Part shown: positions 1 to 64,000 of the stretch, one piece after another
How positions within the stretch are numbered: the first letter of the stretch is position 1
Layout: every line of letters begins with the position of its first letter
Assembly (NCBI GenBank): GCA_938074605.1
Contig: CALJEI010000002.1
Span: forward strand, 310,001-374,000
DNA: 64,000 nt
DNA from: an uncultured Ignisphaera sp.
GTDB lineage: Archaea; Thermoproteota; Thermoprotei_A; Sulfolobales; Ignisphaeraceae
Reading direction: 5' to 3'
Notes under the pieces: model-generated
Databases searched by the model: none
Told to the model about the DNA's origin: nothing
The model's input: the letters and a program-made list of their open reading frames with translations, nothing else
Position numbers and translations under genes: made by a program

Positions 1-1
1 T

Positions 2-355
2 GGCATTGCATCTATGGCCATTAATTTATTCAGTAATCGAATTGAATCTATTCTTGTTGCATCAATAGCTATAGTCATACTATATCTAAATAATAGATTA
101 TCAGAGTATTGTACACATACAGTTAAAGTTCTAATGCTATATAGCATACTGTCAACATTTTATAGTCTACCTTACATCACCTTTATTACATCTTCAATCT
201 TGCTATCAAAATCATATGGTTATTTAGAACCCCCACTCGATATCTCTGTAAATTGCACACCGTCGTATGGATTAAAATCATTTATATACACCATTACATC
301 CTTTACTCTAGTTTCAATACTCACTAAACTTGGAATTATAGTATCCTTTATTTAA
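2..355 (+). CDS. Partial membrane protein (5' end outside window)
   Basis: The reading frame is open back to base 2, so the ATG at 14 may be internal and the true start may lie left of the window. What is visible is about 115 residues with three hydrophobic stretches (roughly residues 8-25, 38-62 and 88-112 counted from the ATG) separated by a short polar loop with a PPLD segment and two cysteines. I do not recognise a family. It could be the C-terminal part of a multi-spanning transporter or an anchored protein. It is followed by the convergent UPF0248 gene. Confidence 0.5.
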   Translation, partial: GIASMAINLFSNRIESILVASIAIVILYLNNRLSEYCTHTVKVLMLYSILSTFYSLPYITFITSSILLSKSYGYLEPPLDISVNCTPSYGLKSFIYTITSFTLVSILTKLGIIVSFI

Positions 356-388
356 AATTATGAACATCAAATGAAGATGTTCACAATA

Positions 389-655
389 TTAGAAGCTGTC
401 TTTAGAATCCTCCCCACGACTCCAGATCACTTCTCCTCTTACATCTTCTATCATTACAACTCTGTGTATAGGTATAGCTATTATAACTGTTCCATTATTG
501 ACATATACATAATGATTATCTACAGAGTGAATATATTTGAATGGAATTCTTTTAAACCCACTTACGTCTAGTCTATCAACTATAACTAAATAATAGTTCT
601 CAAGCGCTTCACGATATTTCCACAAAATTCTGTTTATAGCATCTCTTATTCTCAT
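389..655 (-). CDS. UPF0248/DUF504 protein (MJ1316-type RNA cyclic-end recognition domain)
   Basis: A complete 88-residue protein that matches the small single-domain DUF504 family: an N-terminal RIRDAINRILW segment, a central VDRLDVSGFKRIPFKYI strand pair and the characteristic IPIHRVVMIED...VIW end. The family is thought to recognise RNA ends carrying 2',3'-cyclic phosphates and is linked to RNA repair or tRNA handling; the biochemical role here is inferred from family only. The ATG is at the frame's first plausible position and lies in an otherwise gene-poor stretch. A plus-strand ORF over the same bases is an artefact. Confidence 0.82.
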   Translation of the reverse strand: MRIRDAINRILWKYREALENYYLVIVDRLDVSGFKRIPFKYIHSVDNHYVYVNNGTVIIAIPIHRVVMIEDVRGEVIWSRGEDSKDSF

Positions 656-1159
656 TTTATCACATTATTCAAAATTTAATTAGCAAGTCCTTTATAGACA
701 TAAATAGTATAAGAACTTTACTTACTTTTAATCATTCATCCTTGTAACCATCCATAAACCTTAGAACTGAATATTTTCTATTTATTTAAATGTATTATTA
801 AGGTTTCTATATCTCTATTCCAGTTATCCTATCTACATTGCTTAACAGACGTGCAGAAGGTTCTAAACTTTGTTTTCGTTACGATTCTATTGATAGAAAT
901 AGAATAGTTCTCCATTACATTAAAATGATGCTTAAGGATGTATCATAGACATTAGGGTTAAACTCTATGTTTAAAATAGGTATCTAGAAGTTATTAAATA
1001 ATATGCTTTTTAATTCAAAACATTTAAATTGTGGCACCTACATGGCAGCATAATGCATTTGTTTTTGAGTAATAGGAGTAGTAAGGTTAATATTGATAAT
1101 TCTAGCAACATATTAAAGCCTATACTAAAATTGTATTCCCTAGGTAGAGGTGCCTAAAA
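656..1159. other. Intergenic, no gene seen
   Basis: About 500 bases of AT-rich sequence between UPF0248 (leftward) and GAPOR (rightward), so it must hold two divergent promoters. I see no ORF with coding character, no tRNA and no C/D box pair. A GAGGTG Shine-Dalgarno sits about 9 bases before the GAPOR ATG (near 1146-1151). Confidence 0.6.
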
Positions 1160-3133
1160 ATGTTGGATTATAAAGTGCTACGTATAGATGTTAATACAGG
1201 AAATTGGACTATTGAGTTATATAAGACACCTGAAGTGTTAGGGCCTATAGATGCTGGTATTGTCATACATGAGAAGTTGCAATCATGGAATAAAGATGTG
1301 TTTGATCCCTCTAATGCGGTAGTTATTGGTGCAGGTATTTTTGCTGGCAGTAAGCTCTTTGGTACTCATAGGCTTGTTGCTATTTTTAGAAGTCCTGAAA
1401 GTAAGGGATTACACATATCTGCAATGGGTGGTGCTGCCTATAGATTTATTGGTTGTGGAGTTCACGCTATATCAATTGAAGGTCGAAGCGAAAAACCTGC
1501 AATAATTATCGTTAAAGGTGGTAGCCAAGGAGTAGAAGGTGTAGAGCTAAAATATATGGAGTATGAAGAGTTAGAAAAGGTGTACAATGGTTATAAAGGT
1601 AAGATAGGTGCATATGCATTAATAGAGCATATATTGGATGTTTATCGAGATGTTATAGCAACTTTAAAAGCTAGACCTATAGTTGTAGGACCTGCATCTT
1701 GGAAGACAATCTATGGTGCATTGATTTCCATAGACGTAAACTTTAATAAAATGAGTATTGCCGAAGGTAGTGAAGATTTTGCTGCAAGAGGAGGTATTGG
1801 CTCTGTCCTCGCACAAGCACACAATGTAGTTGCCATTATTGCTGGGGGAGGTTATAAGCCACAATTGCCAATAGAATTTACAGATGCAGTAAAATTGTTC
1901 AATCTTTTAGCTCCACTGCTTGGGAAAAACTATGTATCATCTGTAAATGAGGCTACCATAAAATACCGTTTTGATTCAAAGATTGGCGCTGGAGGTACCT
2001 TTGGTGTAAACTATCCTCACTATAGAGAATTTCTACCCATATTCAATTATAATAGTATTTACATATCGAGATTACTCAGAAAAAGAATTATAGACATACT
2101 GCTAGAGAATTTCTGGAAACCATTCAAGGTTGGGATATCTAATCCAAAAACATGGACAACATGTGGCGAGCCTTGTCCTGCTGCATGTAAGAAGGTATGG
2201 CTAGGTAAGAAAACAGACTATGAGCCATTCAATGGATTAGGTCCTATGATAGGTGTAATGAAGATAGAGCTTACTGCGAGACTTGTTGATCTAGCTGATC
2301 AATTAGGCTTTGATGCTATAACTATAGGGCATGTAGTTGCATGGCTTCTTGAAGCTGTATATAGAGGTTTACTCATGCCTGAAGAACTTGGATTGAACCA
2401 TAAACCAGCTCTAGACCCCATGCTTATGAATGTTGATGAATGGGCTAAAAATGCAGAATTAGCTGAAAAAATATTATACAATCTCATACACGGACCATCT
2501 AATGTACTAAAAATTGTAGCAACCAGAGGTGTGCGAGCCGCTTCTAAATATTTAGATGAAGTTTATGCTGAAAGAGTTAGAAAAACCGGTATGAAATTTG
2601 AAGACTTAATAGTATATCAACCATATGGAGACGAAGGCTATATGACACCAAACTATTACTGGACCCCTGGACTACTATTACCCATACCAGTAACAGGAAA
2701 ATATTGGACAAATTATACATCAACCTTCACCGAACCTGAGGAATTTGCCAAAACAGTCGTAGTTAGGATTATAAAAGAGTATGCTATTGAAAATGCCGGA
2801 CTATGTAGATTCCATAGAGGATGGGCTGAAAAAATCTTGAATAAACTATACGGTTTAATGGGAATTGAAGTAGATATAGATCATCATTCAAAAGAAATGT
2901 ATAGAAAAATTGCAGAATACAACATTAAAGCTGGTGCTAAACCGAGATTATTAGAAAGTACAAGAGCAAAAGATGTGATAGTATCTCTAGCCTACGAATT
3001 CAATATAGCTGAATGGAGTAAGAAATTTTCAGAAAGTTATGATGAGGCATTAAAAGAGTGGATAAATAGAGCAACAAAAGTAGTCGTAGAGCAGTTTGAC
3101 TTACCACCAGATTGGTTCAAAGAAAAAGAATAA
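1160..3133 (+). CDS. gor: Tungsten glyceraldehyde-3-phosphate:ferredoxin oxidoreductase (GAPOR)
   Basis: A 657-residue member of the aldehyde ferredoxin oxidoreductase family. The N-terminal half contains the pterin-binding AOR domain (HRLVAIFRSP, MGGAAYRF, EDFAARGGIGS, then GGTFGVNYP). The iron-sulfur cysteines are visible as TTCGEPCPAACKK (C335, C339, C343; C-x3-C-x3-C) with the fourth in AGLCRFHRGW (C549). This spacing and the TTCGEPCP and PIPVTGKYWT segments resemble Pyrococcus GAPOR (653 residues) rather than the classical AOR pattern C-x2-C-x3-C. GAPOR oxidises glyceraldehyde 3-phosphate to 3-phosphoglycerate, reducing ferredoxin, in the modified Embden-Meyerhof pathway. It stands alone, preceded by a GAGGTG ribosome site. 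A different AOR-family substrate remains possible. Confidence 0.85.
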   Translation: MLDYKVLRIDVNTGNWTIELYKTPEVLGPIDAGIVIHEKLQSWNKDVFDPSNAVVIGAGIFAGSKLFGTHRLVAIFRSPESKGLHISAMGGAAYRFIGCGVHAISIEGRSEKPAIIIVKGGSQGVEGVELKYMEYEELEKVYNGYKGKIGAYALIEHILDVYRDVIATLKARPIVVGPASWKTIYGALISIDVNFNKMSIAEGSEDFAARGGIGSVLAQAHNVVAIIAGGGYKPQLPIEFTDAVKLFNLLAPLLGKNYVSSVNEATIKYRFDSKIGAGGTFGVNYPHYREFLPIFNYNSIYISRLLRKRIIDILLENFWKPFKVGISNPKTWTTCGEPCPAACKKVWLGKKTDYEPFNGLGPMIGVMKIELTARLVDLADQLGFDAITIGHVVAWLLEAVYRGLLMPEELGLNHKPALDPMLMNVDEWAKNAELAEKILYNLIHGPSNVLKIVATRGVRAASKYLDEVYAERVRKTGMKFEDLIVYQPYGDEGYMTPNYYWTPGLLLPIPVTGKYWTNYTSTFTEPEEFAKTVVVRIIKEYAIENAGLCRFHRGWAEKILNKLYGLMGIEVDIDHHSKEMYRKIAEYNIKAGAKPRLLESTRAKDVIVSLAYEFNIAEWSKKFSESYDEALKEWINRATKVVVEQFDLPPDWFKEKE

Positions 3134-3349
3134 ACTCTTAAAAATCGAATATTAAGTCTATTCCATTCTTTTTCTCAATAATAAATTACTAGCAAATTTC
3201 AATCAATTCATTCAAGTTAATGGCAATTGATAAAACACTACTCTAAACTAAAATAGAAAATATCAGCTATATGTTGTTAAGTAAGTATTCAATGGATCGA
3301 TCATAGAATTTTACCTCTATTCAATATAACTAACTATGGGAATTGTAAC

Positions 3350-4657
3350 CTATAGTAAATCTGTTATTGGGGAGACGATATCTGAACCTTTAAGGTATTT
3401 CATTATATAACTATATGTAGCTGCTTCACTTTGTAAATCATTAAATTCATTAAATTCTATTGATGATAGGATAAAGCGTATGGTGGTTGGCTGTATTAAA
3501 AATATCTTTAATGTATAGTGTTTCACCATCAATTCTTTTAATATCTTCTTTATATTCTCAATATCTAAATCATCAATAATATCCATAAAGATTATAACTA
3601 AACATGATTCTGAACAAAATTTGTTTATAAGTTCATTTGTAAACCATCGTAATATTCTATTTGCACTAGAATAACTTTTTCTTTCAATAACCAACGGCCA
3701 TGTGACTAGCGATAAAATTTCATAGATATGCTTTAAATTATACTTGGTTATTCTATTTGAAACTATAATCTCACCCTCTGTTGCGATACCTATTCCAAGA
3801 TTAACTCCAATATTAACAATTCTGATTAAGAGATTCAATATAATTCGTAGTAAATATACTATAGCAGGAGGATTGCCTGTAAAGAACCCATCATGTATCG
3901 ATGCAATGAATAGCACGTCTCTACATAAGTGTTTTTCAAATTCTTTAACCATAAGTTTCAAAGTTCGTGCTGTAGCCTTCCAATCTATCCTTCTATAATC
4001 ATCACCTGGAAGATATTCGCGTATTCCTAAAATATTTACACCTATTCCTTTACGTTTAGAGAATTGGGCTTCATAACTAATGTAGGGTATATTTCGTTCT
4101 ACATTTAATTCTATATAGGTTTGTTTAGGAACTATATGAATTAACACCGGTTTTACTAGAATAATTTCGATTCTGTAATTGATATATAGAAGTGGATCTG
4201 AGAAGAAAATTGTCAGACCTCTGATCAGATGTTTTCCACAATAACCTTGTATGAAGATCTTCGCTGAAAACCCTCCTTTATTTTTTCTAAAATAAATTTC
4301 TGAAACCTTTATTCCCTTATCAGAAATTATTGTAAGCTTTTTTATTTTTAATAATTCAAATAGTTGATATTCAAAACTAACTGTTATACCGATCTGTTCA
4401 TCCTCTATAGCACTCAAGGAGGTGATATCCATGGTAATGCTTTTAATATCACTAACATTCTTTAAAATCCTATGTATAGATATAGGTAGTGATATAGTCC
4501 CTAATATTAATATTGTAAATAGAATACAAATATTGTTACGTGACGCTATAGATATGGATAGAAGTAATGAGACTATAAATGTTATAGGGTAGAACCCTAA
4601 ACCTTTACTGCTATAAACATTCATTTCATAATCATTGCTTGTAAGAATCATCTTCAC
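3350..4657 (-). CDS. DUF58 (vWA-like) membrane-anchored protein
   Basis: A 435-residue protein with two hydrophobic helices at residues 20-60, a beta-rich middle and the DUF58 signature GIREYLPGDDYRRIDWKATART (the core REYxxGDDxRxIDWKxTAR, near residues 212-232). The last 180 residues resemble a von Willebrand A-type fold. DUF58 proteins are regularly encoded directly after MoxR ATPases, as here (18-base gap), and the pair is believed to act as chaperone plus adaptor on a membrane or metal-dependent partner. The C-terminus ends at 3350 with no further gene in the operon. The client is not known from sequence. Confidence 0.85.
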   Translation of the reverse strand: MKMILTSNDYEMNVYSSKGLGFYPITFIVSLLLSISIASRNNICILFTILILGTISLPISIHRILKNVSDIKSITMDITSLSAIEDEQIGITVSFEYQLFELLKIKKLTIISDKGIKVSEIYFRKNKGGFSAKIFIQGYCGKHLIRGLTIFFSDPLLYINYRIEIILVKPVLIHIVPKQTYIELNVERNIPYISYEAQFSKRKGIGVNILGIREYLPGDDYRRIDWKATARTLKLMVKEFEKHLCRDVLFIASIHDGFFTGNPPAIVYLLRIILNLLIRIVNIGVNLGIGIATEGEIIVSNRITKYNLKHIYEILSLVTWPLVIERKSYSSANRILRWFTNELINKFCSESCLVIIFMDIIDDLDIENIKKILKELMVKHYTLKIFLIQPTTIRFILSSIEFNEFNDLQSEAATYSYIMKYLKGSDIVSPITDLL

Positions 4658-4675
4658 ATACCTCGTCTTCCTATT

Positions 4676-5620
4676 TTAGGGTTTAGGTACTTCCACATGT
4701 AAAATTATTTCATTAACAACCCTTATGCCGCTATAGCCTTCTGCTATGTATTCAGGCTTTAAAAATATTCTATGAGAAAGCGCTGGTACTGCAGCCATTT
4801 TAACATCATCTGGTATAACATATTTTCTATTTTCAGCTAATGCAAATTCTTTTGATAATGTAAGTAGCATTAGTGCTCCTCTGGGGGATACACCAAGCTT
4901 AGATGCAGGGTGCCTATGACTATATTCGACTATTCTAGAGATATACTTTAGAATATCATCATCAACATAAATGCTATCTATTTCTTCAGAGGCTCTAAGT
5001 ACTTCATCTCCTGTGACTACAGGTTTAAGTGATTCATATTCTTTCTCCAAGAGCTTATAACCCTTTTTCAATAGCTGTAGCAATGCCTCTCTATCAAGTG
5101 GATTCATATGTATTTTTATGTAAAATCTATCCAACTGGGCTTCAGGTAGCGGAAATGTTCCTTCTAACTCTATAGGATTTTGTGTAGCTAGTACTGAGAA
5201 AGGCCTAGGTAATTTTATCGTTTCACCTTCGATTGTTATTTGTCTCTCCTGCATAGCTTCAAGTAAAGCCGCTTGAGCTCTAGGTGTCGCTCTATTAATT
5301 TCATCAACAAGAACAATATTTGCATATATGGGTCCTACTCTAGTCTCGAATTCACCTGTTTTCTGATTATATATCTTTGTACCTACTACATCAGAAGGTA
5401 GTAAATCTAGAGTGCACTGTATTCTAGAGAATTTAAGATTCAATAGCTTAGCTACAACCTTAGCTGTTAGTGTTTTAGCTATACCTGGAACCCCTTCAAT
5501 TAGGGCATGCCCATTGGCCACTATAGTAAATAATATTAACTTTACATACTCCTCCCTATTCACTAAAACTCTTGCAGACTCCTCAATAACCCTTATCAAT
5601 ATCTTATAAAATGTTGACAT
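4676..5620 (-). CDS. MoxR-family AAA+ ATPase
   Basis: A 314-residue single-domain AAA+ protein of the MoxR/RavA group. Walker A is GVPGIAKT (around residue 44), Walker B is VLVDEINRA (around 107), followed by the MoxR-typical RAQAALLEAMQERQ and the sensor-1 segment ATQNPIELEGTFPLPEAQLD, then an SPRG sensor-2 motif near residue 245. MoxR ATPases work as co-chaperones for assembly or activation of partner complexes. It is the first gene of a leftward operon with DUF58 and is divergent from the DUF4129/DUF4350 genes, the usual genomic association. Confidence 0.93.
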   Translation of the reverse strand: MSTFYKILIRVIEESARVLVNREEYVKLILFTIVANGHALIEGVPGIAKTLTAKVVAKLLNLKFSRIQCTLDLLPSDVVGTKIYNQKTGEFETRVGPIYANIVLVDEINRATPRAQAALLEAMQERQITIEGETIKLPRPFSVLATQNPIELEGTFPLPEAQLDRFYIKIHMNPLDREALLQLLKKGYKLLEKEYESLKPVVTGDEVLRASEEIDSIYVDDDILKYISRIVEYSHRHPASKLGVSPRGALMLLTLSKEFALAENRKYVIPDDVKMAAVPALSHRIFLKPEYIAEGYSGIRVVNEIILHVEVPKP

Positions 5621-5847
5621 GTCCCATCCACATAAAATGTTATAAGATTATAGAAATATTAACCTATTTTCAAAATAGTAATCTTACCATTATCATCTCA
5701 ATCTCTAAATAGAGATATATTATTTATGAAAACTGCTTATCTATGATTCAAGCAAGTATTTTACATCCGAATAACTTATTAAAATAAGAATCATTATTTT
5801 AATTATTTTCATTATAAAATTAAAAACCTATTAAAATATTCTTATAG

Positions 5848-7665
5848 GTGAGTATTAAGTCACTTTGTGGATATACAATGAGGATCGCATCCATATACAC
5901 TATCTTATTTCTAATCATTGTCATTACTAATTCTACTATGCTTCCTTCTATTGAAGCTTTAGAAATAGAAAGACATTCAAAACTTCTTGGAGATATCATA
6001 TATAGTGAAATATATTCCTACAAATCCCTTATTGAGTGGCTTAATGAGATAATGTTTCTAAATATAGATATTGTTGAGAATCCTTTAGAGAACAGTATAT
6101 TATTAGATAGGGAAACAGCTAACAATATACTTAATAGTGTATATAGTGATGATAGAGTTGCAGTATTAATAGGGGGAATACAACTAAGAATGCTAAAGAA
6201 ATATGCTGGATTAAAGCCCTTTATCAATGAGTCAGACGTAGTAAATTTAGTTATAGCCATAATAAAAGATAACAACATAACGTTAAATAGTATTCGTTGT
6301 GACAACATTTTAGATAAATTTATTGTCTACATAGTTCGCCCCTTTAACGATGAGCTAAGAAAATCTTTATGTCAATGGAAGATTAATGACTTGGAACTCT
6401 ATGCTAAATACATCTTAAGCCTACAGAATCCCAGCTCAAATTCGACAATGATAATAAATATAATTAGATACCTATATGTTCTTAGAATTGCTGCAAACAA
6501 TGGCATTATAGATAGTGATATGCTAAATAAAATGCTAGAAGATGTATCTACTAAATACTCAATTATAACAGCCCTGTTTATGAAAACATTCATATATAAC
6601 TACAATATAAGAATTGTAGATCGTAGACCGTATGATAGAAGAGGAGAAATTCGCATTTCGCTTACCCATACCACCTATAATATAAATGATGTAAATAGAG
6701 ATATAGACCTAACAGAAGCTCTAATAAAAGCTTTACTAATTATTGAAAAATTGAAGGAAAAGAATATAGACATTGAGGATATTAATGTGTTTAAGCTTAT
6801 CGACACTCTAATGAATATCGACATAAAAGAGTACCATATTGACATGAATAATATAGATGATATTATAAGCGGTATTAGTGAGGATATTGAGGAGCCAGCC
6901 CCCCATACTCAAGTAGGTATCTCGTATAACTACTCTAATGGAATTCGTATTAACAGCCAGATATATTATTACCTAGAACCTTGGTATGATTACGAAAATG
7001 ACATAATATTGGTACAGCATGGTAATCTTAAAGAGATATCTGCAAGCAATATACTGAATTTAAACGAAGACCTTACCGTAGATAGTCAATCATTGATGGA
7101 ACTACTTGAACGAGATCTTGTAAAAGAAATAATTGAATATTCTAATAAACCTAATGTTGAAATAGCAAATACAAAAATTGTACACATCTCTTTTACTGTA
7201 GATACACAATCTGGTGCCAATAAAATAGCTCTAAGTAGAGAGTCACATACGTTACTACTCATTATTATATTAATAGCAGTAGGTGTATTCCTCTCAACAA
7301 TATTCATAGGTAAGAAAATTAAGCCCTTCCTAAAACAGTTTATCTACATATCAAAAGGTTTTTCTACTAGAAGTAAAATGATACAAACAATGTCTGATAA
7401 CATTAAAACAAGAGTGTTTGTAGAATTTTGGAACACTATGTATAAATTTGCAAAAGAACATAACTTAAAAGTTGAGGATTCCCATACACATAGAGAAATT
7501 AAACAACTAATTACTTCTATCTTAAACATAGATAGCTTGAAGATATTATTAGAGCGTATAACATATCTCTATGAGGTACTGAGATATAGCAATGAAGAGA
7601 ATAATAGATTGCTAGAAGAATTGACAGAAACACTATCCATCATTAAAAACTTACTTAAAGAATAG
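5848..7665 (+). CDS. Membrane protein with C-terminal DUF4129-like domain
   Basis: A 605-residue protein with an N-terminal signal or anchor helix (about residues 12-30), a large presumably extracellular region rich in Asn/Ile/Asp, a single transmembrane helix near 467-489, and a cytoplasmic tail (about 520-600) with a HTHREIKQLI segment that resembles the TPREF signature of DUF4129. DUF4129 proteins accompany MoxR-DUF58 systems. The frame starts with GTG at 5848; an ATG at 5878 (MRIASIYTI) would give an equally good signal helix. No enzymatic residues recognised. First gene of a rightward four-gene cluster. Confidence 0.65.
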   Translation: MSIKSLCGYTMRIASIYTILFLIIVITNSTMLPSIEALEIERHSKLLGDIIYSEIYSYKSLIEWLNEIMFLNIDIVENPLENSILLDRETANNILNSVYSDDRVAVLIGGIQLRMLKKYAGLKPFINESDVVNLVIAIIKDNNITLNSIRCDNILDKFIVYIVRPFNDELRKSLCQWKINDLELYAKYILSLQNPSSNSTMIINIIRYLYVLRIAANNGIIDSDMLNKMLEDVSTKYSIITALFMKTFIYNYNIRIVDRRPYDRRGEIRISLTHTTYNINDVNRDIDLTEALIKALLIIEKLKEKNIDIEDINVFKLIDTLMNIDIKEYHIDMNNIDDIISGISEDIEEPAPHTQVGISYNYSNGIRINSQIYYYLEPWYDYENDIILVQHGNLKEISASNILNLNEDLTVDSQSLMELLERDLVKEIIEYSNKPNVEIANTKIVHISFTVDTQSGANKIALSRESHTLLLIIILIAVGVFLSTIFIGKKIKPFLKQFIYISKGFSTRSKMIQTMSDNIKTRVFVEFWNTMYKFAKEHNLKVEDSHTHREIKQLITSILNIDSLKILLERITYLYEVLRYSNEENNRLLEELTETLSIIKNLLKE

Positions 7666-7692
7666 CTAAATAATGAAAGATGTGGATAAATA

Positions 7693-8196
7693 GTGATCCA
7701 TAGAACAATGCTTTACATAGTTCTAATCTCTCTCTTATTTTCTTCCTCAATATTAGTATTGTACCGAGAACCAATTGAATTGATATTTCTTTATATAATT
7801 TGGTTTACAGCGTTATACATGTTATTCTCTATATGGATTAGCATTAAATGCAACACTTCATTAAATCTACCGCTTACAAAGCACCTTATGGTAAAAATCA
7901 AGTTTAATAGTGATTTTTATACGAATGTCGTGGAATTCTTTATATGGAGTATATTATTTAGTGCCATAGTAGAAATGTTCAATGTCACACTATGGCAATA
8001 CCTTCTATCAATTTTATTACTTTTTATAATATATAGAGTACTGCTAAATATTCCAATAAAGAGGGTGTATAGATATATAGCAATATCAATCCTATTTATA
8101 ATCCTCTATTTTCTAGGATACTTTACCTCCGATACATTTAATAAACTAGATGGATACTTCAAATTTATAGAGGATATCATATATGGTACTGAATGA
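7693..8196 (+). CDS. Four-helix membrane protein of the MoxR-associated cluster
   Basis: A 167-residue, almost wholly hydrophobic protein with about four to five transmembrane segments (near residues 5-22, 28-50, 75-110, 115-145). It starts with GTG 27 bases after the DUF4129 gene and its last codons overlap the next small gene by 14 bases, so translation is probably coupled. No family recognised; its place in the cluster suggests a membrane component of the same complex. Confidence 0.6.
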   Translation: MIHRTMLYIVLISLLFSSSILVLYREPIELIFLYIIWFTALYMLFSIWISIKCNTSLNLPLTKHLMVKIKFNSDFYTNVVEFFIWSILFSAIVEMFNVTLWQYLLSILLLFIIYRVLLNIPIKRVYRYIAISILFIILYFLGYFTSDTFNKLDGYFKFIEDIIYGTE

Positions 8197-8353
8197 AAAA
8201 ATCCTTAATGTAATAATCTTAGTTGCGATATTTCTGTTTATTAGCTCAATTATATTAGCTGCATTACAGAGATATATAGCTGCCATTTTTGCAATACTCT
8301 CTGGTCTTATACTAGTATCATTCATAAGCGAGATGCGTAGTGGAGGAAAATGA
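8183..8353 (+). CDS. Small 56-residue two-helix membrane protein
   Basis: An ORF below usual length cut-offs. The ATG at 8183 lies inside the preceding gene, and the stop overlaps the next gene's start as ATGA (8350-8353). The product begins MVLNEKILNVIILVAIFLFI and has two hydrophobic segments (about residues 8-28 and 31-48) and a short basic tail ending MRSGGK. Overlap with both neighbours and two predicted membrane helices argue strongly that it is real. The GGAGG inside its last codons (8342-8346) serves as ribosome site of the following DUF4350 gene. Confidence 0.72.
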   Translation: MVLNEKILNVIILVAIFLFISSIILAALQRYIAAIFAILSGLILVSFISEMRSGGK

Positions 8354-9537
8354 AGTTAAAGCTTCTTATCCTTCTATTAATTACAATCATAATTTTATTT
8401 CAAGCCCTTGAAAAAGAGTGCCGTGGTGTAATCCATGTAGGAGCCTCTCCCTATAACAGCAACTGGGATGGCACTGCATTGTTGATAAAAATGTATGATG
8501 AATTCTATGGAAGCACTATAATTGTCAGTAGCTGGTTTTCCCTATACCTAAGAACCCATGATGAGGATTCCTGTAAAGTTTTATTAATAGTGTCACCAGA
8601 GAAAGAATATACCCCTCTAGAAAAGTTCATCATATATAGACTGGTGTACGACAAAGGCTATAATATTGTTATACTTGATGAGGGGCCATATTCAAATGAA
8701 TTGCTATCATACTTAAATGTTCCTATAGCCATTAAAGGTTATAACTATGTTAAAGATGGTAGTGGCTCCCCTATTGTTCAGGGTAAGATATTATTAAATA
8801 ACATATCAATTCAGCTACTCTTCGCTTATGTTTCACCAATAATTATCTTTAATGAAAATGTTTGTAAACCTATAGCATTTATTAATACTACAACTGTTGG
8901 TGCTATGTGTAGCAAGGATAATAGAACATTTCTAGTAATAGGTGATGGTTCAATTGTAACCAACTCAGTAATTGCATATGAATCTATTCTAAACCCCTAT
9001 ACTATTCTTTCAAAATACATCATATCATCTACATGCAATTCTGATAAAAAAGTTGTTATATATGTTGACTCTACAAAATATAGAGTGAGATTGGCTACAA
9101 TAGAAGAATTGATAGAACAGGGTTATGACTATAGAAACATTCTTAGCATATTACTAAATCCATCAAGATATATCTTTGTTTTTTTAACATATATTAATGA
9201 GAATATCAATGAAAACCTTGCTCTGTATCTAATACCACCTATATTTATTTTAACTGCTATACTATTTAATAAACTATTTCTTAAAGAAGGTAGTAAACAA
9301 TACAATCAATTAAAACCACTAGAGGAAAATACATATAATAGAAGAAATATAGATAATGTAATTAATATTATATGTAGCTTAGAAGAATTCAAAGTAGGCA
9401 AAAAGCATGAAGCTATATGCAAATGCCTGTCTAGGAGCTTCAAAAAAAGTAAGTGCCTAACAGAATTAAAGAATATAATTAATAAAGATAAAGAATTGAA
9501 AAAACATATATTACGCACACTATCAATGACACATTGA
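8350..9537 (+). CDS. DUF4350-like membrane-anchored protein
   Basis: A 395-residue protein with a signal or anchor helix at residues 3-20, an alpha/beta region resembling DUF4350 (YNSNWDGTALL near residue 37, then LLIVSPEKEYTPLE, and YNIVILDEGPYSNELLSYL near 110-130), a second transmembrane helix near residue 305-325, and a basic cytoplasmic tail rich in Lys and Cys. DUF4350 proteins are regular partners of MoxR/DUF58/DUF4129 systems; the domain resembles a type 1 glutamine amidotransferase-like fold with no proven activity. It closes the cluster. Confidence 0.68.
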   Translation: MKLKLLILLLITIIILFQALEKECRGVIHVGASPYNSNWDGTALLIKMYDEFYGSTIIVSSWFSLYLRTHDEDSCKVLLIVSPEKEYTPLEKFIIYRLVYDKGYNIVILDEGPYSNELLSYLNVPIAIKGYNYVKDGSGSPIVQGKILLNNISIQLLFAYVSPIIIFNENVCKPIAFINTTTVGAMCSKDNRTFLVIGDGSIVTNSVIAYESILNPYTILSKYIISSTCNSDKKVVIYVDSTKYRVRLATIEELIEQGYDYRNILSILLNPSRYIFVFLTYINENINENLALYLIPPIFILTAILFNKLFLKEGSKQYNQLKPLEENTYNRRNIDNVINIICSLEEFKVGKKHEAICKCLSRSFKKSKCLTELKNIINKDKELKKHILRTLSMTH

Positions 9538-9597
9538 CCATTTAACTCGCCACCAAAATACTTATAATATCTCTATTACATAGATAGTGTATAGTGA

Positions 9598-10023
9598 ATG
9601 GAAATGGTCTTTAGAAGCGATAAGGAGGAATCCATACCAAGTAAGCTAAGGAGAGGCATATGGATAGAAGGTGACACAATGTATGTGGCCGGCGAAGAAT
9701 TCATAGAAAAAGTTGCAAGTGCATTAGCATCCATAACTCGTTTAAGAATCCTTGGATTAGCATATAAAGAAGATATGGGCATTGAAGATCTCGCTTCTAA
9801 ATTAAATCAAAGCAAAGCCAATATAAGTACACATGTAAAACGTCTTGAAGAGGCTAATATAGTTAGACCTGTTTATCTGCCCGGTCAACGTGGCGTAAAG
9901 AAGATAACAAAGCCTACTATTAAAGAGATAAGAATACTCCTATCAGCCTTAGCTGAAGAAGTAGAGGAGCGTATGAAGGAAGCACCTCTACCCCCAGAGG
10001 AATTAACTGAAGATAGTATTTGA
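9598..10023 (+). CDS. ArsR-like winged-helix transcriptional regulator
   Basis: A 141-residue protein with a winged helix at about residues 40-105: EKVASALASITRLRILGLAY, then a recognition helix region LNQSKANISTHVKRLEEANI and a wing PVYLPGQRGVKK. That is the ArsR/HTH_20 layout. The N-terminal 35 residues and acidic, proline-rich tail (PLPPEELTEDS) are outside the domain. It has its own TATA-like element (near 9561-9569), about 30 bases before the ATG. No metal-binding cysteines are seen, so it is not a classical arsenic sensor. Target genes unknown. Confidence 0.75.
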   Translation: MEMVFRSDKEESIPSKLRRGIWIEGDTMYVAGEEFIEKVASALASITRLRILGLAYKEDMGIEDLASKLNQSKANISTHVKRLEEANIVRPVYLPGQRGVKKITKPTIKEIRILLSALAEEVEERMKEAPLPPEELTEDSI

Positions 10024-10106
10024 AATGAATATTTTCCCAACTATATACCATGAAATACAATATATTACTTATTCAATTGGTTTAAATATATCATTGTTGT
10101 TTTGTA

Positions 10107-10292
10107 TTATTGACATGGATAGTTAGATGGCAGTATAGCTCTAAACTTCCGCCCTGTTTTTGTATTTACAAAAAGCCCTATCTTAATTGATTTACCTAAG
10201 TGGTTCCTTATCACATATACTTTTTCAGGTACTAGAGCAACAACTATATGCTGTATAGCATCTTTAACATTTACAGCATTTTTACATGCCAT
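10107..10292 (-). CDS. creN7: Chromatin protein Cren7
   Basis: A 61-residue protein matching Cren7, the conserved crenarchaeal architectural DNA-binding protein: VPEKVYVIRN, KSIKIGLFVNTKTGRKFRAILPSNYP parallels the Sulfolobus VPEKVW...[24 protein letters not shown]. It folds as a small SH3-like barrel that binds the minor groove and bends DNA. Compared with the Sulfolobus protein, the groove residues W26 and L28 are Tyr and Ile here, and the N-terminus is longer and less basic. An AGGTGAGG ribosome site lies 4 bases before the ATG. Monocistronic. Confidence 0.88.
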   Translation of the reverse strand: MACKNAVNVKDAIQHIVVALVPEKVYVIRNHLGKSIKIGLFVNTKTGRKFRAILPSNYPCQ

Positions 10293-10447
10293 GCAGCCTC
10301 ACCTGTTTCTTCTTATGCTCTTTATCTTCTACCTCAATTAATCCATACCATAGTTAGGGTAAATAAAGTTAGCGTTATATTTATTATTTCAATTTAAAAT
10401 AAAGTTTTCTGGCAAAAACAGTTTTATATACACGATAGGGATTGCCT

Positions 10448-11020
10448 ATGAGTGTACGAGCATTTATAGCAGTAGAAATAGAGGACAGAACTACACTAAC
10501 TAATATCATAAAAGTTAGAGATACTTTAACAAGTTTGGGATTAGATGTAAAGCCTGTTGAAGATGAAAATCTCCATATTACTATAAGATTCCTAGGGGAG
10601 ATCTCTACCCATACAATAGAAGGAATTAAGAAAATATTATCATCAATTCCTTCAATTATGAAGAGTTTTTCAGTGACAATAAAAGGCATTGGCGCATTTC
10701 CTAGCGTAGTGAGACCTAGAGTGATATGGGTAGGCATAACTGATGGTGCAGATGAATTGACGTTAATAAGAAATACCATTGACAAGGAAATAAATAGAGT
10801 GAGACTAAATGAGGTTCATAGAGATCAGCACGGATTTTCACCTCATATAACATTAGCGCGTGTAAGAAGTTTTAAAAATATCGAAAGATTTCAAAAACTC
10901 TATAATGAATATCAAGACTATCTCTTTGGAATATCACCAGTAACTTCAATTAAACTCAAACAAAGTATATTGACACCACAGGGGCCAATATACAGAGATA
11001 TATTCTCTATAAAAATATAA
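10448..11020 (+). CDS. thpR: RNA 2',3'-cyclic phosphodiesterase (2'-5' RNA ligase family)
   Basis: A 190-residue 2H-phosphoesterase. Both catalytic HxTx motifs are present: HITIRFLGE (about residue 41) and HITLARVR (about residue 137). The family hydrolyses 2',3'-cyclic phosphate RNA ends and can ligate tRNA half-molecules with 2'-5' linkage in vitro. The frame also opens at a TTG at 10442, but ATG 10448 (MSVRAFIAVE) is the usual family start, and a TTTATATA box about 22 bases upstream suggests an almost leaderless mRNA. The next gene is the CCA transferase, 22 bases downstream, so both are tRNA-related. Confidence 0.9.
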   Translation: MSVRAFIAVEIEDRTTLTNIIKVRDTLTSLGLDVKPVEDENLHITIRFLGEISTHTIEGIKKILSSIPSIMKSFSVTIKGIGAFPSVVRPRVIWVGITDGADELTLIRNTIDKEINRVRLNEVHRDQHGFSPHITLARVRSFKNIERFQKLYNEYQDYLFGISPVTSIKLKQSILTPQGPIYRDIFSIKI

Positions 11021-11042
11021 TGTAGATTGAAGAATCAGTATA

Positions 11043-12482
11043 TTGGCAAAGGTTAAAATAATGGATGTAGAGATAGAGAGTATACTTAAAAATGTTCTTC
11101 AAAGAATAAAACCTACTGAAAGTGAATTTAGATATCTTTATAGCCTATTTGATAGAATTAAGAGAGATCTTGAAATGTGTTTCTACACTATTGATAAGGG
11201 TTTTAATATAACATTACAAGGTTCATTGGCAAAGAATACTTTCATTAGAGGACGTGCTGATATAGATATCTTTGTATTGTTTCGACCTTCTGAGGTAAAT
11301 AGTGAATGGATTGATAGAATATTTATACCGTTGGTTTTAGAATGTCTTCAAGCCAACTATAGATTAATGATTAAATATGCCTCACATCCATATATAACAG
11401 CATATATAGACAATATTGAGATTAACATTGTTCCTGCTTATAACGTAGATTCACCAAGTAACATTATATCAGCTGTTGATAGAACCCCTTTTCATACTAT
11501 GTACATCGTTTCAAAGCTGAGTAATGCCCTAAAGGATGAAGTAAGAATTCTAAAACACTTCTTAGCAACATGGAATTTATATGGTGCTGAAATAAATATC
11601 CGAGGTTTTTCCGGCTATCTAACAGAGCTCCTTATATTAGCATATGGTACATTCCTAAATCTTCTAAGAGAATCACAGCAATGGAAAGCTTATAAAACTT
11701 GTGTAGATATTGAAAAACAATACAGAGATGAAAATGAATGCATAAAGGTATTTAAGAATGATGTATTAGTAGTTGTAGACCCTATTGATCCTCGAAGAAA
11801 TGCTGCTGCAGCCGTCTCACTAAAGACTTTTTCCATCTTTAAACTACTAGCTCAACTCTTTCTTAGAAATCCGTCATATAAATTCTTTGACAGGGAACAA
11901 GAGCCATCCATAGATGAAAATAGTCTCAGTAAGTATGTAAAGGAAAGAATAGAGTCCATCAATAGTTGTTTAATTGGAATAGAATTTGAAGTTATCAAAC
12001 CAATACCTGATATTGTTTGGGGTCAGCTGAATAGAGTAGAGCGTATTGTTAAGAATACCCTTAAATCCCATGAAATTAAACATATTTACATAGATACTTG
12101 GATTGATGGTGAGTTTAAAAAAGCAATAGTAATGGTTGAGATACTTAACTGTAGCACCAGCTATGAACTTAAAAAGGGCCCACCTAGCTATATTACTGAT
12201 GAAGCAATTAATTTCATTGTTAAAAATATAGATGCATTTATAGGACCATGGATTGATAAAGATGGAAGGCTCTATTGTATTAAAAGGCGAAAATTTAAGC
12301 CATCAGAAATAATTGTCTTAGCCATTAGAGATCTTACTCTATCTTCACTAAAATTTATAAGATGTATAGAGTCAGTAGATGCTTTGCCTCTATACAATGA
12401 AGAGTTTAGGAGATGGTTAAAACAGTATCTAGATAGAAAAATGTTTAGTGATATTATTGCTTTATTTAGACAAAGTGATTAG
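11043..12482 (+). CDS. cca: CCA-adding tRNA nucleotidyltransferase (class I)
   Basis: A 479-residue archaeal CCA enzyme. The polymerase motif GSLAKNTFIRGRADIDIFVLF (GS plus DxD carboxylates) lies near residues 60-80, with the third carboxylate in the IEINIVPAY strand (about residue 130), followed by the archaeal-specific central (about 150-260) and body/tail domains. It adds or repairs the 3' CCA of tRNAs; four of the five tRNA genes in this window lack an encoded CCA. Start is TTG at 11043 (MAKVKIMDVE); an ATG at 11061 is the alternative. Likely co-transcribed with thpR. Confidence 0.93.
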   Translation: MAKVKIMDVEIESILKNVLQRIKPTESEFRYLYSLFDRIKRDLEMCFYTIDKGFNITLQGSLAKNTFIRGRADIDIFVLFRPSEVNSEWIDRIFIPLVLECLQANYRLMIKYASHPYITAYIDNIEINIVPAYNVDSPSNIISAVDRTPFHTMYIVSKLSNALKDEVRILKHFLATWNLYGAEINIRGFSGYLTELLILAYGTFLNLLRESQQWKAYKTCVDIEKQYRDENECIKVFKNDVLVVVDPIDPRRNAAAAVSLKTFSIFKLLAQLFLRNPSYKFFDREQEPSIDENSLSKYVKERIESINSCLIGIEFEVIKPIPDIVWGQLNRVERIVKNTLKSHEIKHIYIDTWIDGEFKKAIVMVEILNCSTSYELKKGPPSYITDEAINFIVKNIDAFIGPWIDKDGRLYCIKRRKFKPSEIIVLAIRDLTLSSLKFIRCIESVDALPLYNEEFRRWLKQYLDRKMFSDIIALFRQSD

Positions 12483-12653
12483 AATATTACTTAGATCTAT
12501 CTTCAATTCAATATTTTTACCACAATTCGGACAAATACCGCCAATCCTTACCGTTAGTTCTGAAGGTGATGGAACTCCGTAGTAATCTTGCCCAGCCCTA
12601 ATGAATGCATAGACTACGTTATTACATTTATTACATCTATAGATTATAGGCAT
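12462..12653 (-). CDS. Small zinc-ribbon protein
   Basis: A 63-residue protein with two zinc knuckles, CNKC (residues 7-10) and CPNC (about 41-44), separated by a beta-rich stretch containing YYGVPSPSELTVRIGG. This is the typical size and layout of crenarchaeal stand-alone zinc ribbons of unknown role, probably nucleic-acid or ribosome binding. Its 3' end overlaps the converging cca gene by 21 bases. No nearby partner in the same direction. Confidence 0.7.
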   Translation of the reverse strand: MPIIYRCNKCNNVVYAFIRAGQDYYGVPSPSELTVRIGGICPNCGKNIELKIDLSNILITLSK

Positions 12654-12900
12654 TTAAGACACTCCTCAGCGAAAATATTACCTTAGGATTCACTAGTAGA
12701 GATATCCGTAAGTAATACTTTGTATCACACTATTTACTGTTCAATAAAGAACTGGTTATATTAGAAGTGAAAAAGTTTATATAAATCTGCTTCAGTATTA
12801 CCTTACAAAAACTTTATAAAGCATTTATAAAACATGTTATGAAATTAACGGTATATCTATCATTATAATCTTGTACTGTAAGTCAGAAAGATATAGTTAG

Positions 12901-12991
<91 letters not shown>

Positions 12992-13090
12992 ATACCACTT
13001 TAATATTAAATATTATTCCTAATGTTATTCTTCATTTAGTTAAAGGGTGCCCTTGGCAAACATACTGTTTTTGGCATGGGTTGTCACATA

Positions 13091-13357
13091 TTATATTTTA
13101 ATCACTTTAACCTCTTTAGCTGTACTGCATCGTTCAAGCTCTCTTCTCCAAATTAGTGAAGGTGTCCACATAATCCAAGCTGGTATTTTTTTCACAAATT
13201 CGTATGCCTCCATCCAGTCACTAAGTTTAAGTTCCTCTGCCAGCTTCTCTAAGCTTATTTCTGTTTTTGCATAAACATTTAGTATTTTTACAATTCTATC
13301 ATCTATTTCTATTTCTCTATCACCTACTTTTATAACGTACTTGTAACATAGCGACAT
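13091..13357 (-). CDS. Uncharacterised small protein downstream of mcm
   Basis: An 88-residue soluble protein of unknown family, starting MSLCYKYVIKVGDREIEIDD. The frame extends 9 codons further upstream to 13384, but a GAGGT ribosome site 7 bases before the ATG at 13357 favours the shorter form. The middle (about residues 20-60, IVKILNVYAKTEISLEKLAEELKL) looks like a helix-turn-helix, which would fit a DNA-binding role; this is inference. It follows mcm and gins23 in the same direction with a 76-base gap and may belong to that operon. Confidence 0.6.
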   Translation of the reverse strand: MSLCYKYVIKVGDREIEIDDRIVKILNVYAKTEISLEKLAEELKLSDWMEAYEFVKKIPAWIMWTPSLIWRRELERCSTAKEVKVIKI

Positions 13358-13433
13358 TATCGGTACCTCATCCCTACCTAACATTTACTTGATACGAATT
13401 TACCTTATTTAGAGGTATAAAAGTTATTATTAT

Positions 13434-15500
13434 TTATGTCACTAGAGCATAACACCCTTCTCTAACTTGATAAATTAAGCCCTCTCTTCTCATTTTATTT
13501 AAAGCCTCTTCAACAAATCTATCATCTATATTCTGTTCACGGGTCTTACTTATAATACTTTTTATCTTAGCGCAGCCTTCTGTGGTTGAGAGGCTACGCA
13601 CTATCTCCTCTATTATAAGCATTTTTTCACGTTGTGATTTAGGTTTTCCTGTCATAATGGTATCTATATCAATTTCACCACTTTCAACATCTATACCAAC
13701 ACTTTCAAGCATACTCTTCATAAGCCTTATAGCCTCAGCTGCATCTTCCTCTGTTACTTCATTTTTTAATGCCATTTTACTATGGGCTTCAGCAAGTCGT
13801 ATTAGTGCCTCATATTGCCGTGCAGTTATAGTAATTGGAGATTCTGGTGTCTCAAGGCTTTTCTTTCTCATTTCAATAAAGAAATTCTCTAGCATTTTCC
13901 TTGCTTCTTCACTCAGTGTTGGCTTAACATACTTTCTTGCATATGCAATATATTTTCGTAGGGTTTCAACATCTATGAACGGTTTAACCACTTCACTATA
14001 GCTATGAACCGTTGAGATATGGCGTGCCAATCTAGCATCTCTTTCAGGATTTGGAATATCCTTTATTACAAATATTAAATCAAACCTCGATAGTATTGTA
14101 GGTGGCAGATTCACATTTTCAGTTATAGATCTACTAGGAAGATATCTTCCATACCTTGGATTACCGGCAGCCAAAACCGATGTCCTAGCATTTAATCTTG
14201 CCACAATTCCTGCTTTAGCTATAGATACTGTCTGTTGCTCCATAGCCTCATGTATAGCAACCCTATCCTCTTCTCTCATCTTATCTATTTCATCAATGCA
14301 TGCAACTCCGCCATCAGCTAAAACAAGTGCACCTGCCTCAAGGTAATATTCTCCAGATTGCTTCTCCCTTATTACAGCAGCTGTAAGCCCTGCTGCAGTG
14401 GCACCCTTACCAGTTGTGTAAATAGCTCTAGGCGCTATACGTGAAACATATTGCAGAAGCTGTGATTTTGCAGTCCCTGGATCACCTATAATAAGAACAT
14501 GTATATCGCCACGTATTTTAGTACCATCCTGCATCACCTTTTGATTGCCTCCAAATAAGAGTAGTGCTATAGCCTCCTTTAAATCCCACAAACCGTGTAT
14601 GGCAGGAGCTATGGAGGATATAATTTTTCTCCTTATTAAAGGATCCTTAGCGAGTTCTAGAATCCTTTCTTCATCTTCCTTAGTAATCTCTATTTCTTCT
14701 AACATTCGCTGAGATACAATAACATTGTTTGCTTCAAGAAATGTGTCATATAAACTCTTAACTCTTTTAGTACCACCCCCTCTAAGTTTAAGTATACCAA
14801 TTACAATAACTCTATCACCAGGTCTTGCAATATCAACAAGTATGTCATAGACGTCAACCTCTAGTGATCTTGGCATTCTACCTGCAGGCATCTCCTCGGG
14901 CTTTTCTTGAATAACAATTCTTTGAAAATCACGGTATCGAGACCTTTCCTCAATAAGTCTCCAATTACCACCAGATCTTTGACATATAGGGCATATCATA
15001 GGTTTATCTATAATATCACCAGTTACTGGGACGTACACCTCCCCCCCACATTCATGTGTAAATAGAGCTTCAGTCATTTTCTGTTTTGGTGGTGTAGCTC
15101 TTACTACTATACCCTCCACCGCTATCAGTTTACCTATCAATGAACTCCTTATATCTCTTATTTTATAGAGTAAAGGTAGGTCTCTAAAGCGCGGTATTAT
15201 TTTAGGAACTCTATCTAAATACTCAGGATACTCTATTTCTATTATACTTCTTATCGCTTCAGCAAATTTTGCTATAGCTGTTTCTGGATCCTTAACTATA
15301 TATTCTTCAGCTAGCTTTGGATTATAGTTAATAACATCTATGAAACTAATTTCAATATCATATCTATCCTCTAATATCATTCTTCTTATAAGTTCCCTAT
15401 ATTTAGGTTTTCCAGAGTTATCTCTATAATTTAATAGAAAGTCCTCTACTTCGGCAAGATAGTCGTGTACCAGTACTATATCAGCATTGCCGCTAGACAT
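13434..15500 (-). CDS. mcm: Replicative DNA helicase MCM
   Basis: A 688-residue minichromosome maintenance protein. The N-terminal domain (to about 270) has the zinc site HECGG...CPICQ and the OB fold; the AAA+ domain has Walker A GDPGTAKS, Walker B CIDEIDKM and an arginine-finger segment LSRFDLIF; a C-terminal winged helix occupies about the last 80 residues (ending REGCYALVT). The hexamer unwinds DNA at the replication fork with GINS and Cdc45/RecJ. It lies 6 bases after gins23, the classical crenarchaeal gins23-mcm operon. An AAGGTAG ribosome site precedes the ATG. Confidence 0.98.
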   Translation of the reverse strand: MSSGNADIVLVHDYLAEVEDFLLNYRDNSGKPKYRELIRRMILEDRYDIEISFIDVINYNPKLAEEYIVKDPETAIAKFAEAIRSIIEIEYPEYLDRVPKIIPRFRDLPLLYKIRDIRSSLIGKLIAVEGIVVRATPPKQKMTEALFTHECGGEVYVPVTGDIIDKPMICPICQRSGGNWRLIEERSRYRDFQRIVIQEKPEEMPAGRMPRSLEVDVYDILVDIARPGDRVIVIGILKLRGGGTKRVKSLYDTFLEANNVIVSQRMLEEIEITKEDEERILELAKDPLIRRKIISSIAPAIHGLWDLKEAIALLLFGGNQKVMQDGTKIRGDIHVLIIGDPGTAKSQLLQYVSRIAPRAIYTTGKGATAAGLTAAVIREKQSGEYYLEAGALVLADGGVACIDEIDKMREEDRVAIHEAMEQQTVSIAKAGIVARLNARTSVLAAGNPRYGRYLPSRSITENVNLPPTILSRFDLIFVIKDIPNPERDARLARHISTVHSYSEVVKPFIDVETLRKYIAYARKYVKPTLSEEARKMLENFFIEMRKKSLETPESPITITARQYEALIRLAEAHSKMALKNEVTEEDAAEAIRLMKSMLESVGIDVESGEIDIDTIMTGKPKSQREKMLIIEEIVRSLSTTEGCAKIKSIISKTREQNIDDRFVEEALNKMRREGLIYQVREGCYALVT

Positions 15501-15506
15501 GTTAGT

Positions 15507-16043
15507 CTACCTTAATTCAATAAATTTTTGTAACCAGCAGTATAGTATCTTCCTAAATTTATTTATAAGTACTTTCTCTTCTATTGATAACTCTTTTTCT
15601 ATTGTATCAATTCCTTTCAGCTGTATAGCTTTAAAGATTGTGTATAGCCTTATGCTGGTAATTTCAGTAAAATCTTCTTTCATTCTCTCAACTGACTTTA
15701 GTAGGGCTATATCACCAGCCTTTTTTGCCTCTGCCTCTAGTGCCTCTATGGCAATCCTCGCCCTAATAAAGAAATATTCATCAAGTTTTGATAAACGACC
15801 TCTTTGCTGAGTGTGCATGAAACGTAATTTAGCTAAGTCTTGAGGTGTAAGGATACCATTTAGAATTTCAATATAGTTTTTCTTTTCAAGAATTTCAGCC
15901 AGCCATCTAGACAACACAATTTCAGAACCCTTATAGATTGAAGGAATTAGTAAGGGTATCTCTTCCATGGGTCTTAACACCATAGCCCTCACAGGTGCTA
16001 CGGCATACAGGAGCTTAAGCAATTCTATATCGATTAGCGACAT
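15507..16043 (-). CDS. gins23: GINS complex subunit Gins23
   Basis: A 178-residue protein with the GINS layout: a small beta domain first (AVAPVRAMVLRPMEEIPLLIPSI) followed by the helical domain (residues about 45-175). The beta-then-alpha order and its position immediately before mcm identify it as the Gins23 subunit; in Sulfolobus gins23 is also directly beside mcm. With Gins51 it makes the tetramer bridging MCM and primase or RecJ/Cdc45. A GGGTGAG Shine-Dalgarno sits a few bases before the ATG. Identification rests on context plus domain order, as GINS sequences are weakly conserved. Confidence 0.85.
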   Translation of the reverse strand: MSLIDIELLKLLYAVAPVRAMVLRPMEEIPLLIPSIYKGSEIVLSRWLAEILEKKNYIEILNGILTPQDLAKLRFMHTQQRGRLSKLDEYFFIRARIAIEALEAEAKKAGDIALLKSVERMKEDFTEITSIRLYTIFKAIQLKGIDTIEKELSIEEKVLINKFRKILYCWLQKFIELR

Positions 16044-16212
16044 ATACTCACCCAGTTAACACTCTACAGATACAACATTTTACTTAGGTAATAAGAGTTT
16101 AAAATAGCTATAGCACAAAACTTGTTACCTTTAACATATATAAATTAAATTGTAGTGAAAGGCTCTTAGTCTTTTATAAAATAGGTAAAGATAGAAAAAT
16201 ATAGGTGATACT

Positions 16213-17190
16213 TTGAGTGAGAAATTTATAGAGTTGCTATGGGCTGAAAAATATAGGCCAAGATCATTAAAAGATATTGTAAATCAGGAAGAGATAGTTA
16301 AAAGGCTACTAAAATTCGTAGAAGAGAAGAATATGCCTCATCTTCTCTTCGCCGGACCTCCAGGCACTGGAAAAACTACTGCAGCCTTAGCTCTAGCTTA
16401 TGACCTCTATGGCAATGAATGGAGAAGATATGTGTTAGAGCTTAATGCCAGTGATGAGAGAGGCATTACCGTAATAAGGAATAAGGTTAAGGAATTTGCA
16501 CGAAGTAAACTACCTGGTGATACACCATTTAAAATAGTAATACTAGATGAAGCAGATAATATGACTGCCGATGCTCAACAGGCACTAAGAAGAATAATGG
16601 AGATGTATGTCGAAACTACTAGATTTATATTAATAGCAAATTATCCAAGCAAAATCATAGACCCCATACAATCTAGATGTGCCTCCTTTAGATTTACTCC
16701 ACTGAAGAAAGAAGATGTTATAGGGAGACTGCACTGGATATGTCGTCAAGAGAACATTAAATGTTTAGATGACGGTTTAGAAGTAATATATGAAATTAGT
16801 GGAGGTGATATGAGGAAGGCAATAAATATTCTTCAATCAACTGCAGCATTGGGTGAAGTAAGTGTTGGTAATGTCTATAAGGTTATAGGGCTAGCTCATC
16901 CGAGAGAGATTAGAGAGATACTAAATCTTGCCCTATTAGGTAAATTTATTGAAGCTAGGGATAAGTTAAGAGATTTAATGGTTGTATATGGTTTAAGTGG
17001 TGTAGATGTTGTCAAGCAAATGCATCGTGAAATATTTTCAGCTGATATAAAGATTCCTGAAGAAATCAGGGTAATTTTAGCTGAATACATCGGTGAAATT
17101 CATTTTAGAATCATAGAAGGTGCAGATGATGAGATACAGCTTACAGCTTTATTAGCTAGAATTGCTCTACTTGGTAGAAAAGTAAGTTAA
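16213..17190 (+). CDS. rfcS: Replication factor C small subunit
   Basis: A 325-residue clamp-loader subunit. RFC boxes visible: WAEKYRPRSLKDIVNQEE, Walker A GPPGTGKTT (about residue 46), Walker B ILDEADNM, the SRC motif IQSRCASFRF (about 152) and the GGDMRKAIN sensor 2. Four copies with one RfcL load PCNA onto primed DNA. Start is TTG at 16213 (MSEKFIELLW), with GGTGAT 4 bases upstream. The large subunit follows after 31 bases. Confidence 0.97.
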   Translation: MSEKFIELLWAEKYRPRSLKDIVNQEEIVKRLLKFVEEKNMPHLLFAGPPGTGKTTAALALAYDLYGNEWRRYVLELNASDERGITVIRNKVKEFARSKLPGDTPFKIVILDEADNMTADAQQALRRIMEMYVETTRFILIANYPSKIIDPIQSRCASFRFTPLKKEDVIGRLHWICRQENIKCLDDGLEVIYEISGGDMRKAINILQSTAALGEVSVGNVYKVIGLAHPREIREILNLALLGKFIEARDKLRDLMVVYGLSGVDVVKQMHREIFSADIKIPEEIRVILAEYIGEIHFRIIEGADDEIQLTALLARIALLGRKVS

Positions 17191-17221
17191 TTAAAAAAAT
17201 CCACTGATGCAGGGCTAAACT

Positions 17222-18640
17222 ATGAGTCATGAACGAGGAATTCCATGGACTCTAAAGTATAGACCTAAAACCTTAATAGAGGTAATAGATCAGGAAGAGG
17301 CTAAGTCTAAGGTAATAGAATGGCTTAATAAATGGCCCAATGTGTCAAAGAAAGCTCTTTTGCTATATGGACCACCAGGCTGTGGCAAAACATCACTTGT
17401 AGAGGCTATAGCTAATGAATATGGTTATGAACTTATAGAAATGAATGCAAGTGATTTTAGGAGAAAAACAGATATAGAGAGAATAGCATTAAGAGCATCT
17501 ACATCACATAGCCTTTTTGGATTTAATAAAAAGATGATACTTCTTGATGAAATTGATGGTATCTCGGCAAGAGAGGATGAAGGGGCTTTAGAGGCCATCC
17601 AAGAATTAATAGAAAAATCTAATGCACCAATAATAATGACAGCCAATAATCCATGGAATCAAAATTTGAGGATTCTAAGGGATTTAGCAGAATTTGTTCA
17701 GCTGAAAAAATTAACAAAAACAGACATGAGAAGCATGCTTATGAGGATATGTAAAGCTGAAAAGATAATATGTAATGAAGATGCAATAAACTATATAATA
17801 GAAAGATCTGAAGGAGATTTAAGAGCAGCCATAAATGATCTACAATCAGTAGGTGAAGGATTTTCAGAAGTAACATTGGAGAGAACTAAATTACTACTAA
17901 GACCCCGCGACAAAGAAAAGGACCCCTTCGAAACTTTACGAAGTATATTTTCAGCAAATTATTCATGGCAAGCCAAGGCTGTTATAAATCAGTCGCAGTT
18001 AGACTATGAGCAATTGAAAATGTGGTTGGAGGAAAATATACCACTACAATATACCAATTTAGAGGATTTGGAAAGAGCTTTTGAAGCTTTAAGTAAAGCA
18101 GATCTATATATTGGAAGAATAGCAAAAACTGGCGACTGGGACTTACTCTCATATGCAATAGACTTAATGACTGCAGGAATAGCATTATCAGCAAAAAATA
18201 GTAGCAAAGATAAATATAGGTGGATTAAATATAGCTTTCCACAAAGAATTTTATTGGCAAGTAAATTAAAAGAAATCAGAAGCATTAGGGACGATATTGC
18301 ACAAATATTAGCATATCATCTCCATGTATCCACATCTGTAGCTAAAAATGAAATCATACCACTTCTAAAAACAATCTTTACTACAGACCCTTTAAAGGCA
18401 GCAAAGATTGCTTTAGGTTTAGGATTTACCGAAAAGATGATAGAATATCTTGCAGGTACTAATAAGAATACTATTCTAGAACATTATAGGGAGCTAAAGA
18501 AAAGAGTGGTATCGCATCATCGATCTAAACCTTCTAAATCCATAGAGAGCAATAATGAAATGTATAAAGAGAGTGTAGGTTTAAATAAAAATTCTAAAAA
18601 AGAAGAAAGAAATTTATTTGCATTCTCAAAAAAGAAATAG
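17222..18640 (+). CDS. rfcL: Replication factor C large subunit
   Basis: A 472-residue clamp-loader subunit: WTLKYRPKTLIEVIDQEEA, Walker A GPPGCGKTS (about residue 47), Walker B LLDEIDGI (about 100) and sensor 2 EGDLRAAINDLQS. The middle and C-terminal collar domain follow, then a basic low-complexity tail. The last residues ERNLFAFSKKK look like a PCNA-interacting (PIP-type) motif. Paired with rfcS upstream in one operon, part of the same replication block as mcm, gins23 and cdc6. Confidence 0.97.
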   Translation: MSHERGIPWTLKYRPKTLIEVIDQEEAKSKVIEWLNKWPNVSKKALLLYGPPGCGKTSLVEAIANEYGYELIEMNASDFRRKTDIERIALRASTSHSLFGFNKKMILLDEIDGISAREDEGALEAIQELIEKSNAPIIMTANNPWNQNLRILRDLAEFVQLKKLTKTDMRSMLMRICKAEKIICNEDAINYIIERSEGDLRAAINDLQSVGEGFSEVTLERTKLLLRPRDKEKDPFETLRSIFSANYSWQAKAVINQSQLDYEQLKMWLEENIPLQYTNLEDLERAFEALSKADLYIGRIAKTGDWDLLSYAIDLMTAGIALSAKNSSKDKYRWIKYSFPQRILLASKLKEIRSIRDDIAQILAYHLHVSTSVAKNEIIPLLKTIFTTDPLKAAKIALGLGFTEKMIEYLAGTNKNTILEHYRELKKRVVSHHRSKPSKSIESNNEMYKESVGLNKNSKKEERNLFAFSKKK

Positions 18641-18652
18641 TAATTAAAGTAG

Positions 18653-18985
18653 CTAAATTGCGCCAACATTATTTAGAATATTTAGCATTGCTCTAACAAC
18701 TTCATTGTTGCAATTGAGTTGTATTAATCTAATCCTCCCCAATCTTATTTCACGAATCATATTAAGTGACCTCATATATTCAATGCATCGTATTACAGTT
18801 GAATAATTGCTATTTAGGTTTGATACTATTGAGGTTATATTAAGGGTTTTGTCTTTTGTAGAGTTGAGCAATGCTGTTATAGCCCACATACAAGGTTTTC
18901 CAATGATGTATGCTCTATTCTTTATTTCTATTAATTCACTAACCTCATAAATACTTTGAAAACCGCTAGTGTTTCTACACAACAC
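18653..18985 (-). CDS. Putative winged-helix protein downstream of cdc6
   Basis: A 110-residue protein whose central part (AITALLNSTKDKTLNITSIVSNLNSNYSTVIRCIEYMRSLNMI) reads as a winged helix with recognition helix around residues 60-80. The N-terminus holds the residues RNTSGFQSIYEVSELIEIKN; no other domain. It begins 24 bases after the cdc6 stop and points the same way, so it may be co-transcribed with the initiator. A role in regulating cdc6 is possible but unsupported by direct evidence. Confidence 0.6.
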   Translation of the reverse strand: MLCRNTSGFQSIYEVSELIEIKNRAYIIGKPCMWAITALLNSTKDKTLNITSIVSNLNSNYSTVIRCIEYMRSLNMIREIRLGRIRLIQLNCNNEVVRAMLNILNNVGAI

Positions 18986-19009
18986 TACTCCCTATACTAC
19001 TTAACCAGT

Positions 19010-20248
19010 TTAAATGGTGTTTCTATTGGTGCTCAATTTCTTGTCAATTAGCTCATCTATACGTTTCTCAAGAGCATCTAGAGGTGCAATTATTGAGAGT
19101 AGTGTTGTACGTCCTCTAAGACCTTTTCCAGAAAGTTTAGCATTTATTATATTCATGTGTTTAAGATTATTAACGTATTCATATATTTGTGTATGTTTTC
19201 TAGGCTTAATATTATGTAATTGACATATATATTTATATTCTTCCTCTACATCACCTATTTTCACAAAGGAGGTAGCCTTAGCTCTAAGTGTTCTTATCAA
19301 TGCTTTTACTAATAGAAGCTCGTGGAGCTGTAAAAAGTTAAGTTCGTCGGATACTTTTATCATATCAGGATGTGTTACACTTAGTGCTCTTCTTACATGT
19401 TCTAATAAAACTTTGTGCGAACCTTCATGTTCTGCTGCCTCTCCAGCAAGTAATAGTACCTCAATAGCAGATCTAGCATTTCCTTCACCTCCTTTATCAA
19501 TGCCTTCATTATCTGCTATAAACTTTATAATTTCATCGTCTACAGTACCCTCATAAAATGCCAAATCTCTTCTCTGAATAAGGATGTCATATAGCTCTTT
19601 AGATTTATATTGTTCAAATTTAATCAGATGTTTAAGAATATAGCTCTCTGTTGTAGGATCTAGTGTACTTAGTGCCGTAATATCTCTAGCTATAAATATA
19701 AAGTTTAACCTCTTTTTAGCATCAGGATATTCATCATACAATCGTACTAGAAAGTAAACAGCATCATTTCCAGCTGTATGGACAAAGTAGTCAAATTCAT
19801 CTAATGTGATGATAGTGTATATGTTGTGTTTTTCTATATAGCTTAATAATGCAATCATCATTTCACGAGGTGACAGCCCCCTTAATGGTATTGGAATAGC
19901 TAGTTGTCTTATAATTTCAGAAATTAACTCATATAAAGTTCTATCCCTGTGACAATTAATGTGTACATATCTTAAATCAATACCTTGTTCTTTTGCTAGA
20001 TGCTTAATCTCGTTTCCAAAGACTCTTGCCGTAACAGTTTTTCCTACACCTACACCTCCAATAAGCATTGCTCTTAGTGATACAGAACCTGGTGATGTAA
20101 TTAGTGTTTTAAAAATTTCGGCTAATTGCTTAATATGTGTCTCCCTATGAGGAAGGATAGGTGGGATAAATTCAGGATACAATGTATCTTTGTTTTTAAA
20201 TACAGTTATACGCTTAATAACACTTTCAAGCACGTCACGAACACTCAT
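19010..20248 (-). CDS. cdc6: Orc1/Cdc6 replication initiator
   Basis: A 412-residue AAA+ initiator (416 if the upstream GTG at 20260 is used). Walker A is MLIGGVGVGKTVTARVFGNE (about residue 68), Walker B TIITLDEFDYF (about 140), and the C-terminal winged helix covers about the last 100 residues. The ATG at 20248 (MSVRDVLESV) is preferred because AGGTGA lies 8-9 bases upstream. It binds origin sequences and recruits MCM. The 560-base gap upstream, before psmA, is the natural place for an origin. The ISL and wing loops look intact. Confidence 0.95.
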   Translation of the reverse strand: MSVRDVLESVIKRITVFKNKDTLYPEFIPPILPHRETHIKQLAEIFKTLITSPGSVSLRAMLIGGVGVGKTVTARVFGNEIKHLAKEQGIDLRYVHINCHRDRTLYELISEIIRQLAIPIPLRGLSPREMMIALLSYIEKHNIYTIITLDEFDYFVHTAGNDAVYFLVRLYDEYPDAKKRLNFIFIARDITALSTLDPTTESYILKHLIKFEQYKSKELYDILIQRRDLAFYEGTVDDEIIKFIADNEGIDKGGEGNARSAIEVLLLAGEAAEHEGSHKVLLEHVRRALSVTHPDMIKVSDELNFLQLHELLLVKALIRTLRAKATSFVKIGDVEEEYKYICQLHNIKPRKHTQIYEYVNNLKHMNIINAKLSGKGLRGRTTLLSIIAPLDALEKRIDELIDKKLSTNRNTI

Positions 20249-20810
20249 AATTATATTCACCTAACCTAAGTAAATTTTGGGTTAGAAGGATAATTAAACT
20301 TCATGTTTAGTATACTTCGAACCTGACCAAAAGTTTATAACCACTAACTAATACCCAGTATTTCATTTACTATAAAATCAAAATCTGTAATTCTAATACT
20401 TCATAGCGGCTATTATAGCATAAACTATATAATGAGCTTCTACATATTTAAAAATCATTTTAGGCTCAAGATAAATTGATTCTAAAATAATCCTTAGAAA
20501 TCTAAGTTTACTGAGAGTTTTAAGTGAAATAATAAAAGGGATACATCATATATCTAAACTTAATTCTGTTATAGTTAGGACCTCTGATGGCAATAAAGCT
20601 ACATATTTCTAATATTACTTAAGTGGTTGGTTGATTAAAAGTAAATTTGAATAATGAATCCCTCGGTGAAATACGAAGAAATACTAGACTGATGATTAAT
20701 TTTCTGGACTACCCCCTGAACTAAAGGTATGACAAGATAAAAACTATTTTGAAAATTGCTTTTTAATGCGATTCTGCACTCTACCTAAATATAGGTTAGG
20801 TGGTTAAACT
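20249..20810. promoter_or_regulatory. Divergent cdc6-psmA intergenic region, candidate replication origin
   Basis: About 560 AT-rich bases without a gene between the initiator gene and psmA. In crenarchaea one origin normally lies next to cdc6. I see AT-rich tracts and two C-rich blocks (TCCCTCGGTG near 20660 and TACCCCCTGAA near 20710) but no sequence that I can call a clear ORB or mini-ORB. The two ends carry the same 11-mer, TAGGTTAGGTG, pointing outward (20258-20268 on the minus strand, 20792-20802 on the plus strand), each acting as ribosome-binding leader. An ACCTA/TAGGT inverted repeat lies at 20783-20796. Confidence 0.45.
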
Positions 20811-21542
20811 ATGTCATTCATGCCTGCCGCAATGGGCTATGACAGAGCATTAACAATATTTTCGCCTGATGGAAAATTGTACCAAGTAGAATATGCTGCA
20901 GAAGCTGTTAGAAGAGGATGGACATCACTAGGATTAAAATCAGAGCAAGGTATTGTACTTATTGCCGAAAGGAGGAAGGTTGCCCCCTTACACGATGTAT
21001 CCAATCTAGAGAAGGTCTTTATAGTAGATTCCCACATTGGAGCAACATTTTCAGGTCTTGGCCACGATGGTAGAGTGCTCATAGATTATGCAAGATTGAT
21101 AGCTGTAAGGCATAAACTGACATTCGATGAACCAATAGATGTTGAATTTCTGGCTAGAACCATATGTGATATAAAACAGGCATATACACAGCAGGGAGGT
21201 GTAAGGCCATTTGGCGTTTCACTAATATTTGGAGGTATTGATAGGAGAGGTATAGAGCTTGTAAAAACTGAACCAAGTGGACTATACTTTAGATATTATG
21301 GTGTAGCTGCTGGAGCTGGTGAACAGGCTGTTCTAAGCTACCTTGAAAAACATTATAGTAGCAATCTAACTGTTGAAGAAATGGTAATATTGGGATTACG
21401 AGCACTTAGGGCTGCACTGGAGGAGCCATTAAAGCCTGAAAGAGTAGAAATAGGCTTTGCAGATGTAAGCACAAAGGTATTTAGAAAGGCATCATCTGAA
21501 GAGATCTTGACTTTCCTAGAGAAAGCAGGTGTCACTACGTGA
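20811..21542 (+). CDS. psmA: Proteasome alpha subunit
   Basis: A 243-residue 20S proteasome alpha subunit. The N-terminal gate segment [26 protein letters not shown] and the [18 protein letters not shown] and [10 protein letters not shown] segments are diagnostic. Alpha rings form the outer rings and gate of the 20S core and contact PAN or other ATPases. It starts the proteasome-exosome superoperon; its stop overlaps the SBDS start by 4 bases. Three Met codons occur early; the first is chosen because TAGGTTAGGTG is 8 bases upstream. Confidence 0.98.
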
Positions 21543-22237
21543 GTAAAAAGGAGCATGTTATTGCTAGAATAAATGTCAAGGGAAAAAAATTTGAAATTCT
21601 TGTAGAACCTGAGAAAGCCTATAGATTTAAGGAAGGAGAGAGCCTCCCATTGGAAGATATAATTGTCAGTGACTACATATATAAGGACATAAGAAAGGGA
21701 TTGAAAGCGTCGCCCAACGAACTTATTGATGCTTTTGGAACTAATGATGTATATAAAGTTGCTATTGAAATAATTAAGAATGGCGAGCTTCAATTAACCG
21801 CCGAACAGAGAAAGGAACTTCTTGAAATGAAGAAAAAACAAATAGTATACTATATTTCAAGATCCGCTATAGACCCTAAAACTAAAGCCCCTATACCTCC
21901 GACACGTATTGAAAAAGCAATTGAAGAAATTAAAATTGGTATAGATCTCTATAAATCAGTTGAAGAACAAGTGCCTAATATAGTTAAAGCAATATCAAAA
22001 GTACTACCTATTAAAATTGCTAAAGCTTTAATGCAGATAGTGATACCCCCTGAATTTGCACACAAAATTGCCAATCAAGTGCTAAGGTTAGGTGAGATTA
22101 AGAAAAATCTATGGCTTGCAGATGGTTCATTCTTAGTTGAACTCGAAATTCCCGCAGGCTTACAAAATGAATTAATAGAACGAGTAAATGCATTAGCAAG
22201 GGGTAAAGCAAATATTAAGGTGTTAAATATTGTATGA
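21539..22237 (+). CDS. SBDS-family ribosome maturation protein
   Basis: A 232-residue homologue of the Shwachman-Bodian-Diamond protein: N-terminal FYSH domain ([23 protein letters not shown]), central helical domain with [29 protein letters not shown], and a C-terminal ferredoxin-like domain. It acts in 50S subunit maturation (release of aIF6 with EF-2-like GTPases). It starts with GTG overlapping the psmA stop and its own end overlaps rrp4 by 8 bases, as in most archaeal superoperons. Confidence 0.95.
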
Positions 22238-22976
22238 ATCTTCTGAAATAAAAGAGAGAAAATTAGTGATTCCTGGAGATTCTATTACTTTAGATCAGAA
22301 TACCACAGTAGAGGGACTAACCTATCTATATAAACTAAATGAAAGTACATATATGGCTACAGTTACAGCTTTAATTGATGTTGAAACTATGGAGAATAAA
22401 AGGAGGCTACGGGTAATACCGCTTAAGGGAAGATACATACCTAAAGAAGGAGATGTTGTTATAGGAACCGTGGTGGACGTTTCACTCTCTTCATGGACTA
22501 TAGATATAAACTCCCCATACTCCGCAGTACTATATGCATACGATTATATTGGGAAAAACTTTAATCCTACAGTTGAAAATATTAGAAAGTATCTTGATGT
22601 AGGGGATGTCCTTCTTGCTAAGATAGCACAATTCGAAAGATCTAGAGGAGTTGTGTTAACAGTTCAAGATAAAGGTCTTGGAAAGATAACCAGTGGATCG
22701 CTAGTAGAAATTGAACCTTGTAAAATTGCTAGAGTTATAGGCAAAAAGAGATCCATGCTAAATATGTTGATGGAACAAACAAGGTGTGAGATATTTGTTG
22801 GTAATAATGGCAGAATACTTCTTAGATGTCCTAGTCTTGAACTAGAGTACATCACCATTTTAGCAATTAAAAAAATTGAGAGTGAGGCCCATACTATAGG
22901 GCTCACCGAAAAAATTAAAGATTTTATTATTGAAGAAAAGGTAAAACGAGGTTTAATAAGATATGAAATTAAATAA
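22230..22976 (+). CDS. rrp4: Exosome complex RNA-binding protein Rrp4
   Basis: A 248-residue exosome cap subunit with N-terminal domain ([11 protein letters not shown]), S1 domain ([23 protein letters not shown], about residues 65-140) and KH domain ([28 protein letters not shown], about 150-200). It sits on top of the Rrp41/Rrp42 ring and guides RNA into the channel. Start is TTG at 22230, inside the SBDS gene; the 3' end overlaps rrp41 by 14 bases. Confidence 0.96.
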
Positions 22977-23691
22977 GATTAAACTTATTGCTGAAGATGG
23001 AAGAAGAATTGATGGAAGGTTGCCAGAAGAGTTAAGACCAATAAAAATTGATATAGGGATACTTAAAAATGCAGATGGCTCAGCAATAGTTGAATATGGT
23101 GCTACAAAAGTACTTGCTGCAGTATACGGTCCTCGAGAGGTTGTACCTAGACATGAAGAGCTTGCTGATAGAGCCATTATTAGATGTAGATATAGAATGT
23201 TATCATTTTCAACACAAGGTGAAAGAAAAAGCCCTGCGCCAAGCCGACGTGAAATAGAGCTTTCTAAAGTTATACGTGAAGCTTTGGAACCTGCAATCCT
23301 AAGTAATCAATATCCACGTACTGCTATAGACATATTTGTAGAAGTAATTAATGCAGATGGTGGAACAAGAACTGCAGGCATAACTGCTGCCGCAGTAGCA
23401 TTAGCAGATGCTGGAATTCCCATGTTAGATCTTGTTGTTGCAGTAGCAGTTGGGAAATTAAATGGTGTGCTAGTTGTTGATCTAAATGGACTAGAGGATA
23501 TGAATAGTGAAGCAGATATGCCTATAGCCATAATGCCGTCCTTAGGGAAAATAACGATGTTACAATTAAATGGAGTACTAACCCCTGAGGACTTTAGAAA
23601 GGCATTGTTGCTAGCTATAAATAGTATAAATAAAATTTATGAACTACAGAAGGAAGCCCTTAGAAGAAAGTATCTTACAGTCGAGGAATAG
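22963..23691 (+). CDS. rrp41: Exosome complex exonuclease Rrp41
   Basis: A 242-residue RNase PH-type subunit, the catalytic member of the archaeal exosome ring. Diagnostic segments: [45 protein letters not shown] and the active-site region [15 protein letters not shown] containing the catalytic Asp. It degrades or tails RNA 3' ends phosphorolytically with Rrp42. ATG at 22963 lies inside rrp4; rrp42 follows after 15 bases. Confidence 0.97.
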
Positions 23692-23706
23692 CCATGGTGA
23701 TACTAA

Positions 23707-24543
23707 ATGTCATCAACACCTGAGACATTCTTAATACCTAAAATAAAATACAGCGCCATTCTAAACGTTATATCTAAAGGGTTCCATGTAGATAGAAGAG
23801 CTATAATGGAATACAGGCAAATAAATATAACCTATAATGTTGCTCCCAATGCCGATTCATCTGTATTACTTAGATTAGGGAATACCCAAATATTAGCTGG
23901 TATAAAATTAGAGATCGGACAGCCATTTCCAGACAGCCCCGACGAGGGAATACTGATAGTGAATGCTGAATACATACCTGCTGCATCCCCTGTATATGAG
24001 CCTGGCCCACCTGATGAAAATGCTATAGAACTAGCAAGAATTATAGATAGATCTCTTAGAGAATCTAAAGCTATAGCTCTCGATAAACTATCTATAGTAT
24101 CTGGTAAAAAGGTATGGTCACTATGGCTAGACATATATGTATTGGACTATGATGGAAATCTCATTGACGCATCTATGCTGGCTTCAATGGCCGCTCTTGC
24201 AACCACCTACATACCATACTACGAAGTTGACCAGACAACTGGCATTGTAAAGGTTGATAGAAGTAGAAAGTCTATGCCTTTACCAATTAATAGATATGTC
24301 GTTACCGTTACTATAAGTAAAATAGGGGACTATATGGTGGTAGACCCAATAGGTGAAGAGGAGGCTGTAGCATCAGGTAGTATAACATTCTCTATAAGTG
24401 AGGATAATTGTATAGTGGGCATTCAAAAAAGAGGAATGGGAGTCTTTAGTATAGATGAGATTGAAAAAGTAATGGAAATTGCTTTAAATAAAGGTAAAGA
24501 AATAATAGAATTACTTAAGAAATTAACGATGAACATAAAATAA
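23707..24543 (+). CDS. rrp42: Exosome complex component Rrp42
   Basis: A 278-residue RNase PH-like protein that forms the hexameric ring with Rrp41. It has the Rrp42-type PFPDSPDEGILIVNAEYIPAASPVYEPGPPDENAIELARIIDRSLRES region (family core, near residues 78-125) and GTIT-like GSITFSIS at about residue 225. The phosphate-binding and catalytic residues of Rrp41 are not conserved, in line with a structural and RNA-binding role. Third exosome gene of the superoperon. Confidence 0.96.
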   Translation: MSSTPETFLIPKIKYSAILNVISKGFHVDRRAIMEYRQINITYNVAPNADSSVLLRLGNTQILAGIKLEIGQPFPDSPDEGILIVNAEYIPAASPVYEPGPPDENAIELARIIDRSLRESKAIALDKLSIVSGKKVWSLWLDIYVLDYDGNLIDASMLASMAALATTYIPYYEVDQTTGIVKVDRSRKSMPLPINRYVVTVTISKIGDYMVVDPIGEEEAVASGSITFSISEDNCIVGIQKRGMGVFSIDEIEKVMEIALNKGKEIIELLKKLTMNIK

Positions 24544-24630
24544 GGATAAAACTTTTTAAGGAATATCCATATTAGTTTTAATTATTCAAAAATACAAAGA
24601 TACAAAATGCACTAGTATAGGGTGTATATC

Positions 24631-24861
24631 TTGGGTAAAACTAAAGTTGTAGGTATAGCTGGTAGATTTAAAGCTAGATACGGCGCAAGCACTAGAAAGA
24701 AATGGAAAGAAGTTATGGAGAGAAAATATGCTAAGTATCAATGCCCCTATTGTGGAAGTATTACTAGAATGTATAGAGTGGCATTTGGGGTGTGGGAATG
24801 TCCGAAATGTCACTCTAAGTGGGCTGGTGCTGCATATACTCCGTGGACTATTGAAAAATAG
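24631..24861 (+). CDS. rpl37ae: Large-subunit ribosomal protein L37Ae (eL43)
   Basis: A 76-residue zinc-binding ribosomal protein: GKTKVVGIAGRFKARYGAS at the N-terminus and two knuckles, CPYC and CPKC, about 18 residues apart. The frame opens at a GTG at 24622, but the family start (MGKTK) corresponds to the TTG at 24631, with GGTG 6-9 bases upstream, so that start is chosen. Part of the superoperon between rrp42 and the Brix gene. Confidence 0.95.
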   Translation: MGKTKVVGIAGRFKARYGASTRKKWKEVMERKYAKYQCPYCGSITRMYRVAFGVWECPKCHSKWAGAAYTPWTIEK

Positions 24862-24930
24862 AACATATATGATTGTTCCACTAATATTAGGTGATAATCT
24901 TAAATTATCTACCCCGGGTTAATTCTAAAG

Positions 24931-25491
24931 TTGTTAAGAACACTCATAACAACATCTCATAGACCCACTAAAGCTACGAGAAGATTTGTAAAGACACTTT
25001 CTCTAGTAATACCTAATTCGATAAGGCTATCCCGAGGTAAATATACAATGAATGCCTTGGCGCTTCAAGCAGTTGATCTAAATGTAGAGAATGTTATTAT
25101 AATTAGGAATAGAAAGGGCAATCCAGGTTATATTGATGTATATTCTATCGATGTTGCCGGTCCTTCGCTTACTAAAGTTTGCAGTATTAGAATTTGTGGA
25201 TATAAAATAGTAGAAAAGCATAGATGTAAGACAGCCTATGATGAAATAATACTTTTGATGAGTAATTTAGTTAAAGTCAACATTAATGAATACACCCTTA
25301 CGTGTATACTTAAATGTTTTAATATTAATATAGTTTCATCTAAAGCTGTGTGCCGAAGTAAAAATGTCTTAGAAGCCTATATAAGGGTATTTAGAGATAG
25401 AGATAACGTATATGAATTGTCCTTTAGTAATTGCAAAGGAGAGCTAAAAGGTCTGGTGCTTAAGATTTGCCCAACCAAAATCGTCAATTAG
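24931..25491 (+). CDS. Brix-domain ribosome biogenesis protein
   Basis: A 186-residue protein starting LITTSHRPTKATRRFVKTLSLVIP, the Brix/IMP4 opening motif (SRKPS or SHRPT type), followed by the RGKYTMNALALQAV segment. Archaeal Brix proteins are small versions of the eukaryotic Imp4/Rpf1/Rpf2/Brx1 rRNA-processing factors. Start is TTG at 24931. Cysteine content is high for the family. Its 3' end overlaps pcc1 by 25 bases, so the two are translationally coupled. Confidence 0.85.
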   Translation: MLRTLITTSHRPTKATRRFVKTLSLVIPNSIRLSRGKYTMNALALQAVDLNVENVIIIRNRKGNPGYIDVYSIDVAGPSLTKVCSIRICGYKIVEKHRCKTAYDEIILLMSNLVKVNINEYTLTCILKCFNINIVSSKAVCRSKNVLEAYIRVFRDRDNVYELSFSNCKGELKGLVLKICPTKIVN

Positions 25492-25757
25492 AAATAGTGT
25501 TATGCTGTGAAACAAACTATGAAGAATTCCTGTTAGATATTATTGAAAAAAGTCTTAAGGCTGAAGTTTTAAATCCTGTAGAGAGTTCTGGTGTAACGAA
25601 AATCAAATTAATTAATAGTAAAAAATGCCTAAAAATACATGTGAATGCCAATAGTCTAAGTCGTATCAGAGCTATTATGAATTCCTACCTCTATTTAATA
25701 TATTCCATTAAAAAAACCATTGATGTAATTAATAGTTTAAGGAGCATTGATGCTTAA
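25467..25757 (+). CDS. pcc1: KEOPS complex subunit Pcc1
   Basis: A 96-residue protein with the Pcc1 layout: a beta hairpin, then VTKIKLINSKKCLKIHVNANSLSRIRAIMNSYLYLI, where the ARDLxxLRAxxNSYL-type helix is recognisable. Pcc1 dimerises the KEOPS complex, which makes the t6A modification at position 37 of ANN-decoding tRNAs such as the tRNA-Lys and CAU tRNAs in this window. TTG start at 25467 within the Brix gene. Its position before prefoldin beta is standard. Confidence 0.85.
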   Translation: MPNQNRQLEIVLCCETNYEEFLLDIIEKSLKAEVLNPVESSGVTKIKLINSKKCLKIHVNANSLSRIRAIMNSYLYLIYSIKKTIDVINSLRSIDA

Positions 25758-25794
25758 TAACATTGTCACTAAAATTCAGAACTGGGATATAAAT

Positions 25795-26154
25795 ATGGCT
25801 GAATCCCTACCTCCTGAACTTCAACAACAAGTAATTAAATATCAACAATTACAAGCCCAACTCAACCAAGTTTTAGCTGAAAGAAGTGTACTTGAACAAG
25901 AACTTCGAGAAGTCAATAGAGCATTAGAAATACTAAAGAATGTGTCAGAGAATATTGATATATATAGAAGTGCTGGCCATTTATTAATTAAGGTAAATAA
26001 AAATGATGCTGAGAGAGAGCTATCTGAACGTAAAGAACTTCTAGAACTTAGATTAAAAACATTAAGTAGACAAGAGTCTCTAATCAGACAACAGTTAGCT
26101 GATGTCCAATCAAAAATTAGTCAATACATGTCGTCAGTATATAAAAAGACATAG
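25795..26154 (+). CDS. pfdB: Prefoldin beta subunit
   Basis: A 119-residue coiled-coil protein: MAESLPPELQQQVIKYQQLQ, two long heptad helices (about 5-50 and 75-118) joined by a beta hairpin (VSENIDIYRSAGHLLIKVNK). Four beta and two alpha subunits form the hexameric holdase that passes unfolded proteins to the thermosome. The frame is open from TTG 25747 within pcc1, but the family length and the MAE start support ATG 25795, with a GGGAT site about 7 bases upstream. Confidence 0.95.
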   Translation: MAESLPPELQQQVIKYQQLQAQLNQVLAERSVLEQELREVNRALEILKNVSENIDIYRSAGHLLIKVNKNDAERELSERKELLELRLKTLSRQESLIRQQLADVQSKISQYMSSVYKKT

Positions 26155-26187
26155 TGGTTCAACTCAATTTTAATAACAGGGTTTTAA

Positions 26188-26529
26188 ATGGGTAGAATAA
26201 GAAGATCTAAAGAGTTAATAGGTCTGGATCTAGAGTTTTTTAGTAGTGAAGAAAATATTGTTGAACTTATAAAAGTTGTTGAAGAGAGTATAAGGAACGG
26301 CCTAAATGAAATACTTGGTCTTAGAACTAATGAATATGTTATTACAGTAGGTGTTGAAGTAGATAAAGAAGTTCGAATAACAATAGATTTAGATGTAAAA
26401 GCATATTTGTGTAGTAAGATAAATCTCTATAACATTATAGACAAAGTGATTGATAATGCATTCAATAGAGCAAGGATGTATCTTAAACAGCTTGCGGGAA
26501 AAAATACGAATATCAATCCTTACGTCTAA
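26188..26529 (+). CDS. COG2892/DUF3194 family protein
   Basis: A 113-residue protein of the size and position of COG2892 (DUF3194), a conserved unknown that follows prefoldin beta in the archaeal superoperon. Visible features are a helix (IVELIKVVEESIRNGLNEIL), a beta meander (VITVGVEVDKEVRITIDLDVKAY) and a C-terminal helix. The alpha/beta layout resembles Pcc1, but function is not known. Its end overlaps the frame of the DHH gene by up to 80 bases. Confidence 0.65.
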   Translation: MGRIRRSKELIGLDLEFFSSEENIVELIKVVEESIRNGLNEILGLRTNEYVITVGVEVDKEVRITIDLDVKAYLCSKINLYNIIDKVIDNAFNRARMYLKQLAGKNTNINPYV

Positions 26530-27559
26530 GAACGTGACCATCTTACCACATAGCAATGCAGACCCTGACGCTTTAGGTTCCGCATGCGTTTTAGCATACC
26601 TTATAAATAAGATGAACCCTGTAGCTAATGTAAGAATTGTAGTATCTGATGGTATAGGTAGTGAATGTAAAGATATAACTAATCTATGTATTGAGAGAAA
26701 CATAAAGATAGAGACTGTAAAAAGAGTTCAGCAAGTAAAGACTCGTATAGAAGACTTATGTATATTAGTTGATGTAGCTTCTACTGAACAACTAAAGCAT
26801 ACAAAGCCAATACTTACAACCTGTAAAATGATTATGGTAATAGACCATCATGACATACATGACTATGAAGCAGATTTATTAAGTGACAAGGAAGTGGTTT
26901 ATCTCCTAGATCCAGTTGCTTCTTCTACGGCCGAAATGGTGTATAAGCTTATAAATGAATTAAATGTTATGATTGAAGCTGATCTCCTTAAAATTCTTTT
27001 GGCAGGCATTGTATGGGATACTAAGAGGTTCTTAAGGGTATCACCAAATACCTTTAAGTATATTAGTGAAATGATTGAAAGAGGAGTACAATATGTTGAA
27101 GCATTGAAAATAATTGAGAATGTAAGGCCCATTTATAGTAGAATAGCAAGAATTAAGTGTTTACTTAGGCATAGGGGATTTAGAGCTACTATAAACAATA
27201 GAGAGGTTTATATTGCAATTTCTGAAGTAGGGGCTTATGAATCAGACTGTGCCACTGCACTACTTACAATGGGTTATGATGTTGCATTTATAATTAATAT
27301 GGATGAATCATTAAAAATGATAAGATTCATATACAGAGCTCGTGAGAATATCATAGAGGATTTACAATTAAATGTTTATGAAAATATCATTAAAAAATTG
27401 ATTGATTTATTTGGAGGTAGTGGAGGTGGTCATAAAGGAGCAGGAGGTGCAATTTTAAGAATATTTAACATGGAAGTAGTTGTTACTGAAATTATAAAAA
27501 TTTTGAATACAATATCAAATAATAATCTCACTGAATTTGTAGAAAATAAAGTAGGGTGA
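26450..27559 (+). CDS. DHH-family phosphoesterase (NrnA/RecJ-like)
   Basis: A DHH/DHHA1 protein of up to 369 residues. DHH motifs: ILPHSNADPDALGSACVLAYL (Asp in NADPD), CILVDVAST, and VIDHHDIHDYEADL carrying the DHH triad near residue 130; the DHHA1 end has the GGSGGGHKGAGGA motif. Such enzymes are Mn-dependent nanoRNases or pAp phosphatases. The start is uncertain: TTG 26450 is the longest frame, TTG 26492 or GTG 26534 would reduce the overlap with COG2892. The TGA stop is in the same frame as the following XPF gene. Confidence 0.88.
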   Translation: MIMHSIEQGCILNSLREKIRISILTSKNVTILPHSNADPDALGSACVLAYLINKMNPVANVRIVVSDGIGSECKDITNLCIERNIKIETVKRVQQVKTRIEDLCILVDVASTEQLKHTKPILTTCKMIMVIDHHDIHDYEADLLSDKEVVYLLDPVASSTAEMVYKLINELNVMIEADLLKILLAGIVWDTKRFLRVSPNTFKYISEMIERGVQYVEALKIIENVRPIYSRIARIKCLLRHRGFRATINNREVYIAISEVGAYESDCATALLTMGYDVAFIINMDESLKMIRFIYRARENIIEDLQLNVYENIIKKLIDLFGGSGGGHKGAGGAILRIFNMEVVVTEIIKILNTISNNNLTEFVENKVG

Positions 27560-27565
27560 AGATGT

Positions 27566-28297
27566 ATAGTTATAGTTTATGTTGATGAACGCGAAAAAAA
27601 GTCTTCTGTTCCAGATTTTCTCAAATCAAAGGGTATTACAGTACTTTTTAAACAACTTAGTGTTGGTGACTATGTGATCTCTAGCGTAATAGGCATAGAG
27701 CGAAAGACAACCATTGATTTTGCAAAATCGTTAGTTGATGGAAGATTATTTGATCAAGCTAAAAGAATGAGTGAAACATTTGAAAAACCAGTAATAATAA
27801 TAGAAGGAAAATTTGAAGATGCTCAAAAATTTGTTAAAGTACATAGAAGTTCTATACTTGGTGCTTACATAACTTTAGGTATTGAAATGAATATAACACT
27901 TATTCAATCTAGAAATGAGGAAGAAACAGCTGAAATCATAAAAAGAATTGCCCTATATCAACAAAGGATATATAGATCATCCATAATACCAAAACCTACT
28001 CTAAAAGATGATAAGGGTAGTATAGCTGAGTGGCAATTATCTATTCTTCAATGCTTTCCATATATAGGGCCAAAAATAGCCAAAAGAATTATTGAAAGAT
28101 TTCAGACCCTCCGTAATTTTTGTAATGCCTCCATAACAGAATTATCGAGAATTGAAGGCCTTAGTGAAAGAAAGGCTACCGAAATATACCAGATCATAAA
28201 TTCGCCCTCCGCAGAGACTTATAAAATTAGTAAAAATAAGCATATAATAGACTATATAAAAAGGAAGGAGGACAGTGACAATAATGACAAACAATAA
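27566..28297 (+). CDS. xpf: XPF/ERCC4-family 3'-flap endonuclease, apparent AUA start
   Basis: A 243-residue short-form crenarchaeal XPF if started at ATA 27566. The nuclease domain has VYVDEREKKS, QLSVGDYVIS and the ERKx3D motif IERKTTID, then LVDGRLFDQ; the tandem HhH domain is LQCFPYIGPKIAKRIIERF...LSRIEGLSERKATEIY. It cleaves flap and branched DNA with PCNA. The first ATG/GTG/TTG in frame is GTG 27674, which would delete the DEREK catalytic strand and GDY. Upstream there is an in-frame TGA at 27557 (the DHH stop), and GGGTGA (27554-27559) lies 6 bases before ATA 27566. Either a rare AUA start or a one-base sequence error; a C-terminal basic/acidic tail ends the protein. Confidence 0.85.
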   Translation: MVIVYVDEREKKSSVPDFLKSKGITVLFKQLSVGDYVISSVIGIERKTTIDFAKSLVDGRLFDQAKRMSETFEKPVIIIEGKFEDAQKFVKVHRSSILGAYITLGIEMNITLIQSRNEEETAEIIKRIALYQQRIYRSSIIPKPTLKDDKGSIAEWQLSILQCFPYIGPKIAKRIIERFQTLRNFCNASITELSRIEGLSERKATEIYQIINSPSAETYKISKNKHIIDYIKRKEDSDNNDKQ

Positions 28298-28346
28298 AAT
28301 TAATAAGCTAGCAAATTACAATAACTTCTACCAAGGTTTGTGAATA

Positions 28347-30563
28347 ATGAGGTATGTAAAAACTGTAGATCAAGTATTAAAGATTATGAATAACATAGAG
28401 CAGATTAGAAATGTTGGAATTATCGCCCATGTAGACCATGGAAAAACTACTACAACAGATAGTCTACTAGCTGCTGCTGGTATTATTTCCCCACGATTGG
28501 CAGGACAGGTGCTTGCCATGGATTTTCTAGATGTGGAGCAAAGACGTCAAATGACAGTAAAAGCTGCCAACATTAGTCTATACCATGAATATGAAGGTAA
28601 ACCCTATGTAATAAACCTTGTAGATACCCCAGGTCATGTAGACTTTACAGGTAAGGTTACAAGAAGCCTTAGAATGATAGATGGTGCTATAGTTGTCGTC
28701 GATGCTGTAGAAGGTGTTATGACCCAAACAGAAACTGTACTGAGACAAGCTTTAGAAGAAAGAATTAGGCCACTACTCTTCATAAATAAAGTAGATAGGT
28801 TAATTAAAGAACTGAGAATGGGTTCTGATGAAATAAAACAACGATTTATAGAGATAATAAAGGAGATAAACAGCTTGATTGAAACTTATGCTGAACCTGA
28901 GTTTAAGAAGAAATGGCTACTAGACCCAGTCCAGGGTATGGTAGCATTCGGTAGTGCAAGAGATGCTATAGGACTGACAGTACCTATGAGTCGTAGAAAG
29001 GGCGTTAAGATAGATGATCTTATTGAAGCTTATTCTAGAGGTGATAAAGATGTTATTGAGGATCTAAGGAAGAAAATACCATTGCATGAAGCATTACTAG
29101 ATATGGTTGTAAAATTTGTTCCGAACCCCAAAGAAGCACAACATTATAGAATTCCTAGGTTATGGAGGGGGGAAATAAATAGCGAAATAGGTAAAGCAAT
29201 GATGGAGACCGATCCTGATGGCCCATTAATATTCTTTGTATGTGATATGCGCTGGGATCCTCATGCAGGTTTTGTTGCAACAGGAAGACTATTTTCAGGC
29301 AGTGTCTATAGTGGTCAAGAGGTCTACTTAATAAACGCTAAATCGATTCAAAAAGTGCTACAAGTAGGGCTATATATGGGCCCATATCGAGAAGTAGTAG
29401 ATAGAATACCTGCCGGTAATGTAGCAGCAGTACTAGGCCCTGATCTAGCAAGAGCGGGAGAAACAATTGTAGATGTAAAGATAAAGGATGTTATGATACC
29501 CTTTGAAAGACTGAAATATGTATCAGAACCTGTAGTAACAATGGCAATAGAGCCTAAGAAGACAACTGATTTAACAAAATTAATGGACGCTCTTAAGAAG
29601 ATGAGCATTGAGGATCCTAACCTCATTGTAAAAATAAATGAAGAAACTGGTGAGTACTTAATCTCTGGTATGGGTCATCTACACTTAGAGATTGTATTAA
29701 CATTGCTTAGAGAAAGGTTTGGCCTAGATGTTGATACAACACAGCCAACTGTTGTTTATAGAGAAACTATAAGGGATAGAAGCACAGTATTTGAAGGAAA
29801 GTCGCCCAATAGACACAATAGATTCTATATAAGTGTTGAGCCTCTCAATGAAGAAACTATTAAACTAATTCAGCAAGGTATAATAACAGAGGATATGGAT
29901 GCACATAAGAGAGCTAAAATATTAAGAGATGAAGCTGCTTGGGATCATGATGAAGCTAGAAGGATATGGGCTATCGATGAAAATATAAATGTTTTCATTG
30001 ATAGGACTTCTGGTATCCAGTATCTAAGAGAAGTTCGGGATACAATAATACAAGGGTTTAGGCTTGCTATGAGGGAAGGCCCCCTGGCTCTAGAACCTGT
30101 TAGAGGATTAAAGGTAGTACTACATGATGCAGTAATACATGAGGATCCTGCACATAGAGGACCTGCACAAATATATCCAGCAGTCAGAAATCCAATATAT
30201 GCTGCAATGCTCTCTTCAAGACCTACACTCCTTGAACCAATACAGAAGCTGGAGATAAAGTTTCCAATAGATTATCTAGGACCTATTTCAGCCATAATAA
30301 CTAAAAGAAGAGGTAGAATAATAAATGTAGTACATATGATTGGTAATCTTGTCAAAATGTTGGCAGAAGTACCTATAGCTGAGTCACTAGATTTAGCAAA
30401 TGAACTAAGAAGTGCTAGTGCAGGAAAGGCATTTTGGGGTACTGAATTTAGTAGATGGGCTACAGTACCAGATTCACTGCTAATTGACATTGTCAAAAAA
30501 TTAAGACAAAGAAAAGGTGTAAAGCCAGAGCCGCCAAAAGTTGAAGACTTTCTATCACCATAA
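28347..30563 (+). CDS. fusA: Translation elongation factor 2 (aEF-2)
   Basis: A 738-residue translocase GTPase. G motifs: [12 protein letters not shown] (G1), DTPGHVDF (G3), NKVDR (G4); domain IV carries [14 protein letters not shown] with the histidine that becomes diphthamide. It drives ribosomal translocation and, with SBDS, ribosome maturation. It follows the superoperon by 49 bases with its own start ATG ([14 protein letters not shown]). Length and domain order are standard. Confidence 0.98.
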
Positions 30564-30761
30564 ACGAGTATTTAATCTTTACATTTTATAAAATACAGTT
30601 TATTTCATATTAATTCCAATTTATATATAAGTAAGTATCTATATTCTATTCTATATTGTACTATGTAAGGGATAAACAGACAACAATTTAATTCTCTAGA
30701 ACATTATATCAAAAGCTTATATTGTTGACTAAAGTTAAACTATCAATAAGATGTGTAAGAG

Positions 30762-30858
<97 letters not shown>

Positions 30859-30867
30859 CATCGGAGG

Positions 30868-31218
30868 ATGATGTTAATGAAGAGATATAGATACTATAGA
30901 ATTGTATTAGAAATAACATCATTTCCTTTAGCCATACTATGGTATATCTACATTCTAACAGGCTACTGTATGATTAATACAAAAATTGTTGAAGCCTTAA
31001 CCTTTGGCTTACTTACCTACAGCCGTTGTTTGTTACTTCATACTTCAATTGAATTGAGGTGGCTATTGATAGTATTTACATTGCTACACTTCTTTACGGG
31101 ATTCAATATACTTATACTAAAAATTAGGAATAAAACCTTGCGTCAGTTTATGGAGAAAATACTAATTTTAGTAACATTAATCTTATTATTCCAATTCTTA
31201 TTACTAGAATTACTGTAG
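30868..31218 (+). CDS. Small four-helix membrane protein
   Basis: A 116-residue hydrophobic protein right behind tRNA-Lys. About four membrane segments: residues 12-30, 40-58, 62-82 and 94-115, joined by short basic loops. Two histidines lie in or near membrane segments (LLLHTSIE and LLHFFTGF), a layout seen in haem-b anchors of small cytochromes, but no family match can be claimed. Start choices are ATG 30868, 30871 or 30877; the GGAGG at 30863-30867 best serves the later ones. Confidence 0.55.
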   Translation: MMLMKRYRYYRIVLEITSFPLAILWYIYILTGYCMINTKIVEALTFGLLTYSRCLLLHTSIELRWLLIVFTLLHFFTGFNILILKIRNKTLRQFMEKILILVTLILLFQFLLLELL

Positions 31219-31422
31219 ATATAACAATTAATTCTATATATAGATGATATCTTAATTATATAAATTATGAGGTGCATAGATTTTGATAATCGTTTCATGG
31301 TAATTGCTTATCTCAATAAGTTAATTGTCATTATTACTTAATAGGTGACTATTTCCACAATATAACAATGTATCCTTTAAAAATTTGGTATATATGTCTA
31401 ATAGTAAAAGGTGAAATAGAAA

Positions 31423-32715
31423 TTAGGTAGACGTTTTTTCGTATCTTTCTAAAAGCTGCTTAGCGTAATCAAAGCTTATTTTTCCATCCTTAATCATCTG
31501 TTCAGCTATGATATCCACTAATTCCTCCTTCGCTCCTGCAAGTATGGCTAGATTTCTTGCATGGAGCTTCATATGGCCGCTCTGTATGCCTGTAGTTACT
31601 AGAGCTCGTAGGGCAGCAAAATTCTGCGCTAATCCTACTGCTACCATAATCTCTGCTAATTCCTTAGCTGTTTTTATACCCATGATTTTCAATGCTACTT
31701 GTGCTATTGGATGTGTTTTAACAGCTCCTCCTACAACGCCAATTTGTAGCGGCATTTCTAAAAATCCTATCAAATAGCCATCTGAATCTAGTTCCCACAT
31801 ACTAAGAGGTTTATAGACACCATTACGGGCTGCATACGCATGGGCTCCTGCTTCTATGGCCCGATGATCTTGAGCGGTTGCTAAAGCTATCGCTATTACA
31901 CCATTTAATATTCCTTTATTATGTGTTACAGCTCTAAATGGATCTGCTTCAGCTATTGCACTTGCATCAACAATTTTTTCAGCAACATCCCTTCCACCAA
32001 TATTTTCAGGTGCAATCCTTACCCAGGCTCTTGCAATTCTATATATAGCATAGTTTGAGACTATGCGTAATCTAGCTTCACCGCCAGTCAGCTTTTCAAG
32101 GTAAGGTGCTATGGCCTCAGCCATAGTATTTACGGTATTAGCGCCCATAGCATCAACAACATCAACAATTAGATTGACAGCGATGGCAGGTCCACGTCTT
32201 GTCTCTATTACCTTTACCTCAATATCCTTCGCACCACCTCCTATACTTAAAAGCGTCCTGTTGGTTGAATTAGCAATATCAAGTAACTCATTCTTGTGTC
32301 TTAGAATCTCCATAGAGGCATAATATGGTGAGGATGCCTTCATCAAATATACTTGTCCTATCATTAACTGTTTAGCAGCTTCTGCCCTTATACCATCACC
32401 TTCTCTGAGCATTCTTGCTGCATTACTTGCTGCTGCAACAACGCTAGGCTCCTCTATAACCATAGGAATTAAATAGTCTCTACCATTAATTCTAAAATTA
32501 ACAGCTACTGCAAAGGGATACGACATAGCCCCTATAACGTTCTCAATCATGGTCTCAGCGATTTTCCTACTTAAATTACCAAAATTTAATAGCATGTTGA
32601 TTTCGTTGTCTGAAAGTTGTGCCCACTCCTTAACAATTTTTAGACGCTCCTCCAGCGACATACTATAAAATCCTGGAATTCTAGAACATCTATTTTCTAT
32701 ATTGCTTGTATTCAT
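31423..32715 (-). CDS. mvaA: HMG-CoA reductase, class II type
   Basis: A 430-residue HMG-CoA reductase with the ENVIG motif (about residue 58), the catalytic Glu in IEEPSVVAAASNAA, the DAMGANTVNT cofactor loop (about residue 188), HNKGILNG with the catalytic Lys, LATAQDHRAIEAGAHAYA, and the C-terminal SGHMKLHARN histidine. Length, the RIPGFYSMSLEERL opening and the absence of membrane helices fit the class II (mvaA-like) enzymes rather than class I. In archaea it would make mevalonate for isoprenoid lipids. Stand-alone gene; direction of the reaction in vivo cannot be told from sequence. Confidence 0.92.
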   Translation of the reverse strand: MNTSNIENRCSRIPGFYSMSLEERLKIVKEWAQLSDNEINMLLNFGNLSRKIAETMIENVIGAMSYPFAVAVNFRINGRDYLIPMVIEEPSVVAAASNAARMLREGDGIRAEAAKQLMIGQVYLMKASSPYYASMEILRHKNELLDIANSTNRTLLSIGGGAKDIEVKVIETRRGPAIAVNLIVDVVDAMGANTVNTMAEAIAPYLEKLTGGEARLRIVSNYAIYRIARAWVRIAPENIGGRDVAEKIVDASAIAEADPFRAVTHNKGILNGVIAIALATAQDHRAIEAGAHAYAARNGVYKPLSMWELDSDGYLIGFLEMPLQIGVVGGAVKTHPIAQVALKIMGIKTAKELAEIMVAVGLAQNFAALRALVTTGIQSGHMKLHARNLAILAGAKEELVDIIAEQMIKDGKISFDYAKQLLERYEKTST

Positions 32716-32779
32716 GGTATATCATTTTAGAAAGCATTCTCAGGGTTTTATAAGAGTTGCTGAATAGCATATTTCTAAA

Positions 32780-33427
32780 TTAAATACTAATATTTTGTAA
32801 AACTATATTGACTAATCCGCTATAGAGAGAAGATTCAGCAACAACATCATTATCTGAATATGAAATTAGAATTACATCGCTATATGACGCCTCCATATAA
32901 TTAGCTATAGTGGTCAGTATTGGATAAACTCTCTCATTTAATTTATCATCTGGCGGTATAAATATGTGATATTTATCAACAAATATGATTAAAGCTGCCT
33001 TTGCTCCATAGGATATCAGAATATCTCTAACATTTGATATACCTATGGAGAGAATGTTGGCTTTATAATTACTTAATAAAGCTGCATAGGCATAATTAGC
33101 GAGCTTAAGCGTTTCTCTAACAAGATCTGAAATATTGTATATTCTTTTTATAATACTAGTTATGCTATCTACCAGTAATCTCCCTTTTTGTGTAAGTATA
33201 CAACCCCCGACAGGATCTATGCTGACCAAACCATATACTTTTAATCTCCTTACTAGTGTCTTAGTTGATGAAACCCCTAATGAAAGTTGCTTTGATAGTA
33301 TATGCCTACCTAATGGTTCATTTTCCTTTAAAATCATTAAAGCTTTTAATACATGATGAAGTTCAAACGATGGCTTTACTCCTCTATGTGGTGCTACAAT
33401 ACTTTTTAACAATTCACTAGCCTGCAC
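32780..33427 (-). CDS. Winged-helix regulator with DUF4443-like sensor domain
   Basis: A 215-residue protein: residues 20-85 form a winged helix (HHVLKALMILKENEPLGRHILSKQL, SSTKTLVRRLKVYGLVSIDPVGGCIL), and the rest is an alpha/beta domain (KANILSIGISNVRDILISYGAKAALIIFVDKYHIFIPPDD) that resembles the archaeal DUF4443 sensor. GTG start. It lies 64 bases upstream of mvaA in the same direction, so it might be co-transcribed with or regulate it; this is inference. Confidence 0.65.
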   Translation of the reverse strand: MQASELLKSIVAPHRGVKPSFELHHVLKALMILKENEPLGRHILSKQLSLGVSSTKTLVRRLKVYGLVSIDPVGGCILTQKGRLLVDSITSIIKRIYNISDLVRETLKLANYAYAALLSNYKANILSIGISNVRDILISYGAKAALIIFVDKYHIFIPPDDKLNERVYPILTTIANYMEASYSDVILISYSDNDVVAESSLYSGLVNIVLQNISI

Positions 33428-33640
33428 TACGTATCTCCATATTTATTGCATTGCACTCCAGCTAAATAATTTTTTATCATCTTGTTAATTATTATGATAT
33501 TTCTGTATGGATGATATATGAAATTCTTGGAATATACTCTTCATTATGATATACGTCTATTTTGTTTATTTAGAATAAAAATTGTTGAACTGTATTTTTG
33601 GCAATACAAAGCTTATAAATAACAGTAGATATATAGGATT

Positions 33641-33701
33641 TATGGATGAAGAATCCCGCGCTCTAGACGCCCAAGGATGAAGAGAATCGCGGCCGCCACG
33701 G
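33641..33701 (+). ncRNA. Candidate structured small RNA (GC-rich hairpin)
   Basis: A roughly 50-base GC-rich island in AT-rich intergenic DNA, typical of structured RNA in hyperthermophiles. A TATA-like CTTATAAAT (33611-33619) places a start near 33641. CCGCGCTCT (33656-33664) pairs with AGAG (33681-33684) and CGCGG (33688-33692), leaving an AAT bulge; the apex has AGA facing ATGA, compatible with a kink-turn. GGATGAAG occurs twice (33644-33651, 33675-33682). No CTGA boxes, so not a plain C/D RNA; an H/ACA-like guide or a leader of rio2 is possible. Strand inferred from the promoter. Confidence 0.5.
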
Positions 33702-33783
33702 AATATATAATTCACAAGGTTAATCATACTACAAATAACATACTATTAACTTTCAACAGTATGACTACTACAATGGTGATTTC

Positions 33784-34680
33784 GTGATCAAGTTAGGAGA
33801 ACTATATAGAAGGTTAACTGAATCAGATATAACACTTCTAGAATACATGGTTGATAATATTAAAAAGTATGAATATTTACCAATTGAAAATTTTATGAAG
33901 AGATTTAGAAAAGTATGGAGTCAAAAGGAAATTATTGCGAGAATTAGAAAATTAAATGAATTGAGATTGATTGAGAGACACATAACTTTGGAGGCATACA
34001 AGTTAAATACTATAGGGCTTGATTGTATTGCCATTTATAGACTTGTGAGTAATAATGTTATTAAAGCTATAGGTGTCCCTATTGGAGTAGGTAAGGAGAG
34101 TATAATTTTTAACGGTATAGCATCTAATGGTGATATCATTGCAATAAAGTTTTATAGAATAGGTAGAAGAAGTTTTAGACATGTAAGTAAGGTAAGACAA
34201 TATATTATAAAAGAGGATAGATTGTGGTTAATTAGAAGCATTATTACAGGTGAACGTGAAAAAGAGGCCTTAACGATATTGAATAGACATAACATTATAG
34301 GTGTGCCAAGATTATATGGCCATGCCCTTCATGCTGTTGTCATAGAATTTATAGATGGAATCAACCTATATAGAATAAATAGAGTTGACGACCCATTGGA
34401 AATATTTAATCAGATTTTGAATATCATTAAAAGCGCATATAGATATGCTAAAATAATTCATGGCGATCTAAGTGAATATAATATAATGGTGCAATTCGAT
34501 GAAACCCTAAGATCATATATAATTGATTGGCCACAATATGTATCAGTTGACGAACCACGGGCATTGGATGTACTAAAAAAGGATGTTATGCAGTTAACTA
34601 AATTCTTTAATAGAAAGTTCAGACTTAACATAGACCCTAATAAAATTCTTGAGAATATCTTTGCATCAGATGCTAATTAG
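33784..34680 (+). CDS. rio2: Rio2 atypical protein kinase
   Basis: A 298-residue RIO kinase. N-terminal winged helix typical of Rio2 (residues 10-85), flexible P-loop GVGKESIIF (about 100), catalytic loop HGDLSEYNI (about 225) and the metal-binding IIDWPQYV (about 245). Rio2 acts as an ATPase in the last steps of 30S subunit maturation. Start is GTG 33784 with GGTGAT a few bases before. DUF460 follows in the same direction. Confidence 0.93.
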   Translation: MIKLGELYRRLTESDITLLEYMVDNIKKYEYLPIENFMKRFRKVWSQKEIIARIRKLNELRLIERHITLEAYKLNTIGLDCIAIYRLVSNNVIKAIGVPIGVGKESIIFNGIASNGDIIAIKFYRIGRRSFRHVSKVRQYIIKEDRLWLIRSIITGEREKEALTILNRHNIIGVPRLYGHALHAVVIEFIDGINLYRINRVDDPLEIFNQILNIIKSAYRYAKIIHGDLSEYNIMVQFDETLRSYIIDWPQYVSVDEPRALDVLKKDVMQLTKFFNRKFRLNIDPNKILENIFASDAN

Positions 34681-34756
34681 TGTAGTGTCATGAACTGTTA
34701 TATAACCTAGTTATAAAAGTAATTGTAGTAGAGGATCTTATAGTTGGTTTAAAATC

Positions 34757-36763
34757 ATGAAAGTTATGGGAATAGACATAGTTAAAGGTAGTCCCCTCTC
34801 TCGAACGATACCGCCGTTCTATTCAGTTGTAATAATTGATGATAAGGGAAAAATATTATATGAATTCATAGAATCTCCTCTTAAAACTATAGTAAGACTT
34901 GTATGGGAGTATGAAGTTTCTAAAATTGGTATTGACAATATCTATGAATTGGCTTCGACAAAGCGAGATATAGCTAAAATATTATCTCTCCTACCCAATA
35001 ATGTAAATATATATCAAGTTACATTAGAAGAAAATAAATTTGTAGATATATATAAACAGGCAATGAAAATTGGAATAGAACTTAATTCAAAACCTAAACC
35101 ACTTCAAACAGCATACATATGTGCGCTACTTGCTCTAAATGATGTTGGGACACCTATAAAGGGTGTTGAAAAGAGAACTAAAATAGTAATTTCACGTAAT
35201 AGATCTATAGGCCCTGGCGGTAGTAGTGCCAATAGATTTGCTAGAGGAATCCGAACAGCAATTCTTTGTGCAGTTAGAGAAATAAGGAGATTACTAGATG
35301 AGGCTGCACTACCTTATGACATTGTCTTTAGACGGGGAAACGGTGGCCTTGACAGTGCTGTCTTCATAGTATATACTAGTAGTGATATTGTTAAGAAAAT
35401 CATTAAACCATTTAGCGGTAGGAATCTCAAAATTGTCATAAAATCAGAATATTCAACGATAAATTTTTTTGAAAAAGAATCCAATAGAAAACCCATTATT
35501 GTAGGTATTGATCCTGGTACTGAAACTGGTGTTGCTATACTTGATCTTTCACTTAAAAACGTATTCCTAATGTCATCTCGTGATTTAGATAAAGTTAATG
35601 TTATAAATAAAGTCTATGGTATGGGTACACCAGTTATTATAGCAACTGATAAAAATCCACCTCCAGATACCGTTAAGAAAATATCATCTCTAATCGGTAT
35701 TCCACTCTATATACCTCCACAATCACTCACAATTGAAGAAAAAGAACGCTTAATTGAATGGCTAAGAAAGAAAGGGATTGAAGTAAACTTACGGACATCA
35801 CATGAACGTGACGCACTTGCAGCCGCTATAAAATTCTATAAATCATTCGAAAGAAAATTTATTGAATTAGAAAGGAAAATAGATGAGCTAGGGCTGGAGG
35901 TCGATGTAGACGAGCTTAAACTACTTCTATTAAGGGGTAGAACAATTAATGATGTAATAGAATATGCAATTGAAGAACATTTAGAAAACGAAGTATATCA
36001 TCTAGAAAACACGCAAATACAATTAATTCCAGCACATTCTAGTAATGTTAGCCCATGCAATGAGAAAGTGAAAAGCTTAGAAGATAAAATTAAAGATTTA
36101 ATAAAAGAACGTGAAATCCTAAAAGCTCGTATAAATGAATTAGAAACTAAAATAAAAGAACTTGAATTTGAACTAAAATTCCATAAAAATGAAGATAATG
36201 TAGACAAAGAGATCATTAAAGATAGAATAGTGAATGAATTAAAAGAAAATATGAGGATTATGCAAAATAGAGTCTCCCTCCTTATATCAGAACTTGAACA
36301 GGAAAGAACTAAATCTAAAACATTCTACGAAATTCTAAGAGGATTTACGACAAATGAATATTTAGCTATCCCTAAAATAAAATCATTAACCGTAGGAGAA
36401 GTGCGTGACATAAATAAAACAACCACATCACCTAAGGCATTCTTAATTGAATCTTTTAATTTAGATACCGAAGCGTTAAATATAATTAAAGATTCAAATA
36501 TAGCCATAGTGATTAATTCTTGTAGTAATGAAATTAAGCAACTATTTCTTGAAATGGGTATACCATTAATATGTAATTTACCTATATATACTACATATGA
36601 AGACATAGTGATAGTTAATACAAAAGAATTTGAGAACCGTCTAAAAGACACCTTAAGAGAAATAGAATCTTATAAAAAGGATAAGGAAAGTAAGAACTAC
36701 ATTGATGTTACAAAGCTGTTGAATATTATAAACGAATACCGTAAAATTATGTTGAGTACTTAA
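34757..36763 (+). CDS. DUF460 family protein with RNase H-like fold
   Basis: A 668-residue archaeal DUF460 protein. The N-terminal part has a RNase H-like repeat (MGIDIVKGSPLSR...PPFYSVVI), a basic linker with NRSIGPGGSSANRFARGIR, then a second RNase H/RuvC-like segment PIIVGIDPGTETGVAILDL (about 250-270) with the conserved Asp. A long coiled coil follows (about 430-520), then a C-terminal domain. Nuclease activity is suggested by the fold but is unproven. Neighbouring rio2 suggests an RNA or ribosome-related role, as inference. Confidence 0.85.
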   Translation: MKVMGIDIVKGSPLSRTIPPFYSVVIIDDKGKILYEFIESPLKTIVRLVWEYEVSKIGIDNIYELASTKRDIAKILSLLPNNVNIYQVTLEENKFVDIYKQAMKIGIELNSKPKPLQTAYICALLALNDVGTPIKGVEKRTKIVISRNRSIGPGGSSANRFARGIRTAILCAVREIRRLLDEAALPYDIVFRRGNGGLDSAVFIVYTSSDIVKKIIKPFSGRNLKIVIKSEYSTINFFEKESNRKPIIVGIDPGTETGVAILDLSLKNVFLMSSRDLDKVNVINKVYGMGTPVIIATDKNPPPDTVKKISSLIGIPLYIPPQSLTIEEKERLIEWLRKKGIEVNLRTSHERDALAAAIKFYKSFERKFIELERKIDELGLEVDVDELKLLLLRGRTINDVIEYAIEEHLENEVYHLENTQIQLIPAHSSNVSPCNEKVKSLEDKIKDLIKEREILKARINELETKIKELEFELKFHKNEDNVDKEIIKDRIVNELKENMRIMQNRVSLLISELEQERTKSKTFYEILRGFTTNEYLAIPKIKSLTVGEVRDINKTTTSPKAFLIESFNLDTEALNIIKDSNIAIVINSCSNEIKQLFLEMGIPLICNLPIYTTYEDIVIVNTKEFENRLKDTLREIESYKKDKESKNYIDVTKLLNIINEYRKIMLST

Positions 36764-36933
36764 GAAAATCTAGAGTTAAATGTCATGCAATGCTTTATCC
36801 AAGTTAGAATTGTAGACGATTCTTTACCTTAGTTACACTGCTATTTAGTTACATTAGCCTATTAGGGCTAAATAAAACATGCTTTTATAACTAATAAAAA
36901 TACTTTTGATTAAGTGTATTACACATGTAGCTA

Positions 36934-38160
36934 TTAGAATAACATAATATTCCCATTTATAATCATCTCTGTTATTCTGCTTATATTATTAAACACTTCG
37001 TCTACAATATTATGTACTTCGCTAGCCATGTTTTGTGTAAGCTTATCTTCAGGCATAATCTTTACATCTACTATAAGTGGTTCATCCAGTGGTCTTCCTA
37101 TCTGGCCTAAGATAGATACATATATTTCTTTTATACCTTTTACTTCTTTATAACTTTTTTCAGCTATAAATCTAGCCATTACATTATATATTTTACCAAC
37201 ATGGCTAACAGGATTCTTACCGGCTGTTGCTTCTAGACTCATTAGGCGCATAGGTGTTATTAATCCATTTACTCTATTACCTCTGCCTGTAGCACCATCA
37301 TCTCCATGCTCAGCTGAGGTGCCTGTAACGGTAATATAGTATATTCCTTCAGAAGGTTTATCAGCAACATTGATATATACATCTACATCATAATTTGGGG
37401 CAATTTTTACTGCTTGATTAAGCACAGCCTCCTTAATTTCTTCTTTTACATTAAGATATTCATCGCGATCTCTTACATGTTTTGACACTATTGCAGAAGC
37501 TATGGTCAATTTTATTTTATTATTAGTTCTTAATCCCATTACCTTTATGTCTTCTCCTACTGCTGGTAGCTTTGCTTTAAACTCTTTTGAATTTAAAAAC
37601 CTTTCTATATTCAATACCATATCCTCTAAATTAGATAGTGGAGCAAATCCTACACCAAAGCTAGTATCGTTAGCTAAAGGAGTACTCTTTAAACCTAACT
37701 TAAACAGTGTAACTAGATCTATACTCCCTTGCCCTATCTTATAGTCAATAATTGTATGTTCATCTGGATTAAGATATCTAAAATGATCTTTAATCCATTC
37801 CCTTGCTGCCTTGAGAGTGATAGTTCCTATAGGTATGAAGTCTAGCCCTTCGGATGTTTGTACATAGGCCGTGGCCCTACCTGAAACAATGATATATATT
37901 GGATGTAGAACTTTGCCACCACCAAATACAGGTCTGGACTGTCCTCCTACCACCAGAACTTTATCTACATTATGATGAAGTATTACATTATAGTACTTTA
38001 AATAGTATCTACTAAGTTCTCTACTTACAGCCTCTGCAATACCATCTGCTATGTAGTCAGGATGCCCTACACCTTTTCTTTCAACTATTTCTACATTAAT
38101 ATTTTCAATACCTTGCCAACGATACTCACTTATCATTATGTTTCTCAATTTCTTCACCAT
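36934..38160 (-). CDS. mat: S-adenosylmethionine synthetase, archaeal type
   Basis: A 408-residue archaeal methionine adenosyltransferase. Characteristic segments: [47 protein letters not shown], and [20 protein letters not shown] with the phosphate-binding loop. It makes SAM from methionine and ATP. The archaeal enzyme is only distantly related to bacterial MetK. Monocistronic; the two methylation-related neighbours (SPOUT enzyme at 38864 and KEOPS) depend on SAM or modify tRNA, respectively, but no operon link is visible. Confidence 0.97.
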
Positions 38161-38291
38161 TATTCAATAAATCTTTGTTATGGTAATCCTACAGTTTCTA
38201 AAGTTTCAAGATTCTGTCCTTAATAGTTTTCATGAAATCTACGCTAACAATGCATTATCAATTGTATTGCTGTGTTTTTATTATACTAAGA

Positions 38292-38480
38292 TCAGAGCCC
38301 TTTAGCTAATTTTTCTGCTCTAATGAAAATTCTTAAACATCTATCAAAATACTCACAAGTCTTACACTCTATACGTATCGATGAAAAGTCGAAATTTATT
38401 GGACAAGTTGTTGGTACTGTCGTTCTACTCTTTCTATTCTTATATGCTCTACCTCTATCATTAACTTTTCCACTATACAT
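38292..38480 (-). CDS. Small cysteine-containing basic protein downstream of lsm
   Basis: A 62-residue basic protein with three cysteines in CKTCEYFDRC near the C-terminus and one in TTCPINFDF, suggesting a metal site. It starts 7 bases after the lsm stop in the same direction, strong evidence for a co-transcribed gene. No family recognised; a role in RNA metabolism is a guess from position. Confidence 0.6.
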   Translation of the reverse strand: MYSGKVNDRGRAYKNRKSRTTVPTTCPINFDFSSIRIECKTCEYFDRCLRIFIRAEKLAKGL

Positions 38481-38487
38481 CTGACAC

Positions 38488-38775
38488 TCACATCACTGTT
38501 GTTTGTCGTAGCCTTGCTTCAGTATAGTCAACACATACATACAGTATTTGACTACCTCTTATGAATATTCTTCCATATTTTGCTATAGCCTCTCTACCAC
38601 CATCACCATACTCTGTAGCATCCTCTAGAACTACATTCATCGTAGGGTCTGTCATTACGAGTTTTCCAATAAATTCTGAACCCTCTTTAACTTTAACCAT
38701 TATTGTCTTATTTAACGAGCTTCTTAACATACGCATTGGTGTTGTATTTGGTTTCCGTAACTGTTGTGATGCCAT
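38488..38775 (-). CDS. lsm: Sm-like archaeal protein (LSm)
   Basis: A 95-residue LSm protein. Sm1 motif MLRSSLNKTIMVKVKEGSEFIGKLVMTDPTMNVVLEDATEY and Sm2 motif GRIFIRGSQILYV (IRG loop that binds uridine). Forms a ring that binds U-rich RNA. The C-terminus beyond the Sm2 motif carries about 15 more residues than the minimal fold. First gene of a two-gene leftward unit. Confidence 0.95.
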   Translation of the reverse strand: MASQQLRKPNTTPMRMLRSSLNKTIMVKVKEGSEFIGKLVMTDPTMNVVLEDATEYGDGGREAIAKYGRIFIRGSQILYVCVDYTEARLRQTTVM

Positions 38776-38863
38776 ACACTTTAAACCCTATCTTAAGCTT
38801 TGAAAAGAAGCACTAATAAGGTTTTTGGGCCGAGCTGTACCTATACACTGATCAAGTGATACT

Positions 38864-39493
38864 ATGATTATAGTGGTAATCGAACATTTAGAACCTTGTA
38901 TCAATAGATGGTTGTTAACAGAATATGAATTTGTATCAGAGATTTTTAAAAATAGGGTTATCTTCACTAATGTAACAAAAGAGCATGAGAGATTACTGCT
39001 TGAACCTCTAGGGGTTATACATAAAGTTTCCGTAGCTGAACTTCTTCAGAATGAGGATAATGTAATTGTTTTAGACCCTAGTGCTGAAGAGAAATTAAAT
39101 GTAAATGACTTAAAAATGAATAAATATGTAGTGATTGGCGGTATAATGGGCGATAACCCACCTAAGGGAAGAACAAAATTGCTAATTACTTCACGACTAA
39201 AAAACGCTTCTTCACGGAATATAGGTAAAAAACAATTCACTATAGCTGGGGCAGCATATATTTTGAGGCAGGTAGAATTGGGTAAAGATATTAATGATAT
39301 AAAGTATGTTTTCGGACTTAAAATCAAAAAGAGGTTGTCTAAGAGTATAGAAATTGAGGTAGAGTTGCCATATGCATTTCCGATAGATGAAAGAGGAAAT
39401 ATTGTTCTTCCGAGAAATTATGAAAATGTTGTTCTAGACTATGCACCAATATATGAAAGTAGACTTTTAACTAGTAAGTATGATATGTGTTAG
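38864..39493 (+). CDS. Sfm1-like SPOUT methyltransferase (DUF431)
   Basis: A 209-residue protein that parallels yeast Sfm1: it opens IVVIEHLEPCINRWLLTEYE, then VIVLDPSAEEKLN, the SAM-binding knot segment KYVVIGGIMGDNPPKGRTK (about residues 86-104), and ends with LPYAFPIDERGNIVLP. Sfm1 methylates an arginine of ribosomal protein S3; archaeal members are annotated as RNA or protein methyltransferases. The substrate here is unknown. It is divergent from lsm and converges on a small membrane gene. Confidence 0.83.
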   Translation: MIIVVIEHLEPCINRWLLTEYEFVSEIFKNRVIFTNVTKEHERLLLEPLGVIHKVSVAELLQNEDNVIVLDPSAEEKLNVNDLKMNKYVVIGGIMGDNPPKGRTKLLITSRLKNASSRNIGKKQFTIAGAAYILRQVELGKDINDIKYVFGLKIKKRLSKSIEIEVELPYAFPIDERGNIVLPRNYENVVLDYAPIYESRLLTSKYDMC

Positions 39494-39763
39494 TATTGCC
39501 AGTGAGAAATACACTGTTATACCACGTAGATAAAGATCAGTTTTAGTTTCAGCTCCAATAACTTTTGCCATTACAATGCTTGGTACATAGAGTATAAACA
39601 GAATTACCCATATTAAGTAGATAGATACATTGAAAAGTAGCTGTTGTAATAACATATTAAATAATGTATGTAGAGAAGTTATATGTATAACTATACTGCA
39701 TAAAATTCCATAAGCACCTCTAGCAAAAATAATCCTTAGGCGGATATTTAATGCGTCCCTCAA
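39467..39763 (-). CDS. Small membrane protein, overlaps neighbours
   Basis: A minus-strand frame whose hydrophobic segments (VIHITSLHTLFNMLL, NVSIYLIWVILFILYVPSIVM, GITVYFSLAILTHIILTS) form about three membrane helices. The frame runs to 39838, but that would cover the RqcH start; the TTG at 39763 (98 residues, starting RDALNIRLRI) is the economical choice. It overlaps the SPOUT gene end by 27 bases. Without it the stretch 39494-39750 would be empty. No family recognised; coding status is likely rather than certain. Confidence 0.5.
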   Translation of the reverse strand: MRDALNIRLRIIFARGAYGILCSIVIHITSLHTLFNMLLQQLLFNVSIYLIWVILFILYVPSIVMAKVIGAETKTDLYLRGITVYFSLAILTHIILTS

Positions 39764-41763
39764 ATGCGACACAGTACTATCGCCAGAAAAATTCGATGAG
39801 CTGGCTCGATATAAAAGTTTGGCTGCAAGAAGTAACAAAGAAGTTGGTAGGTTCGTACATAGATGATGTCTATATACTTGATCAACTTTTAATATTTAAA
39901 CTTAAAAGTGTTAGCCATTCTGAAGAGTTTCTACTTATAATAGAACCAGGAAGGAGAATATCTATCTCACAATTAAAGTTGCGACTTAAGGAGGGGTATG
40001 TAAAGAGTAGCAGTGTATGGAGGGGAAGTTTAAAGAACTGCAATATTATTAGCATTGAACAGTTTAATTATGAGAGAATAATATTCATTAATTTAAAATG
40101 TCGTGGAGAGACCAAGAAAATAGTAATTGAGCTTCTGCCTCGTGGTGTTGTAGCTGTTCTAAGTAGTGATGACACAATACTGTTAGCGAGTTCATATAAG
40201 AGAATGAGGGATAGAGAGATAATGCCTAAGTCTAAATACAAATTACCGCCTAAGAATAGAGCTTTAAACTATTACACTATGGATGTTAATATTCTTAAAA
40301 ATATTCTATTGAATGAATATAATGTAGTGCCAAGTCTTATCAAAAGCTTAGATATCCCCCCAGAAATAGCGGATACAATAAACATTCTGTGTAATTTAAA
40401 CAATAAGAAAATTAGTGATTTAAGTGAAGTTGAATATGAGTGTATCATTGGCAAATTAAAAGAGTTATTATCAACATCAATAGAGAGGCCAACACCATGT
40501 ATTGTCTATAAAGATAACTCTATGGTAGGTTTCTATCCATTTATTCCTGCACGATTCTATGAAAGTGATTACCATATAGAGCACACCCCCTCATTTAATG
40601 ATGCTATAGAAAAATATTTTAGCGAATCATTTAAATCGCTATTGATTTCAAAGAAGTTACAGATAGCTACTAGCGAACTTGAAAAGTTAAAGAAAAGTCT
40701 AGAGGCAATAGATAGAAATTTAGTTGAGCTAAAAAATAAGAAAGAATACACTGAAAAATTATTGAAGATGTTAAGCGGGTTCTACATTAATTTAGAGAAT
40801 ATTCATGAATGTGTAAGAAATACAGTTAAAAACTTTAGCTGGAAAGATATTAGAAAGTGTAGTGATCTTATTACTAATCTAGAGCCCGATAAAGGACTAT
40901 ATAAAATTAACATTAATAGCCTTGAATTAGAATTGGATGTTAGAAAAACCTTTGCAGAAAATTATTTTGTATTACAAAAACTATTATCAGACATTGATAA
41001 ATCTATTAAAAGAGCGTTAAAAGAAAGAGATAATATCGAGATGAAAATAAGTGAATTAAATAATATTGTAAAAGATGAGGTAAAGAAAGTAGAGTTAAAA
41101 CTAAGTAAAAAAATTGAGTGGTATGAAAAATTTCATTGGATGATATCATCAGAAGGTTTTCTAATTATTGGTGGTAGAGATGCAAGCCAAAATATCAAAT
41201 TGATAAAGAAGTATTTGGAGCAAAATGATATAGTACTCCATGCTGATATTCATGGAGCTAGCGTCATTATTATAAAAACTGATGGTAATGAGGTAGGCGA
41301 AAAAACTTTAAAGGAAGCCGCTGTACTTGCAGCTAGTTACAGTAAAGCGTGGAAAATAGGCTTAGCATCTACTGATGTTTTCTGGATCTACGGTTCACAA
41401 GTTTCATTAAAACCGCCATCGGGGGAGTATCTACCTAAGGGTGCTTTTATGGTGTATGGTAAGAAAAATTATATAAATAACGTAGAGCTAAGACTTGCAA
41501 TAGGTGTTGAATCAATGAGTATTGATAATGGTAGTAAAGCAGTTATAAGAGTTATTGCAGGACCTGAAGAAATTGTCAAAGAAAAGGCACTTGCTCATAT
41601 GGTGCTAGTACCTGGTAATGAAACACCGGAAAGTATAGCAAAAATGTTTTTGGAGAATATTAAGAAAGCTTTGAAGGACATTATTATAGCTATTGATGTT
41701 AAAGATATTGAACTTAGAATCCCAGGTCGAAGTAAAGTAATTAAACTAGTTATACCTAAATAA
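39751..41763 (+). CDS. rqcH: RqcH/NEMF-type ribosome quality-control factor (NFACT)
   Basis: A 670-residue NFACT protein. NFACT-N domain in the first 220 residues (MSWLDIKVWLQEVTKKLVG, LLIIEPGRRISI), a long coiled coil (about 300-470), and the NFACT-R domain (WYEKFHWMISSEGFLIIGGRDASQN, then DIHGASVIIIK and SYSKAWKIGLASTDVFWI). Such proteins bind stalled 50S subunits and recruit charged tRNA-Ala for C-terminal tailing. Start ATG 39751 with AGGCGG upstream; ATG 39796 (MSWLDIK) is the alternative. Confidence 0.93.
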   Translation: MRPSNATQYYRQKNSMSWLDIKVWLQEVTKKLVGSYIDDVYILDQLLIFKLKSVSHSEEFLLIIEPGRRISISQLKLRLKEGYVKSSSVWRGSLKNCNIISIEQFNYERIIFINLKCRGETKKIVIELLPRGVVAVLSSDDTILLASSYKRMRDREIMPKSKYKLPPKNRALNYYTMDVNILKNILLNEYNVVPSLIKSLDIPPEIADTINILCNLNNKKISDLSEVEYECIIGKLKELLSTSIERPTPCIVYKDNSMVGFYPFIPARFYESDYHIEHTPSFNDAIEKYFSESFKSLLISKKLQIATSELEKLKKSLEAIDRNLVELKNKKEYTEKLLKMLSGFYINLENIHECVRNTVKNFSWKDIRKCSDLITNLEPDKGLYKININSLELELDVRKTFAENYFVLQKLLSDIDKSIKRALKERDNIEMKISELNNIVKDEVKKVELKLSKKIEWYEKFHWMISSEGFLIIGGRDASQNIKLIKKYLEQNDIVLHADIHGASVIIIKTDGNEVGEKTLKEAAVLAASYSKAWKIGLASTDVFWIYGSQVSLKPPSGEYLPKGAFMVYGKKNYINNVELRLAIGVESMSIDNGSKAVIRVIAGPEEIVKEKALAHMVLVPGNETPESIAKMFLENIKKALKDIIIAIDVKDIELRIPGRSKVIKLVIPK

Positions 41764-41779
41764 TACATCGGTGTCAAAA

Positions 41780-42187
41780 ATGTTAAAAGCATTTGATGTA
41801 ATGGTACCTAATCCTATACGAGTAAAGGCTGATATCACTGTATTTGAAGCAATTAAGACTATGGAAAGACATAATATAGCGTCACTAATAGTGGTTAATG
41901 AGGATGATATAGTATTAGGTGTTGTCACGGCAAAGGATTTAATTTTAAGAGTATTTGCAAAAGGGCTTGACCCTAAGAATACTAGAATTATAGACATAGT
42001 CTCAAGACCTGTTACCATTGTCGAGCCAGATACATTACTAAAAGATGTTATTAACTTAATGATAGGCACTGGACATGGTCATATTCCTGTTGTTAATAAA
42101 TCAGGAAAAGCAATAGGCATCGTAACAATAGATGATATACTAAAATTCGTACCTGAACTTCTAGAAATAATTGAAATGAGAAAGTAA
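41780..42187 (+). CDS. Two-CBS-domain protein
   Basis: A 135-residue protein made of a tandem CBS pair: first domain MVPNPIRVKADITVFEAIKTM ... VVTAKDLILR, second IVSRPVTIVEPDTLLKDVINLM ... GIVTIDDILKF. It binds adenine nucleotides or similar ligands in most homologues and works as a regulatory module. The frame opens at GTG 41771; GGTG at 41770-41773 sits 6 bases before ATG 41780, so ATG is chosen. It follows rqcH by 16 bases. Confidence 0.9.
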   Translation: MLKAFDVMVPNPIRVKADITVFEAIKTMERHNIASLIVVNEDDIVLGVVTAKDLILRVFAKGLDPKNTRIIDIVSRPVTIVEPDTLLKDVINLMIGTGHGHIPVVNKSGKAIGIVTIDDILKFVPELLEIIEMRK

Positions 42188-42213
42188 AGTTTGGTAACTT
42201 CTTCTAAAATAAT

Positions 42214-43380
42214 TCAAAAAGAACCAAAATTCTTGGCCCACTCTTCGTAGAGCTTAATTATGGAGCTTGATATAGTAGGCTTCCTCTTATTCAACACCTC
42301 CATAAAATCATTCATAGCAACAGGTCTTGGATTATCTAATAAAGCATTGGATTTAAACAGTTCTCTAATAGTTTTCAGATATGCTTCTAAAACAATATCT
42401 CTTATATCACTAGCTGAATACCCCTCAGTTTTTTCAGCAAGAACATCTATATTGACATCTCCGGCTATTTTTATAAACCTTAGGTAGTATTCAAATAGTG
42501 CCTTGCGTGCTTCTTTGCCTGGAGGTGGAATGTATACTCTCTTTTGGAATCTACGTAAAAACCCTAGATCCAACTTCCATGGCTTATTGGTAGCCGCTAT
42601 AACGTATATGAAGTGTTTCTTTCCTTTTTCATTTAATCCATCCAATTCTTTCAAGAGCTGATTACGTACTCTAGCCTCGCCACCAATCTCATTTTCATAA
42701 ACCCCCAATAAAGCATCTGCTTCATCAATAAATATAATAACGGGCTTTGAAGTACCAACATTTCTGGCATAGTTAAATATTGTTGCAACCTTCTTTTCTG
42801 CTTCACCGAGCCATTTCGACATGATGTTTGCTGCATCTATTTGCATGAAAACACCGTCTATTTCATTAGCTGTTGCAGCTGCTATCATAGTTTTGCCACA
42901 GCCAGGGGGACCATATAGTAGTATTCCTCTAGGCCATCCAAGTGGAAATAGATCTGGTCTTTTAGTTGGATATATAATTGAATCAAGTATAGATTGTTTA
43001 GCATCATCAAGCCCTATTATGTCTTCAAAACGAATTGAGGGTTTTTCGATAACTATAAACTCCTGTAATGCCTTCTCTATATTTTCATTATCACCTTGCA
43101 TACTTCCATTATTGTCTCCCGAGACGGATATACTTATCTTAGATTCTTCCTCAAGTTCTTTTGCTTTCTTTATATATCCCTCTGCAACAGATTTATAGAT
43201 ACTTATCATAGGATCGCTTCTATAATTATTTAGTATTGTAATTAATATTTCAGCAGCCTTTCTATAGTTTTTAGCAGCATCAATTTTATTTCCAACTCTT
43301 TCATTAATCATAGCTTCATTAACATATTTTCTTGCCAGTGCTTCTAAATATTCACGTCCCCCGCTCAAGAGAGATCCCAA
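42214..43380 (-). CDS. cdvC: CdvC, Vps4-like AAA+ ATPase of the division machinery
   Basis: A 388-residue Vps4 homologue: MIT domain at residues 10-75, then AAA+ with Walker A GPPGCGKT (about 157), Walker B IIFIDEADALL (about 215) and the second region of homology ATNKPWKLDLGFLRRFQKRV with arginine fingers. It disassembles ESCRT-III-like polymers during cytokinesis. TTG start; third gene of the cdvABC operon, 30 bases after cdvB. Confidence 0.97.
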   Translation of the reverse strand: MGSLLSGGREYLEALARKYVNEAMINERVGNKIDAAKNYRKAAEILITILNNYRSDPMISIYKSVAEGYIKKAKELEEESKISISVSGDNNGSMQGDNENIEKALQEFIVIEKPSIRFEDIIGLDDAKQSILDSIIYPTKRPDLFPLGWPRGILLYGPPGCGKTMIAAATANEIDGVFMQIDAANIMSKWLGEAEKKVATIFNYARNVGTSKPVIIFIDEADALLGVYENEIGGEARVRNQLLKELDGLNEKGKKHFIYVIAATNKPWKLDLGFLRRFQKRVYIPPPGKEARKALFEYYLRFIKIAGDVNIDVLAEKTEGYSASDIRDIVLEAYLKTIRELFKSNALLDNPRPVAMNDFMEVLNKRKPTISSSIIKLYEEWAKNFGSF

Positions 43381-43410
43381 GAAATTAATGTAATTGTATG
43401 TAAAAATCTT

Positions 43411-44304
43411 CTAAGTTAGTTTTATAAATCCTTTTTGTTCAAGCCGCTTCAGTATTGCAATGATTATTTCACTTGATACCCCAAATTTCTCTGCACATTC
43501 CTCTACCCTTATGATGCCTTTATTGCTAACAATATAGTTATATACTTGAAGTTCTAAGCCACTATCAACATATCTTGACTGTGGTTGTAGTACAATAAAT
43601 TTCTGTGGTGTAAAGGATGTAGGGATGGCAGCATCTATGGAGCTTCTGCTATCGACATAAGAGGTAGGGGTAGATATGGCAGGTGATGAAGTAAGTCTGT
43701 TATTTACTACATCTTCGAGCTGAACAGGTATAGGGGGCAACGATGCCTTTAGCCTCTCCTCTGCTTGTGCCTCAACTTCTTTCAATATATCCTCTACTTC
43801 CTTTGTCTTACTGGCTACATTTAAAACTACATCTGGAGCTTGTGTTGATGTAATTAAGGAATTCACATTGTTAACAATGTTATCAAGAGTTATTGCTAAT
43901 TCCGGCATTGTGTTTGTAAACATGGATTTTAATTCACTTAATATTCCCATGGTTGTTGATAGAACCCTAATATCGTTAACTATATTCATGGTTTTCATTC
44001 TCTCTAAGAGTCTTTCAATTGCCAGCAAAGCTATATGTATATACTTCATAAGTCTTCTAACTTCAGCAATTTCTGCAGCATATATTGTTGCTCTTTCCCT
44101 ATCACTAGAACTTAGTGACTTAACTGCATTAGTAAGAAGCTCATCATCTCTATCCTTTAATCTCTTTCTAATTTCTTCTAATTTTACCTTTAAATCATTC
44201 AATGAGGTAACTATATAGATTAAGGCACTTTTTTGTGGATCGCGTCTAGAGGTTATATTTAGAATTTTTATAAATGAATCAAAAATTCCTGCTGAAGTAG
44301 ACAT
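43411..44304 (-). CDS. cdvB: CdvB, ESCRT-III-like division protein
   Basis: A 297-residue protein with the Snf7-like helical core (residues 20-185), a proline-rich MIM2-like segment LPPIPVQLEDV (about 189-199) that should dock to the MIT domain of CdvC, a low-complexity linker and a C-terminal winged helix (about 245-297) that binds CdvA. It polymerises at mid-cell. GGGGT lies a few bases before the ATG. Operon with cdvA and cdvC. Confidence 0.96.
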   Translation of the reverse strand: MSTSAGIFDSFIKILNITSRRDPQKSALIYIVTSLNDLKVKLEEIRKRLKDRDDELLTNAVKSLSSSDRERATIYAAEIAEVRRLMKYIHIALLAIERLLERMKTMNIVNDIRVLSTTMGILSELKSMFTNTMPELAITLDNIVNNVNSLITSTQAPDVVLNVASKTKEVEDILKEVEAQAEERLKASLPPIPVQLEDVVNNRLTSSPAISTPTSYVDSRSSIDAAIPTSFTPQKFIVLQPQSRYVDSGLELQVYNYIVSNKGIIRVEECAEKFGVSSEIIIAILKRLEQKGFIKLT

Positions 44305-44335
44305 GTAGTACCCCCGTTTATAGAAATGCTCAAAG

Positions 44336-45028
44336 CTACCCTGTAACTACCTTGACAGCTATTGGTTGTTGTACAGTTGTTGGTGGAGCAACTTGAATCT
44401 CCTCTTGCTGTGTTACTACTGCAGTTAACTCTTGTTCAAGTTTATCTATGAGGATTGTATGTTTTTCTACATCCTTTTTCTCCTCCAATGCTGCTTGTCT
44501 CGCAAACCTCATAAAATCAGCTGATATCTTAAAACCATTCTCAGGTAATTCACCAGATGTATAGCTTATCATTAAGTGTGTCAAGGCCTTCTCAATATGT
44601 ATTACAAAGTTCTCTAGTTCATACGTTCTTTTCCTTAGAATATCTTTTAGATTCTTTATCTCAATCCTTAGTTTATCTAACTCCTTTGAATATCTCTCCT
44701 TTAATTCTCTATATGCGTGTTGTGGTATCTGATTCTTTTTAAACAACTCCTCCATAGATTTAAATCGCTTTTTCAATACATCAAGCTTTCGTTCAAGTTT
44801 TTTAGCTTCAACAAGCCACTCAGGTAAAAGCTTAAGACCATCAACATTATGTTCAAACCTCTCTACTGTAATGGTTTCATAAGAAGCATCGTTTGTCATG
44901 ACTTCAAATGATGTGGCCTTTCCATCTACATCACTATAGACTCCAACTAGTACACCTACTTTCCTCCCATATATGTCAGTTATTGTTTGACCTAAATATG
45001 GAGCTATACTCTCTATCACTATATCCAT
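44336..45028 (-). CDS. cdvA: CdvA, membrane-binding division protein
   Basis: A 230-residue crenarchaeal division protein: PRC-barrel-like N-terminus (TITDIYGRKVGVLVGVYSDVDG), coiled coil (about 75-150), acidic middle and a proline-containing C-terminal peptide (PPTTVQQPIAVKVV) that corresponds to the ESCRT-III-binding (E3B) segment recruiting CdvB. The frame begins at TTG 45037; GGGTTGAT directly upstream of ATG 45028 supports the ATG. First gene of the operon. Confidence 0.95.
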   Translation of the reverse strand: MDIVIESIAPYLGQTITDIYGRKVGVLVGVYSDVDGKATSFEVMTNDASYETITVERFEHNVDGLKLLPEWLVEAKKLERKLDVLKKRFKSMEELFKKNQIPQHAYRELKERYSKELDKLRIEIKNLKDILRKRTYELENFVIHIEKALTHLMISYTSGELPENGFKISADFMRFARQAALEEKKDVEKHTILIDKLEQELTAVVTQQEEIQVAPPTTVQQPIAVKVVTG

Positions 45029-45130
45029 TTTTATCAACCCTATTTCTTAGATTGTGTATCAGATATCTATAAAAGGTGTGACATTTTTTCCCAATCAATT
45101 AGAATCAATCAATATAGTATGTTTTAGAAT

Positions 45131-46846
45131 TCAAAGTAAATTTAATAACAGTATCGCAATAGGAAATATTATATGGATTGAAATTAGAATTAATTTAAGA
45201 TACCTAACTACAAAGCCTCCTATCTGTTTTGCTAGCTCTAATAGTTCAAATATTTTTAGGCCAACTACATTTACCTTAGTATTATATACTATCAGAGATA
45301 CCTTTGTATCCAAAAGATTGCTGATCGATGCCTTAATAGCTCTTTCAACTGCCCTTACGATATTTTCATTAATTTCAACTGCATAGTATGGTGAGTCAAA
45401 GGCTGTTCCAGCACAGCTATGGTCATCTAAAGTTATTATCTCTGCATCTCTAATTCCATTATTTATTGCAATTCTTCTTAGCGAATCCCTTACACCTATC
45501 TTCGCATTATTTCCATATAGATATATCAACGAGTATCTTACATCATCACACTCCATAGTTAGAACTTTTACCTTATTTATACAAAGCCCTCTAACATTAC
45601 CATATACTAAAGACTCACCATAACCAGTTTTAAAGCTGTTACATACTTTTCTACGAATTGAAATTGATGCTGTTATTATTGAATTGAACTTGTTTGGATC
45701 AGTTTCACGTAATCCTTCAATGTTATGACAATCGATAATAACAGCATGTTTGAAACCATATATAGGTGCAATCTCTTCAGCATACTTCTGAACTTCATAT
45801 GGTATATCATCACCACCTACTATAGGTGATGATAAAGCTATGAGCGCTAGGTAATTAGTTTGAAAAACAAATGCTTCGTAGAGTTCATCATAAACCTTAA
45901 AAGGTTCATATACAATTTCATATCTATCATTTAAGCTGGAATTACTAAGTATTTTGTTTGCCATCTCGCTAGAAAGTCTTTCTGCTTCGTTTCTATTTAT
46001 AAGATCTAATTCGTGTGAACCTGCACCATGTAAAATAAATGTTTTAATTCCTTTGGAATTTAACATTTCATCTAGGTAGTGGGGAAGAAGGGTGCTTCCT
46101 AAGGTTTTAAATGGCCCAAAGTGTACACCTGGCATTATCATTGCTATAACACCATCTTGTCTATGAAATAGTATTGAATATATTTTGATTTCTCTTCCCT
46201 CCCTAAGTTTACTTATCTGGAATTCAATATCATCGTCTACGCCAGTTAATACATATTTAGCCCATGCACTAGATAACTCAAATAGATTAACACCCCTTTT
46301 ATGTGAACTAAGAATATTATTAAGATGTATCAATGGTATTGTTATAAATATCAACATAGACATTCGGATAGAAATATTCACAGTATTAAACCTATCAACA
46401 AATATTATGAATAGAATTTCTAACAATATAAAGACTAAAAATACCATTATGCTCTTCTTTCTTGAGTTTACTAAGCCTTGTAGAATTAATAGAGCAAACA
46501 AGGGGGGCACTATATATAGCATCCCATATATACTGGCAAGCGAACCTAAAAACTCCAATAAAATTCCTGGTGCTGTTAAAAATATTATCATGTTCAATAT
46601 TTGTCTGCTCTTCATATATGGTACTAGAGTCTTTATCACTAGTGGCATAAGAGAAAAATAAAGCATATGAATCATTACTGCAGTAAATGCTACTATACTA
46701 CAGTGATAATTTTTAACAATACACGGCAACAAATCTATAAAGAGAATAATTAGTATATATAGTGGATATAAAAGAGATATATATTTAGCTATTTTTGAAG
46801 GTATACGCAAGAACCTATAATATTTTAATGCTATGGTATCTAACAT
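45131..46846 (-). CDS. DUF2070 family membrane protein
   Basis: A 571-residue archaeal DUF2070 protein: seven or so hydrophobic segments in the first 190 residues, a soluble domain with the conserved MIMPGVHFGPFKTLGSTLLPHYL and ILHGAGSHELDLINR motifs (about residues 236-280) and histidines that could hold a metal (HFGP, HGAGSHE, DCHN, DDHSCAG), then a final membrane helix. The His/Asp pattern hints at a hydrolase, unproven. It is upstream of and parallel to the cdv operon with a 100-base gap. Confidence 0.88.
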   Translation of the reverse strand: MLDTIALKYYRFLRIPSKIAKYISLLYPLYILIILFIDLLPCIVKNYHCSIVAFTAVMIHMLYFSLMPLVIKTLVPYMKSRQILNMIIFLTAPGILLEFLGSLASIYGMLYIVPPLFALLILQGLVNSRKKSIMVFLVFILLEILFIIFVDRFNTVNISIRMSMLIFITIPLIHLNNILSSHKRGVNLFELSSAWAKYVLTGVDDDIEFQISKLREGREIKIYSILFHRQDGVIAMIMPGVHFGPFKTLGSTLLPHYLDEMLNSKGIKTFILHGAGSHELDLINRNEAERLSSEMANKILSNSSLNDRYEIVYEPFKVYDELYEAFVFQTNYLALIALSSPIVGGDDIPYEVQKYAEEIAPIYGFKHAVIIDCHNIEGLRETDPNKFNSIITASISIRRKVCNSFKTGYGESLVYGNVRGLCINKVKVLTMECDDVRYSLIYLYGNNAKIGVRDSLRRIAINNGIRDAEIITLDDHSCAGTAFDSPYYAVEINENIVRAVERAIKASISNLLDTKVSLIVYNTKVNVVGLKIFELLELAKQIGGFVVRYLKLILISIHIIFPIAILLLNLL

Positions 46847-47415
46847 AGCATTATCACTCTAAGTTACCACTATACCATGCATACCAACTTTTATTCAAAT
46901 TGAATACAGTAGTCAGATACTTTTATTCATGAATTACTGAATAAAAATTTTTATAAGATATGGTATGGGTAGATTAAATTGTAATTGTATCTGAAGAATG
47001 GCTAGTAATAGTGAAATGAACTAAAAACCCTATGCTCCTTTAACATAGTATTATTAGAAATAAGATATTTACTATTTACATCTATTCCCCACTCCATTCA
47101 TATTTCAAAATCTTTACTATTGGTAAATCACTAGAAAATTGTCTTCTTCATATTTTCCCAATGTTTACGGACTTTGTAAATAATTCAATGTATTGCTTAA
47201 AGCTTTGAATGACAATGGAAGTAATGCGTCAAACTACTAGAGCTTAACACAGATGGAGGCCCGGTTTGCTAGTCTCAATAGCTGTCCATGAACTTAACAA
47301 ATAGGTCCCTAGAATACGAATACAAAAGAACATAAATAAAAATGCAGAGTGCAAGTAATAAGTAAAATAATTAAATTGTTTTTAATTTATGAGTAGGCTT
47401 AGAGGTTAGAAAAAT
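46847..47415. other. Intergenic, no gene seen
   Basis: About 570 AT-rich bases between the leftward DUF2070 gene and a rightward small gene. It must contain both promoters. A slightly GC-richer patch lies near 47250-47290 but has no matched C/D boxes or clear hairpin. I see no coding ORF. Confidence 0.55.
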
Positions 47416-47736
47416 ATGATAGAGGTTGAAAAATTTCGGAAAATGTTAATCAGTGCTGGATTTGAAAAGACATACTTAATTGAAGAACAACCCAACTGTA
47501 TAGTTTATATGGGGATTTATAGAAATAAAGAGGTTATAATAGCTCTTTTCAAGGGAATATCATCATTTTATGCAAAAATAGTTCCAGTAACTCTAATTCT
47601 ACCATCTCACTGGCATTGCCATTATATAAAATATTTACCAGTAGGATGGTATGTGTTTTCCAATAGTATCGATGACCTTGTTAAGCGTTTAAGTGAGAAA
47701 GTGTCAAAGATTATTGAATTAAAAGTGTTCTACTAA
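47416..47736 (+). CDS. Uncharacterised 106-residue protein
   Basis: A small soluble protein starting MIEVEKFRKMLISAGFEKTYL with a beta-rich middle and a HWHCHYIKYLPVGWYVF segment (three His and one Cys within seven residues) that could bind a metal. No family recognised. It stands alone, converging on the KaiC-like gene with a 16-base gap. The GAGGTT near 47402 is a possible ribosome site. Confidence 0.55.
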   Translation: MIEVEKFRKMLISAGFEKTYLIEEQPNCIVYMGIYRNKEVIIALFKGISSFYAKIVPVTLILPSHWHCHYIKYLPVGWYVFSNSIDDLVKRLSEKVSKIIELKVFY

Positions 47737-47752
47737 TTCATTAATTCATTAA

Positions 47753-49228
47753 CTAACTAGTTAATGGATGTAGTACAAAACCTTTATTAGGCTCTATTTC
47801 TACTTTAAAAGCTGTTCTAGTGTGGTTTGTCATTCTCATCTTCTTTATTATCATATATCTTTTGATCTCCTTATTTTTCTCTACATCCTCCATCCAGAGA
47901 TGGAATACGCCATCTGCAATATGCTCTAATCCAAATCCAAATGTGCTATTATGTACTAAAATCCAGCCTATACCAGCAATGAAATTCTCATTTAAATCTA
48001 CAGAAAGGTCGTATACATAGGGTGTGCTTGGTCTTTCTATCTCAATTCTTTTCACTTTTGCAAAATCGACTTCAAAATCAGCATTAGGTTTTTCAATATT
48101 CTCACGTACTAGTACAGGAATACTATGATTATTTTCTACTCTACTTCCTTTAATAGGTTTGATACTATCTCCATCTAAAATATAGATGCTATGATCTTGA
48201 CTTATTGTTATACTACGGCCTTCCTCCAATTCTATTCTTAGTAAATTCCTAGTTTCTCTATGCCTAGCTATAGCCCTTATAGGTTTCCATTCAACTTTAA
48301 GAGTTGTTGGACTTATAGAAAGAGTGTATATTGGAGTTTTAATAGGTTTGAGTCCTTCCTCATTGTCTCTAAAGAATTGATCTACAAACTTACCTATCTC
48401 ACAAATTTCTATTGTATCGTTGTATTTAATTATAATTGGCGTAGTGTAATCCACACTCTTAGTAGTCATAGCATATTGACTTACAAGATACGCTGTTACG
48501 TTCTCCCTATGTGTCGATATTTTTAAATCGTAGCTATATTTTCTAGCCATAGCAGGTTTATCTGCCCAAAAGGCACTTAGCGAATCTATAATTAATCTAA
48601 CATGTTTATATGGGGCTCTTACACCCTCCCTCAAAACCCCTAATATTTTATAGGCTTCATGAACTGCTGAAACAAGTGTTTGAATATCTAATGCCGCAAA
48701 TCTTTTTCTAACACCCTCAGATTCTGTAGATATAGACTCACTTATCTGTCTAGCAATTTTTAAAAGACCAAAAATATCTACTACAACGATTTGAGGTGTT
48801 CCACTAACTTCCTTAGAGCTTGAAATATCATATATCCTATAATTTTCAAAGTCCATATTAAATTGTTTTGCCTGTCTAATTACATCTCTAAATTCAGCTT
48901 CTGTAGTTACATACACAACTGGGTCGCCTATAGACAATCCTGCCCAGGCGAAGTGCATACAAAGAATAGACTTGCCTGTACCAGGCTCACCAGTTATGGC
49001 AACCCATGAACCTTTCGGAATGCCGCCATCTAATGCTCTATCGAGCTCAGGAATACCTGTGGAGACTCTAATAACACTAAAATCCTTTTTACTAATCTTG
49101 TCTTCACCCTTAACTTCTTTAAGGAATGTTTTATCTCTACCTTTATCAATATTTAGTAATTCTAGCTCTTTCTCTAACTCATTAAGATATCTATCGTTAG
49201 CCGCTAAATTACTACTCTCTTCAGTCAT
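47753..49228 (-). CDS. KaiC/RadA-like ATPase interrupted by a mini-intein
   Basis: A 491-residue precursor. Host part: N-terminal linker, then a RecA/KaiC fold with Walker A GEPGTGKS (about residue 80-87), catalytic Glu in VVYVTTEAEFR, Walker B LIIDSLSAFW (about 212) and TAYLVSQYAMTTK, then, after the intein, STFGFGLEHIADGVFHLW and a TRTAFKVEIEP end. Joined, the exteins (257 + 64 residues) restore the KaiC motif QYAMTTKSTFGFGLEHIADG. KaiC-like ATPases of this short single-domain type are common in crenarchaea with no settled role (DNA binding or signalling). Without splicing the last beta strands of the fold would be displaced. Confidence 0.93.
   Translation of the reverse strand: MTEESSNLAANDRYLNELEKELELLNIDKGRDKTFLKEVKGEDKISKKDFSVIRVSTGIPELDRALDGGIPKGSWVAITGEPGTGKSILCMHFAWAGLSIGDPVVYVTTEAEFRDVIRQAKQFNMDFENYRIYDISSSKEVSGTPQIVVVDIFGLLKIARQISESISTESEGVRKRFAALDIQTLVSAVHEAYKILGVLREGVRAPYKHVRLIIDSLSAFWADKPAMARKYSYDLKISTHRENVTAYLVSQYAMTTKSVDYTTPIIIKYNDTIEICEIGKFVDQFFRDNEEGLKPIKTPIYTLSISPTTLKVEWKPIRAIARHRETRNLLRIELEEGRSITISQDHSIYILDGDSIKPIKGSRVENNHSIPVLVRENIEKPNADFEVDFAKVKRIEIERPSTPYVYDLSVDLNENFIAGIGWILVHNSTFGFGLEHIADGVFHLWMEDVEKNKEIKRYMIIKKMRMTNHTRTAFKVEIEPNKGFVLHPLTS
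47948..48457 (-). other. Mini-intein (about 170 residues, no homing endonuclease)
   Basis: Residues 258-427 of the precursor. Block A begins Ser1 with SVDYTTPIIIKYNDTIEI; block B is TISQDHSIYI (a Ser-x2-His form of the usual Thr-x2-His); block F is PYVYDLSVDLNENFIAG; block G ends ILVHN with Ser as the +1 residue. The region between blocks B and F is short and has no LAGLIDADG motif, so this is a splicing-only element. Ser instead of Cys at position 1 is a minority form. Insertion is after Lys257 in the KaiC ATPase, a conserved site. Confidence 0.9.
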
Positions 49229-49331
49229 AGAAGTTGCCCTGCAAATTTAGGTATAGTACATACTTTAGTGTTATCTACTTAAAAAATAATAAGGAAAAAG
49301 AAGTTGCTAATTATAAAGCATAGTTATTGTA

Positions 49332-49350
49332 AATAGTGATGCCCACTATT
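49332..49350. repeat. Perfect inverted repeat in the divergent promoter region
   Basis: AATAGTG-ATGCC-CACTATT (7-bp arms, 5-base spacer) between the leftward intein-bearing KaiC gene (start 49228) and the rightward DUF434 gene (start 49490). It could be a dimeric regulator operator or a small hairpin. No T-run follows directly. Confidence 0.45.
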
Positions 49351-49489
49351 TTATGTTGACAATGATCTATTTTGCTAATAAGTTTTATTTTTCAAGACGT
49401 TTTATAATTATTAAAATTAAATCTAAATAATTTAAAAGATGTCTACCTATTAACCCACAGAACTTTATGAAAATAAGGTATGATCAAGG

Positions 49490-50221
49490 TTGGAAAATTT
49501 TAATACTATAGTTGATGCTGATATTAATGTTATAGATGCTGCATATGATTATAGATTCCTTTTATCTAGAGGTTATAGTCAAAGATATGCCCTAGATGTA
49601 GTGGCCTTGAAATATTCTCTCGATAAAGTGAAGAGGTTATTGCTCTATAGATGTGTGCATTCAATGCAGTATATGATAAATGTTATAACAAAAATTATAT
49701 GTGTACCTGAAACACAAAATGTACTTGTTATTGATTTTTATAACATCTTACTAACGGTATTATGCATGTTAGAGAACTGCAATGTTTACCTATGTGATGA
49801 TTGTATCCCTAGAGATTTAAGGGGTTCTAGGTTAAAGCCTCAAGATCGTATATATCTATCAAGAGCCTATGAACTAATCTTGGATGCTGTTTCTCTATTA
49901 AAACCATTAAAGATAATTGTTATAGCTGATAAAAATGTTAGCCATAGTGCTATCCAGATAGAGCAGTTTAACAAATATATTATAGGGAGAGGGTTTATAG
50001 GCTATACTATTCTATCACCAACACCTGATAGAGATTCCATAGAAATTTCGAAAAGGGAAAAAGCTATTGTTGCATCATCTGATAGTGTAGTCATTGAGAA
50101 TTCTTATAAGGTGTTCCCTTTAACGACAATAATACTTAATAGATTAAATATACGTTCTGCAATTAATTTTGCGGAGCTACTTGGAACTCCTTGTAGTAAC
50201 TGTTATGAATATACCATGTAG
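49490..50221 (+). CDS. DUF434/DUF5616 family protein
   Basis: A 243-residue protein whose N-terminus (IDAAYDYRFLLSRGYSQRYALDVVALKYSLDKVKRLLLYRCVHS, conserved core) matches DUF434, followed by an alpha/beta domain with VLVIDFYNILLTVLCML, IVIADKNVSHS and SPTPDRDSIEISKREKAIVASSDS of PIN-like or NYN-like appearance with several conserved aspartates. A nuclease function is possible but unproven. Start is TTG 49490. Its end overlaps a leftward membrane gene by 45 bases. Confidence 0.8.
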   Translation: MENFNTIVDADINVIDAAYDYRFLLSRGYSQRYALDVVALKYSLDKVKRLLLYRCVHSMQYMINVITKIICVPETQNVLVIDFYNILLTVLCMLENCNVYLCDDCIPRDLRGSRLKPQDRIYLSRAYELILDAVSLLKPLKIIVIADKNVSHSAIQIEQFNKYIIGRGFIGYTILSPTPDRDSIEISKREKAIVASSDSVVIENSYKVFPLTTIILNRLNIRSAINFAELLGTPCSNCYEYTM

Positions 50222-50647
50222 ACTATATATGAGAAGTATAAATGCTACTGTTAGCGGTATGCTAATTGAAATTGATGCAAAATCATTACAATTTATGGCT
50301 ATATCACACCTACTGTATATAAATGATGGTGGTATGATTATGAAGTATCCAGGAACCAGCTGTGAAACCTCTCTTAAAGCAACAGTAAAAGAGTACATAG
50401 CAGATATGAGTATGAGTAGTATAATGATGTAATGCCCTTCTTTACGATACTGTGAGAAAATCTCTTTTAAAATTAATAAAAATAACATTGAGTAAAAGAG
50501 GATCCTAATGAGATTAAGCGGTACTACTCTGTCTAAATATGTTGGAAATGCATAGAACATTGCTATGATATACAGCGTTATAATGATTATGGCACTTAGC
50601 AATGCGGTTATATGGCTGAATTTTAGTGTTAGTCTATCTCTAACCAA
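50177..50647 (-). CDS. Small multi-spanning membrane protein
   Basis: A 156-residue protein with about four membrane helices (residues 12-32, 45-62, 72-92, 128-148) and short charged loops, including SQLVPGYFIIIPPSFIYSRCD. No family recognised. It overlaps the converging DUF434 gene by 45 bases and lies just downstream of a tRNA read in the same direction. A competing plus-strand frame here is less convincing because the minus-strand product has consistent membrane helices. Confidence 0.55.
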   Translation of the reverse strand: MVRDRLTLKFSHITALLSAIIIITLYIIAMFYAFPTYLDRVVPLNLIRILFYSMLFLLILKEIFSQYRKEGHYIIILLILISAMYSFTVALREVSQLVPGYFIIIPPSFIYSRCDIAINCNDFASISISIPLTVAFILLIYSLHGIFITVTTRSSK

Positions 50648-50678
50648 TGTAGCTAACCTATTTATAAAGGTAATTGGA

Positions 50679-50752
<74 letters not shown>

Positions 50753-51048
50753 TAATTACTTTTATTTGTGCTGGGAATTTATGTGTTACGCATACTTAGC
50801 CTCTTTATGTACTTATTTTCTTCTTCGATATTTGTTACTATATATCTTCCCTTTAAATAATTGCATTTCCCCTTCAATTCCTATAAGGATATGTGTTATG
50901 TAGCTTCTCCAGCTTTTAAACGTTCTATTACATCTAATACATCTAAACACCAATATGTATCCTGGAGATATATGGAGTATATAAAATGCTACATAGCTAT
51001 AATATCCTTATTAAGTTAGTTTACAGTTTTAGTATATCTGTGTGAAAA

Positions 51049-51813
51049 ATGTGGAAAACAATCATACATAAAAATATTGATGTAGAAAAGGCTATTGCAA
51101 TAGTAGGTTTTCCTGGAATGGGGTTAGTAGGAAAAACTGTTGCAACATATCTCATTAATATTTTTGATGCACAACATATCATGAGTATTTATGGTACAAA
51201 ATTCCCGGCACATCTACTTGTTGATTCAAATGGTTTGGCTGATATAGATAAGGTTAGTATATATTATGCGAAAAATAATAGTATGGACATCTTTATTATA
51301 ACAAGTGATGCACAACCTACAAGCGATAGTGACCAGCATGAGTTAAGCAAATTCATAGTTAAGAAGCTTATAAAGTATAATGTAATTGAATTGATAGCAG
51401 CAGCAGCATTTGTCTCAGACGTTGTTGTATCCTCTAGAAGAGTGTTTATAGTTGGAAATAATAATAGCGCCTTACAAAAATATATTGAAAAGGGTGCAAC
51501 ACCACTAAACGAAGGAGTAATTAGTGGTATGAATGGCATTATTATTGGATGGGCCAAAGCATACAAAGTAGATGGCACATGTATCCTTGGTGAAACTTGG
51601 AGAAGTATTGTTGAGATGAACTATACAGACTATACAGCATCAAAAATAATAATCGATCTTCTAAGTAGAGTATGGGGATTTAACATAGATACTGAGGAAC
51701 TTAGAATACGGGGCAAAGCTATTGAGAGTGAAATTGAGAGTGTCCTAAGGCAATATATACAAAGGGAAGTTTCAAAAGAAGAAAAAGAAAAGCGGCCATA
51801 TTACATAACATAA
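51049..51813 (+). CDS. PAC2-family protein (proteasome assembly chaperone-like)
   Basis: A 254-residue protein of the PAC2 (archaeal PbaB/DUF75) family: AIAIVGFPGMGLVGKTVATYLI opening, QPTSDSDQHELSKFIV, the TPLNEGVISGMNGIIIGWAKAY segment. Archaeal members include PbaB-type assembly chaperones and PAN-independent proteasome activators. Monocistronic, not near psmA. The C-terminus (EKEKRPYYIT) ends in a short tail whose last residues might contact the proteasome alpha ring, as inference (an HbYX-like ending would be hydrophobic-Tyr-X; here Tyr-Ile-Thr). Confidence 0.9.
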   Translation: MWKTIIHKNIDVEKAIAIVGFPGMGLVGKTVATYLINIFDAQHIMSIYGTKFPAHLLVDSNGLADIDKVSIYYAKNNSMDIFIITSDAQPTSDSDQHELSKFIVKKLIKYNVIELIAAAAFVSDVVVSSRRVFIVGNNNSALQKYIEKGATPLNEGVISGMNGIIIGWAKAYKVDGTCILGETWRSIVEMNYTDYTASKIIIDLLSRVWGFNIDTEELRIRGKAIESEIESVLRQYIQREVSKEEKEKRPYYIT

Positions 51814-52504
51814 AACTATATGATTCACTGTTCCTTTTATAACTAATTACACTTAGCATCATCTATAATATAAAACAGTTATTAAATTATTTAACAATAG
51901 CCTACACATCCTTATCGTATAGACTATATCCTACCTCATTACCATATTTTATCCTTTGAATTACTAAATCTGTTTCCTTCTTTAGTTACTGTGTAGAACC
52001 CTCCTTAGATCTACTAATTTTTATGCATTCCAATAGTCTATTTCAATATGAAGAGAGTTGTAGTCTGGTTTACAAAAAATTACTGCCTTTACTATCAATT
52101 AAATTATTTTTAAATTCATTACTGCGGGGCCTCATCATTGCATTCAGTATCGGAGATCTAATTCACCCTACGACTCTTGTATGGTTACAAACTTATATAT
52201 ATTTATAGAAGTTTGTGCCATTCCATTATCCTTATCCACAAACACCACATAAAGTCTACAAACTATGTCCCATACAGTAAGTAGTACCCCTTTAAGTGAT
52301 GAATGTATTAAAGCCTCTAGCAACAAAAAAGACTACTCATAGCTGTTTAAAGAAAATTGTTGAGAAGTAGATTATGTAAATGCTATAAGTAGTGAGGAGA
52401 TATTGAACATTATCTGCCTAGGAGTAGTTTTAGAGCTATAAATTTCATATTGATACTTAAATATTTAAGAGTGCTGGACAGTAGTAATTCCCTGGTATAA
52501 TTCT
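51814..52504. other. Intergenic, no gene seen
   Basis: About 690 AT-rich bases. Short ORFs have no coding character. A GTGATGA near 52295 is not followed by a matching CTGA. The 3' part holds the promoter of the Lrp gene (TTAAATATTTAA near 52457-52468). Confidence 0.55.
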
Positions 52505-52963
52505 ATGTCTCATTTTGAACTTGATGAACTTGATAAACAGATAATCAATCTAGTTATTGAAAATTGTAATAGAAGTATTAGGGAGCTTTCTAAAACTTTA
52601 AGTAAATCACCTACATTGATTTCTAAAAGATTGCAGAAATTGAAGAAGCTTGGTATTATAACTAAATGTGAAGCTATACTAAACTATAAAATGATGGGCT
52701 ATTCTATACTTGCTCTTATACTGCTTAAGGTTGATGGAGCTCATATAGAGGAGGTCGAAAAAATACTTTCATATGAACCGAATGTAAGAGCTGTATATGA
52801 CATTACTGGCGAATTTGATGTTGCTTTAATTACTCTCTTTAAAAATGTTGATGAGCTTGATAAATTTGTAAAGAAAATTTTAAGAAATCCATATATTAAA
52901 AGTAGCACTACAAGCGTAGTGTTTAAAGCTGTTAAAGATGATATTAACATCAAAATTTTTTAG
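52505..52963 (+). CDS. Lrp/AsnC-family transcriptional regulator
   Basis: A 152-residue regulator: N-terminal helix-turn-helix (LDELDKQIINLVIENCNRSIRELSKTLSKSPTLISKRLQKLKKLGI core) and C-terminal RAM ligand/oligomer domain (AHIEEVEKILSYEPNVRAVYDITGEFDVALITLFKNVDEL core). Lrp proteins form octamers and respond to amino acids. It has its own promoter and faces no obvious target; a C/D sRNA gene follows immediately. Confidence 0.92.
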   Translation: MSHFELDELDKQIINLVIENCNRSIRELSKTLSKSPTLISKRLQKLKKLGIITKCEAILNYKMMGYSILALILLKVDGAHIEEVEKILSYEPNVRAVYDITGEFDVALITLFKNVDELDKFVKKILRNPYIKSSTTSVVFKAVKDDINIKIF

Positions 52964-52997
52964 CTGATAACTTAATATGCACATCTAGGAATTTGTT

Positions 52998-53060
52998 TAA
53001 ATGATGACTGTGGTGGGCTCTGAAGTAAGCACCATGATGACATGAATCCTCACTGAGTAA
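52998..53060 (+). ncRNA. C/D box guide sRNA
   Basis: Boxes in perfect order: C ATGATGA (53001-53007), D' CTGA (53020-53023), C' ATGATGA (53034-53040), D CTGA (53053-53056). Guides are both 12 nt: CTGTGGTGGGCT (before D') and CATGAATCCTCA (before D). A TATA-like CTTAATAT (52971-52978) lies about 25 bases upstream of box C, giving a transcript that starts at the guide RNA. The D' to C' spacer is 10 nt. By the N+5 rule the guides would direct 2'-O-methylation of a C and a G in targets AGCCCACCACAG and TGAGGATTCATG (DNA letters). Confidence 0.9.
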
Positions 53061-53282
53061 AGGAGAGTTTCCATTAATGTATAGTAGTCATGGTCTAGAC
53101 TAACCTTATTTTAATGATGTATTTCAAGATAGAATACTTTCTACCTCTATCTATTTACTATTTACTATAAAAAGTATAACTATAACACTGTCGTTAATAT
53201 GTTGTTCTTATTATTTTACTATATTAATCTCCTTTCCCATCCTAGAGGACAGTACTTTGTAAAATATATATTAAGTATAATA

Positions 53283-53600
53283 CTAGGTTATCAGCCTTAT
53301 ACATCCTTTTCTTATTAAATTATTTGTTAGTCTCCAAAACCTACTCTCATTTAGAATTGAAATATCAAATCCTTTCTCCTCCAGATACCTCCTAACACTA
53401 TCATAAAGTTCGTCAATTATATATCTATTTATTGAACCACCTGTAAGTTCCTTGATCGCATTTACTATATCTTCATTGCTTGGATACCTTTTCTTTATAC
53501 CTTTATGCTGTTTACTGTATTCTCTCTTTTCATATTCTTCTACTTCTCTAAGTAAATCAGTAGATACATTAAGTAGTATTTCTTCGTATTCTTCTGACAT
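53283..53600 (-). CDS. Uncharacterised 105-residue protein
   Basis: A soluble, highly charged protein (MSEEYEEILLNVSTDLLREV start). Its helical middle with YPSNEDIVNAIKELTGGSINRYIIDELYDSV and the ending FWRLTNNLIRKGCIRLI suggest a winged-helix-like fold, as inference. It is divergent from the small gene pair at 53699-54437, with about 100 bases between; these may be a local cluster of unknown genes. Confidence 0.6.
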   Translation of the reverse strand: MSEEYEEILLNVSTDLLREVEEYEKREYSKQHKGIKKRYPSNEDIVNAIKELTGGSINRYIIDELYDSVRRYLEEKGFDISILNESRFWRLTNNLIRKGCIRLIT

Positions 53601-53698
53601 ATTCCCAAGATCTCTATCTAAGATTCTTAGATATTTAAGGTTAATAAGTTCTACATATAATAAAAGATATATGTATATACCTTTTACTGGTAATAAAA

Positions 53699-54031
53699 AT
53701 GCTTGAAGATAAAGATGTTACAAATTTTCAAGCCTATATACTTTACAGTAAAAATATTAGTGACATTCTAAAGAGAATAGTTAATTATCTTGGAGACTGC
53801 AACAAAATAATTGCAGATATAGAACTAGGTAACTTATTAAAGGAAATATGTATAGAGTCTAAGCCTCGACTCACTGAGTTTAGAAGTTATGATGTAGTTA
53901 GAGATTTAATAAATAATGAATTGGTTGGCAAGGGGATAGTGTTCAAAATTACATCACCTAAGGATGACATATATGCAATTGCATTCATACCAATAAATGA
54001 ATTCAATAAATCTATAGTTTCTAAGAGGTAG
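53699..54031 (+). CDS. Uncharacterised 110-residue protein, first of a pair
   Basis: A small soluble protein (MLEDKDVTNFQAYILYSKNI start), with a mixed helix-strand pattern and no recognised motif. It is 4 bases upstream of the next gene and must be co-translated with it. The end EFNKSIVSKR is basic. Possible partner of the SecB-like protein downstream. Confidence 0.6.
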   Translation: MLEDKDVTNFQAYILYSKNISDILKRIVNYLGDCNKIIADIELGNLLKEICIESKPRLTEFRSYDVVRDLINNELVGKGIVFKITSPKDDIYAIAFIPINEFNKSIVSKR

Positions 54032-54035
54032 TCTT

Positions 54036-54437
54036 ATGCCTAATTTAAGCTTTAGAATAGATAGTGTTAGAGCTGAAAGGTATTATTTTGAAACCGTACA
54101 CCAACTAAATATAAATATGAATATAATGTTTGGTAAGCCTGAAAAGAAGGATAAGAATTTTCTAATTGGATTTGTCATAAAAATAGATTGTATACCCCCT
54201 ACAGCTTCCATTGATATTAAAGGCCTTGTTATAGTTACTCCTATCAATCAAGATGAATACACAAGGCTTGGAGAAGAGTTTGGAAAAGGTATGGTGCCCT
54301 ATCCGCTTACAGTTGCCATATACAGCTATACATTGCCAATTATAGCTCTTCTATCAAGAGAACTTGGGATTCCTCCTCCCATACAGCTTCCAATACAACA
54401 GTCTCGCCATGAAAAAAGTACTGATTACCATCTATAA
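54036..54437 (+). CDS. Putative SecB-like fold protein
   Basis: A 133-residue protein with four successive beta strands (NLSFRIDSVRAERYYFET, INMNIMFGKPEKK, FLIGFVIKIDCIPPTASIDIKGLVIV core), a helix (EYTRLGEEFGKGMVPYPLTVAIYSYTLPIIALLSRELGIP core) and a proline-rich end PPPIQLPIQQ. The MVPYPLTVAIYSYTLPI...GIPPP series parallels the SecB ending (FPYARE...GxPPL.L.P). SecB holds unfolded proteins; archaeal SecB-like proteins are rare. Assignment rests on pattern only. It overlaps the converging transporter by 13 bases. Confidence 0.45.
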   Translation: MPNLSFRIDSVRAERYYFETVHQLNINMNIMFGKPEKKDKNFLIGFVIKIDCIPPTASIDIKGLVIVTPINQDEYTRLGEEFGKGMVPYPLTVAIYSYTLPIIALLSRELGIPPPIQLPIQQSRHEKSTDYHL

Positions 54438-55948
54438 TAAAGACATAGATATAGCCAGCTTAATGCAACTAAAAGTTGTATAGTTGTTGATAAAAACGCA
54501 ATTTTTAACCATTCCCTCCAACTAATTTTGATGTTTCTTTTCTCTGCAATTGAAATTGCAATAATGTTTGCTGTAGAACCTATAGGGGTATAATTACCGC
54601 TAAAAACTCCCCCATATAGTAAAGCAAAATAGATTAATGATGATGCTAAGCCTAAATTATTTAAAAGAATAGCTATAGGTGTAAACGCTACAATAACAGA
54701 TAGATTATCAAGTACAGCACCTAGTACTGCCGCACTTAATAATACTAATGGTAGCAATAGGGCTGCTGATGTAGTTAGCGTTGTTAAGACATATACTAGC
54801 TTAGCTATTACACCTGTATATTGTAAGGAATAACTAAGCATGAAAAGACATATGAAGAAGAGTAGAGATGGCCATTCCACCGCTCTTTCAATATATTTTG
54901 ATATTTCCTCAGGATGTATTTTTGCAAAGCATAAAGCAATAAATATATATGGTATAAATGCAAGAAACGAATGTGGGTCTATACTCTGTTGAGTGATATA
55001 TGAAATAAGCTGTACTATACGATCATTCAATACTACAGCTACGGTAAATATGATTATTACCAGAAAACCAAAATTTAGATAACTTTTCTTTGTGTCATTA
55101 AATGAGGTATAGTATTGAGTGATATAAGCCTGTAAATACATTCTTCTCTCTTTTAAAATGTTTTTCAACATATACATATATTTTCTGCATGTTATGAATA
55201 TTACTAGTAACAATGTTACAATATTTATTAATGCTAATGGAAGTGAATACTTAATGAATGTACTCATACTCATATTAGTTGAAAAAAGTATGTAAACACC
55301 TATGGGATTTCCTATAGGAAGTGCTACACTTCCAGTATTTGTGGCTAGTACTGCTATGATAAGTAATGGAGTAATATCTATCTTAAGTATTGAATAAAGC
55401 TCTATTATTAAAGTGGTAATATATATGATGCTTGTAACTTCACCTAATACTGCTGACATTATAAATGCTAGAATTGATAACATAGCGATAAGTATATATG
55501 CATTGTTCTTACTGATTTTAACGATACTTATTGCTAATTGTTTAAATACACCAAATTCTCTTAGAAGACCTGCTAACGTCATTGAACCTATTAAGAATAA
55601 TATTAAATTCCATTCTATAGATTTAAAAACTAAATTATATGGTGGTACTATTCCTAAGAAGATTATAATTGATATCGCTAATATTGCTACGGCTACTCTC
55701 AATTCCATTTTTATAATTGTAGCTGTTATAACAAATAGAAATAGTGTTAATGATAGTGACTGTTCTAGAACGAGTTGTATGGAATTTATGTCTAGTGCAT
55801 TCAATGAAGTTGAACTATTCCTTCTTTCATTTAGCCACATCTCAACAATTTTCAGACCTACAATATCATTACCTATCCTTATATAATTCATAATTAAAAT
55901 GGATATTGTTAATAATACCAAAAATAATAACAGCATCTTCTTTATCAT
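54425..55948 (-). CDS. Ion transporter of the ArsB/NhaD/CitM superfamily
   Basis: A 507-residue integral membrane protein with about 11-12 helices. Features: an opening helix, LVLEQSLSLTLFLFVITATI, then SMTLAGLLREFGVFKQL and the conserved AVLATNTGSVALPIGNPIGVYI segment (about residues 200-222) matched in the second half by PIGSTANIIAISIAE (about residue 465), the two inverted pseudo-repeats of the IT superfamily. Substrate (anion, arsenite or proton/sodium) cannot be told. No ArsA or regulator next to it. Confidence 0.85.
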   Translation of the reverse strand: MIKKMLLLFLVLLTISILIMNYIRIGNDIVGLKIVEMWLNERRNSSTSLNALDINSIQLVLEQSLSLTLFLFVITATIIKMELRVAVAILAISIIIFLGIVPPYNLVFKSIEWNLILFLIGSMTLAGLLREFGVFKQLAISIVKISKNNAYILIAMLSILAFIMSAVLGEVTSIIYITTLIIELYSILKIDITPLLIIAVLATNTGSVALPIGNPIGVYILFSTNMSMSTFIKYSLPLALINIVTLLLVIFITCRKYMYMLKNILKERRMYLQAYITQYYTSFNDTKKSYLNFGFLVIIIFTVAVVLNDRIVQLISYITQQSIDPHSFLAFIPYIFIALCFAKIHPEEISKYIERAVEWPSLLFFICLFMLSYSLQYTGVIAKLVYVLTTLTTSAALLLPLVLLSAAVLGAVLDNLSVIVAFTPIAILLNNLGLASSLIYFALLYGGVFSGNYTPIGSTANIIAISIAEKRNIKISWREWLKIAFLSTTIQLLVALSWLYLCLYYRW

Positions 55949-57528
55949 GCTACATCTCCTCTATGCTAATAATTGTCTACATGTTAGTAGCACAGTTACT
56001 GGTGGCTAGCTAATGAATATTTTTATAGTAACAACTTATAGCAATATTAATCGTTAGTATAAGCTCAATTCTTCAAATACATGTTTAATGTTGATGATAT
56101 GTTGTAAAATATGGTAGAATAGAATAAGTAGCTAGACTCACGATTATGATAGATAAAATAATAGGGTCTTGAAAGAATTTTATTAACTATAATACCTCAT
56201 AGGACGTTCTGTGCTATGGTGAATTAAGGAAACATAGCTTTAAGGCACATTAGCTAAGCAGGTATATGTGTCGTTAAAATAATAAATAATTGAGAATCAT
56301 GATGAATAGATATAACATATTTAGATCTCGTGAGCACTACATTATTACCTACTATACAAAAATAAGGAGATTAAATTAAGAGTTCTAACACTAAGAATAA
56401 TAATAAGTAGTGATTGAAGTGACTATGAGTTGACAGTAGAAATGAAAGAGAAAGCTATTGTTCTAGTTTACTTCAAGAAGATCGTTAAATTGAAAGTTTA
56501 AAGCCATTTACAACCATTAATCTTAAACTTTAACAATATTACATAATTGTTTCTTGCTACTGGGTAATAAATATTAGATTAAAGAGATTTAAACATCTCT
56601 ATGGAAAAACTTTAATCCACAGAATGAGAAACATTACTTTTTAAATTGTTGAGATTTACCAAGGTATATTAGAAGAACCGTTAAGAGACGTGGCGAAAGT
56701 ATAAGAAGCTTATCACATGAAGTTATGTACAGTTAGAGATGATGACTGGTATAGCTAATGATCGTTCATCTATTATAATATCTGGGGCTTAAACCATCTG
56801 AGAAATAAAACTAATAAAATAATATTAATAATTTCTTCAACAAAATTATCACTATAGCTCTATCGGCTTCAATTCACGGTAGAACATAACATTAGAAAAA
56901 GGACTAAGAATCGAGCTTGGTTAACCCTAGGGGCATGTCCTCAATATGCCCTAGATAAATATAATATAAAAACTGAGAAACAATAGTAGCAAGAATGTTA
57001 TATCATAGTGTAGCTGCATGCGTAAATTTATACATAGGATACTTAAGATGTAATATTAATTGTATCTCCAATAGCTATGTAATTCCAAAATCGATATAAA
57101 GAAAAAAGATGAGGTAATGAAGCCGGTAACCATAAACCAATACAAGAGCTGGGCCTTATTATTATAAGCTAGCTAAAATGTTACTAATTTTGTCTTTAAA
57201 ATTTTCAATATTTTAACAATATTTAACGAGATGGTAATATTTTGTAATAGTTATTGACTATTGATGTAAAGACGTTTAAAACATGTTTTACCAATAATGG
57301 GTAACAATAGTAATGTCTTCAACTCTAGATCAATAACCATGTTTTCAAAACTATATATTCTTTCACAGGTTTTTAGAAAGCTGTCAATAGCTTTGTAAAG
57401 CTTGGAATCCCTTAATTTTTATTTTAGGAATGCAACCTGCAGCATTTAAAAACAAAAACACTTACATACTCTGTATTCTTAAGCTTCCTGGTTTTAATAT
57501 TATGTAAAGATAAAATAGAGATAGGTAA
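55949..57528. other. 1.6-kb gene desert
   Basis: The longest stretch without a gene. Frames are interrupted by stops; the best pieces (near 56430-56500 and 56685-56730) are too short to call but could be remnants of a decayed gene. Two inverted repeats stand out: AGAGAT-TTAAAC-ATCTCT at 56583-56600 and the stronger stem-loop at 56927-56954. No CRISPR-like repeats, no tRNA. GATGATGA near 56735 and CTGA near 56797 are too far apart for a C/D RNA. Confidence 0.6.
56927..56954. repeat. Stem-loop with 9-bp arms in the gene desert
   Basis: CTAGGGGCAT (56927-56936) pairs with ATGCCCTAG (56946-56954) around the loop GTCCTCAAT, leaving one unpaired G. It is the only GC-rich patch in this 1.6-kb region. 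It may be a small RNA hairpin, a transcription terminator lacking a T-run, or the end of a decayed mobile element. Function unknown. Confidence 0.5.
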
Positions 57529-57537
57529 GTGTGTAGT

Positions 57538-59709
57538 ATGGTAGATCATGCTGATATAAAACTGCCTGACATTATTATTAAAGGACTTAAAGATAAGGGT
57601 GTAGTAAGCTTTACACCTCCTCAGCTGGAGGCTTTACGAAGTGGCCTTCTAGATTGCTATAATATTGTTGTTTCAGCTCCAACAGCTAGTGGAAAGACCT
57701 TAATAGGTGAAATAGCCCTTATAAATGCTGTCCTAAGAGGTTTTAAGGGCATCTATACTAGTCCGTTGAAAGCGCTTGCATATGAGAAATTTAATGAGTT
57801 TAGGATGTGGGAGAAATACGGAATTAAAATAGCTATTTCTATGGGGGACTATGAAGTTACTGATGAGGAATTAGCTAGATTAGAGAACTATGATATTATT
57901 GTATCGACTTATGAGAGGCTGGATTCAATAATGCGTAGAAAACCCGTATGGCTGAAAAAAGTAGGTGTTTTAGTTATTGATGAACTTCATATGATTAGTG
58001 ATGAAAATCGAGGACATATAGTTGAGATGATCACTATAAGAGCTAAGATGATGGGTATACAGATTGTGGGTCTCTCAGCAACTATTGGAAATCCTGAGGA
58101 ACTAGCAGAATGGCTTGGAGCAAGACTTGTTAGATCTGAATGGAGACCTGTTAAATTATATGAGTACATAACCTATTATTTAGGTAGCAATAAAGGATGG
58201 ATTATACATGCACCTAGTAACTTCACAGATATGAGTGTTCCAAAGCTTGTTAATGATGTCACGGAATACTGGGTTTTAAGGGCTATTAAAGAAGGGTTTA
58301 ATGTACTTGAATTTAAATATTCTAGAAAGGCTGTCGAAGAATTAGCTACCATATATTCACATATATTATGTAATAATCTATCTAATAGTGATAGAGAGCA
58401 ATTGAATATTCTTTTGACAAAGCTTAGAGATAGTGTTACTGATTTTGAATATGAAAAGTTGGCTCCCCTAATTAGATGTGGTACCTCATATCACCATGCA
58501 GGTCTCACCCCTGAAGCAAGAAAATTTATTGAAGATGCTTTTCGTGAAAGAGTAATAAAATATGTTGCTGCAACACCAACGCTCGCTATGGGTGTAAATC
58601 TTCCTGCAAGAGTTGTTATTATAAATACAAAGTTCTTCAATGGTAGAACAATATCAAGGATTTCGGTTCTTGAATATAAACAGCTTGCTGGAAGAGCGGG
58701 TAGACCACAATATGATCCATATGGAATAGTAATTGTTGCAAAGGATTCTAGAACAGAGAATGAAGCACTTTACTATGTAAGGGGTAATCCAGAACCACTA
58801 CGATCAGTTCTATTAAGCGATGAGGCATTGAGAAGACATGTGTTGGCTGTAATAGCTTCTGATGAGAATAACACGCTACACAAGTTAATATCATTCTTTT
58901 CCAACTCATTTGCATCATTAAAAATAAGTATGAATGTTATCAAGCCAAAGATAGAAAGAACATTAATCCTTCTTAAAGAGCTAGGCATGATTTCTTCAGA
59001 AGAAATAGGAGGAGAAACAATCTTTATGCCATCAAAACTTGGCATAGCTACTTCAAGACTTTACGTAGATCCCATAACCAGCTATATCATAGTTAAAGGT
59101 CTTATGCACGCTAAGAAAGTCTCGGAACTCTACTATTTAACATTAATTGGTATGACCCCTGATTTCTCTGAAGCTAATATAGGTAGAGGTGTATATGAAT
59201 ACTATCTAAATCTTATTGACAGCTATAAATCAGGTAAAGAAATTCCCTCTGAAGATCTCGAATCTAATATAAATGATCCTAAGGTTGACTGGATCCGAGG
59301 CTTTATAATAGGCTTAATTTTACGGGACTGGATAAATGAAATTCCTGAGCGGGAAATTATACAGAGATATGGTATTGAAGCAGGAGATCTAAGAGTTATA
59401 AAGGAGAATGGTGAATGGCTATTATATGCAGCATCTATAATAGCTAGAACTATTAATATGCCTAGCCATAGTAGATACCTCATGATACTAAATGAAAGGA
59501 TAAAACATGGGATTAAGGAAGATGCCCTTGATTTAGTAAGACTAAGATATGTTGGAAGGGTCAGGGCACGTATTTTACTAAATCATGGTATAAGAAGTAT
59601 AAGAGATGTAGTTAATAGAGAAGATGATGTAATTAGACTTTTAGGTGAAAATTGGGGGAAGAAGATAGCGGAGGAAGCCAGATTTTTAATCTATAACACT
59701 ATACGATAA
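57538..59709 (+). CDS. hel308: Hel308-family DNA helicase
   Basis: A 723-residue superfamily 2 helicase. Motifs: Q-motif region FTPPQLEALRSGLL, I PTASGKT, Ia YTSPLKALAYEKFNEF, II IDELHMI (DELH), III LSATIGNPEELAEWL, IV-VI including YHHAGLTPEARKFIE and QLAGRAGRP. The winged helix, ratchet domain and HhH end (VGRVRARILLNHGIRSI) follow. Hel308 acts at stalled forks, unwinding lagging-strand ends. The frame opens at GTG 57529; ATG 57538 is preferred. It follows the gene desert. Confidence 0.95.
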   Translation: MVDHADIKLPDIIIKGLKDKGVVSFTPPQLEALRSGLLDCYNIVVSAPTASGKTLIGEIALINAVLRGFKGIYTSPLKALAYEKFNEFRMWEKYGIKIAISMGDYEVTDEELARLENYDIIVSTYERLDSIMRRKPVWLKKVGVLVIDELHMISDENRGHIVEMITIRAKMMGIQIVGLSATIGNPEELAEWLGARLVRSEWRPVKLYEYITYYLGSNKGWIIHAPSNFTDMSVPKLVNDVTEYWVLRAIKEGFNVLEFKYSRKAVEELATIYSHILCNNLSNSDREQLNILLTKLRDSVTDFEYEKLAPLIRCGTSYHHAGLTPEARKFIEDAFRERVIKYVAATPTLAMGVNLPARVVIINTKFFNGRTISRISVLEYKQLAGRAGRPQYDPYGIVIVAKDSRTENEALYYVRGNPEPLRSVLLSDEALRRHVLAVIASDENNTLHKLISFFSNSFASLKISMNVIKPKIERTLILLKELGMISSEEIGGETIFMPSKLGIATSRLYVDPITSYIIVKGLMHAKKVSELYYLTLIGMTPDFSEANIGRGVYEYYLNLIDSYKSGKEIPSEDLESNINDPKVDWIRGFIIGLILRDWINEIPEREIIQRYGIEAGDLRVIKENGEWLLYAASIIARTINMPSHSRYLMILNERIKHGIKEDALDLVRLRYVGRVRARILLNHGIRSIRDVVNREDDVIRLLGENWGKKIAEEARFLIYNTIR

Positions 59710-59875
59710 TAAAGTAGCTATATTTTAAGATTTAAACTTAGTAGATCATACAGTCTCTTTGCTGCTATTTAGGTAAAGAAGCTCTTCAGCTGTTATGAAA
59801 CAAAACTTTATAAACTACACATATTATTACAGCCTATACATCTGTATCTCATTTAAGGCTCCTTAGGTGAACTAG

Positions 59876-60805
59876 ATGTCAAAAGTACTATTTGCAGACG
59901 CAAGATTAGAAAGACTTGAAAAAGAGTATAGTCTTCCATATAAATTCATTAAATTACTAGATATAAGTCCTTTAAAAAATATTATTGCAGAAGGTAATAT
60001 AGTGGCTATAAAGATTCATGTTGGAGATATGCATCATGGTGGATATAGGGCAATAAGGCCAATATTTGTTAAAATACTTGTTGATTATGTTAGAAAACTT
60101 GGGGGATTACCATTCTTAACAGATACATGGGGGCTAAGACATGCAATAGTAGGTATTGAAAATGGGTATAGTTATGGTGTAGTCAATGCACCTATAATCC
60201 CTGTATCAGGTATAAAGGAAACTGATCTTATTAAGCTACATGTACCTAATCCACTTAGGATAAGTGAAGTTGAGGTTGGAACAAGTGTGTTTTATGCTGA
60301 TGTCCTTATAAACTTCGCCCATAGTAAAGGCCATCCATCATCAGGATATGGAGGCGCCATAAAGAACATATCTATGGGATGCGTAGGTCCAAATACACGT
60401 TCAGCAATACACAACCTTGAAAGGGATGATCCCATAGGTAAAGCTTTTCAGGAGGGATTAGCCGATGCATTTCATGCAGTTGTTCTCAATAAGCAGGGTA
60501 GGGTATTCCATATAAACTATGTTATGGATATTACACCTACATGTGATTGTGCCCCCTGGTCCGATATACCAATAGTTCCAGATATAGGTATAATGGCCTC
60601 TGACGATGTTGTTGCATTAGAAAAGGCCACCATCGATATAATAAATCAATCCCCCATAATGCCAAACTCCATTGCTGAAAAAGCAGGCATAAAACCAGGT
60701 GAAAATAAGTTTCTCATAATTCATGGAAAGGATCCATATACGCAAGTCGATGCCCTATATAGAAAAGGTCTTGGAAAAATGGAGTATGAAATTGTCAGGG
60801 TTTAG
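59876..60805 (+). CDS. DUF362-family protein
   Basis: A 309-residue DUF362 protein: IKIHVGDMHHGGYRAIRPIFVKILVDYVRKLGG, TDTWGLRHAIVGIENGYSYG, FAHSKGHPSSGYGGAIKNISMGCV (core with His and Gly residues) and a DITPTCDCAPWSDIPIVPDIGIMAS segment with the Cys pair CDC. It precedes the ferredoxin by 3 bases. DUF362 is often fused or paired with 4Fe-4S ferredoxin domains, suggesting a role in iron-sulfur or redox chemistry; exact reaction not known. Confidence 0.9.
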   Translation: MSKVLFADARLERLEKEYSLPYKFIKLLDISPLKNIIAEGNIVAIKIHVGDMHHGGYRAIRPIFVKILVDYVRKLGGLPFLTDTWGLRHAIVGIENGYSYGVVNAPIIPVSGIKETDLIKLHVPNPLRISEVEVGTSVFYADVLINFAHSKGHPSSGYGGAIKNISMGCVGPNTRSAIHNLERDDPIGKAFQEGLADAFHAVVLNKQGRVFHINYVMDITPTCDCAPWSDIPIVPDIGIMASDDVVALEKATIDIINQSPIMPNSIAEKAGIKPGENKFLIIHGKDPYTQVDALYRKGLGKMEYEIVRV

Positions 60806-60808
60806 CAG

Positions 60809-61033
60809 ATGAAGTACAAGGTTTATGTAGATCAAATGAAGTGCATAGGATGCGCACAGTGCTATGCTGTATGTCCAAATAAAGTATTTATGATAATCAA
60901 CAAAAAATCAATTCCCCAATACATGGATAATTGCGTTGGATGTAGAGCTTGCATAGTTAGATGTCCTACAGCTGCCATAACTATTATGCCAAGAGATTTA
61001 GAAGCACCTTATGCAAAGTTCTACGCTACTTAG
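60809..61033 (+). CDS. 2[4Fe-4S] ferredoxin
   Basis: A 74-residue ferredoxin with two CxxCxxCxxxCP sets: CIGCAQCYAVCP (about residues 12-23) and CVGCRACIVRCP (about 42-53). It carries electrons at low potential. Three bases after DUF362 and in one transcript with it, so it is likely its dedicated partner. A ferredoxin-dependent enzyme (GAPOR) is also in the window, but not linked. Confidence 0.95.
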   Translation: MKYKVYVDQMKCIGCAQCYAVCPNKVFMIINKKSIPQYMDNCVGCRACIVRCPTAAITIMPRDLEAPYAKFYAT

Positions 61034-61458
61034 TTCACCATAAACAGTATTTAACGCAAAACAGTAAAAGCTGTCCATTTCTGTTTTATAGTAGTTCTAT
61101 TCAGAATTTTTAAGGCTAAATTTTCAGGTATTAGAAGTATATGTAGAATATAAATGATATAATTAATACGAATACATTAAATAAGTAGAGAATAATGACC
61201 ATAATCATAGATATTGATATCATTTAGCCGTACTACAATACGACAAATACTTTATTTGGATAATTATTATAATGTTTAAACTTTTTTATAGAGTAGAAGC
61301 TATAGGGATATCTGGTATTCTTGAGACTTAAAGTCTATACAATTAACTAACTGATCTTTTTGATGATACGACAATCTAAATGTAAAAAGACATTGTTGAA
61401 ACAGTAATTTTTATTATAAGGTGGTTTAATATATTATAGAGACTAATGTATTGTTTGA
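61034..61458. other. Intergenic, no gene seen
   Basis: About 425 AT-rich bases between the ferredoxin and tRNA-Pro. TCAG/CTGA and TGATGA words occur near 61340-61370 but in the wrong order for a C/D RNA. No ORF of coding character. Confidence 0.55.
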
Positions 61459-61532
61459 TGGGGCCGCGGGGATTTGAACCCCGGACCACGGGGGCCCAAG
61501 CCCCGCATTCTACCAAGCTAAACTACGGCCCC
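61459..61532 (-). tRNA. tRNA-Pro(TGG)
   Basis: Minus strand: GGGGCCG/CGGCCCC acceptor, discriminator A, D arm GTTT-AGCTTGGTA-GAAT, anticodon stem CGGGG/CCCCG with loop CTTGGGC (anticodon TGG), variable TGGTC, T-arm CGGGG-TTCAAAT-CCCCG. 74 nt, no intron, no CCA. The other Pro tRNA of the window (GGG, at 12901) has an identical acceptor stem but carries an intron. Confidence 0.94.
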
Positions 61533-61573
61533 ATTGTAAGACTCTTAACATAATATGTTTTCTAGTGCGCCCT

Positions 61574-62065
61574 TTAAACTGTTATGGTTTCTATAAGAGT
61601 TTGAGGCATTGAGATTATAAGAGTTTCTTGAAGCTGTATTGCATCTTTCCTAAAATCGTTTAGAGTTGAAAGAAACATTGCATAGAATATTGTTAATAAT
61701 AGTTCTAATGCATCCTTTGAATGTACACCTATATTTATCTCTTTACCTATAGCTATTTTTAATATTTTCTGTAGAGAAACCTTACTTAGATTCTCTATAT
61801 CTCTATTATTTACTAATTCTCTCAACAATATAATCAATTCCTCCACATCAAGTTCTTCTATTTCATCTAAGCCTCTTACATAGTTAAGAATCATATTGAT
61901 GGTTGAATATCTTATTTTAACTCCTAATATTAATGATAGTTTATATATTGAATTGAGTGCCTCAGGTATGCAATCTGTAAACTCTGCATACCCACTTTTA
62001 TCATTCATTAAGAGGGCGCATATCATTATATCGTCAAATAACTCATTTAAACTTCTCAAATCCAT
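61574..62065 (-). CDS. Uncharacterised helical protein between two tRNA genes
   Basis: A 163-residue mostly helical soluble protein (MDLRSLNELFDDIMICALLM start), acidic in the first half, with IEELDVEELIILLRELVNN and a hydrophobic ELLLTIFYAMFLSTL stretch near residues 122-136. No known domain. It lies between tRNA-Met and tRNA-Pro, all read leftward. Coding character is good (length, charge pattern); function unknown. Confidence 0.65.
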   Translation of the reverse strand: MDLRSLNELFDDIMICALLMNDKSGYAEFTDCIPEALNSIYKLSLILGVKIRYSTINMILNYVRGLDEIEELDVEELIILLRELVNNRDIENLSKVSLQKILKIAIGKEINIGVHSKDALELLLTIFYAMFLSTLNDFRKDAIQLQETLIISMPQTLIETITV

Positions 62066-62138
62066 CTATAAATACACCTTAGATTAACTTTTATAATAAC
62101 AAATTTATTTTAGTTAAAAATCTAATTAGGTAATTGAA

Positions 62139-62231
62139 TGCCGCCGGCGGGACTTGAACCCGCGACCACCGGATCTCCCAAATCTATTCTGTTTATGAGT
62201 CCGGCGCTCCACCGGGCTGAGCTACGGCGGC
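62139..62231 (-). tRNA. tRNA-Met(CAT), elongator type, with 19-nt intron at 37/38
   Basis: Minus strand: acceptor GCCGCCG/CGGCGGC, discriminator A, D stem GCTC/GAGC, anticodon stem CCGGA/TCCGG, loop CTCATA...A. Nineteen bases (62175-62193) are inserted after position 37. The bulge-helix-bulge reads: 4-bp CTCA/TGGG, 5' bulge TAA cut TA|A, 3' bulge AGA cut AG|A; the inner helix is weak. Mature length is 74 nt. CCGGACTCATAATCCGG is the classical elongator Met arm. No CCA encoded. Confidence 0.9.
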
Positions 62232-62317
62232 GTACTATTTTAAGTTAAGGATGCTAAGCTTATAAATCTTTCAAAATAACAAGTTTATGAAGAATTAGAT
62301 TTATATAGAATGCAGAA

Positions 62318-62563
62318 GTGGGTTATATGTTCAATAACAATGTTACTACGTTGGAGAATCTTGCTCCAAATACAAAATTTAGGATAATGGATATAGTTGC
62401 TGGATATGGTTTAAAACAGAGGCTGTTACAGATGGGCTTTGTACCAGGCACTGAGGGGTTTGTGGTTAATAATATTGGGGGTCATGTTGTTGTATATATA
62501 AGAAACTCACATGTTGGTATCAGTAAAGGTGTGGCAAAGAAAATCTATGTTGAAGTTTTGTAG
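62318..62563 (+). CDS. feoA: FeoA-domain protein
   Basis: An 81-residue SH3-like FeoA protein: LENLAPNTKFRIMDIVAGYGLKQRLLQMGFVPGTEGFVVNN, then HVVVYIRNSHVGISKGVAKKIYVEV. In bacteria FeoA aids the FeoB ferrous-iron transporter; in archaea it may also be a regulator partner. No feoB is in view. GTG 62318 (MGYMFNNN) or ATG 62327 are possible starts. Its stop meets the 3' end of a minus-strand C/D sRNA. Confidence 0.88.
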   Translation: MGYMFNNNVTTLENLAPNTKFRIMDIVAGYGLKQRLLQMGFVPGTEGFVVNNIGGHVVVYIRNSHVGISKGVAKKIYVEVL

Positions 62564-62616
62564 TGTCAGCCCTTCTAAGCTACATCACTCTTCAGAGCAC
62601 TTCTTACATCATCTAT
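62563..62616 (-). ncRNA. C/D box guide sRNA
   Basis: On the minus strand: C box ATGATGT (62606-62612), 10-nt guide AAGAAGTGCT, D' CTGA (62592-62595), 3-nt spacer AGA, C' GTGATGT (62582-62588), 12-nt guide AGCTTAGAAGGG, D CTGA (62566-62569). The C boxes differ from RTGATGA only in the last base. A TATA-like TATTAAATACTTA centred near 62640 puts the start a few bases before box C. The spacing matches archaeal guide RNAs. Predicted targets pair with the complements AGCACTTCTT and CCCTTCTAAGCT (DNA letters). Confidence 0.78.
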
Positions 62617-62689
62617 GGGATGAGCTAGAGTCTAAGTATTTAATACCCTAGATACCTAAAAAATAACATGCCACTCTAAAGATACATTA

Positions 62690-63100
62690 ATGTATAGGAA
62701 GGTCGCAATGAAGGAATGTATAGGGAGATATGTAGAATTGGTTAAACAAACTGGTGCTCCATTTACTATAGAGATTATAAAATCCATTGCCACTCTATGT
62801 AATGAAGATCCGTATGAATTATGGTACAATATAGCTACATCGTTTCTAAGACCCCAAGAAACAATAGAGGATATGAAAAAATCACAACTACAAACAACTC
62901 CACAATATACAGTTAGTTGCTGGCGATGTACTGCATGCAACAGAACATTCAATGACGTTAAGCATTTGGTTAATCATATAACATACTTTGTAAGACAAAA
63001 AGATAAGGCCCATATAGAGCTCTATCAAAAAATAAAAAAGATTAGTGATGAACAGAAAAAAAGCTTTACAGAGATTGCTACTAACACGCTAAGGTGTTAA
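62690..63100 (+). CDS. C2H2-type zinc-finger protein
   Basis: A 136-residue protein with a helical N-terminal domain (residues 1-70) and one zinc finger CWRCTACNRTFNDVKHLVNHI, where the likely ligands are two Cys plus two His spaced about 12 and 12-16 residues (ending H..FVRQKDKAH), followed by a basic helical tail. Single-finger proteins of this C2H2-like type occur in crenarchaea and their viruses; function unknown. ATG 62690 is the first plausible start. A promoter region it shares with the minus-strand sRNA lies upstream. Confidence 0.7.
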   Translation: MYRKVAMKECIGRYVELVKQTGAPFTIEIIKSIATLCNEDPYELWYNIATSFLRPQETIEDMKKSQLQTTPQYTVSCWRCTACNRTFNDVKHLVNHITYFVRQKDKAHIELYQKIKKISDEQKKSFTEIATNTLRC

Positions 63101-63670
63101 ATTAAAGAATACCATAGAGCATTTTACAAACTATTCTAAATTTCATACAAATATAGAATTAGTTGCTGCAATATTGAGTAATATTTCTTAGAGAGCTTCA
63201 GCAGAATTCTCAAACCCCCATTGAATAGCCTTCCACACCTACAGCTAAGAAACATTTTAAATTAACACCTACTAGAAGGCATAATACAGCTAGCTCAGTA
63301 AAATAAAGTAACTATTAATACCAATCAATAATTATAGTAACACAGAGCGTAATATTATGGAGTTTAATAAATGGAATTGGTATTGATGGGGTTAAGGATA
63401 GAACAGATACTACAATATCATATGTTATAAAGTTTAAGTCCTAAACATAACCACTTATTATTAAGGCTCATTGACAAAGTACAGTACTTAAAAATAAAAT
63501 GTTTTAATCTAGCTATAAATCATCAGTAGTCTAATAGCTTATTAGATGCAAGATGATTATCATAATTTTTTAAGTAGAAATAATAGTTTAATGGGGAAAT
63601 GCACTTTCTACGGTTAATTATTTAAATTCTGCTCTACTGTGGAGCTATTCAAGCCTGTATAGAAATACTG
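63101..63670. other. Intergenic, no gene seen
   Basis: About 570 AT-rich bases. A stop-free stretch around 63350-63440 reads like 36 coding codons but has no start or upstream extension and may be chance. No tRNA, C/D pair or repeat found. Confidence 0.5.
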
Positions 63671-64000
63671 TTAATGGAAATACTTGCCATTCTCATATTT
63701 GTGGCTAAATAAGATTGTTAAATAGAATAGTGATATGATTGTGAGAAATACTTGCGATACAATGATTATTATAATTAATAGGATCTTTCTTAGGCTATTC
63801 AACTCTAAAAAAATATATGAAAGTAGCCTTAACATCTCTACTGGGGTTAAGAAATTTGTAAATGGTGTAGTGATATATACTTGTAGTAATGATAATACAT
63901 ATATAATGTAATAATTTATAGACTGCGTAATGAGTGCCCTTGCATCCCAATAACTTAAATCTTCTACAATAAATACTGGAGTATTAGCCGAGGCTGGTAT
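63671..64000 (-). CDS. Partial membrane protein (5' end outside window)
   Basis: The minus-strand frame is open from the right edge (64000) to the TAA at 63671, giving 109 residues. It has ANTPVFIVEDLSYWDARAL, then about three hydrophobic segments (YYIIYVLSLLQVYI, KILLIIIIIVSQVFLTIISL and a following one) and a short polar tail ending KYFH. It is the C-terminal part of an integral membrane protein, possibly a permease; no motif allows more. The start lies outside the window. Confidence 0.65.
   Translation of the reverse strand: MPASANTPVFIVEDLSYWDARALITQSINYYIIYVLSLLQVYITTPFTNFLTPVEMLRLLSYIFLELNSLRKILLIIIIIVSQVFLTIISLFYLTILFSHKYENGKYFH

Follow-up and report, generated by a model that had tools for sequence, protein, structure and literature searches.

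The XPF (ERCC4-type) endonuclease gene of a draft Ignisphaera genome is probably translated from an AUA codon at position 27566, a near-cognate start behind a strong Shine-Dalgarno (SD) sequence; we give this reading a probability of about 0.8. The identity of the codon, the SD sequence, the spacing between the two, the homologous position of the codon and its recurrence are read directly from the DNA. About a dozen near-cognate starts (ATA, CTG and ATT) occur in the same genome, which points to a genome-wide habit and not to a peculiarity of XPF. Positions without a contig refer to the window, the whole 64,000-nucleotide stretch that was analysed (G000:C2:310001-374000, where G000 is the draft genome).

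Results

XPF follows a gene for a DHH-family phosphoesterase (26450-27559, plus strand; taken from the ORF listing, with weak matches to DHH-type families, e.g. NrnA and RecJ), whose 3' end, at 27559, is GTAGGGTGA. The DHH ORF terminates at TGA 27557-27559, so its stop codon falls inside the GGGTGA that serves as the SD sequence of XPF (27554-27559, plus strand), as an earlier note on this DNA had proposed. The same note placed this ribosome site 6 bases before ATA 27566, and the distance is exactly 6 nt. Counted from GGTG, the spacing is 7 nt, the commonest in the genome, and the DHH end-to-ATA distance is 9 nt. Read directly, the junction is AAAGTAGGGTGA AGATGT ATA GTT ATA GTT TAT GTT GAT GAA CGC GAA AAA. 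Direct reading also bears out the claim that the XPF frame has no ATG, GTG or TTG from the TGA to GTG 27674-27676 (plus strand). This first canonical in-frame codon lies 38 codons into the open frame, too far downstream for the start; the DEREK and GDY motifs are indeed encoded 5' of it and would be lost.

The ATG at 27562 is, as had been noted, one frame off and gives only 7 codons. It opens a mini-ORF (27562-27585, plus strand; ATG TAT AGT TAT AGT TTA TGT TGA) and is not the start. Its nearness to the SD sequence could suggest that ribosomes initiate there and shift by +1 into the XPF frame. However, the mini-ORF frame would replace the conserved VIVYV of the first beta-strand before closing, just 3 nt separate GGTG from the ATG, no slippery site was seen, and the relative G001, described below, has no such ATG. 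Initiation at 27562 followed by a frameshift is thus hardly credible.

From the ATA, XPF (27566-28297, plus strand) comprises 243 amino acids plus a stop codon. The ERCC4 domain (PF02732, E=2.2e-31) spans residues 6-127 with 109 bits against a cut-off of 24, and the HhH domains are represented by an HHH_5 match of 37 bits against a cut-off of 27. The NCBIfam model for archaeal Xpf (NF040956) scores 184 bits with 2-216 of its 222 positions aligned, which is below its equivalog cut-off of 300 bits; the name Xpf therefore rests on the domain and the alignment, not on the equivalog. XPF shares with the archaeal Xpf/ERCC4 nucleases the DEREK and GDY...ERK motifs, the C-terminal HhH and an N-terminus at the first position of the model, and differs from them in its start codon. 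Residue 2 aligns to model position 2, so the ATA sits at the Met1 of the model. These features bear on whether XPF is decaying, its start codon lost and no protein made. The sister genome has ATG, from which ATA differs by a single transition. On the other hand, the 243-codon frame is open and carries full ERCC4 and HhH domains, the genome has no other XPF match, and both the SD sequence and the optimal spacing are retained; decay is about as improbable as the frameshift.

The codon aligned with the XPF ATA is ATG in nine of the ten other Ignisphaera genomes (G002-G010), including the closest relative, Ignisphaera sp. SKYB63 (G008, 72%), and XPF of the genus begins M-V/P-x-V-Y-V-D-E-R-E. In the tenth, G001, which is approximately 50% identical and not sister to G000, ATA is found at the same codon (AAGGGTGATATAA ATA ACC GTT GTT TAT GTT GAC GAA CGT). 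In G001 an in-frame TAA directly precedes this ATA, DHH and XPF are not in the same frame, and no further canonical start follows until codon 29, within the conserved domain. In a tree of XPF and PurQ, the sister of G000 is G008 and that of G001 is G003, both with ATG, so the XPF ATA probably arose twice; support for the node that unites these pairs is weak (0.42). A search of genomes of the order with an ATA pattern modelled on XPF matched only G000, and missed G001 because its spacing is one nucleotide shorter. The earlier note had held that relatives with ATG at this site would speak against AUA initiation. Nine such relatives exist, which is literally what it described, but they show only that ATG is ancestral. 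AUA initiation at 27566, the note's proposal, remains the best reading.

The start codon of purQ also varies within the genus. Its position is fixed, mostly behind GAGGTGA-N6 (G000:C2:277028 in G000), and within Ignisphaera the codon is CTG (G000 and G009), ATA (G004 and G007), ACG (G008), GTG (G001, G002, G003 and G010) or ATG (G005 and G006). The SD sequence is GAGCTGA in both species with ATG, and also deviates in G003 and G010. When 117 genomes of the order were searched for the pattern GTGA-N6-start followed by the PurQ N-terminus, the matches comprised seven near-cognate codons (three ATA, two CTG, one ACG and one ATT) and seven canonical ones. The ATT is in G097 (C14:157278-157322), which belongs to another family of the order, and near-cognate starts may thus extend beyond the family of Ignisphaera. 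G027 (ACG) and G032 (ATC) may be further near-cognate purQ cases.

Near-cognate starts were then sought across the genome by comparing 1.585 Mb of G000 with 1.2 Mb of the 1.88 Mb of G009 (about two-thirds); the other genomes were sampled at XPF and purQ only. Stop-to-stop frames were used, and conserved coding sequence was sought 5' of the first canonical codon in non-overlapping homologous pairs. Start codons were assigned from homology and SD sequences, and the families of near-cognate genes were named from Pfam/NCBIfam profile matches. Many first-pass candidates were removed as SD sequences translated by accident or as opposite-strand shadow frames. About a dozen of the 887 compared G000 genes lack a canonical start, a rate of approximately 1.2-1.4%. 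The clear cases all have GGTG at 7 nt. ATA is found at XPF, the ABC ATPase g10565, g3012 (ATG in G009) and g7587; CTG at purQ (CTG in G009), the LivF-like ATPase g9242 (TTG in G009), the (d)CMP kinase g5090 (TTG in G009) and g10235; and ATT at the oligopeptide-ABC ATPase g8022 (ATG in G009) and the DUF2118 protein g923 (ATT in G009). Likely cases are the PLP enzyme g8383, with CTG at 8 nt and ATG in G009, and hisC, with ATT in both genomes behind an SD sequence of a different kind. In G009, near-cognate codons are found at a glycogen-synthase-like gene, named by reading of the sequence (ATA; TTG in G000), and at the homologues of g1788 (ATA) and g6899 (ACG).

The distance from GGTG to unambiguous canonical starts in G000 peaks at 7 nt (53/147), and this spacing was therefore chosen beforehand. 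Where a G000 gene lacks a canonical start, the codon at GGTG+7 differs from AUG by a single mismatch in 11 of 13 instances, against a background frequency of 0.167 (p=1.6e-7, like the other p-values uncorrected for the 11 spacings), with the caveats that the ACG of g4818 is doubtful and that g5090 is counted twice (CTA and CTG). G009 has a single-mismatch codon at this spacing in 5 of 9 instances (p=0.012). A weak excess is seen in G000 at 8 nt (3/4, p=0.016), and no enrichment was detected at any other spacing from 3 to 13.

This pattern bears on two further explanations. The first is occasional readthrough of the DHH TGA at 27557, which would yield XPF as part of a DHH-XPF fusion without a start of its own, as might be imagined from the shared frame of the two genes in G000, with only TGA AGA TGT between them. 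No near-cognate codon at +7 would be required for a fusion, yet such a codon is present in all but two of the instances above; in addition, the two frames differ in G001, where TAA directly precedes the ATA, and nine relatives carry ATG at the XPF start. A fusion is accordingly very unlikely. The second explanation is a consensus error, in which the real sequence has ATG at 27566, or lacks one base after ATG 27562, so that XPF starts in the ordinary way. The assembly is a draft, this codon is ATG in the closest relative, and a reported frameshift in Sulfolobus aIF1 proved to be a sequencing error (PMC8211752). However, G001 independently has ATA at the same codon, and the XPF site fits the genome-wide pattern of spacing. 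The purQ CTG and the g923 ATT are common to G000 and G009, so such cases cannot be base errors. The missing or extra base suggested in the earlier note, giving ATGATAGTT, is not needed, and the Met would come one residue earlier than in relatives of the genus. An error at the XPF codon is unlikely, if less so than a fusion, and initiation at AUA is preferred.

Changes in the genetic code or in initiation factors were also considered. Internal ATA codons of G000 align in G009 with I (67%), V (13%), L (9%) and M (2%); ATA thus aligns with Ile, indicating a standard code, and reassignment of ATA to Met was ruled out, Met accounting for 2% only. Loss of aIF1 was ruled out because aIF1 is present in 13 of 13 genomes searched.

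Upstream genes often end close to the near-cognate starts. At XPF, LivF and g8022 the upstream stop precedes the start by 9 nt and falls inside or adjoining the SD sequence. The upstream-stop distance computed for purQ, cmk and g923 is +5; on reading of the sequence, purS overlaps the purQ SD sequence and start codon, its end being 5 nt past the first base of that codon, so a terminating ribosome would sit on the purQ start codon. In 7 of 12 near-cognate genes, versus 101 of 339 canonical genes, the start lies within 20 nt of the end of an upstream gene that is supported by homology. Coupling is therefore common but not required, and these counts rule out translational coupling as the sole cause.

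Several further loci have unusual 5' ends. The gene g4111 (G000:C6:22145, plus strand) and its G009 homologue, read as archaeal tRNA-guanine transglycosylase, have neither a canonical nor a near-cognate codon at the expected Met; the frame opens after TAG with AGT/GTT TGT TTC, and the only TTG is out of frame. The 2-isopropylmalate-synthase-like gene g10622 (G000:C2:155920, minus strand) reads GTG GTC TAG AAA, with an in-frame TAG at codon 3, versus GTG GTC AAG AAA in G009. No clear canonical start is seen in one or both genomes for g9249 (G000:C2:112713, plus strand), g9868 (G000:C2:126681, minus strand), g10097 (G000:C2:303851, minus strand) and g4025 (G000:C6:153730, plus strand), which by reading are homoserine-kinase-like, threonine-synthase-like, cation-efflux-like and PheS-like, respectively. 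The cbf5 gene (g5092, G000:C6:90496, minus strand) is split in G000 and G009; an intron is a known feature of archaeal cbf5, and the gene was set aside for that reason.

Discussion

A mechanism for XPF can be proposed from the arrangement of the junction. The small ribosomal subunit, or the ribosome finishing DHH at TGA 27557, would pair with GGGUGA, and at the standard spacing this pairing would bring the AUA into the P site. Met-tRNAi may then initiate on the AUA despite the third-position mismatch because SD pairing, often with nearby termination, keeps the codon there. The start of XPF would in that case be coupled to termination of DHH, and the product would begin Met-Val-Ile-Val-Tyr-Val-Asp-Glu-Arg. 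Output of XPF is probably lower than with AUG. Against initiation on the AUA stand base 27568, which comes from one draft assembly while the closest relative has ATG, and the presence of aIF1, a factor disfavouring non-AUG complexes. In vitro archaeal systems likewise disfavour non-AUG codons, with aIF1 disfavouring non-AUG complexes.

Near-cognate initiation as such is already known. Among 61,358 ancestral AUG starts in 36 genome triplets, there were two AUG-to-CUG switches and one AUG-to-AUU switch. In E. coli, the AUU starts of infC and pcnB limit expression and are isolated regulatory cases under bacterial IF3, absent from archaea. XPF resembles them in its near-cognate start and differs in that it is no translation factor. 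Besides pcnB, PMC13009471 describes Staphylococcus aureus infC, ccpN, citZ and cvfC1, for which AUA/AUU starts with an extended SD sequence are proven and give approximately 10-30% of the AUG output. The Ignisphaera genes are like these in that near-cognate AUA/AUU codons are placed by a strong SD sequence and conserved between species. Unlike the four bacterial genes, which were established experimentally, they belong to an archaeal genus, number about a dozen per genome, include CUG and ACG, and are known here from sequence. No report of routine AUA, CUG or AUU starts in archaea was found in the open-licence literature, and their routine and interchangeable use throughout an archaeal genus seems to be new.

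Common gene finders accept AUG, GUG and UUG starts only. A review of archaeal initiation names the same three codons, with SD sequences or leaderless (PMC7531240); the GGTG-type SD motif of XPF and its spacing are standard by comparison, whereas its start codon is outside the described set. Near-cognate genes are consequently liable to truncation, omission or pseudogene calls, which suggests that a number of public Ignisphaera proteins carry wrong N-termini.

The finding of AUA, CUG or AUU at about 1% of the compared genes, with ACG in relatives, indicates that near-cognate codons are among the normal options for initiation in Ignisphaera. A genus with this proportion of near-cognate genes, among them purQ, (d)CMP kinase and XPF, offers a natural system for questions about aIF1, aIF2 and SD sequences in start stringency. 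A broader proposal, which we advance tentatively and consider somewhat less than an even prospect, is that Ignisphaera, and perhaps neighbouring families, have relaxed start selection, such that AUA, AUU, CUG and ACG may be interchangeable wherever a strong SD sequence is well spaced. If true, a conserved gene such as purQ would have a start that drifts among at least five codons, and relaxed selection would imply an altered archaeal initiation machinery or an altered reliance on SD pairing.
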